Assembly: GCA_020740485.1 (NCBI GenBank)
Contig: DYMN01000006.1
Location: 1-64,000 of the forward strand
Direction of reading: 5' to 3'
DNA: 64,000 nt
From: Polaribacter sp.
GTDB taxonomy: Bacteria > Bacteroidota > Bacteroidia > Flavobacteriales > Flavobacteriaceae
Each line of letters begins with the position of its first letter. The stretch's first letter is position 1. The translations under genes and the position numbers were made by a program. Below are positions 1-64,000 of the stretch, piece after piece. Below the pieces are notes generated by a model. That model ran no database searches, was not told the origin of the DNA, and saw nothing but the letters and a program-made list of their open reading frames with translations.

Positions 1-2
1 CC

Positions 3-794
3 TTTGCAGAAATAAATCCGGTGCAAAGTCAATTGGATTTATTGAAAGTTTGGTTACTCAAAAACAAACAAACCAATCGTTGGGAAACGACCAAATCCAC
101 CACAGAAGCCATTTTCGGACTTTTAGCTTACGGAACAGATTGGACGGCAAGTGAAGAATTAGTTGATGTAAAAGTAGGTAATGAAATGATGGTTCCTACA
201 CAAACCCAAGCCGGAAGCGGTTATTTTAAAACTTCGTGGAATGGTACAAATATCAAACCTGAACAAGCGGTTGTTACCTTGACTAAAAAAGACGAAGGCA
301 TCGCTTGGGGTGGATTGTATTGGCAATATTTTGAAAATTTGGATAAAATTACCTTTGCCGAAACCCCATTGCAATTGAGTAAAAAATTATTCCTAAAACA
401 AAATACCGATACCGGTGAAAAACTCTTTGAAATTAAAGATTCAACGCAAGTAAAAGTAGGCGATTTGGTAAGAGTCAGAATAGAATTAAAAGTGGATAGA
501 CCTATGGAATTTGTTCATATGAAAGATATGCGTGCCAGCGGTTTTGAGCCTGTAAATGTGTTGTCGCAATACAAATACCAAGACGGATTGGGCTATTACG
601 AAAGTACCAAAGACGCTGCCACTAATTTCTTCTTTGATCAATTACAAAAAGGAGTTTACGTGTTTGAATATGATTTACGCGCCAACAACGCCGGAGATTT
701 CAGCAACGGCATCACCACGATACAATGTATGTATGCCCCTGAATTTAGCAGCCACAGTGAAGGGGTGAGGGTAAAGATTGCAAATTCTAAGTAA
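3..794 (+). CDS. Alpha-2-macroglobulin family protein, C-terminal part (5' end outside window)
   Basis: The reading frame is open from base 3, so the GTG start at base 21 in the ORF track is an artefact of the window edge. The visible 260 residues resemble the end of large bacterial alpha-2-macroglobulin proteins: a thioester-domain helical repeat (WETTKSTTEAIFGLLAYG), a beta-rich segment, and a receptor-binding-like domain with VGDLVRVRIELKVDRPMEF and a terminal beta-hairpin. In Bacteroidota such proteins run to well over 1500 residues and act in the envelope as protease traps or polysaccharide-locus accessories. The thioester motif and signal peptide are not visible. It is convergent with proC, with an 11-base gap. 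Confidence 0.75.
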   Translation, partial: FAEINPVQSQLDLLKVWLLKNKQTNRWETTKSTTEAIFGLLAYGTDWTASEELVDVKVGNEMMVPTQTQAGSGYFKTSWNGTNIKPEQAVVTLTKKDEGIAWGGLYWQYFENLDKITFAETPLQLSKKLFLKQNTDTGEKLFEIKDSTQVKVGDLVRVRIELKVDRPMEFVHMKDMRASGFEPVNVLSQYKYQDGLGYYESTKDAATNFFFDQLQKGVYVFEYDLRANNAGDFSNGITTIQCMYAPEFSSHSEGVRVKIANSK

Positions 795-805
795 CAAAAA
801 CAAAA

Positions 806-1636
806 TCATCCGATGGCTTTGGGGTCGTCGGATGATGATTTACCTAGTTCCACTGCTCTGTTGTAAGCTGCATAAAGGGCTTTGTGAATTGTTTTATCAA
901 GTTGAAATTCTTCAAATACTTTCAAAGCGGCTTCGGTTGTTCCACCTTTAGATGCTACTTTTTGAATTAAGTCCTCGCAAGAATCGTTATGGTTTTTATA
1001 ATACTCTAAAATTCCTTTAAAAGTTTGATAAATCATCAGTTCCGCTTGTGCTTTGGTAAATCCTAATTCTATGGCAGTATCTTTCATAGATTTCATAAAA
1101 TAAAGTACATATGCTGGTCCTGACCCCGAAACAGCCGTTCCGGCGTTAATGAGCATTTCATCGGAAACATAGAGGTTTTTTCCGGTGCTTTCCAATAGAT
1201 TTTGAACGGTTACCAATTCTATTCTACTCACTTCGGCAGACGAACTCAACACGCTCATCCCTTGACCGATTTGGGCAGCTAGATTAGGCATCACTCTGAT
1301 TATTTTTTGCACCTTTAAAAGGGATTGGATTTGCTCAATTTCAATTCCCGCCATAATAGAGAGCACCAATTGATCTTTAGAAATATATCCCACAATTTCT
1401 CCCGCAAGCTCTTTAAAGTTCTGCGGTTTTACAGCTAATAAAATCAAATCGAATTTTTCTAAATAGGAACCGGGTTGGGTATAAAAATTTTTCACGCCCA
1501 TACTTGCGAAGACTTCTTTTTTGTCAGCACTTTTTTCATATACTGACAATTCCGAAGCATCTGCGGTATCATTATCGAGAAAACTCTTGATGTAACTCTG
1601 CCCCATATTCCCTCCGCCTATGATGATAATTTTCAT
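806..1636 (-). CDS. proC: Pyrroline-5-carboxylate reductase
   Basis: This enzyme catalyses the last step of proline synthesis, NAD(P)H-dependent reduction of 1-pyrroline-5-carboxylate in the cytosol. The N-terminus has the Rossmann glycine motif IIIGGGNMGQS (residues 4-14). Further on are VKPQNF, the VRVMPN-like segment IIRVMPNLAAQIGQG, and the C-terminal dimerisation domain with AGTAVSGSGPAYV and KGGTTEAALKVF. The length of 276 residues is normal. It is monocistronic, convergent with the alpha-2-macroglobulin gene and downstream of the TonB-dependent receptor terminator. Identification is firm. Confidence 0.95.
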   Translation of the reverse strand: MKIIIIGGGNMGQSYIKSFLDNDTADASELSVYEKSADKKEVFASMGVKNFYTQPGSYLEKFDLILLAVKPQNFKELAGEIVGYISKDQLVLSIMAGIEIEQIQSLLKVQKIIRVMPNLAAQIGQGMSVLSSSAEVSRIELVTVQNLLESTGKNLYVSDEMLINAGTAVSGSGPAYVLYFMKSMKDTAIELGFTKAQAELMIYQTFKGILEYYKNHNDSCEDLIQKVASKGGTTEAALKVFEEFQLDKTIHKALYAAYNRAVELGKSSSDDPKAIG

Positions 1637-1719
1637 TTTTTCTTTGTTTTTTTAATTGAAAATTTCCGTTAATTCAGAACATTAAAACGTTTCAAAAGTA
1701 GTTTTTTATTTTGACAAAA

Positions 1720-1752
1720 TAAAAAAGTCGGAGTTGTTGAGGCTCCGACTTT
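1720..1752 (-). terminator. Intrinsic terminator of the TonB-dependent receptor gene
   Basis: The inverted repeat AAGTCGGAG...CTCCGACTT has a nine-base loop. On the minus strand it is followed by a run of six U. It lies about 20 bases past the receptor stop codon. Confidence 0.75.
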
Positions 1753-1770
1753 ACATATTAATTCAAAAAA

Positions 1771-4464
1771 TTAGAACTTATAATTAAATGATAAGTTAAA
1801 TAGAGCTCCCAATTGACTAAAATGATAGCCATCGTAAGTCATTTGAGAATAACGTTGACTGAAGGTAATCATATTAGAATTAAATTGTTTAGCCACAGGG
1901 TCTTTTAAAATAGCTTCGCCTGCCGAATTAAGTGCCACAAATTTCCATTCAGGTAATACATTCAAGAAATTATTGGCATTGAATGCAATGCTGAATTTTT
2001 CAGTTGCATTGTAGTTTATTCCTAAATCACTTACTATTTTAGGGATAAATTCAGTTATCAGATTATTATCAATACCATCTTGTTGGAAAGTAGTCTTTCC
2101 AAAATATGTATTATTCAATGAAAATCCGAATTTTCCGATATTGTATTCTGTTCCTAAAATCCATTTGGTTATTGGTCTTGAGGTAAATAACAAATGTTCT
2201 TGTGTTTTGTCAATCAACTCTTGTCCTAAAAATTTCGGAGTAGCATTAGTTTTTTCATTTTGTAAGGTGTAGTTACCGGCTAAATTAAAATTGAGTTTTC
2301 CATTCCCAAGTCCAATATTTCTGTAACTCGCCACCACGTCTATACCGCTTGTAGTAGTGTTTAACGCATTAGAGAAAAAGAATACATCTCCGTTATTGTC
2401 TGCATTGATATCAATAAGATTTCCAAGAACGATGCGATCTTTAATGTTAATCAAATAAAAATCAGTGGTAAAACTGAAATTCTTGGAGGGTTTAAACCCA
2501 AAACCAGCTGTGAAATTGTTTGATTTTTCTGCAGTTAACTTTTTAACGCCCAAAAGTTTTGCTTGAGGTGATACGTTGTTCACCAACCCGCTCACTTGCA
2601 CAATCCCTCCTGAAAATCCGTATTGTGATTTTTGAGAATAAATTTGGTGTAAAGTAGGTGCTCTAAAACCAGTTGAAACAGAGGCACGAAGGGTAAATTT
2701 ATCCTCAAACATTTTATAGCGGCTACTGAATTTATAAACACTGGCTGTTCCAAAATCGCTATAGTTTTCTATACGATACGTTCCGTTGATCAAGAAATCT
2801 TTATTAACATCATAGGCTAAGTCAATATAACCCCCCAAATTTTGTCTGGTAAAAGTACCTGAATTTTCTGGTCTGTTGCCGGCAAAAGAGTCAGCACCTG
2901 AACCATCCCAAGAAGCTTTGTCTCCTTCTACAATGGTAAATTTTTCAGATCTGTACTCAGTACCAAAACCTACACTCAATTGTTCGGTCAATACTTTTGA
3001 AATGTCAATATTACCTACTACATGAGAAAATACAGTACCTCCGGGTTTAAAGTTAATCGGACTGTTTTCTCTATATACATTTGCACCATTTTCATCTTTT
3101 ATATCAGAACGATTATGTGAATTAAAAACAGTATAGTCTTGTGAGTTTCCACCAAAAGTAATACTGGCATCCGTATTCCAATCATTTTTTTGAGTTTTTA
3201 CTCCCAAGGTTGCATTGTAATCATCTAAATCACCATCAAAAGTAGGTACATAACCATCATAATTACCGGGAACACCTGGAGCAGGGAAAAAATCAGCCAA
3301 ATATGGGTAATCCGCTACAGGTCTCCAATAAGGCGTTCGGTAGTTCGCAAATGAATTTACTTTTTTACTTACGTAAGCTGCATTAAAATAGGCTTTTGAA
3401 TGATCAGCGATATTTAATGCACCGTTCACTTCAAATTTGGCAGCAGCAGTTTCCGGAGAAGCATTGATATTACCGGCATCAGGATGTCTTGATAAAAAGT
3501 TTTTTACCACATTCATATCCGCTCCAAAAGTATCAACTTCCCCTTGTGCATCTACTGTTCCGGGACGGTTAGCCATTGCTACTTTAGAAAAATCTATAGT
3601 ATAGTTTATAAACCCTGCATCATCAAAAATTTTAGAACCATTGTTATAGCTCACTCCCAGCATTTTTCCATCTCCTTTACCGGTTATTCCGGATCTGAAA
3701 GTAGCTGCACCATCGTTTACATCGTCTTTTAAGATGATGTTCATAACCCCTGCAATGGCATCAGAACCGTACTGAGCAGAAGCCCCGTCTCTTAATATTT
3801 CAATTCTCTCGATAGCATCTACCGGAATACCGGAAATGTCAGCACCGGTTTCACCACGTCCGGGAGAAGTTTGGGTGTAGAGTAACGAACTCAAATTTTT
3901 TCTTTTTCCATTAATTAATATTAACGTTCTACTGGGTCCCATATTACGGATTTCGTATGGATCCAATAATGAGGTTGCATCGTTTACGGGTGTTTGTACT
4001 GAGTTGAATGAGGGTATTCTATATTGCAAAGCTTTATCCAATGAACTTTGCCCTGAATTGGTAACTTCTTTTACGGGTAACACATCCACCGCTAATGGGG
4101 TGTCGGTGTTACTTCTGGCAGCTACTCTCGATCCTACCAATACTACTTCGTCTAATGAAATATCTTCATTATGAAGTACTACATTTAATTTTAAATTTTC
4201 ATCTTTTTTTAATGAAATTTTCTTTTTTTCACTTCTATATCCTGTATAACTGAACTCTAATTCATAGTCTCCACTTTGTAGGGAGAGAGTGAATAAACCA
4301 TCTAAATCGGTTGTAGCTCCTTTTCCTGTATGTCCAATAACAATAATATTTGCCCCAACTAAGGGATCATTGTTGTTGTCTTTAACCGTTCCGCTTATGC
4401 TACTCTGCGAAAACCCTAACAATAGACTAAAAAATAGTCCAAAAGAAAAATAAATTTTTTTCAT
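1771..4464 (-). CDS. TonB-dependent receptor with CarboxypepD_reg N-terminal domain
   Basis: This is an outer-membrane active transporter driven by TonB-ExbBD. It has a signal peptide (residues 1-20, ending GFSQ), a carboxypeptidase-regulatory-like domain (about 23-105, GTVKDNNNDPLVGANIIVIG), a TonB-box-like region and plug (about 105-240, DEVVLVGSRVAARSN... then NGKRKNLSSL and GSDAIAGVMNIILK), and a 22-strand-type barrel ending LSFNYKF with a terminal Phe. The 897-residue length is ordinary. There is no adjacent SusD-like gene, so it looks like a stand-alone receptor for a metal chelate, siderophore, peptide or cofactor. The substrate cannot be read from the sequence. The gene has its own terminator and a long AT-rich upstream region. 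Confidence 0.9.
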   Translation of the reverse strand: MKKIYFSFGLFFSLLLGFSQSSISGTVKDNNNDPLVGANIIVIGHTGKGATTDLDGLFTLSLQSGDYELEFSYTGYRSEKKKISLKKDENLKLNVVLHNEDISLDEVVLVGSRVAARSNTDTPLAVDVLPVKEVTNSGQSSLDKALQYRIPSFNSVQTPVNDATSLLDPYEIRNMGPSRTLILINGKRKNLSSLLYTQTSPGRGETGADISGIPVDAIERIEILRDGASAQYGSDAIAGVMNIILKDDVNDGAATFRSGITGKGDGKMLGVSYNNGSKIFDDAGFINYTIDFSKVAMANRPGTVDAQGEVDTFGADMNVVKNFLSRHPDAGNINASPETAAAKFEVNGALNIADHSKAYFNAAYVSKKVNSFANYRTPYWRPVADYPYLADFFPAPGVPGNYDGYVPTFDGDLDDYNATLGVKTQKNDWNTDASITFGGNSQDYTVFNSHNRSDIKDENGANVYRENSPINFKPGGTVFSHVVGNIDISKVLTEQLSVGFGTEYRSEKFTIVEGDKASWDGSGADSFAGNRPENSGTFTRQNLGGYIDLAYDVNKDFLINGTYRIENYSDFGTASVYKFSSRYKMFEDKFTLRASVSTGFRAPTLHQIYSQKSQYGFSGGIVQVSGLVNNVSPQAKLLGVKKLTAEKSNNFTAGFGFKPSKNFSFTTDFYLINIKDRIVLGNLIDINADNNGDVFFFSNALNTTTSGIDVVASYRNIGLGNGKLNFNLAGNYTLQNEKTNATPKFLGQELIDKTQEHLLFTSRPITKWILGTEYNIGKFGFSLNNTYFGKTTFQQDGIDNNLITEFIPKIVSDLGINYNATEKFSIAFNANNFLNVLPEWKFVALNSAGEAILKDPVAKQFNSNMITFSQRYSQMTYDGYHFSQLGALFNLSFNYKF

Positions 4465-4677
4465 TTTAATAAAAATTTAAATTAGTTAATGTATTTAATA
4501 TAAAGAAGTAGTTAATATTTTAATTACTTATTTGATTTGCAAATAAAACATTTAATTGAATACAAATTAACAATTTTTTAACTTTTGTAACAATTACTAC
4601 AAAAAAGATAAGAGACGAATCATTTCAGGTGATATTTTCTCAATTTTTCTTTCAATTGTTTTTTCCTTTGGATTATT

Positions 4678-4697
4678 ATTTAGATATTTGTCTAAAT
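4678..4697. promoter_or_regulatory. Palindromic operator candidate before the ArsR-family gene
   Basis: The perfect inverted repeat ATTTAGA-tatttg-TCTAAAT (7-6-7) ends nine bases before the ATG of the ArsR-like repressor. SdpR-type ArsR proteins are known autorepressors, so this is the natural autoregulatory site. This is inferred from position and symmetry only. Confidence 0.55.
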
Positions 4698-4706
4698 ATA
4701 TAAATA

Positions 4707-4985
4707 ATGTCACTTTCTAAAGTTTTTAAAGCACTAAATGATCCTACACGTCGTGAAATTCTGAATATTTTACGTAAATCCGATTTGTATGCGGGTGAAA
4801 TTGTAGCTCATTTCAATATTTCCGGGGCGAGTATTTCACATCATTTGGATATTTTGAAAAATGCGGAGTTGATTATAAGTGAAAAGAAAGGGCAATTTGT
4901 TATATACAGTCTGAACACTACGGTTGTTGACGAAATTTTAAACTGGATGGTCGAACTAAAAAATAATTCCAAAAATGAAAATTAA
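4707..4985 (+). CDS. ArsR-family winged-helix transcriptional repressor (SdpR-like)
   Basis: The 92-residue protein is a single winged-helix domain: LNDPTRREILNILRKSDLYAGEIVAHF, the recognition helix ISGASISHHLDILKNAELI, then the wing EKKGQFVIYSLN. There is no cysteine cluster of the ArsR/SmtB metal-sensing type. It resembles the SdpR autorepressor class, which is controlled by a membrane partner. The stop codon overlaps the start of the SdpI-like gene by 11 bases, indicating translational coupling. A perfect palindrome sits just upstream of the start. Confidence 0.85.
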   Translation: MSLSKVFKALNDPTRREILNILRKSDLYAGEIVAHFNISGASISHHLDILKNAELIISEKKGQFVIYSLNTTVVDEILNWMVELKNNSKNEN

Positions 4986-5649
4986 AACTATTATTTATCA
5001 ATTGATTTTATTGCTTTTACCCTTGCTTTATTTGCTATTAAAATGGAATCAATTAGCCGAAAAATTACCTATGCACTTCAACACACATAATGTTCCGGAC
5101 AGATACGGTAATAAAACGGAGCTTTTGTTCTTGGTATTATTTATGAGTGCAGTGGGTTTCGGTTTGTCTATGTTATTGTTGAATATCAAAAAAATAGACC
5201 CCAAACAAGCCGATAGAACCGATTTCAACTTGATGAAGAAAATTTCTTGGGTAATAGTAGTATTTATGGCTTTGTTGAACCTTGGTATTGTGTATGAAAT
5301 TTCCAATTACGAAATTGATAAACCAAGCGATTTGATGCAAAAATTTATTTTTCTTTTGCTAGCATTATTATTTACCACTTTAGGTAATTTTATGGAAAAT
5401 ATCAAACCTAATTATTTTGTTGGCGTGCGAACCCCTTGGACCTTAAATGATGAAAAAAACTGGATAGTAACCCATCGTCTTACTGCTAAATTGTGGTTTT
5501 TTGGGGGGATTCTATTCTTTTTTATAATATTAATATTCCCTATTGACATCACAACTAAACTATTGTTGCCGTTCCTGTTACTAATTGCTTTTATTCCTAT
5601 AGCATATTCATTTTACATCTTTAAAAAAGATAAAGCCAAAATTCAATAA
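4975..5649 (+). CDS. SdpI-family membrane protein (DUF1648)
   Basis: This is an integral membrane protein of about six helices. Residues 30-50 carry the DUF1648 signature (LPMHFNTHNVPDRYGNKTE) and residues 145-175 the SdpI signature (NYFVGVRTPWTL...NWIVTHRLTAKLW). In Bacillus, SdpI gives immunity to the killing factor SdpC and sequesters the repressor SdpR. The coupled ArsR gene here preserves that repressor/membrane-partner arrangement. No SdpC-like toxin gene is visible nearby, so the ligand is unknown. It could be a sensor of envelope stress or of toxins from other strains. Confidence 0.85.
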   Translation: MKIKTIIYQLILLLLPLLYLLLKWNQLAEKLPMHFNTHNVPDRYGNKTELLFLVLFMSAVGFGLSMLLLNIKKIDPKQADRTDFNLMKKISWVIVVFMALLNLGIVYEISNYEIDKPSDLMQKFIFLLLALLFTTLGNFMENIKPNYFVGVRTPWTLNDEKNWIVTHRLTAKLWFFGGILFFFIILIFPIDITTKLLLPFLLLIAFIPIAYSFYIFKKDKAKIQ

Positions 5650-5725
5650 TTCTAAGTATCACTTCGTTCGTTGCCTGTTTTTTTATTTCCGATTGTTTGG
5701 TTCCGTTTTTTTGCCCATTCCTTTA

Positions 5726-5748
5726 GCCCCGTCCTTTAGGGCGGGGAC
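5726..5748. repeat. GC-rich hairpin (possible terminator or dispersed palindrome)
   Basis: The sequence GCCCCGTCCTTTAGGGCGGGG folds into a stem with a TTTA loop and stands out in an AT-rich intergenic region between the convergent sdpI-like and comEC genes. There is no clear U tract. It could be a dispersed palindromic repeat or a weak terminator. Confidence 0.45.
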
Positions 5749-5787
5749 AACAGATGTTATTTTTACAAAAGAGGCTTTAGCCAAAAT

Positions 5788-7836
5788 CTATTTCAACACA
5801 AAAGCTCCTTTTTCTCTTGTAGCGTGAAAGGGAATCTTATAGGTTTTACAAGTTTTCTCCCATTGGGCTATCCTATAAGGGTAATTCGAACCATCTGCAA
5901 TGATGAACTTGGGACTTATTTCTCGGATGCATCGATCTAAATTGATTTTAGGACTTTGGGTAAGCAACACCAAATCCGGTTTGAAGCTCAAATTTTGATA
6001 AATACCCAAACTGTCAATTTTTAAAAGGATTCCTTTTTTGGTCAAATAAATATTTTTATTTAATGGGTTAATATTCAGTTTTTCAATTTTATATGCCATT
6101 TTGTAAGTAGTTAAAAAAGGATAATTATCGAGATGAATTGAATCGTTAGCGTGTAATATTTCCAAATTACTTCGAGTTTTAATCCCCAATATAGTTTCTT
6201 TGTTTTTGTGAAAAACAACCATTTCTTTACTTTGACTTTGGGTGTATTTTTCAGAGATAAAAACTAATTGCATTACAATAACGCCAAGCAAAAAGGTTTG
6301 AAATTGAGTGCTAAAAACATACGGTTTTTTGATGCTAAAGAGCCAACGCAATAATAAAAAGATAACGAGATAGCTCACTAAGGTATCTGAAATAGTAAAT
6401 GGAATGTTTTTTATTAAAAATTGTTCTTTTGTGGCAACCCAATACACAAACTGATTCATAATGGACAGTATTCCGTTGTAAATGTAAACAATAAAATCAG
6501 GTAGAATACCCAATACGGCGAGTAATGCCACTAATAATCCCATTCCCAAAATAATTCCAATAAATGGAATAATCACAACATTTGACAACCAAAACAGCGA
6601 CGGAAATTGATGAAAATAATACAAACTCAACGGCAAAGTAGCAAGCGTAGCGGCAATTGACACGGTGAGTAATTGCGCAATTTTATACAAAAATACAGGT
6701 TTTTTTGTAGGCAAGATTTCCATCATTTTGGGTTGCAACACCACAATTCCAATCACGGCGATATAACTCAGCTGAAAGCCCACGTCAAACACAAATAAGG
6801 GTTCAATGAGCAATATGATAAAATAAGAAGCAAAAACCGATTCTAACACAGGTGTTTTCTGATTTCGAATAAATGTACCGATAGTGATAAAGCTAAACAT
6901 CGTAACGGCGCGTACCACGGAGCCGCTCAATCCGGCAACTAAAGCAAAAATCCATAAAATGAGGATGATGCTAATTCCGATATATAATTTCCCGTTTTTC
7001 AATCTTTTTAAAGGAGAAAAAACAAAACTCAAAATCAAAAACAAAATCCCGACGTGTAGCCCCGAAACGGCTAAAATATGTACTACACCTGCTCCGGTAT
7101 AATCACCTTGCAAATTCTTGGAAACAAATTGCCTATCGCCAAGAATCAAAGCATTGATTACAGCCCATTCGGATTTTCCAAAGCCCGGGTTTTGCATTTT
7201 TTTCTGAATGAAATCTCTCAATTGTAATCCAATAAGCGACAAACGGTTAATTTTAATACCAACAGATTTGATAAAGCGCGTCTCAACTTCAGTTTGATAA
7301 AACACACCTTTGTGTGCCATATAGTAAGCATAATCAAAGGTATGCGGATTGAGCGGTTTAGGAATTTTCTCAAACACAGAAGGAAGGAGCAAAACTTCGC
7401 CAATTTGATATTTTTTTGTTGAATCATTTTTTGCAACCATCAAAATGGCTTTTCCTTCACTTACTTTTTGATCTATTTCCGATACCTGAACTATATATTT
7501 GTCCTGATAGGTTGTGGCTTTCATCGTTTCCAAAATCTGCACTTTTGCCATACTCCCTGCGGAAGAAAAATGTGAAAAGTGCAAAGGTTGGTTTTGTGGT
7601 TGTTGTGATAAAATAAGTTGCCAACCTAAGAATATAAAAAAAAGATAAGTGGCAATTTGGAATCCGTATTTGGCTTTGACATTAATTTTATTATAAAGTA
7701 AAATACTGAACACTAACGATATAATCAATCCCACGTAAAGTAGAACATAGGAAATTTCAAAATAATTTCCGAGCACGATTCCAAGCGTCAAAAAGACCGA
7801 AAAATGTAAAGGGATATATTGATGTATCTTATTCAT
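5788..7836 (-). CDS. comEC: ComEC/Rec2-family DNA uptake channel protein
   Basis: This is a polytopic inner-membrane protein proposed to carry single-stranded DNA into the cytosol during natural transformation. The N-terminal part has about three helices and a DUF4131 domain (to about residue 195). It is followed by the competence domain with the diagnostic GVVHILAVSGLHVGILF segment (about 250) and many membrane helices to about residue 520. The C-terminal 160 residues occupy the place of the metallo-beta-lactamase domain but contain no HxHxDH motif, so that domain is degenerate. Length 682. It is followed downstream only by the GC hairpin. Confidence 0.85.
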   Translation of the reverse strand: MNKIHQYIPLHFSVFLTLGIVLGNYFEISYVLLYVGLIISLVFSILLYNKINVKAKYGFQIATYLFFIFLGWQLILSQQPQNQPLHFSHFSSAGSMAKVQILETMKATTYQDKYIVQVSEIDQKVSEGKAILMVAKNDSTKKYQIGEVLLLPSVFEKIPKPLNPHTFDYAYYMAHKGVFYQTEVETRFIKSVGIKINRLSLIGLQLRDFIQKKMQNPGFGKSEWAVINALILGDRQFVSKNLQGDYTGAGVVHILAVSGLHVGILFLILSFVFSPLKRLKNGKLYIGISIILILWIFALVAGLSGSVVRAVTMFSFITIGTFIRNQKTPVLESVFASYFIILLIEPLFVFDVGFQLSYIAVIGIVVLQPKMMEILPTKKPVFLYKIAQLLTVSIAATLATLPLSLYYFHQFPSLFWLSNVVIIPFIGIILGMGLLVALLAVLGILPDFIVYIYNGILSIMNQFVYWVATKEQFLIKNIPFTISDTLVSYLVIFLLLRWLFSIKKPYVFSTQFQTFLLGVIVMQLVFISEKYTQSQSKEMVVFHKNKETILGIKTRSNLEILHANDSIHLDNYPFLTTYKMAYKIEKLNINPLNKNIYLTKKGILLKIDSLGIYQNLSFKPDLVLLTQSPKINLDRCIREISPKFIIADGSNYPYRIAQWEKTCKTYKIPFHATREKGAFVLK

Positions 7837-7936
7837 AGCAAGATTATTTAGTAAGTAAGTTCTTGATTTATTAATACATTAGTGAACTAAGTAAATATTT
7901 TTTGATACACAAATAATGTTAAAATCCTTAAAGAAA

Positions 7937-8599
7937 CTACTCATCTTCATTTACTTTTTTTTCGACTAAAAAGCGGTCAATTAAAAAATGCCCTAAATAG
8001 ATGAGCGGGGTCAATGCAATGGCAATTACTAACTTTACTGAATAACCTGTGAGTGCAGAACGAATGTAAACCTCAGTTGATAAGATCCCGGTAAGCCAAA
8101 AGGCAATACCTAAAACAATAAAACTATCAAAAAGTTGCGAAATCACAGTAGAACCCGTGGAGCGTAACCAAAGCCATTTCCCTTTAGTTCTCGATTTAAA
8201 AAAATGAAACAACACTGAATCAATAAGTTGAGAAAACAGAAAAGCAACGATACTCCCTACTATAATCCACATACTTTGACCAAAAACGGCGTTAAACTGA
8301 AGATCCGAAACAGTACTAATGGGTGTGGCAGCGGGAATTTTTATTCCAAAGTAGATCAATATGAAAGTATAAGCGATAAAAATAGTAGTTAAAAAAGTGA
8401 TTTTTTTGACCCCTTTCTTCCCAAAATATTCATTGATTAAATCGGTTGTAACAAAAACTACAGGCCACGGAAGAATTCCTAAACTCATCACACTTTCCCC
8501 GACATAAATCAATTTGCTTCCTATTAATTCCGCAACAATGGCATTCGTTATAAAAAACCCTGCTAAGATGATATAAAGAAATTCCTTTTTAGGATTCAT
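7937..8599 (-). CDS. yhhQ: Queuosine precursor transporter (YhhQ/VUT_1 family)
   Basis: This 220-residue membrane protein has six to seven helices. Family hallmarks are the early NAIVAELIGSKL segment, WPVVFVTTDLINEYFGKK (residues 45-62) and the acidic/aromatic SQLIDSVLFHFFK helix, followed by a second SQLFDSFIVLGIAFW. Members import 7-deazaguanine precursors (preQ0/preQ1) for tRNA queuosine synthesis. It lies 19 bases downstream of lpxB on the same strand, so it is probably cotranscribed. Confidence 0.85.
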   Translation of the reverse strand: MNPKKEFLYIILAGFFITNAIVAELIGSKLIYVGESVMSLGILPWPVVFVTTDLINEYFGKKGVKKITFLTTIFIAYTFILIYFGIKIPAATPISTVSDLQFNAVFGQSMWIIVGSIVAFLFSQLIDSVLFHFFKSRTKGKWLWLRSTGSTVISQLFDSFIVLGIAFWLTGILSTEVYIRSALTGYSVKLVIAIALTPLIYLGHFLIDRFLVEKKVNEDE

Positions 8600-8618
8600 T
8601 TTTTTAGGAATATTTACT

Positions 8619-9734
8619 TTATTTTAAACTTTTGGTTATTATGTCTGCTACTTTTATAGATGCACCTTCTCCACCTAATTTTTCTTCTAATGTTAAATAT
8701 TTTTCAAATATTTGCTGTCTAAAATCATCGTTGAGAATGGGTAACAATTCTTTTTGGAGCCGAATTTCATTAAAATCATTTTGAATCAGTTCGGTTACCA
8801 CTGGAGCATCCATCACCAGATTGACCAGAGAAATGTATTTTAAATCTTTGACTAAATTTTTAGCAATAAAATAAGATACAGCACTCGATTTATAGCAGAC
8901 CACTTGTGGCACTTTGAATAACGCTGTTTCTAAGGTGGCGGTGCCCGAAGTTACTAATGCGGCATAAGCAATATCTAATAAGTCATACGTTTGGTTTTCA
9001 ATAAATTTTATATCAAAATTAGCAATATAAAGTTGGTAAAAATCAAGTTTTCTGTTTGGAGCTCCCGCAATGACAAACTGATAATCAGGAAAATAAGCTG
9101 ACATTTTCGCCATGAGTGGCAACATGTGTTTTATCTCTTGCGTGCGACTTCCGGGTAATAAAGCAATAATAGGTTTTTCAGATAATTGATGTTTTTTTCT
9201 AAATTCAAATTCATCAATGGGTGCTCTATTTTCAATGACATCCTGCAAGGGATTGCCCACATAATGCACAGGATATTGGTGCTTTTCTTCGAAGTATGGT
9301 TTTTCAAAAGGGAAAATCACATAGAGATTATCTACGTATTTTTTTAATTTTTCTACCCTTTTTTCATTCCATGCCCAAACTTTAGGAGCTATATAAAAGT
9401 GTACCGGAATACCGATGCCATGCACATATTGCGCTATACGCAAGTTAAAACCGGCGTAATCCACCAAAATAACGGCATCGGGTTGGTAATGCTCAATATC
9501 TTTTTTACATTCGGTTATAAAGCCGCTTAAGGTTCTGATGTTTTTGATCACTTCCCAAAAACCCATAAAAGCCATTTTTTTATAATGCTTTACTAAAGTT
9601 CCACCGGCATTTTGCATCAAATCGCCACCCCAAAACCGAATTTCGGCGTTAGCATCCTTTTGATACAATGCTTTCATTAAGTTGGAGGCGTGCAGGTCAC
9701 CTGAAGCTTCACCGGCAATAAGGTAGTATTTCAT
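8619..9734 (-). CDS. lpxB: Lipid-A-disaccharide synthase
   Basis: LpxB is a peripheral glycosyltransferase that joins UDP-2,3-diacylglucosamine to lipid X to form the lipid A disaccharide. The start chosen is the internal ATG giving MKYYLIAGEASGDLHASN, because GEASGDLH normally begins within about 10 residues of the N-terminus. The track start nine codons upstream lies in repetitive AT-rich DNA. Visible motifs are FYIAPKVWAWNEKRV, LPGSRTQEIKHMLPLM and TSGTATLETAL. Length 371, normal. The small membrane gene lies upstream and the yhhQ gene downstream. Confidence 0.95.
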   Translation of the reverse strand: MKYYLIAGEASGDLHASNLMKALYQKDANAEIRFWGGDLMQNAGGTLVKHYKKMAFMGFWEVIKNIRTLSGFITECKKDIEHYQPDAVILVDYAGFNLRIAQYVHGIGIPVHFYIAPKVWAWNEKRVEKLKKYVDNLYVIFPFEKPYFEEKHQYPVHYVGNPLQDVIENRAPIDEFEFRKKHQLSEKPIIALLPGSRTQEIKHMLPLMAKMSAYFPDYQFVIAGAPNRKLDFYQLYIANFDIKFIENQTYDLLDIAYAALVTSGTATLETALFKVPQVVCYKSSAVSYFIAKNLVKDLKYISLVNLVMDAPVVTELIQNDFNEIRLQKELLPILNDDFRQQIFEKYLTLEEKLGGEGASIKVADIITKSLK

Positions 9735-9737
9735 TTT

Positions 9738-9835
9738 AAAATTACGATTTACAAATAACAAATAACAATTTACAAATTACGATTTACGAATTAAGAATTA
9801 CGGTTTACAAATTTACAAATTACGAATTACTGACA
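9738..9835. repeat. Degenerate tandem repeat of AATTTACRAATTACGATTT type
   Basis: The stretch between lpxB and the small membrane gene is built from imperfect repeats of about 8-20 bases (acaaattacgatttacgaattaagaattacg and similar). Related units recur just before surE at 15431-15480. The two places bracket the amplified barrel locus. Confidence 0.6.
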
Positions 9836-9841
9836 GCGTGA

Positions 9842-10126
9842 TTAGAAAGAGTTTAGTTTAAAATACAGAATCACTAAGGTGATAAAAATTACTCCCATTA
9901 GCACGCCACGCGCTTTATAGTCTTCTTTTCGTTTGATATACACAAAAAACAACAACAAATTGGGAATAGCCCCCAAAGAAAGAACAATACTTTGCAAATG
10001 CCCTTCTATCATCATTTTCCATGAAGTTTCAAACCCGTCCGGTGTGGCGAATTCCAAATAGATATAACTTCCGGCGATGGTTGCCAGTATGCTGAGTATA
10101 AATCCTATGGCTATTTTTTGGTACAT
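9842..10126 (-). CDS. Small three-helix membrane protein, paralogue A
   Basis: The function is not recognised. The protein has 94 residues with three predicted membrane helices (about 4-25, 43-65 and 72-92) separated by the conserved segments TPDGFETSWKMMIEGHLQS and KRKEDYKARG. Two near-identical paralogues occur at 12143 and 13472. The start is set at the ATG giving MYQKIAIGF, which aligns with the other two copies; the track start eight codons upstream has no counterpart. It follows the terminator of the upstream barrel gene and precedes lpxB. Confidence 0.7.
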   Translation of the reverse strand: MYQKIAIGFILSILATIAGSYIYLEFATPDGFETSWKMMIEGHLQSIVLSLGAIPNLLLFFVYIKRKEDYKARGVLMGVIFITLVILYFKLNSF

Positions 10127-10162
10127 ATAAACTAAAATTAACAAGTACAAATCTAAATAAAA

Positions 10163-10190
10163 AAAGGTTGCTTAATTAAAAACAACCTTT
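10163..10190 (-). terminator. Intrinsic terminator of the barrel gene at 10217
   Basis: The stem AAAGGTTG...CAACCTTT is followed by a U run on the minus strand, 27 bases past the stop codon of the barrel gene. Confidence 0.7.
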
Positions 10191-10216
10191 AAACTTATAA
10201 TTTGAAAAGTATTATA

Positions 10217-11017
10217 CTATTTTCCAAAAGAATAACGAATACCTACATTAAATCCTAAAGATGAATAAGGAAGGATTTTAGTCAATCGATGATTTTCAGG
10301 ACTTGTATTATTAAGTTTATCAACATAAATGATTTCTCTTTCATCCAACGGAATGTCATCAATTGTACGTTCTATAACAATTCCATCGGGATTTTTAGAT
10401 AAAGAATTATATTCTGTCAGTGTAGCTTTATCTTTTTTTACATTGATTCCTAAATAATCTAATTCAAAGTATAAACCCATATTATGATTGAATCTATATT
10501 CATAACCCAAAGCCCCTCTATATCCAAGAGGCATTTTACCTTTTACTTCATAAACGTATAAGATATCTAAAGTATATAATCCTACTTGATGATGCTCAGT
10601 TTTTTCTTCTGTCATTTTCCCTCCCACTTTTGTTGCGAATCCAAATTTAACATACAAACCGTTGTCCGATTTGTAGATTAATGTGGGCGCTAAACCAATA
10701 AATGTTGTTTTTGCATTTATTTTTTCAGAGCTTTCCTCACTTACACTTGCTTCAATTAATTGTTCACTTCCCATCAAGTAGGTAAACCCTAATTCAACCC
10801 CTAAATTATCGTTTAAAAAATAACCAAGATTAAGTTTTCCGTTTACTCCGGTTCCATAAGTTCCATAAATATTTTTTGCAGATGTGGGGAATGTTTTTTC
10901 AATCCCTAAAACCCTTTTTGGCATTCCTATGGAATAACCGGCTCCAAGAGAAGCGTAAAATTGGGCAAATGTGGTTGCAGACACTAGCATTAATGATAAT
11001 AAAAATAATTTTTTCAT
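10217..11017 (-). CDS. Outer-membrane beta-barrel protein (OMP4 of the array)
   Basis: The 266-residue protein has a signal peptide (MKKLFLLSLMLVSATTFAQ) followed by alternating amphipathic strands, for example YASLGAGYSIGMP, GKLNLGYFLNDNLGVELGFTYLMG and SLGFNVGIRYSFGK at the end, with the terminal aromatic pattern of OmpA/OmpW-size barrels. It is a clear paralogue of the next gene (11061): the signal peptide, the strand GTYGTGVNGKLNLGYFLNDN and the C-terminus are nearly identical, while the extracellular-loop regions differ. The two genes are 43 bases apart and probably cotranscribed. Ligand and function are unknown. Confidence 0.8.
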   Translation of the reverse strand: MKKLFLLSLMLVSATTFAQFYASLGAGYSIGMPKRVLGIEKTFPTSAKNIYGTYGTGVNGKLNLGYFLNDNLGVELGFTYLMGSEQLIEASVSEESSEKINAKTTFIGLAPTLIYKSDNGLYVKFGFATKVGGKMTEEKTEHHQVGLYTLDILYVYEVKGKMPLGYRGALGYEYRFNHNMGLYFELDYLGINVKKDKATLTEYNSLSKNPDGIVIERTIDDIPLDEREIIYVDKLNNTSPENHRLTKILPYSSLGFNVGIRYSFGK

Positions 11018-11047
11018 TTTAATTAATTTAAATTTTGATTACTCTCA

Positions 11048-11067
11048 AGTTTTTCAGCTATCACTCC
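11048..11067 (-). promoter_or_regulatory. Conserved leader element, copy in front of OMP4
   Basis: Read on the minus strand, GGAGTGATAGCTGAAAAACT lies about 31-50 bases upstream of the ATG. The same 20-mer precedes OMP3, OMP2 and OMP1 (11922, 13235, 14528). The stop codon of OMP3 is the TGA inside this element. It is probably part of a shared 5' untranslated leader. Confidence 0.55.
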
Positions 11068-11891
11068 TTTTTTTTAGGAACCTCTATATGTATATTACCA
11101 ATAGTATAACGAATACCAATATTAAATCCAAAAGATGAATAAGGGCGGGTTTCGGTCAAATTATAGCTCCTCCACCAAGATGTTTCATCTGTATAATTCG
11201 AACAATGGCAACCTTCATCCTCAAAGGTACGAATAACAACACCATTCTCTGTTTCCTCGTAAGCAGTTAATGTAGATTTGTCTTTTTTTATACTGACATC
11301 AAGATATTCCATTTCTATGAACAAATTCAAATTGTTACCTACTTCAAATTCATATCCCATAGCACCGGTAAATCCAAGAGGCATTTTACCTTTACTTTCT
11401 AAAGTTCTTTTAGTTATGTATATCCCATTTACCTGTTCGGATCTCTCTGCTACTTTACCCCCTATTTTAGTTGCAAAGCCAAATTTACCATACAAACCAT
11501 TGTCCAATTTGTAAAATAATGTGGGAGCTAAACCAATAGATGTTGCTTTTGCTTTTGTGGTTATTTTTGTTTCACTATTAATAGAAACATATTCATATAT
11601 TCCAATTAATTGTTCACTCCCCATTAAATAGGTAAAACCTAATTCAACTCCTAAATTATCGTTTAAAAAGTAACCCAAGTTGAGTTTCCCGTTTACTCCG
11701 GTTCCATAAGTTCCATAAATGTTATTCTCATGAAATTCATAGTTAACTGTAGAATTAGAACCTTCATCAAGCCCTAAAACGCCATTACCATAAGGCATTC
11801 CCATAGAATAACCGGCTCCAAGAGAAGCGTAAAATTGTGCAAATGTAGTTGCAGAAACTAGCATTAATGATAATAATAAGATTTTTTTCAT
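11061..11891 (-). CDS. Outer-membrane beta-barrel protein (OMP3 of the array)
   Basis: The 276-residue paralogue of the gene at 10217 has signal peptide MKKILLLSLMLVSATTFAQ, conserved strands (GKLNLGYFLNDNLGVELGFTYLMGSEQL, GLAPTLFYKLDNGLYGKFGFATKIGGK) and the C-terminal strand SFGFNIGIRYTIG. It then has a short charged tail, HIEVPKKKE, encoded by the start of the following leader repeat. One loop carries two cysteines (GCHCSNY-like region), absent from the neighbour. Its leader is shared with the other array barrels. Function unknown. Confidence 0.8.
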   Translation of the reverse strand: MKKILLLSLMLVSATTFAQFYASLGAGYSMGMPYGNGVLGLDEGSNSTVNYEFHENNIYGTYGTGVNGKLNLGYFLNDNLGVELGFTYLMGSEQLIGIYEYVSINSETKITTKAKATSIGLAPTLFYKLDNGLYGKFGFATKIGGKVAERSEQVNGIYITKRTLESKGKMPLGFTGAMGYEFEVGNNLNLFIEMEYLDVSIKKDKSTLTAYEETENGVVIRTFEDEGCHCSNYTDETSWWRSYNLTETRPYSSFGFNIGIRYTIGNIHIEVPKKKE

Positions 11892-12142
11892 TTTAATTAA
11901 TTTAAATTTTGCTTACTCTTAAGTTTTTCAGCTATCACTCCTAACTCTTTTATAAATTTTCAGGATTACTCCTTTTATGTCTATTAGATTCCATTCTACT
12001 AAAACGGCATCGTGAAAATACTAAATAATTTTTTAATTTAAGTTTTTTTAACGCTGCAAAACTTTCAACCCTGATCTTGACAGATGTTCTTTTTCAGTGC
12101 ATCACTTTAGATTACTCAGTGCACCACATTAACCAATCTCAA
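11892..12142 (-). repeat. Intergenic module shared with 13205-13471 (leader of OMP3, 3' flank of small paralogue B)
   Basis: The 251 bases between OMP3 and the small gene at 12143 match 13205-13471 almost end to end, including tcagctatcactcct, tagattccattctactaaaacgg, tttttttaacgct and caatctcaatcaaaaaat. On the minus strand it would hold the OMP3 promoter and leader. I see no gene in it. Confidence 0.7.
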
Positions 12143-12421
12143 TCAAAAAATCCTAAAATACAGAATCACTAAGGCGATTAAAATTACTCCCATTAACACG
12201 CCACGCGCTTTATAGTCTTCTTTTCGTTTGATAAACACAAAAAATAACAACAAATTGGGAATAGCCCCCAACGAAAGGACAAGTCTTTGCAAATGCCCTT
12301 CTATCATCATCTTCCACGAAGATTCAAACCCGTTCGGAGTGCCCAATCCCAAATAAAGATAGCTACCAACTAAGGTAGCTAAAATACTAAATAAAAATCC
12401 TATGGCTGTTTTTGGGTACAT
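12143..12421 (-). CDS. Small three-helix membrane protein, paralogue B
   Basis: The 92-residue protein differs from paralogues A and C mainly at residues 2-32 and in helix 3 (MYPKTAIGFLFSILATLVGSYLYLG). The central TSWKMMIEGHLQ-like and GAIPNLLLFFVFIKRKEDYKARGVLMGV segments are conserved. Three membrane helices are expected. It sits directly after the terminator of OMP2 and upstream of the shared intergenic module. No family is recognised. Confidence 0.7.
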   Translation of the reverse strand: MYPKTAIGFLFSILATLVGSYLYLGLGTPNGFESSWKMMIEGHLQRLVLSLGAIPNLLLFFVFIKRKEDYKARGVLMGVILIALVILYFRIF

Positions 12422-12467
12422 ATTACAATATATAATTAAAGCAAAGATGAAAAAAAAAGGGAATAAA

Positions 12468-12492
12468 AAAAGCCACCCTATAGGTGGCTTTT
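12468..12492 (-). terminator. Intrinsic terminator of OMP2
   Basis: The perfect stem AAAAGCCACC-ctata-GGTGGCTTTT lies 17 bases past the stop of the barrel gene, with a U run on the minus strand. Confidence 0.8.
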
Positions 12493-12508
12493 TATAAATT
12501 AATGAATA

Positions 12509-13204
12509 TTACATAAATTTATATCCTACTCCTAATTGGAAGAATTGATTTTTTACTTGATAACTATCAGTTCCTATTTTGCCGTCAGATCCACTTACTT
12601 CTCCTTCTTCTGCTTTTTGGATGTCAGAAAGACCTAAATTATACCCTAAAGAAAACATTAGTCCATTTTCTAATTTATAACCAAGACCCATTTTTAAACC
12701 GAAATCAGTAGAATTATAATCTTCTTTCACGTCTTTATTGTCAAAACTAGCAACTAAATAGTCGTTTCCAGCTAAAGGGTGGTTTATATATACGTTACCA
12801 TCTTGTTTTGCAGATAATAAAAATCCAACATAAGGACCTACTTCAATACTCAAACTTTCAGTAACATAATATTTAGCTAATACAGGAATTTGTAAATAAG
12901 CCAAATTACCCTTTACTTCATTTTTTGTTTCAACTTCATTGTACTTTACATATTCCCCTTTTCCTTGAAAACCGGATCCAAAGTAATCCAATCCTGCTTG
13001 CAAAGCAAAAGCATCGCTCATTTCCATTTCAGCAAACACTCCTATATTCGGGCGAATAGCCGCTTTGAAAAGTGCATTGTAATCTTTATCTGTAGTCATA
13101 GTACCACCATAATTCACACCTACTTTAGCTCCAAAGGATATATCTTGAGCTAAGATAAAACTAGAAGATAAAACCGCTAAGGTCAATAAAAATAATTTTT
13201 TCAT
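12509..13204 (-). CDS. Outer-membrane beta-barrel protein, porin-like (OMP2 of the array)
   Basis: The 231-residue protein has signal peptide MKKLFLLTLAVLSSSFILAQ and the typical PF13568-type (OMP_b-brl_2) order: SFGAKVGVNYGG, ALQAGLDYFGSGFQGKG, LAYLQIPVLAKYYVTESLSIEVGPYVGFLLSAK, DFGLKMGLGYKLENGLMFSLGYNLGLSDI, and the closing strand QLGVGYKFM. Its body is unlike OMP3 and OMP4 although leader and downstream small gene are shared. Structural role and ligand are unknown. Confidence 0.85.
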   Translation of the reverse strand: MKKLFLLTLAVLSSSFILAQDISFGAKVGVNYGGTMTTDKDYNALFKAAIRPNIGVFAEMEMSDAFALQAGLDYFGSGFQGKGEYVKYNEVETKNEVKGNLAYLQIPVLAKYYVTESLSIEVGPYVGFLLSAKQDGNVYINHPLAGNDYLVASFDNKDVKEDYNSTDFGLKMGLGYKLENGLMFSLGYNLGLSDIQKAEEGEVSGSDGKIGTDSYQVKNQFFQLGVGYKFM

Positions 13205-13471
13205 TTTAATTAAGTTAAATTTTGCTTACTCTTAAGTTTTTCAGCTATCACTCCTTACTCTTTTTTTAAGGATTTTCAGGGTTACTCCTTTTTCGTTTAA
13301 TAGATTCCATTCTACTAAAACGGTTGCGTAAAAATAATAAAAAATTTTAACTTAGTCATTTCGTTGATGGTTTTTTTAACGCTATAAAACTTTCAACCCT
13401 AAAACTTCACAGAGGTACTTTCTCATTGCATCACTTTAGCTTACTCAGTGCACTACATTGACCAATCTCAA
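13205..13471 (-). repeat. Intergenic module shared with 11892-12142 (leader of OMP2, 3' flank of small paralogue C)
   Basis: This is the second copy of the conserved intergenic block. It starts with the barrel leader (ttaagtttttcagctatcactcctt), continues through tagattccattctactaaaacgg and ends caatctcaatcaaaaaattc. Divergence is mostly single substitutions and short indels. No gene is seen in it. Confidence 0.7.
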
Positions 13472-13750
13472 TCAAAAAATTCTAAAATACAGAATCACTA
13501 ATGCGATAAAAATTACTCCCATCAACACCCCACGCGCTTTATAGTCTTCTTTTCGTTTGATAAACACAAAAAACAACAACAAATTGGGAATAGCACCCAA
13601 TGAAAGAACAATACTTTGTAAATGCCCTTCTATCATCATTTTCCATGAAGTTTCAAACCCGTCCGGTGTGGCAAATTCCAAATAGATATAACTTCCGGCG
13701 ATGGTGGCTAAAATACTGAATAAAAAACCTATGGCTATTTTTTGGTACAT
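13472..13750 (-). CDS. Small three-helix membrane protein, paralogue C
   Basis: The 92-residue protein is almost identical to paralogue A (MYQKIAIGF...LEFATPDGFETSWKMMIEGHLQSIVLSLGAIPNLLLFFV) and has the C-terminus LYFRIF of paralogue B. The copies therefore look like recent duplication or gene conversion products. Three membrane helices and a short basic cytosolic loop (KRKEDYKARG) are expected. It lies between the OMP1 terminator and the shared intergenic module. Unknown function. Confidence 0.7.
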   Translation of the reverse strand: MYQKIAIGFLFSILATIAGSYIYLEFATPDGFETSWKMMIEGHLQSIVLSLGAIPNLLLFFVFIKRKEDYKARGVLMGVIFIALVILYFRIF

Positions 13751-13786
13751 GTTCTAAACGATTAATTCCATGTAAAGATAATAAAA

Positions 13787-13812
13787 AAAAGCTGTCCAAA
13801 AGGACAGCTTTT
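13787..13812 (-). terminator. Intrinsic terminator of OMP1
   Basis: The perfect stem AAAAGCTGTCC-aaaa-GGACAGCTTTT lies 29 bases past the OMP1 stop codon, with a U run on the minus strand. Confidence 0.8.
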
Positions 13813-13840
13813 ATGTTTTAGTAAAAAAAGTTGTTCAAAA

Positions 13841-14497
13841 TTAGAAAGCATATCCTAATTTCAAACCACCAATCATACCAGGAATTATTTCGAAAATTTT
13901 AGCACCATCTACTTCAGTTGTTGTTAAACCAGTACCGGATAATTTACTTTTACCATCCACTCCTGAGAATAAACCTAAACCAAGTTCAGCTCCTAAATAT
14001 ACTTTTTTAGCAAAATAGTAATCAGCACCTAAAGATACTCTTACACCAAACATTGAATTACTTTCTTCATAGTTCAAAACGCTAGCAGGAGAAGAATTTG
14101 AGTCAGTTACATCATGTTTTCCACCTGTTTTTTTGAATAGGAAATCACCGGCTAAAAATGGATCAAGACGGTCAGTGCCTTCAAAATGTTTTTCATACCC
14201 TAATCCAATTGTGAATGCAGATTCAGAATCAATTGTTTCTACTTTGCTAACAGTTTCACTTTCTTTAGCATTGTAAATAAGTACCATAGCACGAACAGCA
14301 GATTTGTCAGAATTGAAATATCTCAATTTTACAACAGCACCAACACCTTGGCCAGCATCATGTGGAGTAACAACAGAATTACTAATACCTCCGGTTAATC
14401 CAAAATCAGTAGCAAAATCACCTTTCACAGCTTTGTACTGCGCGTTAATAGAACTAAAAATTGCAATTGCAACAAATGTTAATAAAATTTTTTTTTT
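13841..14497 (-). CDS. Outer-membrane beta-barrel protein without a standard start codon (OMP1 of the array)
   Basis: The track start at 14428 is a GTG lying after the signal peptide. Upstream in frame the sequence reads KKILLTFVAIAIFSSINAQYKAVKGDF, a complete signal peptide. At the place where the three sister barrels have AAA-ATG-AAA-AAA this gene has an unbroken run of 13 A (minus strand), so the ATG is replaced by AAA. The nearest non-standard start is an ATT four codons upstream. The mature part has barrel strands (DFGLTGG, FTIGLGYEKHF, GVRVSLGADYYFAKKVYLGAELGLGLFSG, GGLKLGYAF). It may be silent, use ATT, or reflect an error in the A-run. Confidence 0.7.
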   Translation of the reverse strand, partial: KKKILLTFVAIAIFSSINAQYKAVKGDFATDFGLTGGISNSVVTPHDAGQGVGAVVKLRYFNSDKSAVRAMVLIYNAKESETVSKVETIDSESAFTIGLGYEKHFEGTDRLDPFLAGDFLFKKTGGKHDVTDSNSSPASVLNYEESNSMFGVRVSLGADYYFAKKVYLGAELGLGLFSGVDGKSKLSGTGLTTTEVDGAKIFEIIPGMIGGLKLGYAF

Positions 14498-14640
14498 TTT
14501 AATTAAGTTAAATTTTGCTTACTCTTAAGTTTTTCAGCTATCACTCCTTACTCTTTTTGAGGATTTTCAGGGTTAATCCATTTTAATTTATATGAACTAA
14601 GATGTAACAATTTGTTAGAGGTTGCGTAAAAATACAAATT
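14498..14640 (-). promoter_or_regulatory. Leader region of OMP1, same family as other array leaders
   Basis: It contains the conserved leader TTAAGTTAAATTTTGCTTACTCTTAAGTTTTTCAGC on the plus strand, followed by tatcactccttactctttttgaggattttcagggtt, closely matching 13205-13300. Beyond about 14580 it diverges. It lies between OMP1 and surE and contains no gene. Confidence 0.5.
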
Positions 14641-14653
14641 TTATAAAATAAAG

Positions 14654-15430
14654 CTACAACTCCCAATTATTCAAATCATCAATAAAATGATGGGCGGTTA
14701 GGTCAAATTGTACCGGTACAATAGAAATATAATTATTTGCCAACGCCCATTCATCAGTATCTTCGCCTTTGTCCATATTTACAAATTTTCCGGTGAGCCA
14801 ATAGTATTCTTTACCATGCGGATTGACACGTTTATCAAATTCTTCTTCCCAATAAGCGCGCGCTTGCCTACAGATTTTTATGCCTTTAAACGTTTTTTCT
14901 TTTGATTTCGGGAAATTGACATTTAATACTACGCCACTGGGTAATCCGTTTTTCAATACCCCTAAAACAATATTTTTGATGTATGCTTTTAAATGTTCAA
15001 ATTCGGCATTGTATGAGTAATCCAAAAGTGAAAAGCCCACCGCAGGCACGCCTTCTACACCTGCTTCTACCGCCGCACTCATCGTTCCGGAATAAATGAC
15101 ATTGATGGATGAATTAGAACCGTGATTAATGCCGGAAACACATATATCCGGTTTTTTATTGAGGAGTTCATTGACCGCTAATTTCACACAGTCTGCCGGA
15201 GTGCCACTGCACGAATATTCTATTTGAGGACCGTTATCTATGTTCACGGGTTCTACAAAAAGCGTATTGTTTACCGTGATAGCGTGACCCATGCCACTTT
15301 GCGGGCTATCCGGTGCCACTACTACTACTTCGCCAATTTCATTCATAGCATCTATGAGATTTCTGATGCCCGGCGCTGTGATACCGTCGTCATTGGTCAC
15401 TAATATTAAGGGTTTTTTTGGTTGTATCAT
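14654..15430 (-). CDS. surE: 5'/3'-nucleotidase SurE
   Basis: SurE is a metal-dependent nucleoside monophosphate phosphatase of the stationary-phase survival family. The N-terminal metal-binding motif ILVTNDDGITAPGI (residues 9-22), the SGTPADCVKLA segment and SGINHGSNSSINVIYSGTMSAA are all present, with C-terminal extension YWLTGKFVNMDKGEDTDEWALANNYISIVPVQ. Length 258, normal. It is divergent from prc and followed by the barrel array. In related flavobacteria surE and lpxB are often neighbours (recalled, not checked); here about 4.9 kb separate them. Confidence 0.95.
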   Translation of the reverse strand: MIQPKKPLILVTNDDGITAPGIRNLIDAMNEIGEVVVVAPDSPQSGMGHAITVNNTLFVEPVNIDNGPQIEYSCSGTPADCVKLAVNELLNKKPDICVSGINHGSNSSINVIYSGTMSAAVEAGVEGVPAVGFSLLDYSYNAEFEHLKAYIKNIVLGVLKNGLPSGVVLNVNFPKSKEKTFKGIKICRQARAYWEEEFDKRVNPHGKEYYWLTGKFVNMDKGEDTDEWALANNYISIVPVQFDLTAHHFIDDLNNWEL

Positions 15431-15660
15431 TTTAGAATTACGATTTACGATTTTAGAATTACGATTTTAGAATTACGTCCCGATAACTATCGGGATACGA
15501 TTTTAGTCCCGAAAGTTTTTGCGACACGATTTTAGATTTACGTTTCGATAACTATCTGAATACGTATTATTAAAGGTGGTTGAGCTTGCCTGCACTGATC
15601 TTCGGTCGTTGAGCGGAGTCGAAACGCCGAAGTGTCGAAACCACGATTTTAAATTTTAAA
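15431..15660. repeat. Dispersed composite repeat upstream of surE
   Basis: This 230-base stretch has no gene. It starts with AATTACGATTTTAG-type units, contains the palindrome TCCCGATAACTATCGGGA (15479-15496), then TTATTAAAGGTGGTTGAGCTTGCCTGCA (about 15567-15594), of which the reverse complement is present exactly at about 45362-45389. It ends with TTGAGCGGAGTCGAAACGCCGAAGTGTCGAAACCACGA, a style of sequence seen again at 57347-57425. The remaining 15661-15893 holds the prc promoter region; I see no other feature there. Confidence 0.65.
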
Positions 15661-15893
15661 GACACTATCCTAAAAAGGGAATGCGTTTTAAATTCTCAAA
15701 AATAGAACTTATTACCCATACCGATTTTATTTTGTTTTAAATAATTATTAACAAGTTTTTAAGGTTATTCTTGCATTTCTAAAAATATTAACATTATTTT
15801 GGAATACTTTTTGAATGTATGAGCGTTAATAGATGTAACATTGCCGTCCGTTTGGAAGACAAACGTTAAATCGTCTAAAAACTAATTATTATA

Positions 15894-18026
15894 ATGTCTA
15901 TTTTAAATTTTATGAAGCGAAATTATAAATATTTGATTCCTATTGTGTTGATTGCGGGTGTGTTGTTGAGTTTTAAATTCCACAACGAGCCCGATCCGGT
16001 GAAAGATAGAGCCATTCTCGAAGTTTTAAACTATATTTTGCGAGAAGGTCATTATCAACCAAAACCTATTGACGACGCTTTTTCTAAGAATATTTACAAG
16101 GAATTTATTAAAATATTAGATCCTTCAAAGCATTATTTTTATCAATCTGATATCAATGATTTTCAAAAGTACGAAAATAAAATTGACGATCAAATTTTGA
16201 ATAATGACTTGACTTTTTTCTACACCGTTTACAATAAGTATATTCAAAGAGTGGAAGAATCAAAAGCTTTTCAAAAAGAAGCTTTAAACGAACCTATTAC
16301 ACTCACAGAGGATAAAGACTACAACTTTGATGAAGAAAAACTCTCATTTTCAAAAAACAAAAAGGAAATGCAAGAATCTTGGCGTTTGCAAATGAAAATG
16401 AGGTATTTGGGAAATTTATATGATAAAGAAACCACTGAAACTGATTTAGTAAAAAATGATTCCACTTATGTTCCAAAAACTTTTGAAACATTACAAAACG
16501 AGGCTTTAGAAGCTACCAAGAAAAACATGAACGATTTGTATGACAGATTAAAAGAATTAAATGAAGATGATTACTATGCCCTGTTTTTAAATGTTTTATC
16601 AGCTCAATTTGACCCGCACACCAATTATTTTGACCCTAAAATCAAAAAGAGTTTTGACATTTCTATGTCCGGAAAATTGGAAGGAATTGGGGCGCGATTG
16701 CAAAAAGAGGGCGAATACACCAAAGTGTTTGAACTTATTTCGGGTGGTCCCGCTTGGCGTTCCGGTGAATTGGAAGTAGGCGACATCATCTTAAAAGTAG
16801 CACAAGGCGATGAAGAACCTTTGGATATAGTAGGAATGCGTTTGGATGATGCTATTGAATTTATCAAAGGGAAAAAAGGAACGACCGTGAAATTGACTTT
16901 GAAAAAAGTAGATGGAACCATAAAAGTCATTCCAATAGTTCGTGACATTGTAGAAATTGAAGAAACTTTTGTAAAATCATCCATTGTAGAAAAAAACGGT
17001 AAAAAATACGGTATCATCAATCTACCTAAATTCTATTTTGATATGGACGGAAAGAGTTTTCACAATTCTGCCGATGATATGGAAAAAGAAATTAAAAATC
17101 TCAAGAAAGAAGGCGTGAGCGGTATTATGTTGGATTTACGCGATAATGGCGGTGGTTCGCTGAAAACAGCCATAGATATTTCAGGGTTGTTTATTGACAA
17201 AGGACCTGTGGTGCAGGTAAAATATCGCGGGGAAAAACCAACGATTAAAGACGATGAAAAATCCGGAATTTTGTGGGAGGGTCCGCTTGTGGTTTTAGTT
17301 AATGAACTTTCTGCATCCGCTTCAGAAATTGTGGCTGCCGCCCTACAAGATTACGGCAGAGCAGTAGTGGTGGGTAGCAAACAAACTTATGGAAAAGGTA
17401 CTGTACAAAATTTTTACGAACTCAATGAATACGCTAAAAACAAACAAGATTTAGGGTCATTGAAAATGACCATCCAAAAGTTTTATAGAATCAATGGTGG
17501 TTCCACTCAATTAAATGGCGTAGTGCCTGATGTTATAGTACCAACGCGTTATTCCTATTTAAAAATTGGGGAGCGTGATGAAAAATTTCCATTAGCTTGG
17601 GATAAAATAGCACCTGCAAATTACTCAAAATGGAATGGTTACGAGAATTTTGATGCCGTAGTCAATGAAAGTAGCTTAAGGGTCAATGATAATGAAACCT
17701 TTAATTTAATCAATGATAACGCAAAATGGTTGGATGAAAACCAAAAGGATAATCTCATTTCTTTAAATTATAATAAATACAAAGAAAAGATAAAAACTAA
17801 CGAGGATAAAGCCAAAACCTTTGATAAAATTAAGGAATTTAATTCCGGTTTAAACTTCAATTCGCCGGAATATGAAAAAACTTTAGTTGCCAATGACACA
17901 CTTCTTCAAAAGAAAAGAGACGATTGGCATAAAGAGTTAAGCGAAGATGTTTATGTAGATGAAGGTTTGCGTATATTAGAGTCGCTTAAAGTAAAATCCG
18001 TTGGGTCGGTTGCAATAAAACCTTAA
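15894..18026 (+). CDS. prc: Tail-specific carboxy-terminal processing protease (S41 family)
   Basis: This periplasmic protease degrades proteins with non-polar C-termini. The N-terminus has a membrane-anchor/signal segment (YKYLIPIVLIAGVLLSFKF, residues 11-29) and a long alpha-helical N-terminal domain. A PDZ domain follows at about 250-340 (GKLEGIGARLQKEGEYTKVFELISGGPAWRSGELEVGDIIL). The S41 catalytic core has DLRDNGGGSLKTAIDISGLFID, the nucleophile serine in VNELSASASEIVAAALQDYG and the catalytic lysine in GSKQTYGKGTVQ. A DUF3340-like tail completes the 710 residues. It is monocistronic, divergent from surE. Confidence 0.95.
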   Translation: MSILNFMKRNYKYLIPIVLIAGVLLSFKFHNEPDPVKDRAILEVLNYILREGHYQPKPIDDAFSKNIYKEFIKILDPSKHYFYQSDINDFQKYENKIDDQILNNDLTFFYTVYNKYIQRVEESKAFQKEALNEPITLTEDKDYNFDEEKLSFSKNKKEMQESWRLQMKMRYLGNLYDKETTETDLVKNDSTYVPKTFETLQNEALEATKKNMNDLYDRLKELNEDDYYALFLNVLSAQFDPHTNYFDPKIKKSFDISMSGKLEGIGARLQKEGEYTKVFELISGGPAWRSGELEVGDIILKVAQGDEEPLDIVGMRLDDAIEFIKGKKGTTVKLTLKKVDGTIKVIPIVRDIVEIEETFVKSSIVEKNGKKYGIINLPKFYFDMDGKSFHNSADDMEKEIKNLKKEGVSGIMLDLRDNGGGSLKTAIDISGLFIDKGPVVQVKYRGEKPTIKDDEKSGILWEGPLVVLVNELSASASEIVAAALQDYGRAVVVGSKQTYGKGTVQNFYELNEYAKNKQDLGSLKMTIQKFYRINGGSTQLNGVVPDVIVPTRYSYLKIGERDEKFPLAWDKIAPANYSKWNGYENFDAVVNESSLRVNDNETFNLINDNAKWLDENQKDNLISLNYNKYKEKIKTNEDKAKTFDKIKEFNSGLNFNSPEYEKTLVANDTLLQKKRDDWHKELSEDVYVDEGLRILESLKVKSVGSVAIKP

Positions 18027-18043
18027 TTCAACCAAAAAAAATT

Positions 18044-18083
18044 AAAGGGGCAAAAAATATTTTTTAATATTTTTTGCCCCTTT
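18044..18083. terminator. Bidirectional intrinsic terminator between prc and the next barrel gene
   Basis: A long, nearly perfect stem (AAAGGGGCAAAAAATATT / AATATTTTTTGCCCCTTT) with T-rich flank serves prc and the convergent gene at 18110. Confidence 0.85.
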
Positions 18084-18109
18084 TCTATTGTATAAAATTC
18101 GATAAAAAA

Positions 18110-19135
18110 CTATAAATCAAAGCGAACACCCATTGAAATATTTGTGGTTTCAGTGTTTTTGAAAAGCGGATGCAAATCGTATTTTATGTATAAATTAGTG
18201 TCTTGGTAACCTATTGAACCCATTAAACCATACAATAAATTGTTCGTATTGTAATCAGCACTGATCTTTTCTTTCTTTTGTTCGCGAGGCGGATCGTATT
18301 TGATAATTTGTTTGGTATTGATTCGCAAGCCGGCGTAGCCACCAAAACCTATTTTTACACTTTTATTTCTCGTCGGAATCATTTTACCATCCACTTCTTT
18401 ATTGCCTGAAAAATCAAATTCTAACCCAACGGGAACGATGATGGAGGTGTTTCTCAATTTTGATTTTTTTAAATCTTCCGAATGTGTTATTATTTGAGTA
18501 TAATCACCTGCATCTACATGATACTGATTATTAAATAGTTTCAACTCATTCCATTGAAAAGAAATACCATAAGTCAAGTTAACCAAGCTACTTTCCTTAC
18601 TGAAAGAAGTCTTGTAGCCCCAACCCAATTCTAAAAAATTAGAGTTCCAAATATCGTAAGTACTGCTGTCTAATGATTGCAATGTCCCGTCAGTCAGTGC
18701 GTTATTTAACCCAAACGCAAAAACAAGTCGGTTTTCGGTGCGTCTGTAATCATCCTCAGACTTTTTCTTCTTTTTAATGTGAATTTCAACGTTACTTTTA
18801 TCATTTTTTGGTACCGTATCAATTCTTATGTCATTTTCGAAAGCACTCACAACAATTTCTTTGGTAAACTCATTCATTATTTCGGAGCTTTCGGTGGCAA
18901 TATTTGAAATTTTTTTGCCAATATTTCCTGCAACTTCTTTTTTGAGTTCATCAGCTTTTTCCTTATCAATTTCACCTGATTCAAGTTGCTTGTCTATAAT
19001 TTTCAATTTTTCAATCAGATCATTTGCATGTAATTTAATTTCAGCATTCAAGCTATCCAATTTTTCTTTAGGATATTCTTGAGACAACAAGAAAAACGGA
19101 AATAATAAAAATGTAAATAATAGTTTTGCTTTCAT
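18110..19135 (-). CDS. Secreted coiled-coil / outer-membrane beta-barrel protein
   Basis: The 341-residue protein has signal peptide MKAKLLFTFLLFPFFLLSQ. Residues 20-110 form a charged helical segment (EKLDSLNAEIKLHANDLIEKLKIIDKQLESGEIDKEKADELKKEV) likely to be coiled coil. The rest is a barrel: LVFAFGLNNALTDG, FLELGWGYKTSF, LVNLTYGISFQWNELK, SVKIGFGGYAGLRIN, LLYGLMGSIGYQDTNLYIKYDLHPLF, and NISMGVRFDL at the C-terminus. It follows the sigma factor and its membrane partner on the same strand and may be part of their output. No specific function is recognised. Confidence 0.7.
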   Translation of the reverse strand: MKAKLLFTFLLFPFFLLSQEYPKEKLDSLNAEIKLHANDLIEKLKIIDKQLESGEIDKEKADELKKEVAGNIGKKISNIATESSEIMNEFTKEIVVSAFENDIRIDTVPKNDKSNVEIHIKKKKKSEDDYRRTENRLVFAFGLNNALTDGTLQSLDSSTYDIWNSNFLELGWGYKTSFSKESSLVNLTYGISFQWNELKLFNNQYHVDAGDYTQIITHSEDLKKSKLRNTSIIVPVGLEFDFSGNKEVDGKMIPTRNKSVKIGFGGYAGLRINTKQIIKYDPPREQKKEKISADYNTNNLLYGLMGSIGYQDTNLYIKYDLHPLFKNTETTNISMGVRFDL

Positions 19136-19245
19136 GAGTTGATTATTAGATTATTAATTATTAAGTTATTGATTATTGGACTAAACAAAGATGTTCAGTT
19201 AGCTATCGGAATCGCTATCGTTCAACTTCCAACTTCTACTATTCC

Positions 19246-19920
19246 TTACTTCAATGCAATATTCAAATCGTTTATTGTTTTTTTTGCTTTTTCAATTATT
19301 TTGGTTCTAAATCGTTTGTCTTTTTCATTTTTTATCTCGGATTCTGCCATTTTCAATAATTCATCAGGGTCTATTGTAAATTGGGTTTCAGGAAGTTCCA
19401 AGTTTTTCAGCACAGCATCGACAAGCGCTAATTCATCAGAATTTTCCACTTTGATTGCATTGGTTTCCGGTGATTTCGTTTCTTCGCTCATTACTATATC
19501 AACCGTTTGATGCTCTGTGAGCACTGGAATATATTCAGCTCTAGCTACGGGTTTGATTTGATTTGAATTCACTTGTTTTTCAGCTTGTTTTGTAATTGGA
19601 ATATTATGGGTTGAAATCTTTGTGCTGTTAGCCCTTTCTACCTGTTTCACTTCATTGGATAAAACGGGATGAGTCGGATTTAAATTGATTTCTGTTGAAG
19701 GTTCTACTACGGTAACAGGTATTTTTTCAGTATCTTGCTTGAGCACCCAAACCAATCCCAATATCATCGCAGCCGCAGCAGTAGCAATCCAATATTTATT
19801 GTTTAATTTTGGTTGCAAAGGCAATCCCGTTGCCAACTTTTGCCATGCATCCGGACTTACTTCCATCTTTCGATGATTTAAGTATTCGGCTACTTTTTTA
19901 TCAAAATTGTTATCTTCCAT
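19246..19920 (-). CDS. Membrane-anchored partner of ECF sigma factor (putative anti-sigma factor)
   Basis: The 224-residue protein has a short N-terminal cytosolic part with VSPDAWQKLATGLP (residues 18-31), one membrane helix (YWIATAAAAMILGLVWVL, about 43-60) and a Lys/Glu-rich periplasmic C-terminus. The topology and the 11-base overlap with the sigma gene match single-pass anti-sigma regulators in Bacteroidota. There is no HxxxCxxC zinc motif, so it is not a ZAS-type anti-sigma. The anti-sigma role is inferred from context. Confidence 0.7.
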   Translation of the reverse strand: MEDNNFDKKVAEYLNHRKMEVSPDAWQKLATGLPLQPKLNNKYWIATAAAAMILGLVWVLKQDTEKIPVTVVEPSTEINLNPTHPVLSNEVKQVERANSTKISTHNIPITKQAEKQVNSNQIKPVARAEYIPVLTEHQTVDIVMSEETKSPETNAIKVENSDELALVDAVLKNLELPETQFTIDPDELLKMAESEIKNEKDKRFRTKIIEKAKKTINDLNIALK

Positions 19921-20467
19921 ATTGTAATTGGTTTTGTGTGGTAAGTTGATTTTTGAGCCAAGTTCTGGCTTTGTGTAATTGGCTTTTCGAGGTGCCTTCG
20001 CTTATGTTCAGCATTTTTGCTATTTCTTGGTGATTGTATCCTTCTACGACATATAACAAAAAAACTGTTCTGTATCCCACCGGTAACGCATCCAAAAAAT
20101 GTTGAATGGCTTCTATTTCTAATGAGCTGTCACTGAAATCACCGGATGTTACATTCAAATCTTCTGTACTTTCCGTCCATTCAAAACTGCGTTTGCGAAG
20201 GAATGATATGGACTCGTTGATCATGATTTGCTTGATCCAGACTTTCAGATTTTTACTGCTGTCAAATTGTTCCAAATTTTGAAATACTTTAGTAAAACCG
20301 ATAATCATCGTATCTTCTGCAAAATGAAAATCACTAATGTATTGCCTACAAATACTGAGCATCTGCGGTGCAAACCTGTCGAAAAGTTCTTTTTGAGCCA
20401 ATCGGTCTTGACGGATGGCGCTTTTGATTAAAGAATTTTCTGTATTGGGTAATTTTATGATTTTCAT
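19910..20467 (-). CDS. ECF-type RNA polymerase sigma factor
   Basis: The start is placed at the ATG giving MKIIKLPNTENSLIKSAIRQDRLAQKELFDRF; the upstream track start adds 15 arginine-rich residues without family similarity. Region 2 is visible (ELFDRFAPQMLSICRQYISDFHFAEDTMIIGFTKVFQNLEQFD), then region 4 with helix-turn-helix LPVGYRTVFLLYVVEGYNHQEIAKMLNISEGTSKSQLHKARTWLK. It directs transcription of a small regulon, probably including the downstream membrane partner. Length 185. The gene overlaps its partner by 11 bases. Confidence 0.9.
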   Translation of the reverse strand: MKIIKLPNTENSLIKSAIRQDRLAQKELFDRFAPQMLSICRQYISDFHFAEDTMIIGFTKVFQNLEQFDSSKNLKVWIKQIMINESISFLRKRSFEWTESTEDLNVTSGDFSDSSLEIEAIQHFLDALPVGYRTVFLLYVVEGYNHQEIAKMLNISEGTSKSQLHKARTWLKNQLTTQNQLQYGR

Positions 20468-20521
20468 TGAAAAACGGTTTGCGAATAGGCGCAGTGGCAT
20501 ATTTCGGGACACAAAACTGTC

Positions 20522-20610
20522 AATATACTACAAAAGTTGATGCGAGGTCTAAAGTTAAATTAACCACTTCACCCGCCATTGATCCAAACGCCTGTTAACT
20601 GCTGTATTTA
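20522..20610 (-). repeat. Cassette-border-like element downstream of the MBL gene
   Basis: On the minus strand it reads GCAGTTAACAGGCGTTTGG, then an ATGGCGGGTGAAGTGGTT stretch, ending in a TTTTGTAGTATATT segment. Part of it (GCAGTTAAC...GGTGAAGT) recurs in the opposite orientation at 21311-21350 on the other side of the MBL gene. It is GC-richer than its surroundings and non-coding. Confidence 0.45.
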
Positions 20611-21291
20611 TTAATAGGGAATTGTCAATATCATTCCTTGTTTGTCCAAAAGTGTAATTCTTTCAGGACTTGAATTTTGTATTTTTTGGTTTGGATATAA
20701 ATGATAAACGCCAATTTTCTTTGAATCAATTATTAATTCTTTTTCAGCTGCGTCCAACAGAATCCAATATGGAATAAACGCCCAATCAATACCTTTAACC
20801 ACAGAAACAGTCTCAGCATTTTCAGTATCGCCTGATAGGTAAATCTTTTTTCCGTGCCAAGTTACAACATAAGATCTGTGCCTGATTGAAAATCTATGTT
20901 TTGTTTTTAGGATTTCAATATCAAATTCAGGTATAGACTTGGCAAAATCTTTTAGTTTTCTATTTTGCCATTGAGTGAATTTTCTTCCATTTTTATTTCT
21001 AATTATTTCATTCATATTTTTTGCAGAATAATGATCTTTATGCTTATGAGTGAAAATAAAGGTAGAGTTTTCAACTACGCTATCTAATTCCTTTTGGTGA
21101 TAAGTCATATATCCATATGCACCAGATTTATAAGGGAAGTCAAAATATATACTTGTTTGCCCAGCGGTCATATGTAATCCGCAATTGCCAATGAAACGAA
21201 TCTTTATTTCATTGTTTTGACAAAAACCATAATTGGAAACAAACAGCAAAATTAGTGTTCCAATGAATGATATTTTTTTACATTTTTCCAT
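20611..21291 (-). CDS. Secreted MBL-fold metallohydrolase
   Basis: The 226-residue protein has a signal peptide (ending NYGFCQ) and a beta-lactamase-like fold. The metal site FTHKHKDHYSAKN (residues 79-91) fits HxHxDH, and later ligands are likely in KTKHRF and YLSGDTEN. The family resembles UlaG/YcaM-like or L-ascorbate-6-phosphate-lactonase-type hydrolases only at the fold level; the substrate is unknown. It is flanked by inverted copies of a GTTAAC-containing sequence, suggesting an acquired cassette. Confidence 0.75.
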   Translation of the reverse strand: MEKCKKISFIGTLILLFVSNYGFCQNNEIKIRFIGNCGLHMTAGQTSIYFDFPYKSGAYGYMTYHQKELDSVVENSTFIFTHKHKDHYSAKNMNEIIRNKNGRKFTQWQNRKLKDFAKSIPEFDIEILKTKHRFSIRHRSYVVTWHGKKIYLSGDTENAETVSVVKGIDWAFIPYWILLDAAEKELIIDSKKIGVYHLYPNQKIQNSSPERITLLDKQGMILTIPY

Positions 21292-21299
21292 TTTATCGT

Positions 21300-21456
21300 T
21301 GTTTTAATATTGCAGTTAACGCTTGGTGTAGGCGATGTGGTGGTGAAGTTATCACTTCATTTTTAGTTTGGAACTGACTTTTATTAAAAGCACTGACCTT
21401 TGATTTAGCACTGAAATCGCTATTTTTTAGACGCTCTGTTTTAGCGGTTCGTACTT
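21300..21456. repeat. Cassette-border-like element between MBL and transglutaminase genes
   Basis: The plus strand has GCAGTTAACGCTTGGTGTAG, then GGTGGTGAAGTTATCACTTC, followed by AGCACTGACCTTTGATTTAG and ATCGCTATTTTTTAGACGCTC. The 60-codon track ORF across it looks like a by-product of repetitive sequence. It resembles the element at 20522 in inverted orientation. Confidence 0.4.
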
Positions 21457-22590
21457 TTATTCGGGTTTTGTCCAAAATAAATTTGGATTGTTCGTTTTAT
21501 AATGAATAAATTTTACACCTGTTTTTGTGTTGATTTCCTCGCTTTTTTGCGGATTTTGTACAATACCGTCTAATGGCAGTAATTCAACATACGTTATTTC
21601 TTTACCATTTTTCTGTGTTTCAGTGTCATATTCGCTAATAAGTGGCGCTTCTATGCGATATAAATTTTTTGACATATATTTTTCAAGATAATCTTCTTTA
21701 GTCTGCAAATTTTCTCTATTCCAATTTGCATCTGCGTTAAGAACCAAAGGTTGTCCATTAACAAGTCTTTCTCTAACTTCTTTTATTCCTAATAAGTTTC
21801 CCTTTTCGTCCATTACATATGCGTCAAAAGTAGGATCAATCCAAATCCATTTTTCTAACTCTTTACTATAAACCATATTTATTACGTGGCAGTCGTCAAA
21901 TTCTGTTTCTTTCGGCATACAAGTAATATATCTGGATTTCATACCCATTGAAAGATAACATTCGTTTAAAATTGTGGCTAACATTCTGCAATTCACGCCT
22001 CTGTTTTCCACTTTACAAACATTGATTAGGTCAATAGCGTTTTTTAGAGTCGGATTTTCAGAACCCCCATCGTGTTTTACAATGTTATGTACCCAATGTA
22101 GTAAATTGAAAATTTGAGTAAGTTCGCTTCCTTTTCCTGCAATAGAATCTAATTTTAAATCTTGTCTGATTCTTTGTAAGTTTGGATTATCTGCGGATTG
22201 ATATGTGAATTTTGGAATAAAACGATTGTCAGAATATTCATATTTTCCTGCATTTTTTATAATTTCTAATCGTGAAGGTTCATATTTTATCTGTGTTCTT
22301 GCAGAATCCTTACCGTTTAGTAATATAATAAAATCGTATTGTTTTTTAGGTTTTATTTTAAAGGAAATAGAGTCAATGTCTGTGTAAAATGTAACCTTTT
22401 TTGCAGAAGTTGTATAAACGTCTAATTTTTCCTCTGGAACAATTCTCCACGCACTTTTTTGTGTTTTATTGTCCTCCTTAATGTCAACGATTGTAGAATT
22501 TGCTTTGATAATTGGTAATTTTTTTTGAGCAAAAGCTGTTTGACCAGTGAGAATTAAAAAAAGTAAAGTAAAATAAATTGCCTGTTTCAT
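21457..22590 (-). CDS. Secreted transglutaminase-like (papain-fold) protein
   Basis: The 377-residue protein has signal peptide MKQAIYFTLLFLILTGQTAFAQ, a beta-rich region and a transglutaminase-core domain at about residues 165-270. The catalytic triad is readable as Cys in NRGVNCRMLATIL, His in DDCHVINMVYS and Asp in WIWIDPTFDAYV. Such domains act as proteases, peptide N-glycanases or cross-linkers; the sequence does not decide. It is flanked by GTTAAC-containing sequence at both ends and is unrelated to the surrounding housekeeping genes. Confidence 0.8.
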   Translation of the reverse strand: MKQAIYFTLLFLILTGQTAFAQKKLPIIKANSTIVDIKEDNKTQKSAWRIVPEEKLDVYTTSAKKVTFYTDIDSISFKIKPKKQYDFIILLNGKDSARTQIKYEPSRLEIIKNAGKYEYSDNRFIPKFTYQSADNPNLQRIRQDLKLDSIAGKGSELTQIFNLLHWVHNIVKHDGGSENPTLKNAIDLINVCKVENRGVNCRMLATILNECYLSMGMKSRYITCMPKETEFDDCHVINMVYSKELEKWIWIDPTFDAYVMDEKGNLLGIKEVRERLVNGQPLVLNADANWNRENLQTKEDYLEKYMSKNLYRIEAPLISEYDTETQKNGKEITYVELLPLDGIVQNPQKSEEINTKTGVKFIHYKTNNPNLFWTKPE

Positions 22591-22712
22591 TTTGTAAATT
22601 TATGTTTATTCTGTTTTTATTTGCTGCTGTTCGTTCAGCCTGACCGTTAACATACCTATATACGCAAAAACCTTGCAAAGGGTTGCCTGAGTAAAGAAAA
22701 AAAATACTTTTT

Positions 22713-23222
22713 TTATTCTAAAATGTATAAATCTAAAAAATCTGCAGTTTGAGATGAATTTAATCGCAATGTAAATCCTTCATTTTCTAAAATTATTTTA
22801 CCTCCTTTTGAATAAGCCAGAGCCAAAACAGGAAGTTTAGTTTGGGAACGGGTTATCAATAAAAAATGCCGCATTAATCGATGGGACAATTTCTTACCAC
22901 GAAATTCAGGGTGTAAAGCGATTTCAGAGATATAAATGCCTTTTGGATGAATGGGGTCGATGTCAGCAGCATTAATTTCGCTTTCTTTTATTTTCCCATT
23001 TAACAATAGCTCAAAGCCATTTTCATTTAAATACCAATAACTCAATGCTCCGATTAAAGTTTCATTTTCAAATAAACCGATGATACCTTGATTAAATTTT
23101 AACCACCAAGACCTTTGAATTTCAGTAGGAACAGCCGATTTCCCAAAACAAATTTGATACAGGCGGTCTACGGTTTCAAATTCGTAAATAGTAGTAATGA
23201 ATTTGGTATGATAATGGGACAT
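22713..23222 (-). CDS. GNAT-family N-acetyltransferase
   Basis: The 169-residue protein has a GNAT core: ENETLIGALSYWYLNENG (strands 2-3), GIYISEIALHPEFRGKKLSHRLMRHFLL (acetyl-CoA-binding P-loop, about 97-122) and ENEGF near the C-terminus. The acceptor substrate is unknown. It starts one base after the thioredoxin lipoprotein gene stops and is presumably cotranscribed with it. Confidence 0.8.
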   Translation of the reverse strand: MSHYHTKFITTIYEFETVDRLYQICFGKSAVPTEIQRSWWLKFNQGIIGLFENETLIGALSYWYLNENGFELLLNGKIKESEINAADIDPIHPKGIYISEIALHPEFRGKKLSHRLMRHFLLITRSQTKLPVLALAYSKGGKIILENEGFTLRLNSSQTADFLDLYILE

Positions 23223-23223
23223 T

Positions 23224-23751
23224 CTAATCTAAATAAGAATGTTTATACCCTTCGTTTTTTAGGATTTTTAAAATGTCTTTTTCCAAAGTTTCGCGTGCGT
23301 ACTCCACATAACGATTGATTTCTTTTCCGTCTTTGTAAAATATAAATGTGGGCACATTGGTAATTTCAAGCCCTTCTTGTTCATTTCCCGGTGATTTTTT
23401 CTCACGATTTACTGTGATCATTTCCAAGTTTTTATAATTAAAGCCGGATTGATCTAAAATCTTGTAAAATTGGGGAACTTCCCTCCTACTATCGCCACAC
23501 CAAGTGCCCATGACGGCTTTGATTTTTACTCCTTTTAATAAAGGTTTGATTTGTTCTAAAATCATAGTGTCCGGTTGATACGAATTGTATTCAGTTTCAA
23601 ACCATTCTCCAAAGGGAGCTTGTTGGAAATTGGATTTTTGAGCTAACCCAACCAAATTTCCTTTTTCGTCTACTTTGGCAGTATTTACTATTTTAGGACT
23701 GCATGAAATAACAAAGAGTATTGCAAAAATTAATAAAACAGATTTTGTCAT
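23224..23751 (-). CDS. Thioredoxin-family lipoprotein
   Basis: The 175-residue protein has a lipoprotein signal (LFVISC, lipid-modified Cys about residue 17) and a thioredoxin fold. The redox site position carries VMGTWCGDSRREVPQFYKIL, so only one cysteine occupies the place of CxxC (WCGDS), and the cis-proline follows in ITNVPTFIFYKDGKEI. A single Cys argues for a peroxidase, reductant-sensor or chaperone role rather than classic disulfide exchange. It lies upstream of the GNAT gene, which follows after one base. Confidence 0.8.
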   Translation of the reverse strand: MTKSVLLIFAILFVISCSPKIVNTAKVDEKGNLVGLAQKSNFQQAPFGEWFETEYNSYQPDTMILEQIKPLLKGVKIKAVMGTWCGDSRREVPQFYKILDQSGFNYKNLEMITVNREKKSPGNEQEGLEITNVPTFIFYKDGKEINRYVEYARETLEKDILKILKNEGYKHSYLD

Positions 23752-23920
23752 TATTTTTAAATTTAGGAACTGTTACGAAATAACATGGTTATTTATATTT
23801 TATAAAAAACTTATAATTAGCTATTTACTTTATAACTTTACAAACTCTTAGTAGTTTGTTTTTTCTAAGTTTTTTAGAATACTCAAAATTACATAAAGTT
23901 TGGGATTTGAAAATTGGAAT

Positions 23921-23952
23921 TTGATTTTTTTTACATTATTTGATTATTTTTG
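23921..23952 (+). promoter_or_regulatory. Bacteroidota-type promoter of the polyprenyl synthase gene
   Basis: A -33 TTG (23921-23923), 21-base spacer and -7 box TATTTTTG (23945-23952) match the TTG-N19-21-TAnnTTTG pattern. The ATG lies only seven bases past the -7 box, so the mRNA may be almost leaderless. Confidence 0.6.
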
Positions 23953-23958
23953 TAGCCA

Positions 23959-24936
23959 ATGAAAACCGTAGAACGCATAAAACAGCCCATTCATGCAGAG
24001 ATGGAATACTTTGAAAGTAAGTTCCGTCATGCCATGCACACCAATGTTCCGTTGTTAAACAGAATAATGGATTACATTGTGCATCGCAAGGGAAAACAAA
24101 TGCGTCCTATGTTTGTGTTTCTCACAGCAAAAATGGTGACCAATGGTGGTTTTCACGAAAGAACTTATAGAGGAGCATCCATCGTTGAATTAATTCATAC
24201 GGCATCTTTAGTTCATGATGATGTGGTGGACGACAGCAATATGCGACGTGGTTTTTTCTCCATCAATGCACTTTGGAAAAACAAGATTGCAGTATTGGTT
24301 GGAGATTTTTTATTATCGAAAGGTGTTCTATTATCTGTTGACAATGGTGATTTTGATTTACTGAAAATCATCTCGCGTGCGGTGCGAGAAATGAGTGAAG
24401 GAGAGCTAATACAGATAGAAAAAGCAAGACGATTGGATATTACGGAAGATGTATATTTTGATATTATTCGTAAAAAAACAGCTACACTTATAGCGGCTTG
24501 CACTGCTATAGGCGCGGCTTCTGTAAGTGCAAATCAAGAAACGGTGGATGATATGTGGCGTTTTGGAGAAACCATAGGTTTAGCTTTTCAAATCAAAGAT
24601 GACTTATTCGATTATACCGATGACCAAATAGGCAAGCCAACCGGCATAGACATCAAAGAACAAAAAATGACCTTACCGCTCATTTATGCTTTAAATACTT
24701 GTTCTAAGGAAGAAAAAAAATGGGTTATTAATTCTATCAAAAATTACAACAAAAACAAAAAAAGGGTTAAAGAAGTCATCCAATTTGTGAAAGACAAAAA
24801 CGGTTTGGCTTACGCAGAACAAAAGATGTTAGGTTTTCAAAATCAAGCCATCCAAATGCTTGATAAATATCCACAAAACAAATATAAAGAAGCATTGGTT
24901 ACGATGATAAACTATGTGGTAGAACGCAAAATTTGA
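23959..24936 (+). CDS. Polyprenyl diphosphate synthase family protein
   Basis: This trans-prenyl transferase extends isoprenoid chains. The first Asp-rich motif HDDVVDDSNMRRG (residues 78-90) and second motif FQIKDDLFDYTDD (about 213-225) bind diphosphate-Mg, and KGKQMRPMF is the IPP-binding basic region. At 325 residues it fits long-chain (octaprenyl-type, IspB) enzymes that make the menaquinone side chain, but chain length cannot be read with certainty. It is two bases upstream of the pabB-like gene, so likely one transcript. Confidence 0.9.
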   Translation: MKTVERIKQPIHAEMEYFESKFRHAMHTNVPLLNRIMDYIVHRKGKQMRPMFVFLTAKMVTNGGFHERTYRGASIVELIHTASLVHDDVVDDSNMRRGFFSINALWKNKIAVLVGDFLLSKGVLLSVDNGDFDLLKIISRAVREMSEGELIQIEKARRLDITEDVYFDIIRKKTATLIAACTAIGAASVSANQETVDDMWRFGETIGLAFQIKDDLFDYTDDQIGKPTGIDIKEQKMTLPLIYALNTCSKEEKKWVINSIKNYNKNKKRVKEVIQFVKDKNGLAYAEQKMLGFQNQAIQMLDKYPQNKYKEALVTMINYVVERKI

Positions 24937-24937
24937 T

Positions 24938-26236
24938 ATGAATCTATTTGAAAAAAGAATTCCTATTTCACAACTGTCGGCTGATTTCTTCATAAAATTA
25001 CAATATTGGGCAAGCCAATTTGAAACTTTTGCTTGGCTTAATTCCAATGATTATCCGCAACAATATACTACATTTAAAAAAGCATTGGCCGTTGAAGCTT
25101 TTTCCGAAATTAAATGCAACATTCAAGATGCTTTTAAACAATTGAAAGAATATAAAAATAGGACAAATAATTACATTTTCGGGTATTTAACCTATGACTT
25201 AAAAAATGAAATAGAAGAACTGACTTCCAGTAATTTTGATGGCTTACAATTTCCCGATCTCTATTTTTTTGAACCTAAAAAACTATTTTTCATTTATGAC
25301 ACTTACATAGAAATCGTATACCATCGCCATTGCGTGGATGCTATCGAAAAAGACTTACAAAACATAAAAAACCAAAATATCACATTAAAAGCTGTTCGTC
25401 AAAGTTTAGAAATCAAGACGAGAATTTCAAAAGAAAATTATTTGCATAAATTTAAACAATTACAGCAAAAAATAGTGCGTGGCGATACGTATGAAACCAA
25501 CTTGTGCATGGAATTTTATGTTGAAAATGCTGAAGTAAATCCACTCGACATTTTCACCCAATTAAACGAAAAAACAAAAGCACCCTTTTCCGTTTTTTTT
25601 AGACATCAGCAACATTATTTATTATCCGTGTCACCCGAAAGATTTGTCAGAAAGGAAGGCAACAAAATCATCACACAACCTATCAAAGGTACGGCGATGA
25701 GATTTAATGATCCAGAGCAGGATTTACGCTCAAAACACAATTTAGAAATTGATGCCAAAGAACGCTCGGAAAATATTATGATTGTAGATTTGGTGCGCAA
25801 CGATTTGTCGAAATCAGCGTCTAAGGGAAGTGTAAAAGTGGAAGAATTGTCTAAAGTCTACGCGCTTCCCAATGTTTATCAAATGATTTCGACCGTTACG
25901 TCCATTGTAAAACCTGAGGTTGATTCCGTTGATGTGATTCGCGATTTATTCCCTATGGGAAGTATGACCGGTGCTCCTAAAATTGTTTCGATGAAGATAA
26001 TTGAAGCATTAGAAGAAACCAAAAGAGGATTATATTCCGGTTCATTTGGCTATTTTTCACCAACAGACGATTTTGATTTTAATGTAATTATTAGAAGTAT
26101 ATTATACAATTCAGATCATAAATATTTATCTTATTCCGTAGGCAGTGCTATTACAAATCTATCAACGGCTGAACAAGAACACAACGAATGTTTACTGAAA
26201 GCGGAAACCCTTTTTAAAACATTAATAAATCAATAA
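24938..26236 (+). CDS. pabB: Aminodeoxychorismate synthase component I (PabB-like)
   Basis: This chorismate-binding enzyme makes 4-amino-4-deoxychorismate for folate synthesis. The 432-residue protein carries GDTYETNLCMEFYV, the decisive active-site motif IITQPIKGTAMR (Lys in PIKGT is typical of PabB, whereas TrpE has Ala), DLVRNDLSKSASKGSVKV and FPMGSMTGAPKIVSM, then SGSFGYFSP. It follows the polyprenyl synthase by one base. No glutamine amidotransferase subunit is adjacent; folB lies farther along in this window. Confidence 0.85.
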   Translation: MNLFEKRIPISQLSADFFIKLQYWASQFETFAWLNSNDYPQQYTTFKKALAVEAFSEIKCNIQDAFKQLKEYKNRTNNYIFGYLTYDLKNEIEELTSSNFDGLQFPDLYFFEPKKLFFIYDTYIEIVYHRHCVDAIEKDLQNIKNQNITLKAVRQSLEIKTRISKENYLHKFKQLQQKIVRGDTYETNLCMEFYVENAEVNPLDIFTQLNEKTKAPFSVFFRHQQHYLLSVSPERFVRKEGNKIITQPIKGTAMRFNDPEQDLRSKHNLEIDAKERSENIMIVDLVRNDLSKSASKGSVKVEELSKVYALPNVYQMISTVTSIVKPEVDSVDVIRDLFPMGSMTGAPKIVSMKIIEALEETKRGLYSGSFGYFSPTDDFDFNVIIRSILYNSDHKYLSYSVGSAITNLSTAEQEHNECLLKAETLFKTLINQ

Positions 26237-26306
26237 TAAACGAAAGAGCAATTTTTTGGAATGAAAATTGTTTTGAATAAATTCAAATCTAAAAAAACAG
26301 AATTTT

Positions 26307-27101
26307 ATGTTTACAAAGAAATACTTTTTGTTGCTTTTTATAATCCTATTGCAGGGTATATTATATTCGCAAGCCAACGCTACTTCATTCAATAAAGCCT
26401 TTAAGGAAGGAGAATTCTTAAAATACAGAATACACTTTGGGGCGATAAATGCTGGTTTTGCTACCATTAAACTTACCACAGAAACCAAAAATGGACAAGA
26501 ATTATATCACGCATCGGGAAAAGGTTGGACTGTGGGAACCGCGAAATTTTTTTACGTGGTAAAAGATACTTATGAATCTTATTTTACCAAAGGATATATT
26601 AAGCCGGTAATTCACAAACGTAGAGTAGATGAAGATGGTTACATCATCCGCAGAGATAAGTTTTTTGACTTTGATAATAAAACGGTGACCGTAGAAGATT
26701 TAGAAAAGAACACTAAGAAAGTATATCCCATAGACAAAGTACAAGATATGGTTTCGGCATTGTATTATTTGCGTAATTTAGACCTTAACAGCATCAAAAA
26801 CGGAAGTGAAGCAAATGTAAATTTATTTTTCGATGGAGAATCCTTTCCATTTAGATTGAAATTCATTAAGAAAGAAATTATCAAAACCAAATTCGGAAAA
26901 GTAAAAACTTGGAAAGTACAACCCTTGGTACAGAAAGGACGCGTTTTTGAGAATAATGAAAGTTTAACCATTTGGATTACAGATGATGAAAACAAAATTC
27001 CCATTAGAATTAAAGCTTCTTTAGTTGTAGGCTCGCTAAAAGCTGATTTAGAAAACTTTAGCGGATTAGCTAACTCATTTGTCATAGTAGCCGATAAATA
27101 G
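26307..27101 (+). CDS. DUF3108 periplasmic protein
   Basis: The 264-residue protein has a signal peptide (MFTKKYFLLLFIILLQGILYSQ) and the DUF3108 domain: FKEGEFLKYRIHFGAINAGFATI, VVKDTYESYF, DMVSALYYLRNLDL and TIWITDDENKIPIRIKASLVVGSLKADL. The family forms lipocalin-like beta sandwiches in the envelope; its role is not established. It precedes the M23 peptidase gene, which has its own promoter, and could work in cell-wall or lipoprotein maintenance. Confidence 0.8.
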   Translation: MFTKKYFLLLFIILLQGILYSQANATSFNKAFKEGEFLKYRIHFGAINAGFATIKLTTETKNGQELYHASGKGWTVGTAKFFYVVKDTYESYFTKGYIKPVIHKRRVDEDGYIIRRDKFFDFDNKTVTVEDLEKNTKKVYPIDKVQDMVSALYYLRNLDLNSIKNGSEANVNLFFDGESFPFRLKFIKKEIIKTKFGKVKTWKVQPLVQKGRVFENNESLTIWITDDENKIPIRIKASLVVGSLKADLENFSGLANSFVIVADK

Positions 27102-27140
27102 GATTGTTTTAAATAATTATTAAAAAGAACTTACCTTGTA

Positions 27141-27170
27141 TTGAATTTCGCTATTGAATTTGTAGTTTTG
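27141..27170 (+). promoter_or_regulatory. Bacteroidota-type promoter of the M23 peptidase gene
   Basis: A TTG (27141-27143), 19-base spacer and TAGTTTTG (27163-27170) match the consensus, 34 bases before the ATG. Confidence 0.6.
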
Positions 27171-27204
27171 CGAACTCAAATTTTCAATTTTCTAATTCTT
27201 CACA

Positions 27205-28458
27205 ATGCGCAAATATTGGATTGTCTCCACAATAGTTTTCTTCTCTTTGTTTTCTTGTAACAGTGATAAAAAAGTACTTCAACCCGAAGATGTCATCAAA
27301 CCGATTTATGAATATGGTTATGATATAACCCAATTTAATGTAATTAAAGATAGTGTTAGAGCTGACGAAACATTTAGTAGTATTTTGGACAAATATGGCG
27401 TAAGCATCCAAACCATCTACAAAATTGATTCCATGGCAGTCCTTGACAGTATTGATTTAACTACGCTGAAAAAAGATAAATTTTACACCATTCTCACTAA
27501 ACAAGATACTGCAGAAACCTTTCAAGCTTTTATTTATGAATTAAATCCGGTGGAATATTGGCGCATTGATCTTCGTAATTCTATTCCAATTGTGGAAAGA
27601 GTAAGGAAAAATATAACAACCAAACGAATGCATGCTTCGGGAATTATCAGTGGCTCTTTATTTCAAACATTAGAAGATATCAATGTTGACCCTTATGTAG
27701 CTATAAAAATGGCTGAAGTATATAAGTATAGTATTGACTTTTATAAAATCCAAGAAGGAGATAAATTTAAAATCATATTTGACCAACAATTTATTGACGA
27801 TACCATTCCATATCAAGCGGAAAAAATCTATGCTTCTTATTTTGAACACAAAAGAAAGCCTTTTTATGCTTTTGGATATGTAACGGACACCACTAAAAAT
27901 AATTTCCAATATTACGATGAAGAAGGTCGAGAGTTGAAGAAAATGTTTTTAAAATCTCCCATTGCCTTTGGACGCATTTCATCAAAATACAGTATGAGTC
28001 GTTATGTTTCCATTTATGGTCGCCTTAAACCGCATTTAGGAACCGATTTTGCTGCTCCTATCGGAACTCCTATCACGACTACAGCAGACGGTGTTGTGGA
28101 AGAATCAGCCTACAAAGGTGGGAATGGAAATTATGTAAAGGTAAAACACAATAATACCTATTCTACTCAATACCTGCATATGAGTAAGCGTGCTGTGGCA
28201 AAAGGACAACGCGTTTCGCAAGGTCAAGTCATAGGATACATCGGAATGACAGGAAGCACCACCGGTCCACACGTTTGTTATCGTTTTTGGAAAAACGGCA
28301 AACAAGTAGATGCTTTAAAACAAAAAGAAACCAAATCTGACCCTCTTCCTGCAAAGGAAAAATCAGCTTACTTAGCTTTTATCAAACCTGTGAAAGCTGA
28401 ATTGGACAGTCTGGGTTTTAAAAATATGGAGAAAAAGAAAATGCTGAATGATAAATAA
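27205..28458 (+). CDS. M23-family peptidoglycan metallopeptidase lipoprotein
   Basis: The 417-residue protein has lipoprotein signal MRKYWIVSTIVFFSLFSC. An OapA/LysM-like N-terminal part (DETFSSILDKYGVSIQTIYKI) resembles peptidase-associated domains. The LytM/M23 domain is at about 270-375: HLGTDFAAPIGTPITTTADGVV (His and Asp zinc ligands), YLHMSK and TGPHVCYRFWKNG, where HVCYRF replaces the usual HLHFE, so the His ligand is kept and the following His is lost. Probably a cross-link endopeptidase at the cell envelope. Promoter at 27141. Confidence 0.85.
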   Translation: MRKYWIVSTIVFFSLFSCNSDKKVLQPEDVIKPIYEYGYDITQFNVIKDSVRADETFSSILDKYGVSIQTIYKIDSMAVLDSIDLTTLKKDKFYTILTKQDTAETFQAFIYELNPVEYWRIDLRNSIPIVERVRKNITTKRMHASGIISGSLFQTLEDINVDPYVAIKMAEVYKYSIDFYKIQEGDKFKIIFDQQFIDDTIPYQAEKIYASYFEHKRKPFYAFGYVTDTTKNNFQYYDEEGRELKKMFLKSPIAFGRISSKYSMSRYVSIYGRLKPHLGTDFAAPIGTPITTTADGVVEESAYKGGNGNYVKVKHNNTYSTQYLHMSKRAVAKGQRVSQGQVIGYIGMTGSTTGPHVCYRFWKNGKQVDALKQKETKSDPLPAKEKSAYLAFIKPVKAELDSLGFKNMEKKKMLNDK

Positions 28459-28508
28459 ATCAAAATACACCTTAGAGATAAATCATCGGTAGCATAAAAA
28501 TTATAAAA

Positions 28509-30068
28509 ATGTCAAAATACATCAATCCAACCCAAACCGCAGCTTGGTCTGCATTAAAAGCCAATGCCATAGAATTACAAAAAGTTCACATGAACGATTT
28601 GTTTAAAAGCAATCCCAATCGAAAAAAAGATTGCTCCATCCAAATAGATAGTTTACTATTTGATTATTCTAAAAATCTCATTAACCCACAAACCAAAGAA
28701 TTGTTGCTGCAATTGGCTAATGAAGTACAATTAAAAGAGTCAATACAACAATTATTTTCGGGCGAAAAAATAAATATGACGGAGCAAAGAGCGGTGTTAC
28801 ACACCGCCTTACGCGATTTTAAATATTCAGGCATAAAAGTGGATGACGTAGCGGTGTATCCATTAGTAAATGATGCGCGCAATCAGGTAAAATCTTTCTC
28901 CGAAAAAGTTATTTCGGGAACTTGGAAAGGCTATTCCGGAAAAGCGATTACCGATGTGGTGAACATTGGGATCGGAGGTTCAGATTTAGGTCCACAAATG
29001 GTGATGGAAGCTTTGAGTTTTTATCAAAATCATTTGAAAGTGCATTTCATTTCCAATGTAGATGGCGACGCTGCTCATGCGGTTTTGAAAAAACTGAATC
29101 CTGAAACCACTTTGTTTGTCGTAGTTTCAAAAACTTTCACCACCATAGAAACTTTAACCAATGCTACAACTTGCAAGAATTGGTTGATGCAAACTGCACC
29201 GGAATCCGCTGTGAAAAACCATTTTGTGGCGGTTTCTACCAATCTTAAAGCCATTTCTGAATTTGGAATTGATGCCGAAAACGCCTTCCCGATGTGGGAT
29301 TGGGTTGGGGGTCGTTTTTCTATGTGGAGTGCTGTTGGTTTGGCTATCGCACTCGGATTGGGCTATGATCATTTTGAACAATTTTTACAGGGAGCCCACG
29401 CCGCAGATACACATTTTCAGAATGCTGATTTCTCTCAAAACATCCCTGTTATCATGGGATTGTTGACTGTATGGTACACTAATTTTCGCGATGTAAAAGC
29501 TGAAACTATTTTGCCTTATGCAGAATCTCTGAATAAGTTAGTAGCTTACCTGCAACAATTGTTTATGGAAAGCAATGGCAAGTCAGTGGACAGGAATGGT
29601 GAAAAAATTGATTATCAAACCGGAACTGTGATTTTTGGTGCACCGGGAAGTAATTCGCAACATTCCTTTATGCAACACATCCACCAAGGAACGCAATTGG
29701 TTCCTGCTGATTTTATCGGTTTTGAACAACCTTTGTACGGTGATATGCACCATCATAAAATATTGATGGCTAATTTTCAAGCGCAAACTATGGCACTGCA
29801 AGAAGGAAAAAGCGCTGATGCAGTTCATTTAACTATGAAAATGGAAGGTAAAGAAAATGACATCAACCGATTATTGCCCTATAAAATATTCGAGGGAAAT
29901 AGAGTTTCTAACACCCTTTTATTCAATAAATTAACCCCTTACGCATTGGGAATGCTCATTGCTTTATATGAACACAAGGTTTTTGTAGAGGGCGTAGTTT
30001 GGAATATCAATAGTTTTGACCAATTCGGAGTGGAATTAGGAAAGGAAATGGCGAAGAAATTAGGATAA
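28509..30068 (+). CDS. pgi: Glucose-6-phosphate isomerase
   Basis: Pgi interconverts glucose 6-phosphate and fructose 6-phosphate in glycolysis and gluconeogenesis. The 519-residue protein has VVNIGIGGSDLGPQMV, VSKTFTTIETLTN (sugar-phosphate loop), VGGRFSMWSAVGLA and the catalytic segment GAPGSNSQHSFMQHIHQGTQ, with the C-terminal lysine region VVWNINSFDQFGVELGKEMA. Length is slightly below the approximately 545 of enterobacterial Pgi. An intrinsic terminator follows at 30117. Confidence 0.95.
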   Translation: MSKYINPTQTAAWSALKANAIELQKVHMNDLFKSNPNRKKDCSIQIDSLLFDYSKNLINPQTKELLLQLANEVQLKESIQQLFSGEKINMTEQRAVLHTALRDFKYSGIKVDDVAVYPLVNDARNQVKSFSEKVISGTWKGYSGKAITDVVNIGIGGSDLGPQMVMEALSFYQNHLKVHFISNVDGDAAHAVLKKLNPETTLFVVVSKTFTTIETLTNATTCKNWLMQTAPESAVKNHFVAVSTNLKAISEFGIDAENAFPMWDWVGGRFSMWSAVGLAIALGLGYDHFEQFLQGAHAADTHFQNADFSQNIPVIMGLLTVWYTNFRDVKAETILPYAESLNKLVAYLQQLFMESNGKSVDRNGEKIDYQTGTVIFGAPGSNSQHSFMQHIHQGTQLVPADFIGFEQPLYGDMHHHKILMANFQAQTMALQEGKSADAVHLTMKMEGKENDINRLLPYKIFEGNRVSNTLLFNKLTPYALGMLIALYEHKVFVEGVVWNINSFDQFGVELGKEMAKKLG

Positions 30069-30116
30069 AAATATTTCTCGCAATCCCGATTGCTGTCGGA
30101 ACTTAAAGACGTAAAA

Positions 30117-30148
30117 AATTCCAAAATCCTCGCAAGTATTTTGGAATT
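30117..30148 (+). terminator. Intrinsic terminator of pgi
   Basis: The stem AATTCCAAAAT / ATTTTGGAATT is followed by a T run. Upstream (30080-30106) is a short imperfect palindrome CAATCCCGATTGCTGTCGG. Confidence 0.75.
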
Positions 30149-30191
30149 TTTTTATGGTAAAAGGAATTTAATCCTTTACAATATTGATAAT

Positions 30192-30653
30192 TTACCCTAT
30201 CGCTTGTCGGATTACTTCACTTTCAAATCCTTTTTGTGAGAGGTGGAAAAATAATTTTTGAAGCAATTGTTCTTTGTTTTGGGCTTTAATTTTGGGAATT
30301 TGTTTTTGTGCTAATTGCTGCGCTAATTGCAAATATGCTTCTTCATCAATTTGACTGAGTGCATTTTCTATAAAGAGATTAGCAACCCCTTTTTGATACA
30401 AACCGGCTTTGATTTTGTTTTTTCCCCATTGATTGATCTTGAATTTTCCGCTTACATATGCATTAGCAAAACGCTGTTCGTCAAAAAATTTTTCATCAAT
30501 CAATTGTTGTAATAAGGCTTCCTTTTCATCGATAAGTACGCCAATCTCCGACATTTTTTTTAAAACATCTTGCTTACATCGCTCTTGATAAGCACAAAAA
30601 CGAGCCAAAGTATTGAGTTTATTCTTAATGTCTGACTTCATTTCTAAATTCAT
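30192..30653 (-). CDS. recX: Regulatory protein RecX
   Basis: RecX binds RecA filaments and inhibits recombinase activity. The 153-residue protein has three-helix repeats: LARFCAYQERCKQDVLKKM, DEKFFDEQRFANAYVSGKFKINQWGKNKIKAGLYQKGV and QKIPKIKAQNKEQLLQKLFFHLSQKGFESEVIRQAI. A start at the internal ATG (MKSDIKN) is equally possible. It follows mfd by 12 bases, making an mfd-recX transcription unit. Confidence 0.85.
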   Translation of the reverse strand: MNLEMKSDIKNKLNTLARFCAYQERCKQDVLKKMSEIGVLIDEKEALLQQLIDEKFFDEQRFANAYVSGKFKINQWGKNKIKAGLYQKGVANLFIENALSQIDEEAYLQLAQQLAQKQIPKIKAQNKEQLLQKLFFHLSQKGFESEVIRQAIG

Positions 30654-30665
30654 TTTTCACTTATA

Positions 30666-33600
30666 TTAATTTCCCATCATTTTCATCATTTCAAATGCTT
30701 TTCGCACTGTTTTTATTTGGTCAAATCGGATGAGCAATCGCAAACCTTTCGGAGTTGTTTTCTCACTTATTTTGCACCATTGTGGGTTTTTTTGGGCAAA
30801 TTGCATAATGTTTACAAATGTATCGGTCTGATAAAAACCAGATTGGGGGTCTGCAATAAAATAACCGAACAACGTGTCTTTTTTTAGAACAATTTTCTCA
30901 ATACCCAAAGAAACTGCCAGCCATTTCATCCGTACGCTGACCAACAAATCTTCCACTTCCGTTGGAAAAGGGCCAAAACGGTCTATCAAGTTTTTTTCAA
31001 AAACAGCTAATTCGGCTTCATTTTTTAGTTCGCCCATTGCGGTGTAAAGATTCATCCTTTCCGTAATGATATTGATGTAACTATCGGGAATCATCAATTC
31101 TAAATCGGTTTCTATTTGTACCTCATTGACAAATGGTTTCGCAATATGATTACCGGCAAATAGTTCTTTGTACTCGTTTTCTTTCAATTCTTCAATGGCT
31201 TCGTTCAATATTTTTTGATAGGTTTCAAAGCCAATATCGTTAATAAATCCACTTTGTTCAGCACCTAACAAATCGCCGGCACCTCGTATTTCCAAATCTT
31301 TCATAGCAATATTAAAACCGCTTCCCAAGTCGGAAAAAACCTGAATGGCTTCTACCCTTTTGCGCCCTTCGGAAGAGATGGTATCCATCGGCGGGGTAAT
31401 GAGATAGCAAAAAGCTTTTTTGTTGCTTCTCCCCACCCGTCCACGCATTTGATGTAAATCGGCTAAACCGAAACTCTGTGCATTATTGATAAAAATAGTA
31501 TTGGCATTAGGTACATCCAATCCGCTTTCTATAATGGTGGTGGCAACCAAAATATCAAATTCATTATTGATAAATCCTAACATCAACTCTTCTAATTTTT
31601 GTCCATCCATTTGTCCATGTCCGATTCCGATTTTAGCATCGGGTAACAAACGTTGGAGCATTCCGGCAATTTCTTTGATATTTTCAATCCGATTGTTGAT
31701 AAAAAAAACCTGCCCACCCCTTGAAATTTCATAGTGCACCGCATCGCGAATGGTTTCTTCATTCATACGGATTACTTGGGTTTCAATAGGATGCCTATTG
31801 GGTGGCGGTGTATTGATGATAGACAAATCGCGCGCAGCCATTAGTGAAAACTGCAAGGTGCGCGGAATGGGAGTTGCCGTCAGCGTCAAAGTATCTACAT
31901 TGGCGCGCAACGTCTTGAGTTTGTCTTTGATATTGACCCCAAATTTTTGTTCTTCATCAATAATGAGCAATCCCAAATTTTTGAATTTCACTTTGTCTTG
32001 CACCAATTGGTGTGTACCGATAAGGATGTCAATTTTTCCTTCTTCCAATGATTTGAGAATCTCCGTTCGTTGTTTTGCCGTTCGGAACCGATTGAGGTAG
32101 TCTACGCGTATAGGAAAATCTTTCAAACGCTCTCTAAAACTTCGATAATGTTGAAAAGCCAAAATAGTAGTTGGCACTAAAACTGCCACTTGTTTTCCGT
32201 TGTCCACCGCTTTGAATGCAGCTCGCATAGCAACTTCGGTCTTCCCAAATCCTACATCGCCACAAACCAATCGATCCATGGTTTGTTCGCTTTCCATGTC
32301 AGTTTTTACATCTTGTGTAGATTTAAGTTGGTCGGGGGTGTCTTCATACATAAAACTCGCTTCCAATTCGGTTTGCAAATAGGAATCCGGTGCATATTGA
32401 AAACCTTTTTGCATTTTGCGTTTGGCATAGAGTTTAATCAAGTCGAAAGCTATTTCCTTGACCCGTTTTTTAGTCTTTTGTTTTAGATTTTTCCAAGCAT
32501 CTGAACCCAATTTATACAACTTGGGCACAGCACCGTCTTTGGAATTGTATTTGGTGATTTTGTGTAGTGAATGTATGCTGATGTATAGAATATCACGGTC
32601 GCCGTAAATCAATTTGATAGCTTCTTGCGGACGACCTTCTACCTCTATTTTTTGTAACCCGGCAAATTTTCCTATCCCGTGGTCAATGTGTGTAACATAA
32701 TCCCCGATTTCCAAATTTGACAATTCCTTTAAACTCACCGCTTGTTTTTTTTGATAACCTGTTTTGAGTCGGAATTTGTGATAGCGCCCGAAAATTTGGT
32801 GGTCTGTATAGCAAGCCAATTTCAGTTCATCGTCCACAAAGCCTTGATAAATTGGCACCACCAAAGTTTTATATTGTACCTCAGGACCTATGTCTTCAAA
32901 AATAGTGTGAAAACGCCTGGCTTGTTTTTCATTATCACAAAAGAGGTAATTGTCAAAACCACGGGCTGTATTCTCTTGAAAATTAGCAATCAACAATTCA
33001 AATTGGTTGTTAAAAGCCGGCTGTGGTAGCGTATTCCACAATAATTTTGCATTTTCCAATTGAATTTTTACTACTTGGCGATTTCCCAAATCCTGTTGAA
33101 AATAAGTCGAATTGACAAATAAATTCTCAGGTTCAAGGTGATTTAATTCTGATTTTAAATGTTGAAACGCTTCGGTGGCTTTTTCGAATAAAGTGTCAAT
33201 TTTGTGGTAAACTAACTTTTCATCTTTGAGCCACACTAGGGTTTTACTGCCAATATACTGCAAAAATGATTGACGACGTTCTTGAATGAGTTTATCCGCC
33301 ACATTGGGCACAATTTGCATACGAGACACTTTTTCGGTAGAGAGCTGAGTTTCTATGTCAAACAGGCGAATACTTTCCACCTCATTTCCAAAAAATTCAA
33401 TCCTATATGGAGCATCGTGGCTGAAAGAAAACACATCAATAATACCACCACGCACGGCAAATTCACCCGGTTCGGATACAAAATCTACCTTGTTGAAACG
33501 GTATTCAAACAATGTTTCGTTAATAAAGTCCAACGAGAGTTTGTCTCCCACATGCACTTTAAGCGTATTGGATTCTAATTCAGCCTTGGTAACCACTTGT

Positions 33601-34016
33601 TCAAACAGCGCATCGGCATAGGTGACAATCAGGGCAGGTTTTCGTTGCGAATTGAGCCGATTAAGCACTTCTGTTCGCAACAAAATATTGATATTGTCCG
33701 TTTCTTCCACTTGATACGGACGACGGTAAGACCCCGGAAAAAACATAACCCTTTCTTTGTCAATAAGTTGCTCAATATCATTGAAATGATACGCCGCTTC
33801 TTCTTTATCGAGAAATACAACGAGAAAGGGATGATCTACTTGTTTAAATACAGAAACGATAAAAAAAGACAAAGCAGATCCACTCAAATGTGGTACTGAC
33901 ATTTGATTTTCATGACCATTTATTTGCTGAACGAGTTGAAGCGTGCGTGTTGCTTGGTCGTATTTTTGAGCAATATTGGAAAGACTAAAAATAAGCTTAT
34001 ATTTGAGTGCAAAAAT
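30666..34016 (-). CDS. mfd: Transcription-repair coupling factor
   Basis: Mfd removes stalled RNA polymerase and recruits UvrA. The protein has a UvrB-like N-terminal domain (GGIIDVFSFSHDAPYRIEFFGNEVESIR), the RNA-polymerase interaction domain (LEIGDYVTHIDHGIGKFAGL), RecG-like translocase motifs (MDRLVCGDVGFGKTEVAMRAAFKA, IIDEEQKFGV, LTATPIPRTL, IESGLDVPNANTI, HQMRGRVGRS) and the TRCF tail. The first ATG is at 33902, but the frame is open upstream with Mfd-like sequence (SLSNIAQKYDQATRTLQLVQQING) and no ATG/GTG/TTG before a stop. I extend to an ATT at 34016, giving 1116 residues; 1078 from the ATG. Confidence 0.85.
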   Translation of the reverse strand: MFALKYKLIFSLSNIAQKYDQATRTLQLVQQINGHENQMSVPHLSGSALSFFIVSVFKQVDHPFLVVFLDKEEAAYHFNDIEQLIDKERVMFFPGSYRRPYQVEETDNINILLRTEVLNRLNSQRKPALIVTYADALFEQVVTKAELESNTLKVHVGDKLSLDFINETLFEYRFNKVDFVSEPGEFAVRGGIIDVFSFSHDAPYRIEFFGNEVESIRLFDIETQLSTEKVSRMQIVPNVADKLIQERRQSFLQYIGSKTLVWLKDEKLVYHKIDTLFEKATEAFQHLKSELNHLEPENLFVNSTYFQQDLGNRQVVKIQLENAKLLWNTLPQPAFNNQFELLIANFQENTARGFDNYLFCDNEKQARRFHTIFEDIGPEVQYKTLVVPIYQGFVDDELKLACYTDHQIFGRYHKFRLKTGYQKKQAVSLKELSNLEIGDYVTHIDHGIGKFAGLQKIEVEGRPQEAIKLIYGDRDILYISIHSLHKITKYNSKDGAVPKLYKLGSDAWKNLKQKTKKRVKEIAFDLIKLYAKRKMQKGFQYAPDSYLQTELEASFMYEDTPDQLKSTQDVKTDMESEQTMDRLVCGDVGFGKTEVAMRAAFKAVDNGKQVAVLVPTTILAFQHYRSFRERLKDFPIRVDYLNRFRTAKQRTEILKSLEEGKIDILIGTHQLVQDKVKFKNLGLLIIDEEQKFGVNIKDKLKTLRANVDTLTLTATPIPRTLQFSLMAARDLSIINTPPPNRHPIETQVIRMNEETIRDAVHYEISRGGQVFFINNRIENIKEIAGMLQRLLPDAKIGIGHGQMDGQKLEELMLGFINNEFDILVATTIIESGLDVPNANTIFINNAQSFGLADLHQMRGRVGRSNKKAFCYLITPPMDTISSEGRKRVEAIQVFSDLGSGFNIAMKDLEIRGAGDLLGAEQSGFINDIGFETYQKILNEAIEELKENEYKELFAGNHIAKPFVNEVQIETDLELMIPDSYINIITERMNLYTAMGELKNEAELAVFEKNLIDRFGPFPTEVEDLLVSVRMKWLAVSLGIEKIVLKKDTLFGYFIADPQSGFYQTDTFVNIMQFAQKNPQWCKISEKTTPKGLRLLIRFDQIKTVRKAFEMMKMMGN

Positions 34017-34151
34017 AATTTTTTTTAGTTATAATTTTTATTTGTTTAGAGAACTTAATAGAAACGTAACCTATATTACATTTAAATTTTATGAAAGTCC
34101 AAAATATTTTCATATCATTGCATCTTGTAAAGTCTAATCCCAAGATTAAAA

Positions 34152-34877
34152 ATGAACGAATCAAATTTCGAATCCAACCCAAAGGTGAGAGATGTTGAAA
34201 TTACGCTTGCCCCCTTATCTAATTTTTTTATCAAGTTAGACCAAAACAACTTGATAGAATATGCTGATTTAGAATTCTGCAACATCATTGGTTATGACGA
34301 ACACGAATTAATCGGAGAATCTTTTCATAAGATTTTACATCCTTCTATGCCCAAGGTTTTTTTTGATATGTTGTATGAAAACCCATTAAACAGAGAAAAA
34401 TTTTTAATGGTGATTAAACTATTATCAAAAGATGGCAGATTTTTTTGGGTATTGAGCGAATACATCACTAAAACAAATAATTTTGGTGAGATTATTAATC
34501 AATATAACCGAAGTACAGCAGTGTCAAGTTATGTGGTGCAACAAATAGAACCACTTTATAAAATACTTTCGAGGATTGAGGCTAAAACAGGTAATACGGT
34601 AGTTTCGAGAAGGTATATCACCGGTTTTTTGGAGGAACAGATTACTACTTATCACGATTTTGCTAATAAACTATTTAGCAGTGTACCTAATACACCTGAA
34701 AATCAAGATTTTTTTGGAAACAATGCAACCAGCTTGAAAATTTTCAATAACCGAGAAGCTCATTTTAATCAAAATAATTTCAATCCATTTTTAGAGAACC
34801 CAAAAAAGGAAGCTGAAGAAGTCCCACATCCTCCAAAACGCGGATTTTTCAGTTTTTTATTCAATAGCAAGGAATAA
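34152..34877 (+). CDS. PAS-domain protein
   Basis: The 241-residue protein has a PAS domain at about residues 22-125 (FIKLDQNNLIEYADLEFCNIIGYDEHELIGESFHKILHP... LSKDGRFFWVLSEYITKTNNFGEI), of the redox/Aer-type fold. A helical segment (130-185) and a proline-rich tail follow (EEVPHPPKRGFFSFLF). There is no kinase, cyclase or DNA-binding domain, so it should work through a partner. It is 23 bases upstream of the unknown membrane gene. Possible sensor input; the ligand is unknown. Confidence 0.75.
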   Translation: MNESNFESNPKVRDVEITLAPLSNFFIKLDQNNLIEYADLEFCNIIGYDEHELIGESFHKILHPSMPKVFFDMLYENPLNREKFLMVIKLLSKDGRFFWVLSEYITKTNNFGEIINQYNRSTAVSSYVVQQIEPLYKILSRIEAKTGNTVVSRRYITGFLEEQITTYHDFANKLFSSVPNTPENQDFFGNNATSLKIFNNREAHFNQNNFNPFLENPKKEAEEVPHPPKRGFFSFLFNSKE

Positions 34878-34900
34878 ACTTTTTAACTCGTTATTATTGA

Positions 34901-35371
34901 ATGAATTGGAACACCCAACTTTTCCTACTAATCACATTAATTGTTGTCATCTATATTATTTGGCAATTGTTTGTATTTATTCTATTTGAGATTAAAAAGC
35001 AAATTAGAATTATTGATAAATACGAACAATATCTCGAAGCAGAGACCTCTTTTAAAAAAAGTGAAGAAGTGCTTTTATCACAAGTTGAAGGTGTTTTTGG
35101 GGCTGAAGTTTCTCAGCATTTGAAAGCCGGAACTATTTGGGAAAATATGCCAACTTATTTATTAGAAATAGCTTTGGGAGATCCAAAAAAAGTCGAGAAA
35201 ACGGAACTTTTTTATACCTGTGTGTATGGGCCCTACAAAGACATATTCCAAGAAGAGTATTATCTTAAAGTTAATGTCGACAAAAAAGCAGTTAAAAATT
35301 GGAGAAAATGTGTTTCAGAAGAAATACAGATTGAAAACAAAGAAATCAATCAACTGAATGCTGCCTTATGA
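34901..35371 (+). CDS. Unknown single-pass membrane protein upstream of the J-protein
   Basis: No family is recognised. The 156-residue protein has an N-terminal membrane helix ([25 protein letters not shown], residues 6-30), a helical charged linker and a globular cytosolic domain ([55 protein letters not shown]). Its stop overlaps the start of the J-domain gene by four bases (ATGA), so the two are translationally coupled and probably interact. Confidence 0.65.
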
Positions 35372-36426
35372 GTTTTAAAAATTACTATCACATAATGGGT
35401 GTTTCTAAAACGGCAACCTCTCAGGAAATCAAAAGAGCCTATAAAAAATTGTCAGCAAAATTTCATCCTGATAAAAACGAAAATGATATTTTTCTGGGTG
35501 AAATGTTTAAAAACATCAATGAAGCCTATCATATTTTATCAGATGAGAAAAAAAGAGAACTCTTTGACAAACAATTAGATGAGTTAACAGAAACAGCAGA
35601 ACAAATCAGTGATGACGAGTTACAGATACTCTCCAAGATTATAAAAGATTATAAATTAAAAAAAAATAGTTATGAAGAAAAAAAATCAATTTATGTTAGG
35701 TTTCTCAATAAAAAATTTCCGAAAAGCAATTCTATCCGAAAAGTATTATTAGCTGCTATAATTATTTTAATATCCTATTTTAGCTTAAAACCTCAGTTTT
35801 ATGTTGTCAAAAATATAATGTATAGCCGCATTGAAAAAGATTCAGTATGGACTTCCATAAAATACACAAACGTTTATAGTGAATTAAATAAGAACAGTAA
35901 AATAATCGGAACTATTTTACCCAATAAAAAAATTAACTCAAAACTATATCGCGCCGGTTTTGTTAAAATTCAATTTATTGATAACAAAAATAATGTAAGA
36001 AAAGGATACCTTTATCAAACTGATTTGATGAAAAAAAGCAAAAGAGATGTTTTTCTCACCCAAATTTTCCATCCAAAATTAATTTTAAATAATCCTGAAA
36101 AAACAGATGAAATTTACAAAATTATTATTGAACACAATCCAAATTACCTTATAGAGCCTCAAGATATTGATTATTTGGTAAAATCAAAATCGGATCATTC
36201 AGAATATAAATACAGCATTGAGGACAAGACTATAGTAGAATATAAGTCTAATGTGAATTTAAACATTGAAGCTGTGGCTGAAAAAATTAAGTCTTTTGGT
36301 TTTGTCCTCGATGCTTCCCAAAACATATACCAATTAAAATACAACACAAATTATACCGTTGAAATAAAAAGCATAACCGATTCTAAAACCCAAATTATAT
36401 ACAGGTATTTTCCGGATAAACCTTAA
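35368..36426 (+). CDS. Membrane-anchored J-domain protein with SH3-like C-terminal part
   Basis: The 352-residue protein has a canonical J domain at residues 4-68 ([38 protein letters not shown] intact), so it can stimulate DnaK ATPase. After a basic linker comes one membrane helix ([15 protein letters not shown], about 124-140). It is followed by an SH3b-like beta segment ([49 protein letters not shown]) and a C-terminal domain of unknown type. Topology would put J in the cytosol and SH3b outside. It overlaps the preceding gene and abuts the convergent aldehyde dehydrogenase gene without a gap. Confidence 0.75.
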
Positions 36427-37806
36427 TCATAATATTTTTTTTACCCAATTAAAATACCTAAACGGCACGTACTTCACAGGTAAATCCATCCAAGTAGGCG
36501 TAATGATTACAGAACGCGCGTTGCTAAATGCCTTAAAAGAATCAAAACCGTGATATTGACTCATCCCGCTATTGCCCACACCTCCAAAAGGCATATGATG
36601 GTTGGCTATATGCATTAAAGTGTCGTTAATACAAGCTCCTCCTGAAGTAGATTTAGATAGTATTTCTTTTGTTTTACTACTTTTCCCAAAATAATAAAAA
36701 GCCAATGGTTTTTCGTGAGCATTGACATAATCTAACGCTTCATCAACTTTATCAAAAGTTAAAATTGGAAATAGAGGTCCAAAAATTTCATCCTGCATAA
36801 TGGGGAAATCAGGTTGCACTTCGTCAATAATAGTGGGAGCAATGTATTTATCATTACTATCTATTTTACCACCAAATACTATTTTGCCGTGTTGCATCAA
36901 GGTTTGTAAGCGTACCACATTTTGAACATTGACAATACGCGGATAAAATTCGGACTGCTGTGGGTCTTCGCCATAAAAAGCTGTGATAGCTTTGGGAAGC
37001 TCTTCTAATAATTTACTTTTTACTCTATTATTCACAAAAATATAATCAGGAGCTATACAGGTTTGACCGGCATTGATAAGTTTTCCCCAAGCAATGCGTT
37101 TGGCAGCGACCATAATGTCAGCATCTTCATCCACAATACAAGGGCTTTTGCCTCCCAATTCCAAAACCATAGGCGTCAAATGTTCGGCAGCGTATTTCAT
37201 TACGATTTTTCCCAATGTAGGACTTCCCGTAAAAAAAATCAAATCATAACGCTGTGCCAACAACATTTGATTGACCTCACGTCCGCCATTGAAATAAGCA
37301 ATATAATGGCTTTCAAAAGTTTCTTTAACGATCTTTTCCATTACCGATGAAGTGTTCGGAGTGTAAGGCGATGATTTCAACATTGCGGTACAACCGGAAG
37401 AAATAGCCCCAATTAATGGAGCAAACAACAAATGAAAGGGATAATTCCAAGGAGCTATAATCAATGAAACACCCAATGGTTCGTAATAAATTCGACTACG
37501 GGAAGGCAATAATTGAATAGGAGTATAAACCCTATGTGGTTTTGCCCATTGTTTCAATTTTTTAATGTGAAAATCGAGTTCCCCAAGCACAATGCTGATT
37601 TCTGTTAAGTAGGCTTCTTGATAGGATTTGCGTAAATCTTGCCAAAGGGCATCGGCGATCTCTTTTTCATATTTTAAAATAGCCTTTTTAAGATTTTTAA
37701 GTTGTAAAATCCTATATTTAATATCTTTAGTAGTGTTAGATGCAAAAAATAGACGTTGCATATTTAATACAGTCTCTATGGATGGTTGTTCTATTTTATT
37801 TTGCAT
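36427..37806 (-). CDS. Aldehyde dehydrogenase (class 3-like)
   Basis: NAD(P)-dependent oxidation of aldehydes is expected. The 459-residue protein has PWNYPFHLLFAPLIGAISSGC, the catalytic glutamate motif LELGGKSPCIVDEDAD, the nucleophile in AWGKLINAGQTCIAPDYI and EIFGPLFPIL. The C-terminus is short with a basic hydrophobic end (YFNWVKKIL), as in membrane-associated fatty aldehyde dehydrogenases. It lies 62 bases after the SDR gene on the same strand; together they could oxidise fatty or aromatic alcohols to acids. Confidence 0.9.
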   Translation of the reverse strand: MQNKIEQPSIETVLNMQRLFFASNTTKDIKYRILQLKNLKKAILKYEKEIADALWQDLRKSYQEAYLTEISIVLGELDFHIKKLKQWAKPHRVYTPIQLLPSRSRIYYEPLGVSLIIAPWNYPFHLLFAPLIGAISSGCTAMLKSSPYTPNTSSVMEKIVKETFESHYIAYFNGGREVNQMLLAQRYDLIFFTGSPTLGKIVMKYAAEHLTPMVLELGGKSPCIVDEDADIMVAAKRIAWGKLINAGQTCIAPDYIFVNNRVKSKLLEELPKAITAFYGEDPQQSEFYPRIVNVQNVVRLQTLMQHGKIVFGGKIDSNDKYIAPTIIDEVQPDFPIMQDEIFGPLFPILTFDKVDEALDYVNAHEKPLAFYYFGKSSKTKEILSKSTSGGACINDTLMHIANHHMPFGGVGNSGMSQYHGFDSFKAFSNARSVIITPTWMDLPVKYVPFRYFNWVKKIL

Positions 37807-37868
37807 AATTTTTTTAATTTATAAAATTTCGTTAATTGATATTATACAAATATTTTAGGCAATAATAC

Positions 37869-38672
37869 TCACACTCTTCCTTTAAAATGATCCATGGTGT
37901 GATAGATTCCCAATATTTTACCGGCGACAAAATCAAAAGCTTTCACCGGTAAAATGCCTTGCGTCAATCGAATAAAGTGCATTCCCAAGGGCATACTGAC
38001 ATATATTTTATCTTTTTCAATTCCTTTTAGAATCATTTTAGCGGCGTATTCCGGTTTTAATATAGGGATGATTTGCGATTTTACACCGTCGAACATACCG
38101 GTATTGATATAATAAGGGGTTACGGTAGTAACTTTTACATTGGTATTCAAATACTCCATTTCGATACGCAAACTATCTGACCATCCGGTTGCTGCCCACT
38201 TACTGGCAACATAAACCGACATTTTTGGGTTGGAAATAAAACCTGCAGAAGAAGCAATATTGCAAATATGCCCTCCTCCATTTTGTATCATATCGGGTAA
38301 AAACTGTAGGGTAATTAACATCAACGAATTGGCATTAATTGCCATAGTTTTATTGATTTCTTGCGTGGAATGTTCGTGAAAATATTTCCCGACCACCATT
38401 CCGGCATTGTTTATTAAGATGTCAATGTTGCCGTGATTTTGTTTCACCAACTGAGCAGTATTAATGATTTCGCTTTCACTACTTACATCTACTTTGTAGC
38501 CTGTGATTTTACCCAAATGAGTAAATTCATTAATAGTAGTATCAATTCCGTTTTGATTGATGTCCCAAATGATGAGTTCAGCTCCTTTTTCAAGCGCCCT
38601 ACGCGTCATTATTTTCCCAATTCCCGAAGCGGCACCGGTAATGAGAACTTTGGTGTTAGAATGAATAAGCAT
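37869..38672 (-). CDS. Short-chain dehydrogenase/reductase
   Basis: NAD(P)-dependent SDR. The start is placed at the ATG giving MLIHSNTKVLITGAASGIGK, seven codons into the track ORF, so that the TGxxxGIG motif begins at residue 12. Other motifs are ILINNAGMVVGKY (NNAG), IASSAGFISNPKMSVYVASKWAATGW (Ser-Tyr-x3-Lys catalytic set) and VTTVTPYYINTGMF. A C-terminal hydrophobic helix region is typical of the long-chain/retinol-type group. Upstream of the aldehyde dehydrogenase gene. Confidence 0.85.
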   Translation of the reverse strand: MLIHSNTKVLITGAASGIGKIMTRRALEKGAELIIWDINQNGIDTTINEFTHLGKITGYKVDVSSESEIINTAQLVKQNHGNIDILINNAGMVVGKYFHEHSTQEINKTMAINANSLMLITLQFLPDMIQNGGGHICNIASSAGFISNPKMSVYVASKWAATGWSDSLRIEMEYLNTNVKVTTVTPYYINTGMFDGVKSQIIPILKPEYAAKMILKGIEKDKIYVSMPLGMHFIRLTQGILPVKAFDFVAGKILGIYHTMDHFKGRV

Positions 38673-38737
38673 TGTATGAAATATTTTCTCCAAATATACA
38701 ATTTGTCAGGAGAAAAAGCAAAATCATTTGAAATAAA

Positions 38738-38768
38738 AAAGTCCCAATCTAAAAGATTGGGACTTTTT
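38738..38768 (-). terminator. Intrinsic terminator of tRNA-Phe
   Basis: A perfect stem AAAAGTCCCAATCT / AGATTGGGACTTTT lies just past the tRNA 3' end, with a U run on the minus strand. Confidence 0.85.
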
Positions 38769-38771
38769 ATG

Positions 38772-38844
38772 TGGTACCCCCAGGAATCGAACCAGGGACA
38801 CATGGATTTTCAGTCCATTGCTCTACCAACTGAGCTAGGGTACC
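38772..38844 (-). tRNA. tRNA-Phe (GAA)
   Basis: The minus strand gives GGTACCCTAGCTCAGTTGGT..., anticodon loop CTGAAAA (anticodon GAA), T-arm GGTTCGATTCC and acceptor GGGTACC pairing with the 5' end, discriminator A, 73 nt. CCA is not encoded. Confidence 0.95.
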
Positions 38845-38928
38845 GTATTACTTATTTCTTTTTTTCAATTTTCAGTCTCTTTGCTTTACCATCCCGATAG
38901 ACCTGCCACGCAAGGCGTGGTATCGTGA

Positions 38929-38941
38929 GAGCTAGGGTACC
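38929..38941 (-). repeat. Duplicate of the tRNA-Phe 5' end
   Basis: GAGCTAGGGTACC repeats exactly the 13 bases covering the 5' acceptor and D-arm start of tRNA-Phe (38832-38844), 97 bases away in the same orientation. The 84 bases between hold a short hairpin (TGCCACGCAAGGCGTGGTA) and no gene. Confidence 0.6.
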
Positions 38942-38984
38942 TTTTTGAATGGGGTTGCAAATATAAGAAGTTTTTTTAATTAAC

Positions 38985-39016
38985 AAAAAACATCCGAAAA
39001 TTTCGGATGTTTTTTG
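38985..39016 (-). terminator. Intrinsic terminator of rplY
   Basis: Stem AAAAAACATCCGAAA / TTTCGGATGTTTTTT with a U run on the minus strand, 12 bases past the stop of rplY. Confidence 0.85.
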
Positions 39017-39027
39017 TTGAAAAAGTT

Positions 39028-39621
39028 TTATTCATCGTCTTCGTCGGCTTCTTCAGTTGCTACTGCAACGGCAGCTCCTCTTGCCATACGGACTTGACAA
39101 ATCACGATATTGTCGGGTTGGTTTATTTTATACTCCTCAACTCGGATGTCTTGAACAGTTACTTTTTCCCCAATTTTTAACTTCTCAATGTCAATGTTAA
39201 TAACATCCGGAAGATTTTTAGGTAATGCTGTAACAGACAATCTTGTGTTGGTAATTTTCAAAAGTCCTCCTGCTCTAACTCCGGCAGGGCTTCCATTTAG
39301 TTTTACAGGAATACTCATTGTAATCGATTTATCATCGTGCAATTGATAAAAATCTATGTGTAAAATTGCATCAGATACAGGGTGGTACTGAACATCTTGC
39401 TTGATAGCGTTAAACACCTTGTCACCACCTAAATCTAAACTCACCGTATGTACGTCAGGAGTATAAATTAAAGGTTTTAATGACATTTCATCAACTGAAA
39501 AGTGAATTACTTCCTTCCCTCCGTATAATACGCAAGGGACCTTTTCAGCATTACGTAGTGCCTTACTGTCTTTCTTGCCTACGCTTTCTCTTTTGGATCC
39601 TTTGATCGAAATAGATTTCAT
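39028..39621 (-). CDS. rplY: 50S ribosomal protein L25 (CTC-type)
   Basis: L25 binds 5S rRNA in the large ribosomal subunit. The 197-residue protein is the long general-stress (CTC) form: an N-terminal L25 domain (GSKRESVGKKDSKALRNAEKVPCVLYGG... AIKQDVQYHPVSDAILHIDFYQL) and a C-terminal beta domain (VKLNGSPAGVRAGGLLKITNTRLSVTALPKNLPDVINIDIEKLKIGEKVTV), with an acidic tail EEADEDDE. It is downstream of prs on the same strand, a conserved bacterial pairing. Confidence 0.95.
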   Translation of the reverse strand: MKSISIKGSKRESVGKKDSKALRNAEKVPCVLYGGKEVIHFSVDEMSLKPLIYTPDVHTVSLDLGGDKVFNAIKQDVQYHPVSDAILHIDFYQLHDDKSITMSIPVKLNGSPAGVRAGGLLKITNTRLSVTALPKNLPDVINIDIEKLKIGEKVTVQDIRVEEYKINQPDNIVICQVRMARGAAVAVATEEADEDDE

Positions 39622-39841
39622 TTGTTTATTGATTATTAATTATTGATTATTTGGTTATTTGGTTAATTATTATTATCTTATTTATTTCAAAAAAAAATTC
39701 GATGATTACTTCGAAATTAATAATATCAATTGCAACGTAAATAAAAAAATTGATTACTCTAATTTATTCTTGTAAAACTCTGTTTAATAAAAAAAGTTCA
39801 TCAAATAATAAAAATTATTCTTGCTTTTTACTTTTTACTTT

Positions 39842-40780
39842 TTACATTATAAATTGCCAACTCGTTGATTCATTGCCTTGAACATTATGCATCACCTGCG
39901 CAAATAAAGGGGCGCAAGATACAACTTTTATTTTATCATTCGCAAATTTTAATGGAATTGTATCTGTAACCATTACTTCAGTCAATGGTGAAGTGGTAAT
40001 TCTCTCATTAGCTTTACCTGAAAAAATAGCGTGTGTAGCAATGGCTCTTACGCTTTTTGCTCCTTTGTCTAACATCAATTCAGCTGCTTTTGTAATCGTT
40101 CCGGCAGTATCTATCATATCATCTACCAATATTACATTTTTTCCTTCCACGTTTCCAATGAGTTCCATTTTACTTACCACATTAGCTTTTTCTCTTTGCT
40201 TGTAACAGATAACCACATCTGAATCTAAATATTTTGAATAAGAATGTGCTCTCTTTGATCCTCCCATATCCGGTGATGCAATCACTAAATTATCTAACTG
40301 TAATGATTGAATATAAGGTATGAATATTGCTGAAGCATACAAATGGTCAACCGGTTTTTCAAAAAAACCTTGAATTTGGTCAGCGTGCAAATCCATCGTC
40401 ATAATTCGTGTAGCACCAGCGCTTTGCAATAAATTTGCTACCATTTTTGCCCCAATCGCCACTCTGGGTTTATCTTTTCTATCTTGGCGCGCCCATCCGA
40501 AATAGGGCATCACTGCCGTAACGTGGCGAGCCGATGCTCTTTTAGCAGCATCTAACATCAATAACATTTCCATTAAATTATCAGAAGGAGGCATGGTTGA
40601 GCCAATGATGAAAACCCTGCGTCCTCTCACAGATTCCTCAAAGGCAGGTTGAAACTCACCGTCGCTGAATCTTTGAACATTCACTTTACCTAACTCTAAT
40701 CCGTAACTTTTTGCAATTTTAAGCGCTAATTCCTCACTTTGAGAACACGCGAAAATTTTGGGTGGCAGATCAAAACTCAT
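39842..40780 (-). CDS. prs: Ribose-phosphate pyrophosphokinase
   Basis: Prs makes PRPP for nucleotide, histidine and tryptophan synthesis. The 312-residue protein carries FSDGEFQPAFEESVRGRRVFIIGST, the flexible-loop/ATP region YFGWARQDRKDKPRVAIGAKMVANLL, MDLHADQIQGFFEKPVDHLYAS, and the PRPP loop NVILVDDMIDTAGTITKAAELM. The 220 bases between prs and rplY are AT-rich with imperfect GATTATTAATTATT repeats. Divergent from tRNA-Leu. Confidence 0.95.
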   Translation of the reverse strand: MSFDLPPKIFACSQSEELALKIAKSYGLELGKVNVQRFSDGEFQPAFEESVRGRRVFIIGSTMPPSDNLMEMLLMLDAAKRASARHVTAVMPYFGWARQDRKDKPRVAIGAKMVANLLQSAGATRIMTMDLHADQIQGFFEKPVDHLYASAIFIPYIQSLQLDNLVIASPDMGGSKRAHSYSKYLDSDVVICYKQREKANVVSKMELIGNVEGKNVILVDDMIDTAGTITKAAELMLDKGAKSVRAIATHAIFSGKANERITTSPLTEVMVTDTIPLKFANDKIKVVSCAPLFAQVMHNVQGNESTSWQFIM

Positions 40781-40865
40781 AAATTAGCATTAATGAAGTT
40801 ATTTTGCAAAATTACATCTTTTTTACGGAAAACCTTACTAACATTTATAAAATCATTTTTTATTA

Positions 40866-40894
40866 TTGTTTTTCAAATATTTTTTCTACTTTTG
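40866..40894 (+). promoter_or_regulatory. Promoter of tRNA-Leu
   Basis: TTG (40866-40868), 18-base spacer, TACTTTTG (40887-40894), with the tRNA beginning 20 bases after the -7 box. Confidence 0.6.
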
Positions 40895-40913
40895 TCGTCC
40901 CTATTTCATTTAG

Positions 40914-40997
40914 GCCTTGGTGGCGGAATTGGTAGACGCGCTGGACTCAAAATCCAGTGCTAGCAATAGCGTGTGGGTTCGATTCCCACCCAAGGTA
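40914..40997 (+). tRNA. tRNA-Leu (CAA)
   Basis: Class II tRNA of 84 nt: acceptor GCCTTGG/CCAAGGT (terminal G-U), D-arm TGGCGGAATTGGTAGACGCG, anticodon loop CTCAAAA (anticodon CAA), a long variable arm TGCTAGCAATAGCGTG and T-arm GGGTTCGATTCCCAC. Discriminator A. Confidence 0.95.
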
Positions 40998-41007
40998 CTT
41001 TAAAATC

Positions 41008-41035
41008 AACATCCTCACGTGGGATGTTTTTTTTT
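41008..41035 (+). terminator. Intrinsic terminator of tRNA-Leu
   Basis: Stem AACATCC-tcacgt-GGATGTT followed by a run of T, 10 bases past the tRNA. The track start of ribF lies inside the tRNA and reads through this hairpin, so it cannot be the real start. Confidence 0.8.
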
Positions 41036-41059
41036 GTGATTAGATATTATACCCTATTT

Positions 41060-41983
41060 TTGTATAAATTTTTTAAATTGAACGAATCATATCCTTCCAT
41101 AATAGCACTTGGCACTTTTGACGGAGTGCATCTGGGACATCAACAAATTATTCATCAGGTTTTGACAATGGCATTCGATGAAAAGTTAAAACCTATTTTA
41201 GTTACTTTTTTTCCGCATCCTTCACATATCCTAAATCCTGAAAAACCCTTAAAACTGATAAATTCCATAGATGAGCGGGTCAAACTGATAAAAAGTCATG
41301 GCATTGAATCAGTTTATGTTCAGGAATTTACACGCGAATTTGCTAATCAGTCCGCTGCTGAATTTGTGGAAAACACACTACTCAAAGAGCTCAATATGAA
41401 AATATTAATCGTGGGGCATGATCACCAATTCGGCAAAAATAAAGAAGGGGACTTTGAGTTTTTATCTCAATTAGGCGCGAAAAAAGGATTCAAAGTGATT
41501 CAAGTTAAGCCTTTCTATTATCAAGGCTACTTAATCAGCTCAACACTCATCAGAAATTTAATTCTAGAAGGGGATTTTGATAAAGCCAATTCATTTTTGG
41601 GTTATCCCTTCTGCTTATTTGGAAAAGTGGTACAAGGCAATCAATTAGGAAGAAAAATCGGATTTAACACGGCTAATATCGTTTTAGACTTTTCCAATAA
41701 AATAGTCCCAAGATTGGGTGTTTACATCGTAAAAACAAATATCCTCGGAGAAATCGTTTGGGGAATGATGAATGTTGGTTTTCGACCCACAGTAGATGGA
41801 AAAACCCAAACCATTGAAGTTCATTTTTTCTTTTTTGATAAAGATTTGTATTTTCAACATTTGAAAATTAAAGTTTTACATTGGGTAAGGGAAGAAAGGA
41901 AGTTTTCTGATATTGACGAATTGAAGAACCAACTGAATAAAGATAAAAACACCGCTTTAACGTGGATTAATCAATATAAATAA
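41060..41983 (+). CDS. ribF: Bifunctional riboflavin kinase / FAD synthetase
   Basis: RibF phosphorylates riboflavin and adenylates FMN. The N-terminal nucleotidyltransferase domain has LGTFDGVHLGHQQI, VTFFPHPSHIL, ILIVGHDHQFGKNKEGDFEFL and ISSTLIRNLILEGDFDKAN. The C-terminal kinase domain has GKVVQGNQLGRKIGFNTANI, GVYIVKT and VWGMMNVGFRPTVDG. There is no ATG in a sensible place. I choose TTG 41060 (MYKFFKLNESYPSIIALGTF), whose start resembles flavobacterial RibF N-termini. TTG 41078 is the alternative and would follow a TATTTTTG box at 41055. folB overlaps the stop by one base. Confidence 0.9.
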   Translation: MYKFFKLNESYPSIIALGTFDGVHLGHQQIIHQVLTMAFDEKLKPILVTFFPHPSHILNPEKPLKLINSIDERVKLIKSHGIESVYVQEFTREFANQSAAEFVENTLLKELNMKILIVGHDHQFGKNKEGDFEFLSQLGAKKGFKVIQVKPFYYQGYLISSTLIRNLILEGDFDKANSFLGYPFCLFGKVVQGNQLGRKIGFNTANIVLDFSNKIVPRLGVYIVKTNILGEIVWGMMNVGFRPTVDGKTQTIEVHFFFFDKDLYFQHLKIKVLHWVREERKFSDIDELKNQLNKDKNTALTWINQYK

Positions 41984-42351
41984 TGGGAATCATTAAACTA
42001 AAAAACATCAAACTATATGCTTATCACGGATGCTTAAGAGAAGAAGCACTTATAGGCAGCGAATACAGAGTAGATTTAACTGTAAAGGCAAACTTAAAAC
42101 CTTCAGCAAAATCTGATAAGTTAAAAGATACCATAGATTATGTAACCCTAAATACCATTGTTAAGGAAGAAATGGCACTGCGCTCTGAACTATTGGAAAA
42201 CGTTGCCAAAAGAATAATAGATCGTATAATGAAAAATTTTCCTACCGTAACAATGATAGAAGTAGATGTTGCAAAAACCAACCCGCCCATTGGGGGGAAT
42301 GTGGAAAGTGTAAACGTGATATTGACAGAAAAACGCAAACTAAAAAAATAA
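41983..42351 (+). CDS. folB: Dihydroneopterin aldolase
   Basis: FolB cleaves 7,8-dihydroneopterin to 6-hydroxymethyl-dihydropterin in folate synthesis. The 122-residue protein has IKLKNIKLYAYHGCLREEALIGSEYRVDLTV, TIDYVTLNTIVKEEMA, ELLENVAKRIIDRI and EVDVAKTNPPIGGNVESVNVIL, covering the active-site Tyr/His/Glu and the conserved Lys-x-x-PPIGG. The ATG shares its A with the ribF stop (TAATG), implying coupled translation. Confidence 0.95.
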   Translation: MGIIKLKNIKLYAYHGCLREEALIGSEYRVDLTVKANLKPSAKSDKLKDTIDYVTLNTIVKEEMALRSELLENVAKRIIDRIMKNFPTVTMIEVDVAKTNPPIGGNVESVNVILTEKRKLKK

Positions 42352-42472
42352 TAGGTTTTTTTATTTTTTTATGTAAATTTGCATCCCCATAATGTTAGTA
42401 AGTGAGAGCTGAAAGGAAAAAATCATCCTTTTCCCTTTTAACTTTTTCCTTTTAACTTTTAACATTCTAATA

Positions 42473-42543
42473 GGCACTTTGGCCGAGTGGTCAGGCAGAG
42501 GTCTGCAAAACCTTGTACAGCGGTTCGAATCCGCTAGGTGCCT
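42473..42543 (+). tRNA. tRNA-Cys (GCA)
   Basis: 71 nt: acceptor GGCACTT/AGGTGCC, D-arm GGCCGAGTGGTCAGGC, anticodon loop CTGCAAA (GCA), T-arm GGTTCGAATCC, discriminator U as usual for Cys. Upstream, TAAATTTG at 42374-42381 is a plausible -7 box, leaving a leader of about 85 nt with CTTTTAACTTTTTCCTTTTAAC-type repeats. Confidence 0.95.
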
Positions 42544-42550
42544 CTGAAAG

Positions 42551-42587
42551 AAAACCATCATTCAACGAAGTTGTTTGATGGTTTTTT
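42551..42587 (+). terminator. Intrinsic terminator of tRNA-Cys
   Basis: Stem AAACCATCA...TGATGGTTT followed by T6. The stretch 42588-42726 leading to thrA is AT-rich; I found no Thr-rich leader peptide there. Confidence 0.75.
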
Positions 42588-42726
42588 GTTTTTCATCAAA
42601 GATTTTTATTTATTTGCTCAATAATTTAACAAAAAAAATGAAATGAGCATAACAAAAAGTTGATACCAACCGAAAATGATTATGCGAATTCCATCTGACC
42701 TTTAAAAAACAATTAAACATAAGCGG

Positions 42727-45186
42727 ATGAAAGTATTAAAATTTGGTGGAACATCGGTAAGCTCTCAAATATCACTACAAAATCTCGTAAAAATTGTAAA
42801 AACAGAATACGCTATTGATAATGAATTGATTGTAGTGTGTTCTGCGCTTTCCGGGATTACCAATTTATTGCAAAAAATGGCAATAGATGCCTCTTTACAA
42901 CAAAATTACACTATTGATTTAAAAGAAGTTGAATCGATTCACATCCAACTGATAAAAGAAGTGTTACCCATTCATTTTCAAAATGAAGTACTTATTCATC
43001 ATAAACTATTACTCAATGAATTAGAAAATATTTTGGAAAGTGTGTCCTATTTGAGAGAAATATCTCCCAAAACGAACGACCGAATTATTTCTTTTGGTGA
43101 AAAATGGAGTAATCAAATTGTATACAATCTTCTCAAAGAAAATATAGACCCTATCATCTCCGTTAATACGAAAACTTTAATCAAGACGGACTCCAACTTT
43201 GGAAATGCACAAATAGATTTTGAACTCACTGAAAAAATCGTTCAAGATTGGTATCAAACCCTTAAAAATCAAAAACCCGTAGTAATAGCTACCGGATTTA
43301 TTGCGTCTGACATCTCAGGAAATACTACCACTTTAGGAAGAGGAGGTAGTGATTACACAGCTTCTGTTTTGGGGGCCTTACTCAACGCATCTGAAATTCA
43401 AATTTGGACCGATGTCAACGGCTTTATGACCGCCGACCCAAAATGGGTTTCCAATGCTAAAAGTTTGCCTTTTTTGAGCTATGCAGAAGCGATGGAACTT
43501 TCCTATTTCGGGGCTAAAGTCATTTACCCACCCACGATGATTCCGGTTATCAATAAGCAAATCCCCATTTTAATCAAAAACACTTTAAATCCTGAATTTA
43601 TCGGAACTACAATACATAATTCCACTGAAAAGGGAAATTCTATGGCTAAAGGAATTGCTTCTGTTAATGACTTAGCTTTGATAAACATTGAGGGAAATGG
43701 ATTAATTGGGTTTAAAGGTTTCGACGGTAGACTTTTTACTGCATTGGCTAACCACGATGTTAATATTATTATGGTTACCCAAGCCGGCTCTGAACACAGC
43801 ATCAGTTTTGCGTTAAGTCCCCAAGACGCCGAAAAAGCAAAAAAAATTATTTTAAAAGAGTTTAAATATGAATTTTTGATTAATAAAATTGAAAAAGTCA
43901 GTATAGAAAAAGACGTGAGTATAGTGGCGGTAGTAGGAGAAAACATGAAACACCGTAAAGGAATTGCAGGCAAAGTGTTTCACGCTTTAGGCAAAGCAGG
44001 GGTCAATATCATCGCTATTGCTCAAGGTTCATCTGAATTGAATATTTCGATGATTATAAAAAAAGAAACGCTCAAAAAAGCAATCAATGCTATCCACAAT
44101 GATTTGTTTCTATCTGACATAAAAAATGCGCATCTATTCGTTGCAGGCATCGGGAATATTGGAGGAGAACTACTAAAACAATTGGACCAACAAAACACCA
44201 AATTAGCAACTAATCACAATTTACAACTCAATTTAATCGGGATTGCCAACTCTAAAAAAACCTTTATTGATATAAGTGATTTGCAATTTAAAAATTACAG
44301 AGAAAAATTAACTCAAAAAGGGGCAAAAATTTCTTTTGATACCATATTGGAAAATCTAAAAAATACGCATTTACCTAATTTGATCTTTGTGGATAATACG
44401 GCAGATGCAAGTTTAGCTTTTTACTATAAAAAATTTTTAGAAAACAATATATCAGTGGTAACTTGCAATAAAATAGCTACCTCAAGTCAGCAATCAGAAT
44501 ATGATGAATTAAAGAAAATTACATTAGAAAAAAATATCAGTTTTCTCTACGAAACCAATGTGGGCGCCGGATTGCCTATCATCAAGACAATTCAAGATTT
44601 GATTGCCAGCGGCGATGAAATCATTAAAGTTGAAGCCATTTTAAGTGGCACACTTTCTTATATTTTCAATCAATATTCCAAAGAAAAAACCTTTGCACAG
44701 GTTGTAAAAGATGCTCAAGAAAAGGGTTACACTGAGCCCAATCCGGTTGACGATTTATCTGGCAAAGATTTTGCGCGCAAAATGTTGATTTTAGCACGTG
44801 AATCAGGGGTAAAAATGGAAATGGACGAAATTGAAATAGAACCTATTTTACCGGAAGTAGCCTTAAAAGCCTCCAATTTAAAAGAATTCTATCAAAGCCT
44901 TGAACATAACGAAACGCTGTTTGCACATCAAAGAGATAAAGCTTTTGAAAACAAACAATTCCTGAGATATATGGGAACGTTTGAAAATGGGAAAGTGAAA
45001 TTAGCAATCAAAGCAGTCGATCAAAATCATCCATTCTACGGACTCACGGGAAGTGATAATATTATCGCCATTACCACAAATAGGTATTTAAACAATCCGC
45101 TTGTAGTAAAAGGACCCGGAGCCGGAGCTTGCGTTACAGCAGCCGGTGTTTTTGCCGATATTATGAGTGCCGCTAACCTGTTTTAA
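42727..45186 (+). CDS. thrA: Bifunctional aspartate kinase / homoserine dehydrogenase
   Basis: This fusion catalyses the first and third steps of the aspartate-to-threonine route. The N-terminal kinase starts MKVLKFGGTSVSS, with TTLGRGGSDYTASVLGALL and DVNGFMTADPKWV. The ACT regulatory pair is at about 310-465 (ALINIEGNGLIGFKGFDGRLF, SIVAVVGENMKHRKGIAGKVFHALGKAGVNIIAIAQGSSELNISMII). The C-terminal dehydrogenase has FVAGIGNIGGELLKQL, ETNVGAGLPIIKTIQDLIASGDEI and DLSGKDFARKMLILARE. Length 819 matches enterobacterial ThrA. It heads thrABC; a repeat-bearing 222-base gap separates it from thrB. Confidence 0.97.
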   Translation: MKVLKFGGTSVSSQISLQNLVKIVKTEYAIDNELIVVCSALSGITNLLQKMAIDASLQQNYTIDLKEVESIHIQLIKEVLPIHFQNEVLIHHKLLLNELENILESVSYLREISPKTNDRIISFGEKWSNQIVYNLLKENIDPIISVNTKTLIKTDSNFGNAQIDFELTEKIVQDWYQTLKNQKPVVIATGFIASDISGNTTTLGRGGSDYTASVLGALLNASEIQIWTDVNGFMTADPKWVSNAKSLPFLSYAEAMELSYFGAKVIYPPTMIPVINKQIPILIKNTLNPEFIGTTIHNSTEKGNSMAKGIASVNDLALINIEGNGLIGFKGFDGRLFTALANHDVNIIMVTQAGSEHSISFALSPQDAEKAKKIILKEFKYEFLINKIEKVSIEKDVSIVAVVGENMKHRKGIAGKVFHALGKAGVNIIAIAQGSSELNISMIIKKETLKKAINAIHNDLFLSDIKNAHLFVAGIGNIGGELLKQLDQQNTKLATNHNLQLNLIGIANSKKTFIDISDLQFKNYREKLTQKGAKISFDTILENLKNTHLPNLIFVDNTADASLAFYYKKFLENNISVVTCNKIATSSQQSEYDELKKITLEKNISFLYETNVGAGLPIIKTIQDLIASGDEIIKVEAILSGTLSYIFNQYSKEKTFAQVVKDAQEKGYTEPNPVDDLSGKDFARKMLILARESGVKMEMDEIEIEPILPEVALKASNLKEFYQSLEHNETLFAHQRDKAFENKQFLRYMGTFENGKVKLAIKAVDQNHPFYGLTGSDNIIAITTNRYLNNPLVVKGPGAGACVTAAGVFADIMSAANLF

Positions 45187-45239
45187 ATTAAAAGTATATT
45201 GATCAGGTTGAGTGAATGAATTCTTGACGCAATTTATAA

Positions 45240-45390
45240 CTCTAAAATCAATCTAAAATCGTAAATCGTGGTTTTGAGACTTCTACTTCCGCTAAATTCG
45301 CCACGCAAGTTGAAAATCACGACTTGGCGCGAGCGTCGTATCGGAATCGACAAGCACACTGCAGGCAAGCTCAACCACCTTTAATAAATC
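45240..45390. repeat. Dispersed repeat inside the thr operon
   Basis: The thrA-thrB spacer contains CTAAAATCGTAAATCGTGGTTTTGAGAC and TGCAGGCAAGCTCAACCACCTTTAATAA. The latter is the exact reverse complement of the element upstream of surE (about 15567-15594). Transcription of thrB must pass through it or start anew after it. Confidence 0.65.
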
Positions 45391-45408
45391 AAAAAAATTC
45401 AAAAAATT

Positions 45409-46344
45409 ATGTCTTCATCTACTGTAAAAGTGTTTGCACCAGCGACCATAGCCAATTTATCCGTCGGATATGATGTATTAGGATTGGCTTTGCATCAACC
45501 CGGAGACGAAGTCATTCTTAGAAAAAACAAGACCGGAAAAGTTACTATCTCTAAAATTTCGGGTGACGAAGGTAAATTACCTTATGATCCCACTAAAAAT
45601 ACAGTGAGCACCGTAATAATAGACTACTTAAAACAGAGAAATCTCGATTTTGGTGTTGATATAGAATTGAATAAAAAAATGCCGTTTGGAAGTGGATTGG
45701 GTTCCAGTTCTGCCAGTGCCGTTGCCGGATTGGTTGCCATCAATGCCTTGGCCGATATGCCTTGGGAGAAAAAATTACTACTACCCTTGGCTATGGAAGG
45801 CGAACGCGTGGCTTGTGGCATTGCACACGCCGACAATGTGGCGCCTTCACTACTGGGCGGTGTAACGCTCATCCGAAGTTACCATCCTTTAGAGGTCATC
45901 AAACTTCCTTTTCCCGAACATTTACATCTGGGCTTGGTTTATCCACACGTCAATATACCCACCTCGCAAGCCCGTAGGATTTTACCACAAAAAGTTACAC
46001 TCAAAGACGCTTCCGTACAATGGGGTAACCTTGGCGGATTAGTAGCCGGCTTTTGTCTTAAGGACGTTGAACTCATCGGTAACAGCATGAATGATATCCT
46101 CATTGAGCCCGTAAGGTCTTTATTGATCCCTTATTTTGATGCATTGAAAAACATAGCTTTACATCAAGGCGCACTCAATTTTGGAATATCCGGTTCCGGA
46201 CCGACTATGTTTATTCTGACCAACGACGAGCGCACCTCTTCTACTATCGCAGACCAAATTCAACGTTATCTCAAAGAAAGAAACGTCAATTCTAACACTT
46301 ACCTCAGTAAGATCAATCCGGAAGGAGCCTTGGTTCTTTCCTAA
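45409..46344 (+). CDS. thrB: Homoserine kinase
   Basis: GHMP-family kinase that makes O-phosphohomoserine. The 311-residue protein has APATIANLSVGYDVLGLAL (motif 1), the ATP loop KKMPFGSGLGSSSASAVAGLVAINAL (motif 2, PxxxGLGSSSA), NVAPSLLGGVTLI and the C-terminal SGSGPTMFILTND (motif 3). It is 14 bases upstream of thrC. Confidence 0.97.
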   Translation: MSSSTVKVFAPATIANLSVGYDVLGLALHQPGDEVILRKNKTGKVTISKISGDEGKLPYDPTKNTVSTVIIDYLKQRNLDFGVDIELNKKMPFGSGLGSSSASAVAGLVAINALADMPWEKKLLLPLAMEGERVACGIAHADNVAPSLLGGVTLIRSYHPLEVIKLPFPEHLHLGLVYPHVNIPTSQARRILPQKVTLKDASVQWGNLGGLVAGFCLKDVELIGNSMNDILIEPVRSLLIPYFDALKNIALHQGALNFGISGSGPTMFILTNDERTSSTIADQIQRYLKERNVNSNTYLSKINPEGALVLS

Positions 46345-46358
46345 TATTACCAAAATAA

Positions 46359-47663
46359 ATGAAACTATACAGCACCCGCAATCCCAAGCACATCGTTAGT
46401 CTACAAGAAGCCGTTTTCAAAGGGTTAGCCGATGATGGCGGTCTTTATTTACCTACGGAAATTCCCGTTTTTGAAGCCGATTTTTTTAAACAAATACATC
46501 AAATGCACTTGCAGGAAATTTATTTGGAAGTGGCAAAAAAATGGATAGGAAGTGCGGTACCGGAAACGGAGTTACGAAAAATCATCAAAAGAGTTTTTTA
46601 TTTTGATATCCCGATAGTCCAAATTCACGATAATATATTCACATTGGAACTGTTTCACGGACCTACGCTTGCTTTCAAAGATGTAGGCGCCGGTTTTATG
46701 GCGGGTTTAATGGCTTATTTTATCAAAGATCAAAATAAAGAAATTAATATTGTGGTAGCCACTTCCGGCGACACTGGAAGTGCTGTAGCTGCCGGTTTTT
46801 ATGACGTGCCGGGCATCAATGTTTTTATTCTCTATCCAAAAGGTAAGGTAAGCCCATTGCAAGAAAAACAATTGACCACGTGGGGCAAAAACATCAAAGC
46901 AGTGGAAGTAGAAGGCACTTTTGATGATTGTCAAGCTTTAGCAAAAAAACTCCTTTCTGACAGAGCGCTCAATACCCAAATCAACATTAGCTCAGCTAAC
47001 AGTATCAACATAGCCCGCTTAATTCCGCAATCATTTTACTACTTCAGTTCTTACGCCGATTTAAAATTATTTGGAAATAGTTTTGCTTATTCCGTCCCCA
47101 GTGGTAATTTCGGAAATCTCACTGCCGGATTGTTAGCCAAAAAAATGGGCTTACCTATTGATTTCTTTATAGCGGCAACTAATGTCAATGACGTATTTCC
47201 TAATTATTTACAGACCGGAACTTACACCCCAAAGCCTTCCGTAGAAACCATAAGCAACGCTATGGACGTGGGAAATCCGAGTAATTTTGAGCGTATGATG
47301 GATTTATACCCTGAATTTGAAAAATTAAAACAAAATATCAAAAGCAAACATTATACGGATGATGCCACGCGGGTTATTATCAAAGAAGTGTTCGAAAAAT
47401 ACAGCTATACAATGGACCCACACGGCGCAGTGGGTTATTTGGCTTTACGAGATAAGATAAAGGAATTAGGTGTAGAAGTCGGTGTTTTTTTAGAAACCGC
47501 ACATCCCGCTAAGTTTAAAAGTGTGTTAGATAGCACTTTAAACACTTCTATTGAAGTACCGGAAAGATTAAATGTATTTGACTCAAAACCAAAAGTAGCC
47601 ATTCCTATTCGTAACAATTACGACGAAATAGTGCAAATCATCAAAGTAGTTAATGGAATTTAA
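46359..47663 (+). CDS. thrC: Threonine synthase
   Basis: PLP-dependent conversion of phosphohomoserine to threonine. The 434-residue protein carries MKLYSTRNPKHIVSLQEAVFKGLADDGGLY, the PLP lysine region HGPTLAFKDVGAGFM, ATSGDTGSAVAAGF, SGNFGNLTAGLLAKKMGLPIDFFIAATNVND and MDVGNPSNFERMMDL. It belongs to the bacterial ThrC class I type. Last gene of thrABC. Confidence 0.97.
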   Translation: MKLYSTRNPKHIVSLQEAVFKGLADDGGLYLPTEIPVFEADFFKQIHQMHLQEIYLEVAKKWIGSAVPETELRKIIKRVFYFDIPIVQIHDNIFTLELFHGPTLAFKDVGAGFMAGLMAYFIKDQNKEINIVVATSGDTGSAVAAGFYDVPGINVFILYPKGKVSPLQEKQLTTWGKNIKAVEVEGTFDDCQALAKKLLSDRALNTQINISSANSINIARLIPQSFYYFSSYADLKLFGNSFAYSVPSGNFGNLTAGLLAKKMGLPIDFFIAATNVNDVFPNYLQTGTYTPKPSVETISNAMDVGNPSNFERMMDLYPEFEKLKQNIKSKHYTDDATRVIIKEVFEKYSYTMDPHGAVGYLALRDKIKELGVEVGVFLETAHPAKFKSVLDSTLNTSIEVPERLNVFDSKPKVAIPIRNNYDEIVQIIKVVNGI

Positions 47664-47753
47664 ATTACATTTGTCAATAAGATTCATTTCTGCTTACTGA
47701 CTCAAAATGATTTTTTTAATTTCTAACTACTACTCTATACCATTCACTTTAAA

Positions 47754-48614
47754 ATGAAAATATATCCCATTAACACCGGTAATTTTAAACTCGACGGGGG
47801 AGCCATGTTTGGCGTAGTTCCTAAAAGTTTGTGGAATAAAACCAATCCTGCCGATGACAACAATATGATCTCAATGGCGCTGCGCTGTATGCTTATAGAA
47901 GACGGTAAGAGGTTAACGTTGATTGATACCGGAATGGGCAACAAACAATCGGAAAAATTCTTTGGTTTTTACGATATGTATGGCGATGATACTTTAGATC
48001 TGTCATTAGCCAAGTACGGTTTTCATCGCGACGATATCACCGATGTTTTTTTAACGCACCTTCATTTTGACCACTGTGGAGGTAGTATTCAATGGAACAA
48101 AGAGAGAACCGGATACGAACCTGCTTTCAAAAATGCAAAATTTTGGACAAATAAAGACCATTGGCAATGGGCTACCGTGCCTAATCCACGCGAAAAAGCC
48201 TCTTTCTTACCTGAAAATACCCAACCTATGCAAAGCAGCGGTCAACTCAATTTTATCGACCTGCCTAATAAGGAATATAATACGAACAGCAAATTGGGTT
48301 TCGATATTTTGTTTGTTAATGGACATACTGATAAAATGATGATTCCCCACATTCAATACCAAGGAAAAACTTTGGTTTATATGGCAGATTTACTACCTAC
48401 CACCGGACATATTCCACTTCCTTATGTTATGGGTTACGACACCCGACCGCTCTTGACTATGGATGAAAAGGCTAAATTCTTGCAGAAAGCAGTGGATGAA
48501 AATTACTATTTATTTTTGGAACACGATGCCTATACTGAAGTTTGTACGCTTCAAAACACCGAAAAAGGAATCAGACTTGGAGAAAAATTCAATTTTTATG
48601 AAATATTTAAATGA
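47754..48614 (+). CDS. MBL-fold metallohydrolase (lactonase-like)
   Basis: Cytosolic 286-residue metallo-beta-lactamase fold. The metal site is FLTHLHFDHCGGSIQW (HxHxDH, about 104-116), with further ligands in VNGHTDKMMIPH, YMADLLPTTGHIPLPYVMGYD and FLEHDAYTEV. The layout (TGMGNK early, GHT motif, C-terminal EHD) resembles AttM/AiiB-type acyl-homoserine lactonases and related general hydrolases. No autoinducer system is nearby, so substrate assignment stays open. It stands 90 bases past thrC, on the same strand. Confidence 0.8.
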   Translation: MKIYPINTGNFKLDGGAMFGVVPKSLWNKTNPADDNNMISMALRCMLIEDGKRLTLIDTGMGNKQSEKFFGFYDMYGDDTLDLSLAKYGFHRDDITDVFLTHLHFDHCGGSIQWNKERTGYEPAFKNAKFWTNKDHWQWATVPNPREKASFLPENTQPMQSSGQLNFIDLPNKEYNTNSKLGFDILFVNGHTDKMMIPHIQYQGKTLVYMADLLPTTGHIPLPYVMGYDTRPLLTMDEKAKFLQKAVDENYYLFLEHDAYTEVCTLQNTEKGIRLGEKFNFYEIFK

Positions 48615-48633
48615 TTTATTGTAACTTAAAAAC

Positions 48634-48641
48634 TATTTTTG
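48634..48641 (+). promoter_or_regulatory. Candidate -7 box for the S8 peptidase gene
   Basis: TATTTTTG matches TAnnTTTG and lies 31 bases before the ATG. No convincing -33 TTG at the right distance is seen. Confidence 0.4.
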
Positions 48642-48672
48642 CAACTTATAAATTTATTGTAAATTATTAATT

Positions 48673-50352
48673 ATGAAATTAACTAAAATAGTACTCGGGA
48701 TGGGTTTAGCTATAAGCTTAACAGCTTGTGGAACTCAAAAAACCGCCACCCAAACTCAACCCAAAAATGATTTTATTACTACACAAGGAGTCGTTGCAAA
48801 AAAAGTGCCCTTGACAGACGAGCAAATGAAGGCTTGGCCCCACATGGACTTGATAAAAGACTCTGTTCCGGGAATAAGTGTGGAAAGAGCTTACGAATTT
48901 TTAAAAGGCAAAACACCCACTACAGTGATTGTGGCAGTAAATGACTCCGGAATAGATATTGAACATGAAGATTTGAATTATGCCGTTTGGACCAATGAAG
49001 ATGAAATACCCAACAACGGAATAGACGATGATAAAAATGGCTATGTTGATGACATTCACGGTTACAACTTTTTGAGTGGTGCACCGGGTAAGTCAGCTCC
49101 CGAACAATTGGAAATTACGCGTTTAGTAGCTAAACTAATGCCTTTATACGAAGGCAAAACTATTGATCAAGTTGCTGATAAGGCTGAATTTGAGAAATAT
49201 AAGAAAATGAAGGCGGAAGTAGACCAAAAATACCAAGAAGCCAAAGGACAATTAGAGTTTTATGGAACAATACAAAAAAATTTAATCGCTGCTGACAAAG
49301 CCATTCAAGAAAAATTAGGCAAAAAAGACTACACCGTAGATGAAATTATGACCTTAGAATTAGGTGATGATGATGCCAATATGGGTAAAATGATGATGAC
49401 GCGTTTGTTAGCTGCCGGCTTGACTCCTGAAGATGGCATAAAAGAAATTCAAGGCGCAGTAGATCATTTTAAAAATCAAGCTGAAAATAATTACAATTTA
49501 AGCTTTAAAGGTCGTTTGTCCAATGACAACGTTGATGACATAAATGACAGAAATTACGGTAACGGCAATGTCATGGGCTCAAAAGAAGTTGAAACACACG
49601 GCTCGCACGTTTCCGGTATTATCTTGGCTCAAAGAAACAATGGGAAAGGTATGAATGGCGTAACTAACGATGCTAAATTAATGACGGTTCGTTGTGTGCC
49701 TGATGGTGATGAATATGATAAAGATGTTGCTTTAGGTATTCGTTATGCTGTAGATAATGGAGCTAAAGTGATTAATATGAGTTTTGGAAAATCTTTTTCA
49801 GCACATCCTGAATGGGTTTACGATGCTATCAAATATGCTGAAAGCAAGGATGTTCTTTTGGTTCACGCTGCCGGAAATGACGGTGCTAATATTGATTTAG
49901 CAGAAAATTTCCCCAATGATTCTAAAGATAAAATTAAAGAAATAGCAGACAATGTACTTACTGTAGGAGCCATGACCTATAATTTTGATGAAAATTTACC
50001 GGCTTCTTTCTCAAACTATGGTAAATTAAACGTAGATATTTTCGCCCCAGGTTTTGCCGTTTATTCCACCACTCCAAATAATACCTATGATTCTTATCCG
50101 GGGACTTCAATGGCTTCTCCGCAAGTAGCGGGAGTGGCTGCATTGATTCGTGCCTACTATCCTCAATTAACAGCGATCCAAGTGAAACACATCATTATGG
50201 ATTCAGGGGTTGCTATGAATTTTGAGGTGATGCAACCTAATGAAGAAGGTGAACCTAAAAAAGTATTATTTAATACTTTAAGTGTTTCAGGTAAAGTTTT
50301 AAATGCCTATAACGCTGTTAAATTAGCCGAACAAATCGCAAAAGGAAAATAG
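48673..50352 (+). CDS. Subtilisin-like serine peptidase lipoprotein (S8)
   Basis: The 559-residue protein has lipoprotein signal LAISLTACGTQK. The catalytic triad is Asp in VIVAVNDSGIDIEHEDL (about residue 95), His in ETHGSHVSGIILAQ (about 314) and Ser in YPGTSMASPQVAGVAALIRAYY (about 477). Between Asp and His lies an approximately 180-residue helical charged insertion (KYKKMKAEVDQKYQEAKGQLEFYGTIQKN), common in cell-surface S8 proteases of Bacteroidota. No type IX secretion signal is visible, so it is probably outer-membrane anchored. Terminator at 50380. Confidence 0.9.
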   Translation: MKLTKIVLGMGLAISLTACGTQKTATQTQPKNDFITTQGVVAKKVPLTDEQMKAWPHMDLIKDSVPGISVERAYEFLKGKTPTTVIVAVNDSGIDIEHEDLNYAVWTNEDEIPNNGIDDDKNGYVDDIHGYNFLSGAPGKSAPEQLEITRLVAKLMPLYEGKTIDQVADKAEFEKYKKMKAEVDQKYQEAKGQLEFYGTIQKNLIAADKAIQEKLGKKDYTVDEIMTLELGDDDANMGKMMMTRLLAAGLTPEDGIKEIQGAVDHFKNQAENNYNLSFKGRLSNDNVDDINDRNYGNGNVMGSKEVETHGSHVSGIILAQRNNGKGMNGVTNDAKLMTVRCVPDGDEYDKDVALGIRYAVDNGAKVINMSFGKSFSAHPEWVYDAIKYAESKDVLLVHAAGNDGANIDLAENFPNDSKDKIKEIADNVLTVGAMTYNFDENLPASFSNYGKLNVDIFAPGFAVYSTTPNNTYDSYPGTSMASPQVAGVAALIRAYYPQLTAIQVKHIIMDSGVAMNFEVMQPNEEGEPKKVLFNTLSVSGKVLNAYNAVKLAEQIAKGK

Positions 50353-50379
50353 AACTTTCACCTATTTTTAAAAATTCAT

Positions 50380-50415
50380 AAAGCTGTTTACAATTTTTGT
50401 AAACAGCTTTTTTTA
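50380..50415 (+). terminator. Intrinsic terminator of the S8 peptidase gene
   Basis: Stem AAAGCTGTTTACA / TGTAAACAGCTTT with an eight-base T run. Confidence 0.85.
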
Positions 50416-50506
50416 GTTTAAATTTTGATTTTTATATCAAACCTATTTTCAAAAATCAATGATAACTCTTTAAAAAAATTAAGAACCATTCTGTCAGAAA
50501 AAATGC

Positions 50507-51106
50507 TTAAGGTTTAGATTCTTGAATTAATCGTGCTCCTGTATTTTTAAATAGGAATGAATTTTCTATCAATTGTTGATCTTTTTCATAGAGGTAATAT
50601 GTATCTGCAGCGCTAATAAACATAATACTATACACATTGGGATGAAGATAATAATAGTGAATTTTGAAAAATTGTTTTTTCGCTATATCTGAATTAAATG
50701 TGTTCGTATCATAATACAATAAATAATGATTTTCACTTTTTTTCAATAGTTTTTGATAATGATCGCTTTCTGTATTTATTTTGATTTTATTGTTGATGAA
50801 TTCTTCAAAATTTCCAACTATGCTGTCCTTATAAATGCAAAAATAAGTACTAGAATAAATCCCTGCCTTAGTTTTATCTCCAAAAGTCATTGATATATTA
50901 TCATTTGTTTCTTTAAAAGGTGCAACATAAACACTAGGATCATCAACTACTAATGGATCATCAATTATACGCCAATTTTTGGGATATTTAAAATTGAAAT
51001 CTTGGTTTTCGAAAATTTTAACTTAGGTTTGAAGTTCAGCATCCTTAACCGACCTTGGTGAAGTGCATGAAACCATTAGTAAGATTATAGGAATAAACTT
51101 GTGCAT
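50507..51106 (-). pseudogene. Lipoprotein gene interrupted by one in-frame stop codon
   Basis: The track shows only the last 127 codons (50507-50890). In the same frame the sequence extends upstream to ATG 51106, encoding lipoprotein signal MHKFIPIILLMVSCTSPRS, with a single TAA at 51023-51025 (codon 28). After the stop the frame continues VKIFENQDFNFKYPKNWRIIDDPLVVDDPSVYVAPF, which resembles a PsbP/MOG1-like start (FxFKYPxNW), through to the track ORF. There is no frameshift: reading through the stop gives a coherent 199-residue secreted protein. Function unknown. Sequencing error or recoding are alternatives. Confidence 0.75.
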
Positions 51107-51138
51107 ATAATTGAGATTAACAAAACAAATATAATAAA

Positions 51139-51164
51139 AAAACCGTTCAAATCTGAACGGTTTT
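51139..51164 (-). terminator. Intrinsic terminator of the periplasmic rhodanese gene
   Basis: Perfect stem AAAACCGTTCA-aatc-TGAACGGTTTT, 29 bases past the stop, U run on the minus strand. Confidence 0.85.
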
Positions 51165-51192
51165 AATCAAGAAAAACAAAGTTTTAAAAAAG

Positions 51193-52059
51193 TTATTTTA
51201 CACTTGGTTTACCCAGCGCATCCCATTCAGCATAAGCTCCTTCGTAATTTTTTACATTTTTGAATCCCATCATATTTACCAAATATGCATAAAGTGTTGC
51301 TCCTTTTACACCGGTTTTACAATAAACTAAATAAGTTTTTTCGGGATTTAATTCTATTCCCGCTAATTTTGTAAATTCTTCAGGTGAAATAAAAATATTT
51401 GTTTCTTTCTGAACCAAACTTTCATAAGGAATGTTAATAGCGCCTTCTATATGACCCTTGCTGTAAGTGTTTTTATCATCCAAAATGCCTTTAAATTCGT
51501 TTTCCGGACGTGCATCGATTATGATTACATCAGGATTTCCGATTGCAGATTCAACAAAAGCAGCATCGGCATAAACTTCAGGATTTAGATTTACAGTAAA
51601 AGTTTTAGCTTTTACTGTTGGGACAGCAGAAGTTAATTTGACGCGTGCATCACGGAAACCTGCATTTTCGCGATGTAATAATTTCACATCTTTTGCACCG
51701 AGATATTTCAAAATCCAATATACTCTGGTTGCATATTTTTGACTTCCTTCATCATATACCACGATGGTATCTTCATTTGAAACGCCTTTTGTGCCTATAA
51801 TTTTAGCAACTTCTTCTGTGGGAAGCAGAAGCCCTTCCACCTTGTTTTCTTTATCGTTTAAAATAGCATAAGGAATATTGATGGCGCCATCCACGTGGGT
51901 TTGAGCGTACAATTTATCCTTACTAGCGTCAATAACCACTATGGGTTTTTCTTTTTGAAGTGTAACAAAATCTTTGGCTGAAATAATTTCTTGTGCAAAA
52001 GATTTGCCAACAAATAACAAGGCGATGATTAATAATCCGAATATTTTTTTTGTGATCAT
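51193..52059 (-). CDS. Periplasmic thiosulfate/3-mercaptopyruvate sulfurtransferase (two rhodanese domains)
   Basis: The 288-residue protein has signal peptide ending SFAQ. The first rhodanese domain (about 25-140, VVIDASKDKLYAQTHVDGAINIPYAIL) has Asp in place of Cys in TIVVYDEGSQKYATRVY, so it is structural. The second (about 155-285, IIDARPENEFKGI...YSKGHIEGAINIPYESL) carries the active Cys in TYLVYCKTGVKGATLYAYL. This is the usual TST architecture, here exported. It is the last gene in a row with the porin and the double-rhodanese lipoprotein. Confidence 0.9.
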   Translation of the reverse strand: MITKKIFGLLIIALLFVGKSFAQEIISAKDFVTLQKEKPIVVIDASKDKLYAQTHVDGAINIPYAILNDKENKVEGLLLPTEEVAKIIGTKGVSNEDTIVVYDEGSQKYATRVYWILKYLGAKDVKLLHRENAGFRDARVKLTSAVPTVKAKTFTVNLNPEVYADAAFVESAIGNPDVIIIDARPENEFKGILDDKNTYSKGHIEGAINIPYESLVQKETNIFISPEEFTKLAGIELNPEKTYLVYCKTGVKGATLYAYLVNMMGFKNVKNYEGAYAEWDALGKPSVK

Positions 52060-52092
52060 TTTAGTTTAGTTTATTAAGTTTATTTGAGAAGA

Positions 52093-52124
52093 GTGTGAGT
52101 AATATATTGCTACATTACTCACAC
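52093..52124. promoter_or_regulatory. Perfect inverted repeat between porin and sulfurtransferase genes
   Basis: GTGTGAGTAAT-atattgctac-ATTACTCACAC has two perfect 11-base arms and no U tract. It could be an intercistronic stem that protects or partly terminates the porin mRNA, or an operator for the sulfurtransferase gene that starts 34 bases downstream. Confidence 0.55.
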
Positions 52125-52189
52125 AAAAACAATACCATTATTGAGTGTTTCTAAAAAAATAGCAAGTAGAAAACTATTTACAATCATGT

Positions 52190-53320
52190 TTATTTAATAA
52201 TGGCTTGTAGTTGAATTTGTAATACATCTTGATATGCTTGAGTAGGCAAGTATTTTGCTTCTTTTGTATTATATTGATAGTTAACTTGTAGTCTGGTCCA
52301 TTCGTTAAAATGGTAATTAAATCCTGCAGTCCATCTTAAGGCATGACTATTATCAACTGCAACATCATTCAATTTGTCAATACCATATGATTCATATTTG
52401 AATACAGGTTCGAATTTATCTTTAATTCTATAAAGAGCAGTTAAATAATAGCCGCTTCTTTCTGTAGAACCATCCACAACACTTACTGCTCCTCCGCAGC
52501 CACCACCAGTTGTATAGGAACCGTTATCTGTTCCAGAAATATATTCGCCTTGTAATATGAATTTTTTATATTTTACAGCTGCATCAAAGCCTAATCTGGT
52601 TCTACTGTCATCTTCTGTAGCTGTTGGAGAATCAGGTGTGAATTTACCGGTTTTATAGCTACCACCCAGAGTAAAATATTTACTGGGCGAAAAAGTTAAA
52701 CGAGCCACATACGTTTTTAAATTGTCAGACAGAGAATGAAATTCATAATCGTCGCCCATTACATCTCTTCCTTCACCGTTCATCAAGGCTAATTGATAAG
52801 TAAACACATCTTTAACCCCTTCAGAAATTTTTATTTTTTCACCTGTACTACCTGATAACATAAATCCCATATCGCGGATAGGTCCGGCTAATTCGTTTAC
52901 CACATCCGACCTATCAATAGTATAGAGTTTATGACAACCTTGCATTTGTTCTGCACCAAACGGAGCTTTAAATTGTCCAACTGCTGCTGTTAAAAATGGT
53001 TTGTATCTGTCGTAAGAAACATAAGCATCGCAAATTCCGAATCCGGCTGCAGGGGCATATTCCATGATAAAATAGTAAGAAAAATCATAAGGAATATTTC
53101 CCATCACACCCAAACGGGCACGGTTAAAGAAAAATCCACTTTGATCTAAATCGGGCGTGTGTTCTTTATTCATTCCTGTTATTGCGTATTCGTATTGTGG
53201 TTGAATAAAACCGAATATTTTTATGCCGTCTCCTTCGCCGGGACCTTCACAACCTTGTGAATAGGAAAATTGAAAAGCAATTGCAACAGCTAAAATTATT
53301 ATATATTTAATTGATTTCAT
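52190..53320 (-). CDS. Porin (phosphate-selective porin O/P type)
   Basis: Outer-membrane 376-residue barrel with signal peptide ending FSYSQ. It has the OprO/P-like opening IKIFGFIQPQYEY...DQSGFFFNRARLGVMGNIPYDFSYYFIMEYAP, then AAVGQFKAPFGAEQMQGCHKLYTIDRSDVVNELAGPIRDMGFMLSG, and ends LRWTAGFNYHFNEWTRLQVNYQYNTKE...VLQIQLQAIIK. It has unusual cysteines (QGCEGPGEGDG near the N-terminus and GGGCGGAV in a loop). Anion selectivity would suit uptake of oxyanions such as thiosulfate or tetrathionate, given the rhodanese neighbours; that is inference. Confidence 0.85.
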   Translation of the reverse strand: MKSIKYIIILAVAIAFQFSYSQGCEGPGEGDGIKIFGFIQPQYEYAITGMNKEHTPDLDQSGFFFNRARLGVMGNIPYDFSYYFIMEYAPAAGFGICDAYVSYDRYKPFLTAAVGQFKAPFGAEQMQGCHKLYTIDRSDVVNELAGPIRDMGFMLSGSTGEKIKISEGVKDVFTYQLALMNGEGRDVMGDDYEFHSLSDNLKTYVARLTFSPSKYFTLGGSYKTGKFTPDSPTATEDDSRTRLGFDAAVKYKKFILQGEYISGTDNGSYTTGGGCGGAVSVVDGSTERSGYYLTALYRIKDKFEPVFKYESYGIDKLNDVAVDNSHALRWTAGFNYHFNEWTRLQVNYQYNTKEAKYLPTQAYQDVLQIQLQAIIK

Positions 53321-53387
53321 TTTTTGTGTATTTTAAATAAAGATATTATTGATATGATTATAGTCAGGTATTAGTTTCAAATATGTT

Positions 53388-54470
53388 TTAAGGAGCAACG
53401 TATATACCATCGGTGTTGGCGCCATCTGTTTTATAATACCCGTATCCTGAACCACTGTTATAAGAACTGGCACTGCCGGCACCGCCCCATGTGACAGCTT
53501 GTAAGTTTAATGGGTCGCCTGCAACATTTGGGCTTGCTAACATATCGGTGTGAATGATACCATTTGCACCAAATGATAAACTACGGGCGTTGTTGTAACC
53601 CAAAACTTGTAACCAAGTGGTAACAATTGACGATGTTTGTCCGGTATAACAATAGGTTAACACGTTACTTGCTTCAGGATTATAATGTTTTAGATTATCA
53701 AAAGTAATATCATTCATATTGTAAGCCCCGTTAATATGTCCAAAATGGTTGTATTGGGCTACAGTCCATTTATTGATAATTTGATAATTTGATGGGGTTG
53801 TCAATACATCTACTTTAGAAACATTCCAAGGCATTGCTAAAATTGCATTTAAACGAGCATTTAAAATTTCTTGACCGGTTGTTTTACCTGTGGATAAAGT
53901 AGGACTATCAAAATCTGTTAATGTCGGTGCAGCTGTAGTTACCCAATTAGTGGTAGCATACTGCGTTGCATTAGTAGTATTCCAAGAATTTGCAGCAGTA
54001 GTAAAAGCAGGATTCCAAGATGACATTCCCCATTTTAAAAATTTAGCATTGGGATAACCAGCCATTCTTAGAATAGTAGCAGCACGTGATGCAGTTTGAC
54101 CTGAAAAACAAACCACTAAAATTTTTGTTGTTTTTTCAGCCGGTGCAGCCGTTAGAATATTTGCCAATGGAATATTTTGAGCACCCTTGATATGTCCATT
54201 ATTGAATGTAGTAGCATCTCTAATATCTATAACTGTCCAACCCGGGATGCCATAATTATTGGTAGCATCAACGATACCACTATCAGTAGTAAGTTTTGCC
54301 GGTGTAACCAAACCGTTCGAAATAGTGTTGAAATCCAAGTTATTAGCAGTCATATAGTCAACGAGTACTGAGAACTCATCGGTTGACAATTCCTCATATT
54401 TTCGGCAACTTGTGGTAACAAATAACGGTATTATTACCGCTAATAATAAAATTGAAATTATTTTTCTCAT
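53388..54470 (-). CDS. Lipoprotein with two rhodanese-like domains
   Basis: The 360-residue protein has lipoprotein signal LFVTTSCRKYEE. The first rhodanese domain (about 65-165: GWTVIDIRDATTFNNGHIKGAQNIPLANIL) has active-loop Cys in LVVCFSGQTASRAATILRMAGY. The second (about 205-320: NKWTVAQYNHFGHINGAYNMNDI) has VLTYCYTGQTSSIVTTWLQVLGY. Both loops keep Cys followed by the same GQT(A/S)S pattern, unlike ordinary TST where one domain is inactive. It heads the porin/sulfurtransferase row and is divergent from the Crp/Fnr regulator. Sulfane-sulfur relay on the cell surface is inferred. Confidence 0.8.
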   Translation of the reverse strand: MRKIISILLLAVIIPLFVTTSCRKYEELSTDEFSVLVDYMTANNLDFNTISNGLVTPAKLTTDSGIVDATNNYGIPGWTVIDIRDATTFNNGHIKGAQNIPLANILTAAPAEKTTKILVVCFSGQTASRAATILRMAGYPNAKFLKWGMSSWNPAFTTAANSWNTTNATQYATTNWVTTAAPTLTDFDSPTLSTGKTTGQEILNARLNAILAMPWNVSKVDVLTTPSNYQIINKWTVAQYNHFGHINGAYNMNDITFDNLKHYNPEASNVLTYCYTGQTSSIVTTWLQVLGYNNARSLSFGANGIIHTDMLASPNVAGDPLNLQAVTWGGAGSASSYNSGSGYGYYKTDGANTDGIYVAP

Positions 54471-54636
54471 GATGATTAAAAATTTAATTAATTGTTAATG
54501 TATTCTACTTTGCTTTGGAAATAATGAAATATTTAGAACTATTTCCGTGTACAAATTTCCGATTTATCAAAATAAAGCTCAATTTTTTGGATATGTATTA
54601 AAACAACTTTATTATTACATCCTATCAACTTTTTAA

Positions 54637-54650
54637 TTGATAAAAATCAA
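54637..54650. promoter_or_regulatory. Perfect FNR-type palindrome
   Basis: TTGATAAAAATCAA is an exact TTGAT-N4-ATCAA FNR/CRP-family box in the 217-base divergent region. It overlaps the -33 position of the regulator gene's promoter (TTG 54637-54639). An additional ATCAA half-site lies at 54624-54628. Autoregulation is likely, and control of the divergent lipoprotein gene is possible. Confidence 0.65.
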
Positions 54651-54660
54651 CTTTTTATTG

Positions 54661-54668
54661 TAAATTTG
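54661..54668 (+). promoter_or_regulatory. -7 promoter box of the Crp/Fnr gene
   Basis: TAAATTTG matches TAnnTTTG, 21 bases after the TTG inside the FNR-type palindrome and 19 bases before the ATG. Confidence 0.6.
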
Positions 54669-54687
54669 TAACCCAAATACTAGTTAT

Positions 54688-55365
54688 ATGTTAGATTGTT
54701 TAAAAGATATTCAACATCAAGAATCTTTTAATTTACTGAATAATAGCGAATTAGATGTCTTAAACCAAAATAAGATTACAGTCCATTACAAAAAAAATGA
54801 TACCATTGTCAAGCAAGGCACCTTTGTAAACAATATCTTTTTTAGTCAAAGCGGTTTGTTTAAATTGCACGTAGAAGGCAACCAAAAGAATATAATTCTG
54901 ACTTTTAAAGGAAGTAAGGTGTTTTTGGGAATTTCGAGTATTTACCATTCCACGGGGATGCATTTGTACTCCGTAACGGCGCTGGAAGATTGCATTGTGG
55001 ATATGTATGATATGTCAGCGTTTAAGCAAGTACTTCAAACTAATGTGGCATTTGCCAATGAGATTCTAAAGTATGTCAATCACAATTCCGGTAGAATTTT
55101 CCGTCGTTTTATTAATATGACTGAAAAAAATGCACGCGGGAAAGTGGCAAATATGATATTATGTCTTTCCAATAGTGTTTACTTCAGTCCTGAATATACC
55201 TTAAATATTACAAGAAAGGAAATGGCAGATTTTTTAGGGATTTCTATGGAAAATATTGTGCGTATTCTCAAAGAATTTAAAAATGACGGATTGGTAATAG
55301 TGGAAGGGAAGCGAATTCAGATAATTAATGCTGATTCTTTAATTAAGGTATATGATTTCGGGTGA
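54688..55365 (+). CDS. Crp/Fnr-family transcriptional regulator
   Basis: The 225-residue protein has a cyclic-nucleotide-binding-type beta barrel at residues 20-120 (ITVHYKKNDTIVKQGTFVNNIFFSQSGLFKLHVEGNQKNIILTFKGSKVFLGISSIY). After the dimer helix comes a HTH_Crp domain (TRKEMADFLGISMENIVRILKEFKNDGLVIVEGKRIQI). It lacks the N-terminal cysteine cluster of FNR, so it does not carry an FNR-type Fe-S site; effector and redox role are unknown. The recognition helix (MENIVRILKEF) is compatible with TTGAT half-sites. It is divergent from the rhodanese lipoprotein and convergent with the multiheme cytochrome. Confidence 0.9.
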   Translation: MLDCLKDIQHQESFNLLNNSELDVLNQNKITVHYKKNDTIVKQGTFVNNIFFSQSGLFKLHVEGNQKNIILTFKGSKVFLGISSIYHSTGMHLYSVTALEDCIVDMYDMSAFKQVLQTNVAFANEILKYVNHNSGRIFRRFINMTEKNARGKVANMILCLSNSVYFSPEYTLNITRKEMADFLGISMENIVRILKEFKNDGLVIVEGKRIQIINADSLIKVYDFG

Positions 55366-55377
55366 TTCGGACTTAAA

Positions 55378-55408
55378 GTAAGGGTTTGACTAACAGTCAA
55401 GCCCTTAC
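55378..55408. terminator. Hairpin between the convergent regulator and cytochrome genes
   Basis: Perfect stem GTAAGGGTTTGAC/GTCAAGCCCTTAC with one G-U pair and a five-base loop, but only a weak T run. It probably ends transcripts from both sides. Confidence 0.6.
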
Positions 55409-55427
55409 TCTTCCAACCCATACTCTG

Positions 55428-57206
55428 TTAAGGAATGATACATTTTTTGGTTCTGTTTTTCAGCATTTTTTGGTATTCTCCTTCAACCATTCTGTTTAAA
55501 AAAGCCTTATCTTTTCCGTGACATTCAATACAAGCCCCTACTTGCAGCATCTTTTTTTGGTCTTTTAAATCCAAAGGTTTTAGATAATCGTGTGCAGAAT
55601 AGGTTTTTTTTGGATTTACATCTTTTAAAAATCCGATCCAAGCATCTTGTGGCAATCCGTCCTGTGGCGCATCGGCGTAATAGGAATCAAATTTCCATTG
55701 AGCTTTGCTGTTTTTAACTTCATAGATTAATTTGCCACGTCCAAAACCCAGTGCTTGCGGATTATTGTGGCAGGAGGCACAGTCTCGAACTTCTTTTGTA
55801 GTAGTATGGGCAGCATTGGGTGCATACCAGCGGATAAATTTTTCAACAAACTTTTTGTTTTCATCAGGAAATTTTGAGGCATCCAAGGTCATGATCATAC
55901 CCGGAATGGTAGGCACGTATTCTTTGGTTTTACCGGCGGCACTAACTCCTATCGTAGGTGGCAAGTAACCAAATTCGGCGATGTGTTCTACCCAACGTCC
56001 TTTAATTTGGTCCTTATTAGTTAAAGTTGGATCAAAATCGGTATGACAACCTATACAAGTGGGAGACCAAGCTGTGTGACACATACTGCAAGAAAGGCTA
56101 TTATGCACTTCATCTCGTTTACAAGCTGAGGATATTTTGAATTCTTTTTTTGATATTTTGGAGGTGAGATATCCGTTTCCTTCTTTATCAACTCTGGTAT
56201 TAACTAATGGTATATTATTTTTTTCTGTAACAACAAATGAATAATGAGGATTCTTATAGCCACGCAACGCATAATCTTTTACAGAAATATAATCCATTTT
56301 AGCAGTCTTTTTCTGAAATTTTCCTTGGGGATGACAATCTTTACATTGAATCTTTACGGCTTGCGCTTCGTGTTTATACAAGGTGCCATCACCCATAATT
56401 TCTTGTGAGGTATGGCAATCTATACATTGCATTCCTAAGGTATGGTGTACATCAGGCGTTGTTTTTTCAAAGATACGTCCATCCATCAATTCGCGATACC
56501 CTTTTTTACCTTTTACATCTTCCGACGTGTAAAGGGTTTCGCTCCAACCCTCGTAATTGGTAGATATTCTACCGGAACGGCTGTGGCATCCGAAACACTT
56601 GTCATTGCCAACATTGAGATTGATTTGCGGGTGTATGTTGTCGTGAATATTGGGTTTAGCCCCATTTTCATAGTTTAAATGGCACGCCAAACATCCACCG
56701 CCACGTGTAAGCTCTGTAACTTCTGCATACTGTTTTTTTTCATTGCCCAAATGACAAGTTCCACATTTGTTTTTCAAATGCACGTCTGCTGCCGTATGTT
56801 TCAAATGGGCTATATAAAAAAGTGAATCGGTGTGATGCACTTCTTCAAAGAGAAACTTATCCACGCTTACAATTCCACTGTTAGTGGTCATCAGCGATTT
56901 GCTGATTCTTTCATATTCATTGGCGTGGCACTGTGCTGTGGCACAAGTTTGTTGGGCATTTTGCAAGTTACCGGGAATGAGAATCATGCCTTTGTGCGCT
57001 TCGTCTTTATCGCTAGATTTTGTGTTTCCCAAATGACAAGCAGCACAACCTATGGTCTTTGGGTCGTGATATTTACTGAAACCACTCATTTCTGCATGAC
57101 AAGAGGTGCATGACTCACCTTGAGCCATAGCTGTGTAATCTCCTTTATTTTTTTTACAACTCGAGAGAATAATTAGTAGCAGTAATATGTAGTAAGTGGA
57201 TTTCAA
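55428..57206 (-). CDS. Multiheme c-type cytochrome lipoprotein
   Basis: The 592-residue protein begins at a TTG (MKSTYYILLLLIILSSCKK), a lipoprotein signal. I count 11 CxxCH heme sites in order (CTSCH, CAACH, CGTCH, CLACH, CFGCH, CIDCH, CKDCH, CSMCH, CIGCH, CASCH, CIECH) plus one CATAQCH (CX4CH) that could bind a twelfth. Distant His residues supply axial ligands. It resembles multiheme cytochromes of the tetrathionate/hydroxylamine reductase and cytochrome c3 type, but no specific subfamily could be fixed. With the adjoining rhodanese genes, a role in extracytoplasmic sulfur electron transfer is inferred. A minisatellite lies five bases upstream of the start. Confidence 0.85.
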   Translation of the reverse strand: MKSTYYILLLLIILSSCKKNKGDYTAMAQGESCTSCHAEMSGFSKYHDPKTIGCAACHLGNTKSSDKDEAHKGMILIPGNLQNAQQTCATAQCHANEYERISKSLMTTNSGIVSVDKFLFEEVHHTDSLFYIAHLKHTAADVHLKNKCGTCHLGNEKKQYAEVTELTRGGGCLACHLNYENGAKPNIHDNIHPQINLNVGNDKCFGCHSRSGRISTNYEGWSETLYTSEDVKGKKGYRELMDGRIFEKTTPDVHHTLGMQCIDCHTSQEIMGDGTLYKHEAQAVKIQCKDCHPQGKFQKKTAKMDYISVKDYALRGYKNPHYSFVVTEKNNIPLVNTRVDKEGNGYLTSKISKKEFKISSACKRDEVHNSLSCSMCHTAWSPTCIGCHTDFDPTLTNKDQIKGRWVEHIAEFGYLPPTIGVSAAGKTKEYVPTIPGMIMTLDASKFPDENKKFVEKFIRWYAPNAAHTTTKEVRDCASCHNNPQALGFGRGKLIYEVKNSKAQWKFDSYYADAPQDGLPQDAWIGFLKDVNPKKTYSAHDYLKPLDLKDQKKMLQVGACIECHGKDKAFLNRMVEGEYQKMLKNRTKKCIIP

Positions 57207-57211
57207 ATTTT

Positions 57212-57346
57212 GATGAAGTTGATGCTGTTGATACTATTGATGCTGTTGATGCTGTTGATGCTGTTGATGCTGTTGATACTATTGATGCTGTTGATGCTGT
57301 TGATGCTATTGATGCTATTGATACTGTTGATACTATTGATACTGCT
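57212..57346. repeat. 9-bp minisatellite (15 units of GATGCTGTT-like)
   Basis: Fifteen tandem 9-base units occur without indels: GATGAAGTT, GATGCTGTT, GATACTATT, four GATGCTGTT, GATACTATT, two GATGCTGTT, two GATGCTATT, GATACTGTT, GATACTATT, GATACTGCT. It lies between dgt and the cytochrome gene. On the minus strand it is the sequence immediately 5' of the cytochrome's TTG. ORFs through it (Ser-Thr-Ala or Leu-Met repeats) are by-products. Confidence 0.9.
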
Positions 57347-57425
57347 TGCACTGAGCGTAGTCGAAGTGTTGATACTTGCACCTAACTTGCATGCCCTTAG
57401 CGAAGCCGAAGTGTCGAAGTGTTGA
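57347..57425. repeat. Dispersed repeat (GAGCGTAGTCGAAGTG family)
   Basis: CACTGAGCGTAGTCGAAGTG, then GCGAAGCCGAAGTGTCGAAG, is of the same kind as the element at 15600-15645. Non-coding, between the minisatellite and the dgt stop. Confidence 0.55.
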
Positions 57426-57447
57426 TAAAACTAAAAACAGTAATATT

Positions 57448-58773
57448 CTACTTGATTTTTTTATGCAATGCAATAGCATTCCTGTCACTCATTCCGGCAA
57501 TAAAAGTGCAAATTCCCAGCAGTCTTTCATAAAGATTGTCTTTTTGATAATGAAATTCTTCCGGCAAAAGGGCTAAAACCAATTTGTCGAAACCGGTGGT
57601 TTTGCCTTCGTAATCATTATTTACGGCTGTAGTAAAAACATCTAATAAATCTGTCAATACGTGATAACCGGTTATTTCCTTTTCAATTACTTCTTTTGAA
57701 CGATACATCTTTTCGATGCTAATATCTAATATATCATCTAATTGGGCTTCGTATTTGCATTTATCGAGCAATGAATGTTCGAATATACCCTCCAGAATTG
57801 CTTCTTCTTGATCAATAAAAACTTTAACGGCTTCATCTATCAAAGATTGAATTGCCAAGGCACGCAAGTAGCTCACACGATCTTTTTGAGTTTTCAATCC
57901 GTAATATTTTTCTGTAATTAAGTTATTGCGAACCAAGTTCAGTAAATATTCCAAGGCTTTATCTTCGGGAATCAGCCCCAAATTGATTCCGTCTTCAAAG
58001 TCAATGATGCTGTAACAAATATCGTCGGCAGCTTCTACTAAATAAGCTAAAGGATGTCGATAAAAACCGAGTTCCTCTTCTCGAATGGATTTTAATCCCA
58101 ATTCTGTTGCTACCTCTTTTAAAAAGGCTTGATCTTTGTAAAAAACACCAAATTTTTTTTCAGCGATATGTTTGGTTTTCTTAACCGGAACGGACAATTT
58201 GGGATATTTCATAAAGGCACCCAAGGTAGCATAGGACAAACGCAATCCTCCTATGATTCCCTCTCTGCTTTCCGTGAGAATACGGAATCCGTTAGCATTA
58301 CCTTCAAAACTGACTAAATCTTGCCATTGGGTTTCATTGAGATGCAATTTGTATTTCCTACCGTTGCCATTGAGAAAAAAATCGCCCATAGCTCTTTCGC
58401 CACTATGCCCAAAAGGTGGATTACCTATATCGTGCGCTAAGGCGGCAGCGGCTACAACAGCTCCAAAATCATTGGTTTTAAAGCCGTTTTCTAACAAATC
58501 GGGATGTTTTTTCAATAATTTTTGCCCTACAATTCTTCCTAAAGAACGTCCTACAACACTAACTTCCAAACTATGGGTCAAACGTGTATGTACAAAGTCA
58601 ACATCAGACAAAGGCACTACTTGCGTTTTGTTCTGCAAGCTGCGAAAATGGTCGGAAAATACGATACGATCATAATCCACTTCAAAACCCAAACGGGTTT
58701 CATCTTGCATCAATCGTGGACGTGATTCTTTGTCACCAAAACGTTTTAAAGATAGAAGTTGTTGCCAATCCAT
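57448..58773 (-). CDS. dgt: Deoxyguanosinetriphosphate triphosphohydrolase-like protein
   Basis: HD-domain enzyme that hydrolyses dNTP to nucleoside and triphosphate. The 441-residue protein has RTRLTHSLEVSVVGRSLG-like H (VHTRLTHSLEVS), the HD pair AALAHDIGNPPFGHSGERAM, YLVEAADDICYSIIDFEDGI (final metal Asp) and a helical C-terminus. It corresponds to the dNTPase clade found in Bacteroidota. The downstream intergenic region contains the minisatellite. Confidence 0.92.
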   Translation of the reverse strand: MDWQQLLSLKRFGDKESRPRLMQDETRLGFEVDYDRIVFSDHFRSLQNKTQVVPLSDVDFVHTRLTHSLEVSVVGRSLGRIVGQKLLKKHPDLLENGFKTNDFGAVVAAAALAHDIGNPPFGHSGERAMGDFFLNGNGRKYKLHLNETQWQDLVSFEGNANGFRILTESREGIIGGLRLSYATLGAFMKYPKLSVPVKKTKHIAEKKFGVFYKDQAFLKEVATELGLKSIREEELGFYRHPLAYLVEAADDICYSIIDFEDGINLGLIPEDKALEYLLNLVRNNLITEKYYGLKTQKDRVSYLRALAIQSLIDEAVKVFIDQEEAILEGIFEHSLLDKCKYEAQLDDILDISIEKMYRSKEVIEKEITGYHVLTDLLDVFTTAVNNDYEGKTTGFDKLVLALLPEEFHYQKDNLYERLLGICTFIAGMSDRNAIALHKKIK

Positions 58774-58935
58774 GAAATGAGATTTTAAAGTACAAAAGTA
58801 AGTTTTTTGTGGTGTTTATTCGACTTTTATATAAAGTTTATCATTACAAATAATGTGAAAATTTGGTATTCAACTCAATCGATTTAGTTGGAAATAAATT
58901 AGATTCTTTTTAAGAATTGATCCGCTAATTTAGCC

Positions 58936-58943
58936 TATCTTTG
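58936..58943 (+). promoter_or_regulatory. -7 promoter box of the threonine dehydrogenase-like gene
   Basis: TATCTTTG matches TAnnTTTG; a TTG lies 16 bases upstream. The track start (58941) overlaps this box, which supports the later ATG at 58971. Confidence 0.55.
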
Positions 58944-58970
58944 CCTATAATTTTAATAAAATCGGAACAC

Positions 58971-59903
58971 ATGTCTGAAAAAATATTAGTAATAGGAGCT
59001 TGCGGACAAATAGGGTCGGAGCTTACTATGAAATTGCGTGAAAAATATGGGAATCAAAACGTCATTGCCTCTGACATCAGAGAAGGAAATGATGAACTGA
59101 TGAATTCCGGCCCCTTTGAATTTATTGACGCCACAGACAAAGCTTCAATTTTGATGGTCATTCACAAGTATGGTATTACTACGATTTATCTGATGGCAGC
59201 AATGCTTTCTGCCACCGCAGAAAAACAACCCAAAAAAGCTTGGGACATCAACATGAACACCTTGTTGTACATATTGGATTTTGCCAAAGAAAAAATAATC
59301 AGCAAAATATATTGGCCCAGTTCCATTGCTGTATTTGGTGAAACCACCCCAAGAATTGACACCCCGCAACAAACCATTTTAGAACCGGCTACCGTTTACG
59401 GAATCAGTAAATTAGCAGGAGAAAGATGGTGTGCCTACTATCATCAAAAATTTGGAGTAGATGTGCGTACCTTACGTTATCCGGGAATCATTAGTTGGAA
59501 AACGCCACCCGGTGGTGGTACTACAGATTATGCGGTAGAGATATTTCATAAAGCATTATCCGATGGTAAATACGAATGTTTTTTAAGTGCTGAAACTACA
59601 TTACCTATGATGTATATGGACGATGCACTCAAAGCTACCTTAGATGTGATGGACGGACCAAAATTTGACACTTATATTGCTTATAATGTAGCTGCCGTTA
59701 GTTTTAATCCCAAAGAACTAACATCAGAAATTCAGAAACACTTACCCAATTTTACCATTAGTTACAAACCTGATTTTCGGCAAAAAATTGCCGATACCTG
59801 GCCACAAACCATCAACGATTCGTTGGCACGTAAGGAATGGAGTTGGAAACACGAATACGAAACATCAGATTTGGTAAGTGTAATGTTGGAAAATTTGAAG
59901 TAA
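58971..59903 (+). CDS. L-threonine 3-dehydrogenase-like NAD-dependent epimerase/dehydratase
   Basis: The start is set at the ATG giving MSEKILVIGACGQIGSELTMKL, because the earlier track start lies inside the promoter. The 310-residue extended SDR has GxxGxxG (GACGQIGSEL), SSIAVFGETTPR, YGISKLAGERWCAYYHQKFGVDVRTLRYPGIISWKTPPGGGTTDYAVEI and a TLPMMYMDDAL segment, matching the GalE-like threonine dehydrogenases known in Bacteroidota. It oxidises threonine to 2-amino-3-ketobutyrate. The next gene on the strand is the alpha-oxoamine synthase that would use that product. Confidence 0.85.
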   Translation: MSEKILVIGACGQIGSELTMKLREKYGNQNVIASDIREGNDELMNSGPFEFIDATDKASILMVIHKYGITTIYLMAAMLSATAEKQPKKAWDINMNTLLYILDFAKEKIISKIYWPSSIAVFGETTPRIDTPQQTILEPATVYGISKLAGERWCAYYHQKFGVDVRTLRYPGIISWKTPPGGGTTDYAVEIFHKALSDGKYECFLSAETTLPMMYMDDALKATLDVMDGPKFDTYIAYNVAAVSFNPKELTSEIQKHLPNFTISYKPDFRQKIADTWPQTINDSLARKEWSWKHEYETSDLVSVMLENLK

Positions 59904-60001
59904 ACCGCCTAAAGAGCTTTACAAAAATCGGTAAAAATCGGTTTGTAAGTGTTTTCAGCGTTATAAGTTACATTTACTACAATTTATTATTAACATTTTT
60001 G

Positions 60002-60009
60002 TAATTTTG
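60002..60009 (+). promoter_or_regulatory. Candidate -7 box of the alpha-oxoamine synthase gene
   Basis: TAATTTTG matches TAnnTTTG and leaves a leader of about 50 bases, so the gene can be expressed separately from the SDR gene. Confidence 0.4.
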
Positions 60010-60066
60010 CGAACTAATTTTAACCGTTAAGTGGTAATTACTTAACCTTTATTTAAATACAATAAA

Positions 60067-61290
60067 ATGGATTTATTTGATAAATTAATTAAAAAATCAG
60101 GACCTCTTAAAGATTATGCGCTATCAAGCGAAGGTTATTATATGTTTCCTAAGTTAGAAGGGGAAATAGGACCCAGAATGCATTTTCAAGGAAAACCGGT
60201 AATCACTTGGAGTTTGAACGATTATTTGGGGTTAGCCAACCGACCTGATGTAAGAAAAGTAGATACGGAAGCAACCGCAAAATGGGGTTTAGCCTATCCT
60301 ATGGGAGCCAGAATGATGAGTGGTCAAACCGATTTACACCAACAATTAGAAAGAGAATTAGCTGCATTTGAAGGAAAAGAATCAGCTTTTTTATTGAATT
60401 ACGGGTATCAAGGTATCATGTCCATTGTACATTCATTAGTAGACAGACACGATGTGATTGTGTATGACTACGAAGCGCACGCCAGTATTGTTGATGGTGT
60501 TTCATTGCACATTGGAAAGCGCTTCGTTTACCAACACAATGATATGGAAAGCTTTAAAAAAGCATTGGACAAAGCCACAAGAGTAATTGAAGAAACCGGC
60601 GGTGCTATTTTAGTAATCACTGAAGGGGTTTACGGCATGCGTGGCGATCAAGGTAAAATCAAAGAAATTGTCTCTTTTAAAAAAGATTATAACTTCCGCC
60701 TATTAATTGACGACGCTCACGGCTTTGGTACTTTAGGACCTAATGGACAAGGAGCCTCGTTTGAACAAGGGGTACAAGACGAAGTGGATATTTATTTTGC
60801 AACATTTGCCAAGAGTATGGCAATGATTGGGGCGTTTGTCGCTTCTAAAAAAGAAATTATATTGCATTTGCAATACACCATGCGCAGTCAAATTTTTGCA
60901 AAATCACTTCCCATGCCTTTTGTAGAAAGCGCCTTGTATAGATTAAACATTTTTAGAAGTTCAACCGAACAAAAAGACAAACTTTGGAAAGTGGTAAATG
61001 CTATGCAATCCGGATTAAAAGCTGTGGGCTATGAAATAGGCGTAACTAACTCTCCTGTAACGCCGGTATATTTAAAAGGAAGTATAGAAGATGCTCGTAA
61101 TATTGTTGAAGAAATGAGAGAAAAATACGGTATCTTTACTTCAATGGTTGTGTATCCTGTAATTCCGAAAGGAATGATTATTCTCAGAATTATACCGACA
61201 GCTGCTCATACCATGCAAGATGTTGAAGAAACTTTAGTTGCATTTGAAAAAATGAAACCTTTTATCAAAGCATTAGAATCAAATTCATAA
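60067..61290 (+). CDS. Alpha-oxoamine synthase, probable 2-amino-3-ketobutyrate CoA ligase
   Basis: PLP-dependent fold-type I enzyme of 407 residues: TWSLNDYLGLANRPDVRK, MGARMMSGQTDLHQQLERELAAFEGKESAFLLNYGYQG, YDYEAHASIVDGVSLHIGKRF, LLIDDAHGFGTLGPNGQG and the PLP-lysine segment YFATFAKSMAMIGAFVA. The family covers glycine C-acetyltransferase, 8-amino-7-oxononanoate synthase and serine palmitoyltransferase. The lysine context (FAKS) resembles the Bacteroidota serine palmitoyltransferase style more than E. coli Kbl, but the preceding threonine dehydrogenase favours glycine C-acetyltransferase. Sphingolipid synthesis remains an alternative. Confidence 0.8.
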   Translation: MDLFDKLIKKSGPLKDYALSSEGYYMFPKLEGEIGPRMHFQGKPVITWSLNDYLGLANRPDVRKVDTEATAKWGLAYPMGARMMSGQTDLHQQLERELAAFEGKESAFLLNYGYQGIMSIVHSLVDRHDVIVYDYEAHASIVDGVSLHIGKRFVYQHNDMESFKKALDKATRVIEETGGAILVITEGVYGMRGDQGKIKEIVSFKKDYNFRLLIDDAHGFGTLGPNGQGASFEQGVQDEVDIYFATFAKSMAMIGAFVASKKEIILHLQYTMRSQIFAKSLPMPFVESALYRLNIFRSSTEQKDKLWKVVNAMQSGLKAVGYEIGVTNSPVTPVYLKGSIEDARNIVEEMREKYGIFTSMVVYPVIPKGMIILRIIPTAAHTMQDVEETLVAFEKMKPFIKALESNS

Positions 61291-61293
61291 AAC

Positions 61294-61324
61294 AAAAAAC
61301 CTGATGAAATCATCAGGTTTTTTT
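61294..61324. terminator. Bidirectional terminator
   Basis: Stem AAAAAACCTGATGA/TCATCAGGTTTTTT between the convergent oxoamine synthase and barrel genes, U runs in both directions. Confidence 0.85.
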
Positions 61325-61347
61325 GTTAAAATAGCAAACTAAATTTT

Positions 61348-61974
61348 TTAAAAATACAATGTCACTCCGATTGGAAACATTAAATGATGTATGTAACTAT
61401 CTTTATAAACCTCATTAAAACTTAGTACCGCTTTTGTTTCTAGTGCTATCTTTTCATCGAGTTTTACACCAAGATTAACAAAAGCAACTGTGTTTGTACT
61501 TTCCGGCTTTTTATCTCCTGAGTAGGAAGTGAGAAAATCCAATCCCGCACCCACTCCAAAATACAATTGAGGTTCACGAGCTATAAACAGATTAAACGAT
61601 GTTGATACGTCGAGATAAGTATATTTTCTATCTAATGTCTTTAGAGAATAACTACCTAATAACCCACCATCATAGGTAGATTCTTTATAAATTTGGGTTG
61701 AAACGTATTCTGTAGATAATGCTATAAATCCGTTTTCCCCTTTTGCTTCTCCGGTAAAGCCAAATCTATAACCTATCTTTAGATCAGCCAATTGTGGAAC
61801 TCCTTTTACCACATCGTCTCCGTTTAAAACAGACTCTAAACTTCTATTTCTCTCTAAATCAGGTAAAATTGCTGAATTAATTTGAAGGGAAGCTTTGACG
61901 CCGGGCTTAAAAACCATTTGCGAAAAACCCACTACAGAAAGCATAAAAAATAAGCCAAAAATTTTTGTTTTCAT
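61348..61974 (-). CDS. Outer-membrane beta-barrel protein
   Basis: The start is set at the ATG giving MKTKIFGLFFMLSVVGFSQ, a proper signal peptide; the track adds 12 residues before it. The 208-residue barrel includes KPGVKASLQINSAIL, KIGYRFGFTGEAKGENGFIALSTEYVST, YTYLDVSTSFNLFI, LYFGVGAGLDFLTSYSG, VAFVNLGVKLDEKIALETKAVLSF and ends FPIGVTLYF with terminal Phe. Function unknown. Divergent from elaA. Confidence 0.8.
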   Translation of the reverse strand: MKTKIFGLFFMLSVVGFSQMVFKPGVKASLQINSAILPDLERNRSLESVLNGDDVVKGVPQLADLKIGYRFGFTGEAKGENGFIALSTEYVSTQIYKESTYDGGLLGSYSLKTLDRKYTYLDVSTSFNLFIAREPQLYFGVGAGLDFLTSYSGDKKPESTNTVAFVNLGVKLDEKIALETKAVLSFNEVYKDSYIHHLMFPIGVTLYF

Positions 61975-62068
61975 TTTAAATTGAATTAATTTAACTGCAA
62001 AAGTAGACATTAAAACGCTCCGTTTTGTAACAAATCGTACATTTGCGTTATTTAAATTTACATTTTAC

Positions 62069-62506
62069 ATGAATTGGTTTCATAAAAATTTTGAAGAATT
62101 AACCTTAAGAGAATTATACTCCATTTTAAGATTGCGCGCCGAAGTTTTTGTGGTAGAACAAGCAGCTGCCTATCAAGATGTAGACAATAAAGACCCTTTG
62201 GCTGAACATATATTTGCCATAGCGGATGGAGAAGTGGTGGCTTATACGCGTGTTTTCAAAAAGGGAGATTATTTTGATTTGGCTTGTATAGGAAGGGTTG
62301 TGGTAAAACCCAGTCACAGAGGGCTGAATTTGGGTCACGAATTGATGAAAAGAGCCACTTCCTATATGGACAAACTAAATTATGGTTCTATACACATTAG
62401 TGCTCAGGCCTACCTTCAAAAATTTTATGAAGGTTATGGTTTTAAAATAGTATCAGACCTTTATTTAGAAGATGGTCTACCACATTACGGCATGGAAAGA
62501 GATTAA
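62069..62506 (+). CDS. elaA: ElaA-family GNAT acetyltransferase
   Basis: The 145-residue protein matches the ElaA group: FEELTLRELYSILRLRAEVFVVEQAAAYQDVDNKDPLAEH at the start, then VVAYTRVFKKGDYFDLACIGRVVVKPSHRGLNLGHELMKRA (acetyl-CoA loop), ISAQAYLQKFYEGYGFKIVSDLYLEDGLPHYGM. The acceptor is unknown. A hairpin terminator at 62512 separates it from the convergent TonB gene. Confidence 0.9.
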   Translation: MNWFHKNFEELTLRELYSILRLRAEVFVVEQAAAYQDVDNKDPLAEHIFAIADGEVVAYTRVFKKGDYFDLACIGRVVVKPSHRGLNLGHELMKRATSYMDKLNYGSIHISAQAYLQKFYEGYGFKIVSDLYLEDGLPHYGMERD

Positions 62507-62511
62507 TAAAA

Positions 62512-62537
62512 AAACCGCCATTTATAAATGGCGGTTT
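62512..62537. terminator. Intrinsic terminator shared by elaA and the TonB-like gene
   Basis: Perfect stem AAACCGCCATTT/AAATGGCGGTTT; the A tract before it gives a U run for the minus-strand gene. Confidence 0.8.
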
Positions 62538-62552
62538 GAATAAATATATTTT

Positions 62553-63308
62553 TTAATTAATTTCAAATTTAATAGGCAAACTATAATTAACTCTAACTGC
62601 CTTGCCATTCATTTTGCCGGGTTTCATTTTTGGTAATTTATTCACAACCCTTATAGCTTCATTTTCCAAACTTTTATGCGTACCTCTTGCAAATACGCTT
62701 TTTATTTGTCCATTAGCATCTACTTTAAAGGTAACGTTAATTCTTTGAACACCTTCAAGTCCTAAAGTCTGTGCAATTTCAGTATCGAAGTTTTGGTTGA
62801 TATATTCCGTAACTTTCTGACTAAAACATTTTTTTAGCTCATCATTATTTCCTTTACAACCCGGAAATACGGGAGCTTCGTCTACAAGTATCAAAGAAAC
62901 CTCATCTTCGGGCTTCAAATCTTCCGGCACAATTTGTTCCGGTATATTCGTAATTAGTAGTCGTGTATTTTTTGTGGGATCTAAAACATCTGTGTTAATA
63001 ACCGGTTCATCAATAGGAACATCATCCTCTTTTATATCAAATTGATCCAAGACCAGAATTTCGGGTTGCTTGTAATCCTGCTTTTGTGGTTCATCTTGAT
63101 TTGTTTCCGGTGGAAATTCATCTAAAGGAGAAGATGTATCGGGAAAATAATCCACAGTAACTTTATTGTCATACGTTTTAGATTCAATAGCTAAGTATGC
63201 CATGAGCAAAGCAAAAACAAATCCTAATTGTATAAAAATACCGGATGATTTGCGTTGTACCTCATCTTTTTGAAGATTTGGTTTGTTTTGGTTTTGTGTA
63301 TTATTCAT
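62553..63308 (-). CDS. Energy transducer TonB-family protein
   Basis: The 251-residue protein has one N-terminal membrane helix (SGIFIQLGFVFALLMAYLAIE, residues 23-43), a Pro/Asp/Glu-rich periplasmic linker and a C-terminal TonB domain (about 150-251): APVFPGCKGNNDELKKCFSQKVTEYINQNF, INVTFKVDANGQIKSVFARGTHKSLENEAIRVVNKLPKMKPGKMNGKAVRVNYSLPIKFEIN. The FPGC...KKCFSxK signature is the Bacteroidota TonB_C variant. A paralogue follows upstream in the genome (63479). ExbBD genes are not in the window. Confidence 0.85.
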   Translation of the reverse strand: MNNTQNQNKPNLQKDEVQRKSSGIFIQLGFVFALLMAYLAIESKTYDNKVTVDYFPDTSSPLDEFPPETNQDEPQKQDYKQPEILVLDQFDIKEDDVPIDEPVINTDVLDPTKNTRLLITNIPEQIVPEDLKPEDEVSLILVDEAPVFPGCKGNNDELKKCFSQKVTEYINQNFDTEIAQTLGLEGVQRINVTFKVDANGQIKSVFARGTHKSLENEAIRVVNKLPKMKPGKMNGKAVRVNYSLPIKFEIN

Positions 63309-63424
63309 ATTATATTAGTTTTTATTGCTTTTTTATTGCATAATCCACGTGTAAAATAGGAATGAAACAACAAATAAAGCAAATTGTTAATAATATGTTA
63401 AACACAAACTTTGTGCCAAAAACA

Positions 63425-63453
63425 AACCGCTATGAGGTATGCTCATAGCGGTT
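63425..63453 (-). terminator. Terminator of the second TonB-like gene
   Basis: Stem AACCGCTATGAG/CTCATAGCGGTT, 25 bases past the stop codon. The U run is weak. Confidence 0.65.
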
Positions 63454-63478
63454 CAATTATATATCATGTATTTGGAAA

Positions 63479-64000
63479 TTACTCCACTAAAAAGGTAATA
63501 GGTAAATTATAAGGAACCGCAACCGCTCTTCCTCTTTGTTTTCCTGGACTTAGTTTAGGTAATAATCCGGTAACTCTAACAGCTTCTGCTTCTAAACGTT
63601 TGTGAGGGGCTCTTGCTTGAATATTGGTAATATTACCGGTTTTATCAACTTTAAATCCAACGTTTATTTTGTATTTCCCGGGTTCCAAACCTACTTCATT
63701 GGTTAAATCAGTATTAAATTTACTGGTTATAAAGTCTTTCACCTTTTCAGAAAAACATTTTTTTAGTGCTTCTTTATCTCCTTTACATCCGGGATAAACC
63801 GGTACATCTTCGATTATATTGAAGGGTACGTCTTCCACCACATCTTCTTCTTCTTCCACTTCTTGAATATCGTGAATTACCACAGCCTGCTTTTCATTGG
63901 TTTCTGTAGATTCCACCACTACTTCCTCAATTTTCTTATTGTCTTCAACCACTTTAATGTCTTCAATCACAGGTGGTGGTGGTGGTAAATTTTCAGGTTT
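63479..64000 (-). CDS. Energy transducer TonB-family protein, partial (5' end outside window)
   Basis: The frame is open to base 64000, so the GTG at 63970 in the track is not the start. Visible are a proline stretch (NLPPPPPVIEDIKVVED), an acidic linker rich in Glu/Val and the TonB C-terminal domain VPVYPGCKGDKEALKKCFSEKVKDFITSKFNTDLTNEVG...INVGFKVDKTGNITNIQARAPHKRLEAEAVRVTGLLPKLSPGKQRGRAVAVPYNLPITFLVE. Close paralogue of the gene at 62553, in the same orientation but with its own terminator. Confidence 0.85.
   Translation of the reverse strand, partial: KPENLPPPPPVIEDIKVVEDNKKIEEVVVESTETNEKQAVVIHDIQEVEEEEDVVEDVPFNIIEDVPVYPGCKGDKEALKKCFSEKVKDFITSKFNTDLTNEVGLEPGKYKINVGFKVDKTGNITNIQARAPHKRLEAEAVRVTGLLPKLSPGKQRGRAVAVPYNLPITFLVE

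Follow-up and report, generated by a model that had tools for sequence, protein, structure and literature searches.

Apparent loss of the start codon from one barrel gene of a redundant outer-membrane protein array in Polaribacter sp.

The window, a 64,000-nucleotide stretch of a Polaribacter sp. contig, carries on its minus strand an array (9842-15430) at the surE-lpxB locus in which four outer-membrane barrel genes (OMP1 to OMP4) and three copies of a small-protein gene lie behind near-identical leaders. The features of OMP1 and its neighbours are listed below in the direction of transcription, with the basis for each in parentheses.

14626-14634, minus: promoter-like -7 box TATTTTTAC, common to OMP1 and OMP2 (alignment; putative promoter)
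14545-14581, minus: first DUF805b-like leader element of OMP1 (27.4 bits, E 1.5e-4, below the 35.6 cut-off)
14517-14547, minus: second DUF805b-like leader element of OMP1, directly before the start region (alignment; DUF805b likeness by eye)
14501-14503, minus: ATT, the only near-cognate in-frame start ahead of the signal peptide; initiation here would yield MKKKKILLTFVAIAIFSSINA followed by Q after the cut (frame, alignment)
14488-14500, minus: run of 13 A in place of AAAATGAAAAAAA (sequence, run count, alignment)
14495-14497, minus: codon at the ancestral-ATG position, here AAA, 20 nt past the leader GAGTAAG (leader spacing, alignment)
14441-14503, minus: signal peptide, in phase (translation, homologues; predicted cleavage site)
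14426-14428, minus: GTG, the first ordinary start; 195-aa protein lacking the signal peptide (frame translation)
13841-14503, minus: OMP1 frame, outer-membrane beta-barrel (Pfam OMP_b-brl), ending ...LKLGYAF (profile, homologues, predicted structure)
13472-13750, minus: 92-aa membrane protein downstream of OMP1 (frame; paralogues at 12143-12421 and 9842-10150)
12509-13204, minus: OMP2, sister barrel with intact ATG (frame, profile)
11061-11891, minus: OMP3, sister barrel with intact ATG (frame, profile)
10217-11017, minus: OMP4, sister barrel with intact ATG (frame, profile)

The minus-strand letters at the OMP1 start are ...GTAAGCAAAATTTAACTTAATT-AAA-AAA-AAA-AAA-ATT-TTA-TTA-ACA. Read from 14503 downward, the region is ATT-AAA-AAA-AAA-AAA-ATT-TTA-TTA, and the 13 A at 14488-14500 form an uninterrupted run that spans the start site. 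The original prediction, that the ATG of OMP1 has been replaced inside this run, was confirmed: codon 14497-14495 is AAA, while OMP2, OMP3 and OMP4 have ATG at the equivalent place. These three genes and the genes at the same locus in two congeners (G001 and G002) all read AAAATGAAAAAA and align without gaps, placing the change from TG to AA at the ATG itself. Since the OMP3 stretch AAAATGAAAAAAAT and that of OMP1 are equal in length base for base, the change in OMP1 equals TG to AA. The sisters had been described as reading AAA-ATG-AAA-AAA with equal spacing; the gap-free alignment upholds the spacing, but seven A follow the ATG only in OMP3, with six in OMP2 and OMP4. The IKKKKILLTFVAIAIFSSINAQ stretch is in phase with the OMP1 open frame. 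The earliest ATG, GTG or TTG of the frame is GTG 14428, downstream of the signal peptide, and the earliest ATG is at codon index 77.

Slippage on the A-run was considered as a further source of a start and was rejected, as a stop is present in all three frames directly upstream with no ATG, GTG or TTG between. Because these stops precede the run in every frame, slippage, whether in transcription or in replication, cannot turn OMP1 on. A phase-variable gene would have an upstream start codon in some frame that is switched by tract length, and OMP1 has none. Coupling to an upstream GTG mini-frame (GTGATAGCTGAAAAACTT...TAA) was also discarded: G001 and G002, compared by eye, do not keep the position of its stop, and its GTG overlaps its sole possible Shine-Dalgarno sequence.

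The homologues, the spacing from leader to ATG and the congeners agree that the ATG was lost, as originally proposed. About 15 homologues of OMP1 from other Flavobacteriales and Chryseobacterium (about 26-42% identity) all have ATG at the aligned place, with ATG-AAA-AAA as the usual aligned start. Among genes preceded by a DUF805b leader (members over the threshold, from other genomes and the present one), 49 of 50 have ATG after the leader. In these 50 members the ATG is nearly always 17-29 nt past the end of GAGTAGG, and the AAA of OMP1 lies at 20 nt. Thus, three independent lines of comparison (homologues, DUF805b leader spacing and sister genes) indicate that ATG is ancestral at OMP1. The relatives start at the aligned codon, and no replacement ordinary start would give a complete protein, as GTG 14428 follows the signal peptide. 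A search of the genus set, genome contigs and viral contigs identified no same-species copy of the OMP1 locus; the nearest relatives among the genome contigs are only 41% and 34% identical.

The claim that the frame and signal peptide are intact also held. The open frame runs from 14518 down to its stop at 13841 (225 codons) with no internal stop or frameshift, the signal peptide is in phase, and the protein keeps the invariant residues of the family as well as the C-terminal Phe. OMP1 scores 29.9 bits against PF13505 (OMP_b-brl), above the curated cut-off of 28.7. The predicted structure is a small barrel of nine strands with moderate model confidence (pLDDT 73.9), and a Foldseek search with this model matched OmpA, Ail and OmpW (E about 1e-6). 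The mature protein had been expected to begin after SINAQ; a cut between INA and Q, leaving Q at the mature N-terminus, is more likely. Since signal peptidase strips the original N-terminus, a mature N-terminal peptide would be evidence of expression without revealing which start codon was used. A protein initiated at GTG 14428 would not be exported, as this codon lies behind the signal peptide. Gene finders would wrongly place the OMP1 start there and lose the signal peptide.

The second leader element of OMP1 is identical in OMP2 and OMP3 and nearly so in OMP4, G001 and G002. Upstream of the start, OMP1 and OMP2 share about 60 identical bases. Matches to DUF805b (Rfam RF02914) in the window score 34.4, 27.4 and 22.8 bits, all under the gathering score of 35.6, the best of them (E 6e-7) being upstream of OMP2. 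The leader elements of OMP1 to OMP3 resemble the DUF805b RNA in matching it and in having the start about 20 nt later, but differ from it in scoring below the gathering threshold and in occurring as tandem pairs. The leaders at 14517-14581, 13224-13290 and 11910-11941 (minus strand) have two overlapping DUF805b-like elements, possibly small pseudoknots; the OMP4 leader retains only the second.

In both congeners (loci L055 and L056) the surE-lpxB interval is a single unit composed of a leader, a barrel and a small membrane protein of about 94 aa. The barrel is OMP2-like in G001 and unrelated in G002. From these single units, the array of four in the window is an amplification. No OMP1-type barrel was found in the congener genomes, which are incomplete. 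OMP1 is an extra copy in a redundant array, and its loss may therefore be tolerated. Loss is tolerated within the family, as an OMP1 homologue in G579 (L061, G579:C1 about 1077700, minus strand) is decayed and carries six stops. The 92-aa protein at 13472-13750 has no Pfam or NCBIfam match. The surE-lpxB units share a leader and a membrane protein of 92-94 aa with an exchangeable barrel between them, and the locus looks like a site where recombination in the common leader drives barrel exchange.

Translation from AUU, expression turned off and a sequence error had been offered as explanations. These were the right alternatives, and expression that is off or very low fits best. A consensus or assembly error, in which the organism has an ATG that was lost from the consensus in an A-rich stretch, is rather unlikely. 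The base change comes from one metagenome-type assembly in 40 contigs and is homopolymer-like. An 802-kb sample of the genome was taken for a survey of starts, frames and homopolymers. Five broken starts or frames were found in it (OMP1, mfd, a TAA-bearing lipoprotein gene, an acpH-like gene and dnaX), three of them in the OMP1 contig. However, two adjacent substitutions are unusual as a short-read error, and A/T runs of 12-15 survive elsewhere without the homopolymer truncation of poor long-read data; counts in the sample fall steeply to length 9, yet the longest run is 15. The first start lies past codon index 22 in only 23 of 557 coding-like frames, most being plain later starts, which argues for a low error rate, and at least 16 other AAAATGAAAAAA contexts in the sample are intact. 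The base accuracy of the assembly is good and the base change is probably real in the organism. The 2.18 Mb genome has five A/T runs of at least 12, of which only 14488-14500 sits on a start. The remaining four (one inside a coding frame, three intergenic) do not lie on a start, and a genome-wide association of A-runs with starts was rejected. A reversible switch, in which recombination between near-identical sister leaders would swap start regions and turn barrels on or off, is highly improbable. It draws on the identical bases upstream of OMP1 and OMP2 and on the different barrels behind the same leader in the congeners, but in the one genome available no second state of the OMP1 start was seen.

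It is unlikely that OMP1 is made in a useful amount from AUU 14503, with the weak start giving a low dose. From this ATT, the frame and a four-lysine signal peptide are intact. AUU is the start codon of infC in E. coli; in the present genome, infC carries ATT at codon index 3, and no ATG, GTG or TTG comes ahead of index 45, which already lies within the IF3 domain. Likewise, mfd (window 30669-34028, minus strand) has no ordinary start until codon index 42, its homology extends to ATT 33992, and the adjoining TTT aligns with TTG, GTG or ATG in about 25 of 29 relatives. Because infC and probably mfd also lack ordinary starts, an AUU start of OMP1 is more credible than it looks. An AUU start has been documented for Staphylococcus aureus cvfC1 (PMC13009471). 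OMP1 resembles these AUU-started genes in having an in-frame AUU where initiation is expected, and the infC of its own genome appears to be one of them. In contrast, the AUU of OMP1 is a leftover upstream of the lost ATG, with no Shine-Dalgarno sequence and with an unfavourable T at -3. The sister leaders already have its equivalent two codons ahead of their ATG, so it was not gained for OMP1 initiation; moreover, ATT is common in AT-rich DNA. The AUU cases of S. aureus carry extended Shine-Dalgarno motifs, which are not known in Bacteroidota. In Flavobacterium johnsoniae, initiation is favoured by A at the first start-codon position, -3 and -6 (PMC6847099). A broader use of AUU in this lineage beyond infC, with mfd and OMP1 both translated from AUU without Shine-Dalgarno sequences as a low-dose setting, is quite doubtful.

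A modest balance of probability favours a start-loss that is real and recent, in an array of redundant barrels, with OMP1 either silent or very weakly started at AUU 14503. The ATG would have become AAA in an A-rich start context, either through substitution of two adjacent bases or through deletion of TG together with slippage, and the redundant array of four leader-barrel units would make the loss of one copy bearable. The OMP1 mRNA with its leader is probably still made. Ribosomes would find no ordinary start ahead of the signal peptide, and the product would be absent or very low, coming at most from AUU 14503. Since the frame is intact over 220 codons with invariant positions kept, the loss would be recent; a rough 95% bound on its age, assuming neutrality, is 0.025-0.057 substitutions per site. 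OMP1 is similar to a start-loss pseudogene in a tandem array in its intact frame, lost initiation codon and redundant neighbours, but differs in having no other decay. Against this reading, the frame shows no more damage than that of a working gene, and the length of the A-run holds ATT 14503 in the barrel frame, which is needless for a dead gene. If the change is real, OMP1 is a start-loss that arose in nature, its three sister genes have near-identical flanks, and the set allows a clean test of the amount of translation initiated in Bacteroidota without AUG and without a Shine-Dalgarno sequence. Otherwise, one gene of a redundant array has been lost in the ordinary way.

Several other genes with unusual starts or frames were noted. 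The ATT at codon index 3 of infC (L188, G000:C39 about 22190, minus strand) is its likely start; for mfd, ATT 33992 may serve as an AUU start, or the consensus may be wrong there. At 50510-51110 of the window (minus strand), a lipoprotein signal peptide (MHKFIPIILLMVSCTSPRS...) meets an in-frame TAA, with 171 coding-like codons beyond it; a search of 40 related genomes gave no relative. An apparent shift of one base at an A5 divides an acpH-like gene (L125, G000:C28:169912-170379, plus strand) in two. Programmed slippage is known for dnaX. In the present genome (L133, G000:C26 near 35290, minus strand), the gamma frame of dnaX ends just past an A10 tract (GGTGAAAAAAAAAACTG) and a tau-like tail lies in another frame, possibly reflecting programmed slippage or an indel.
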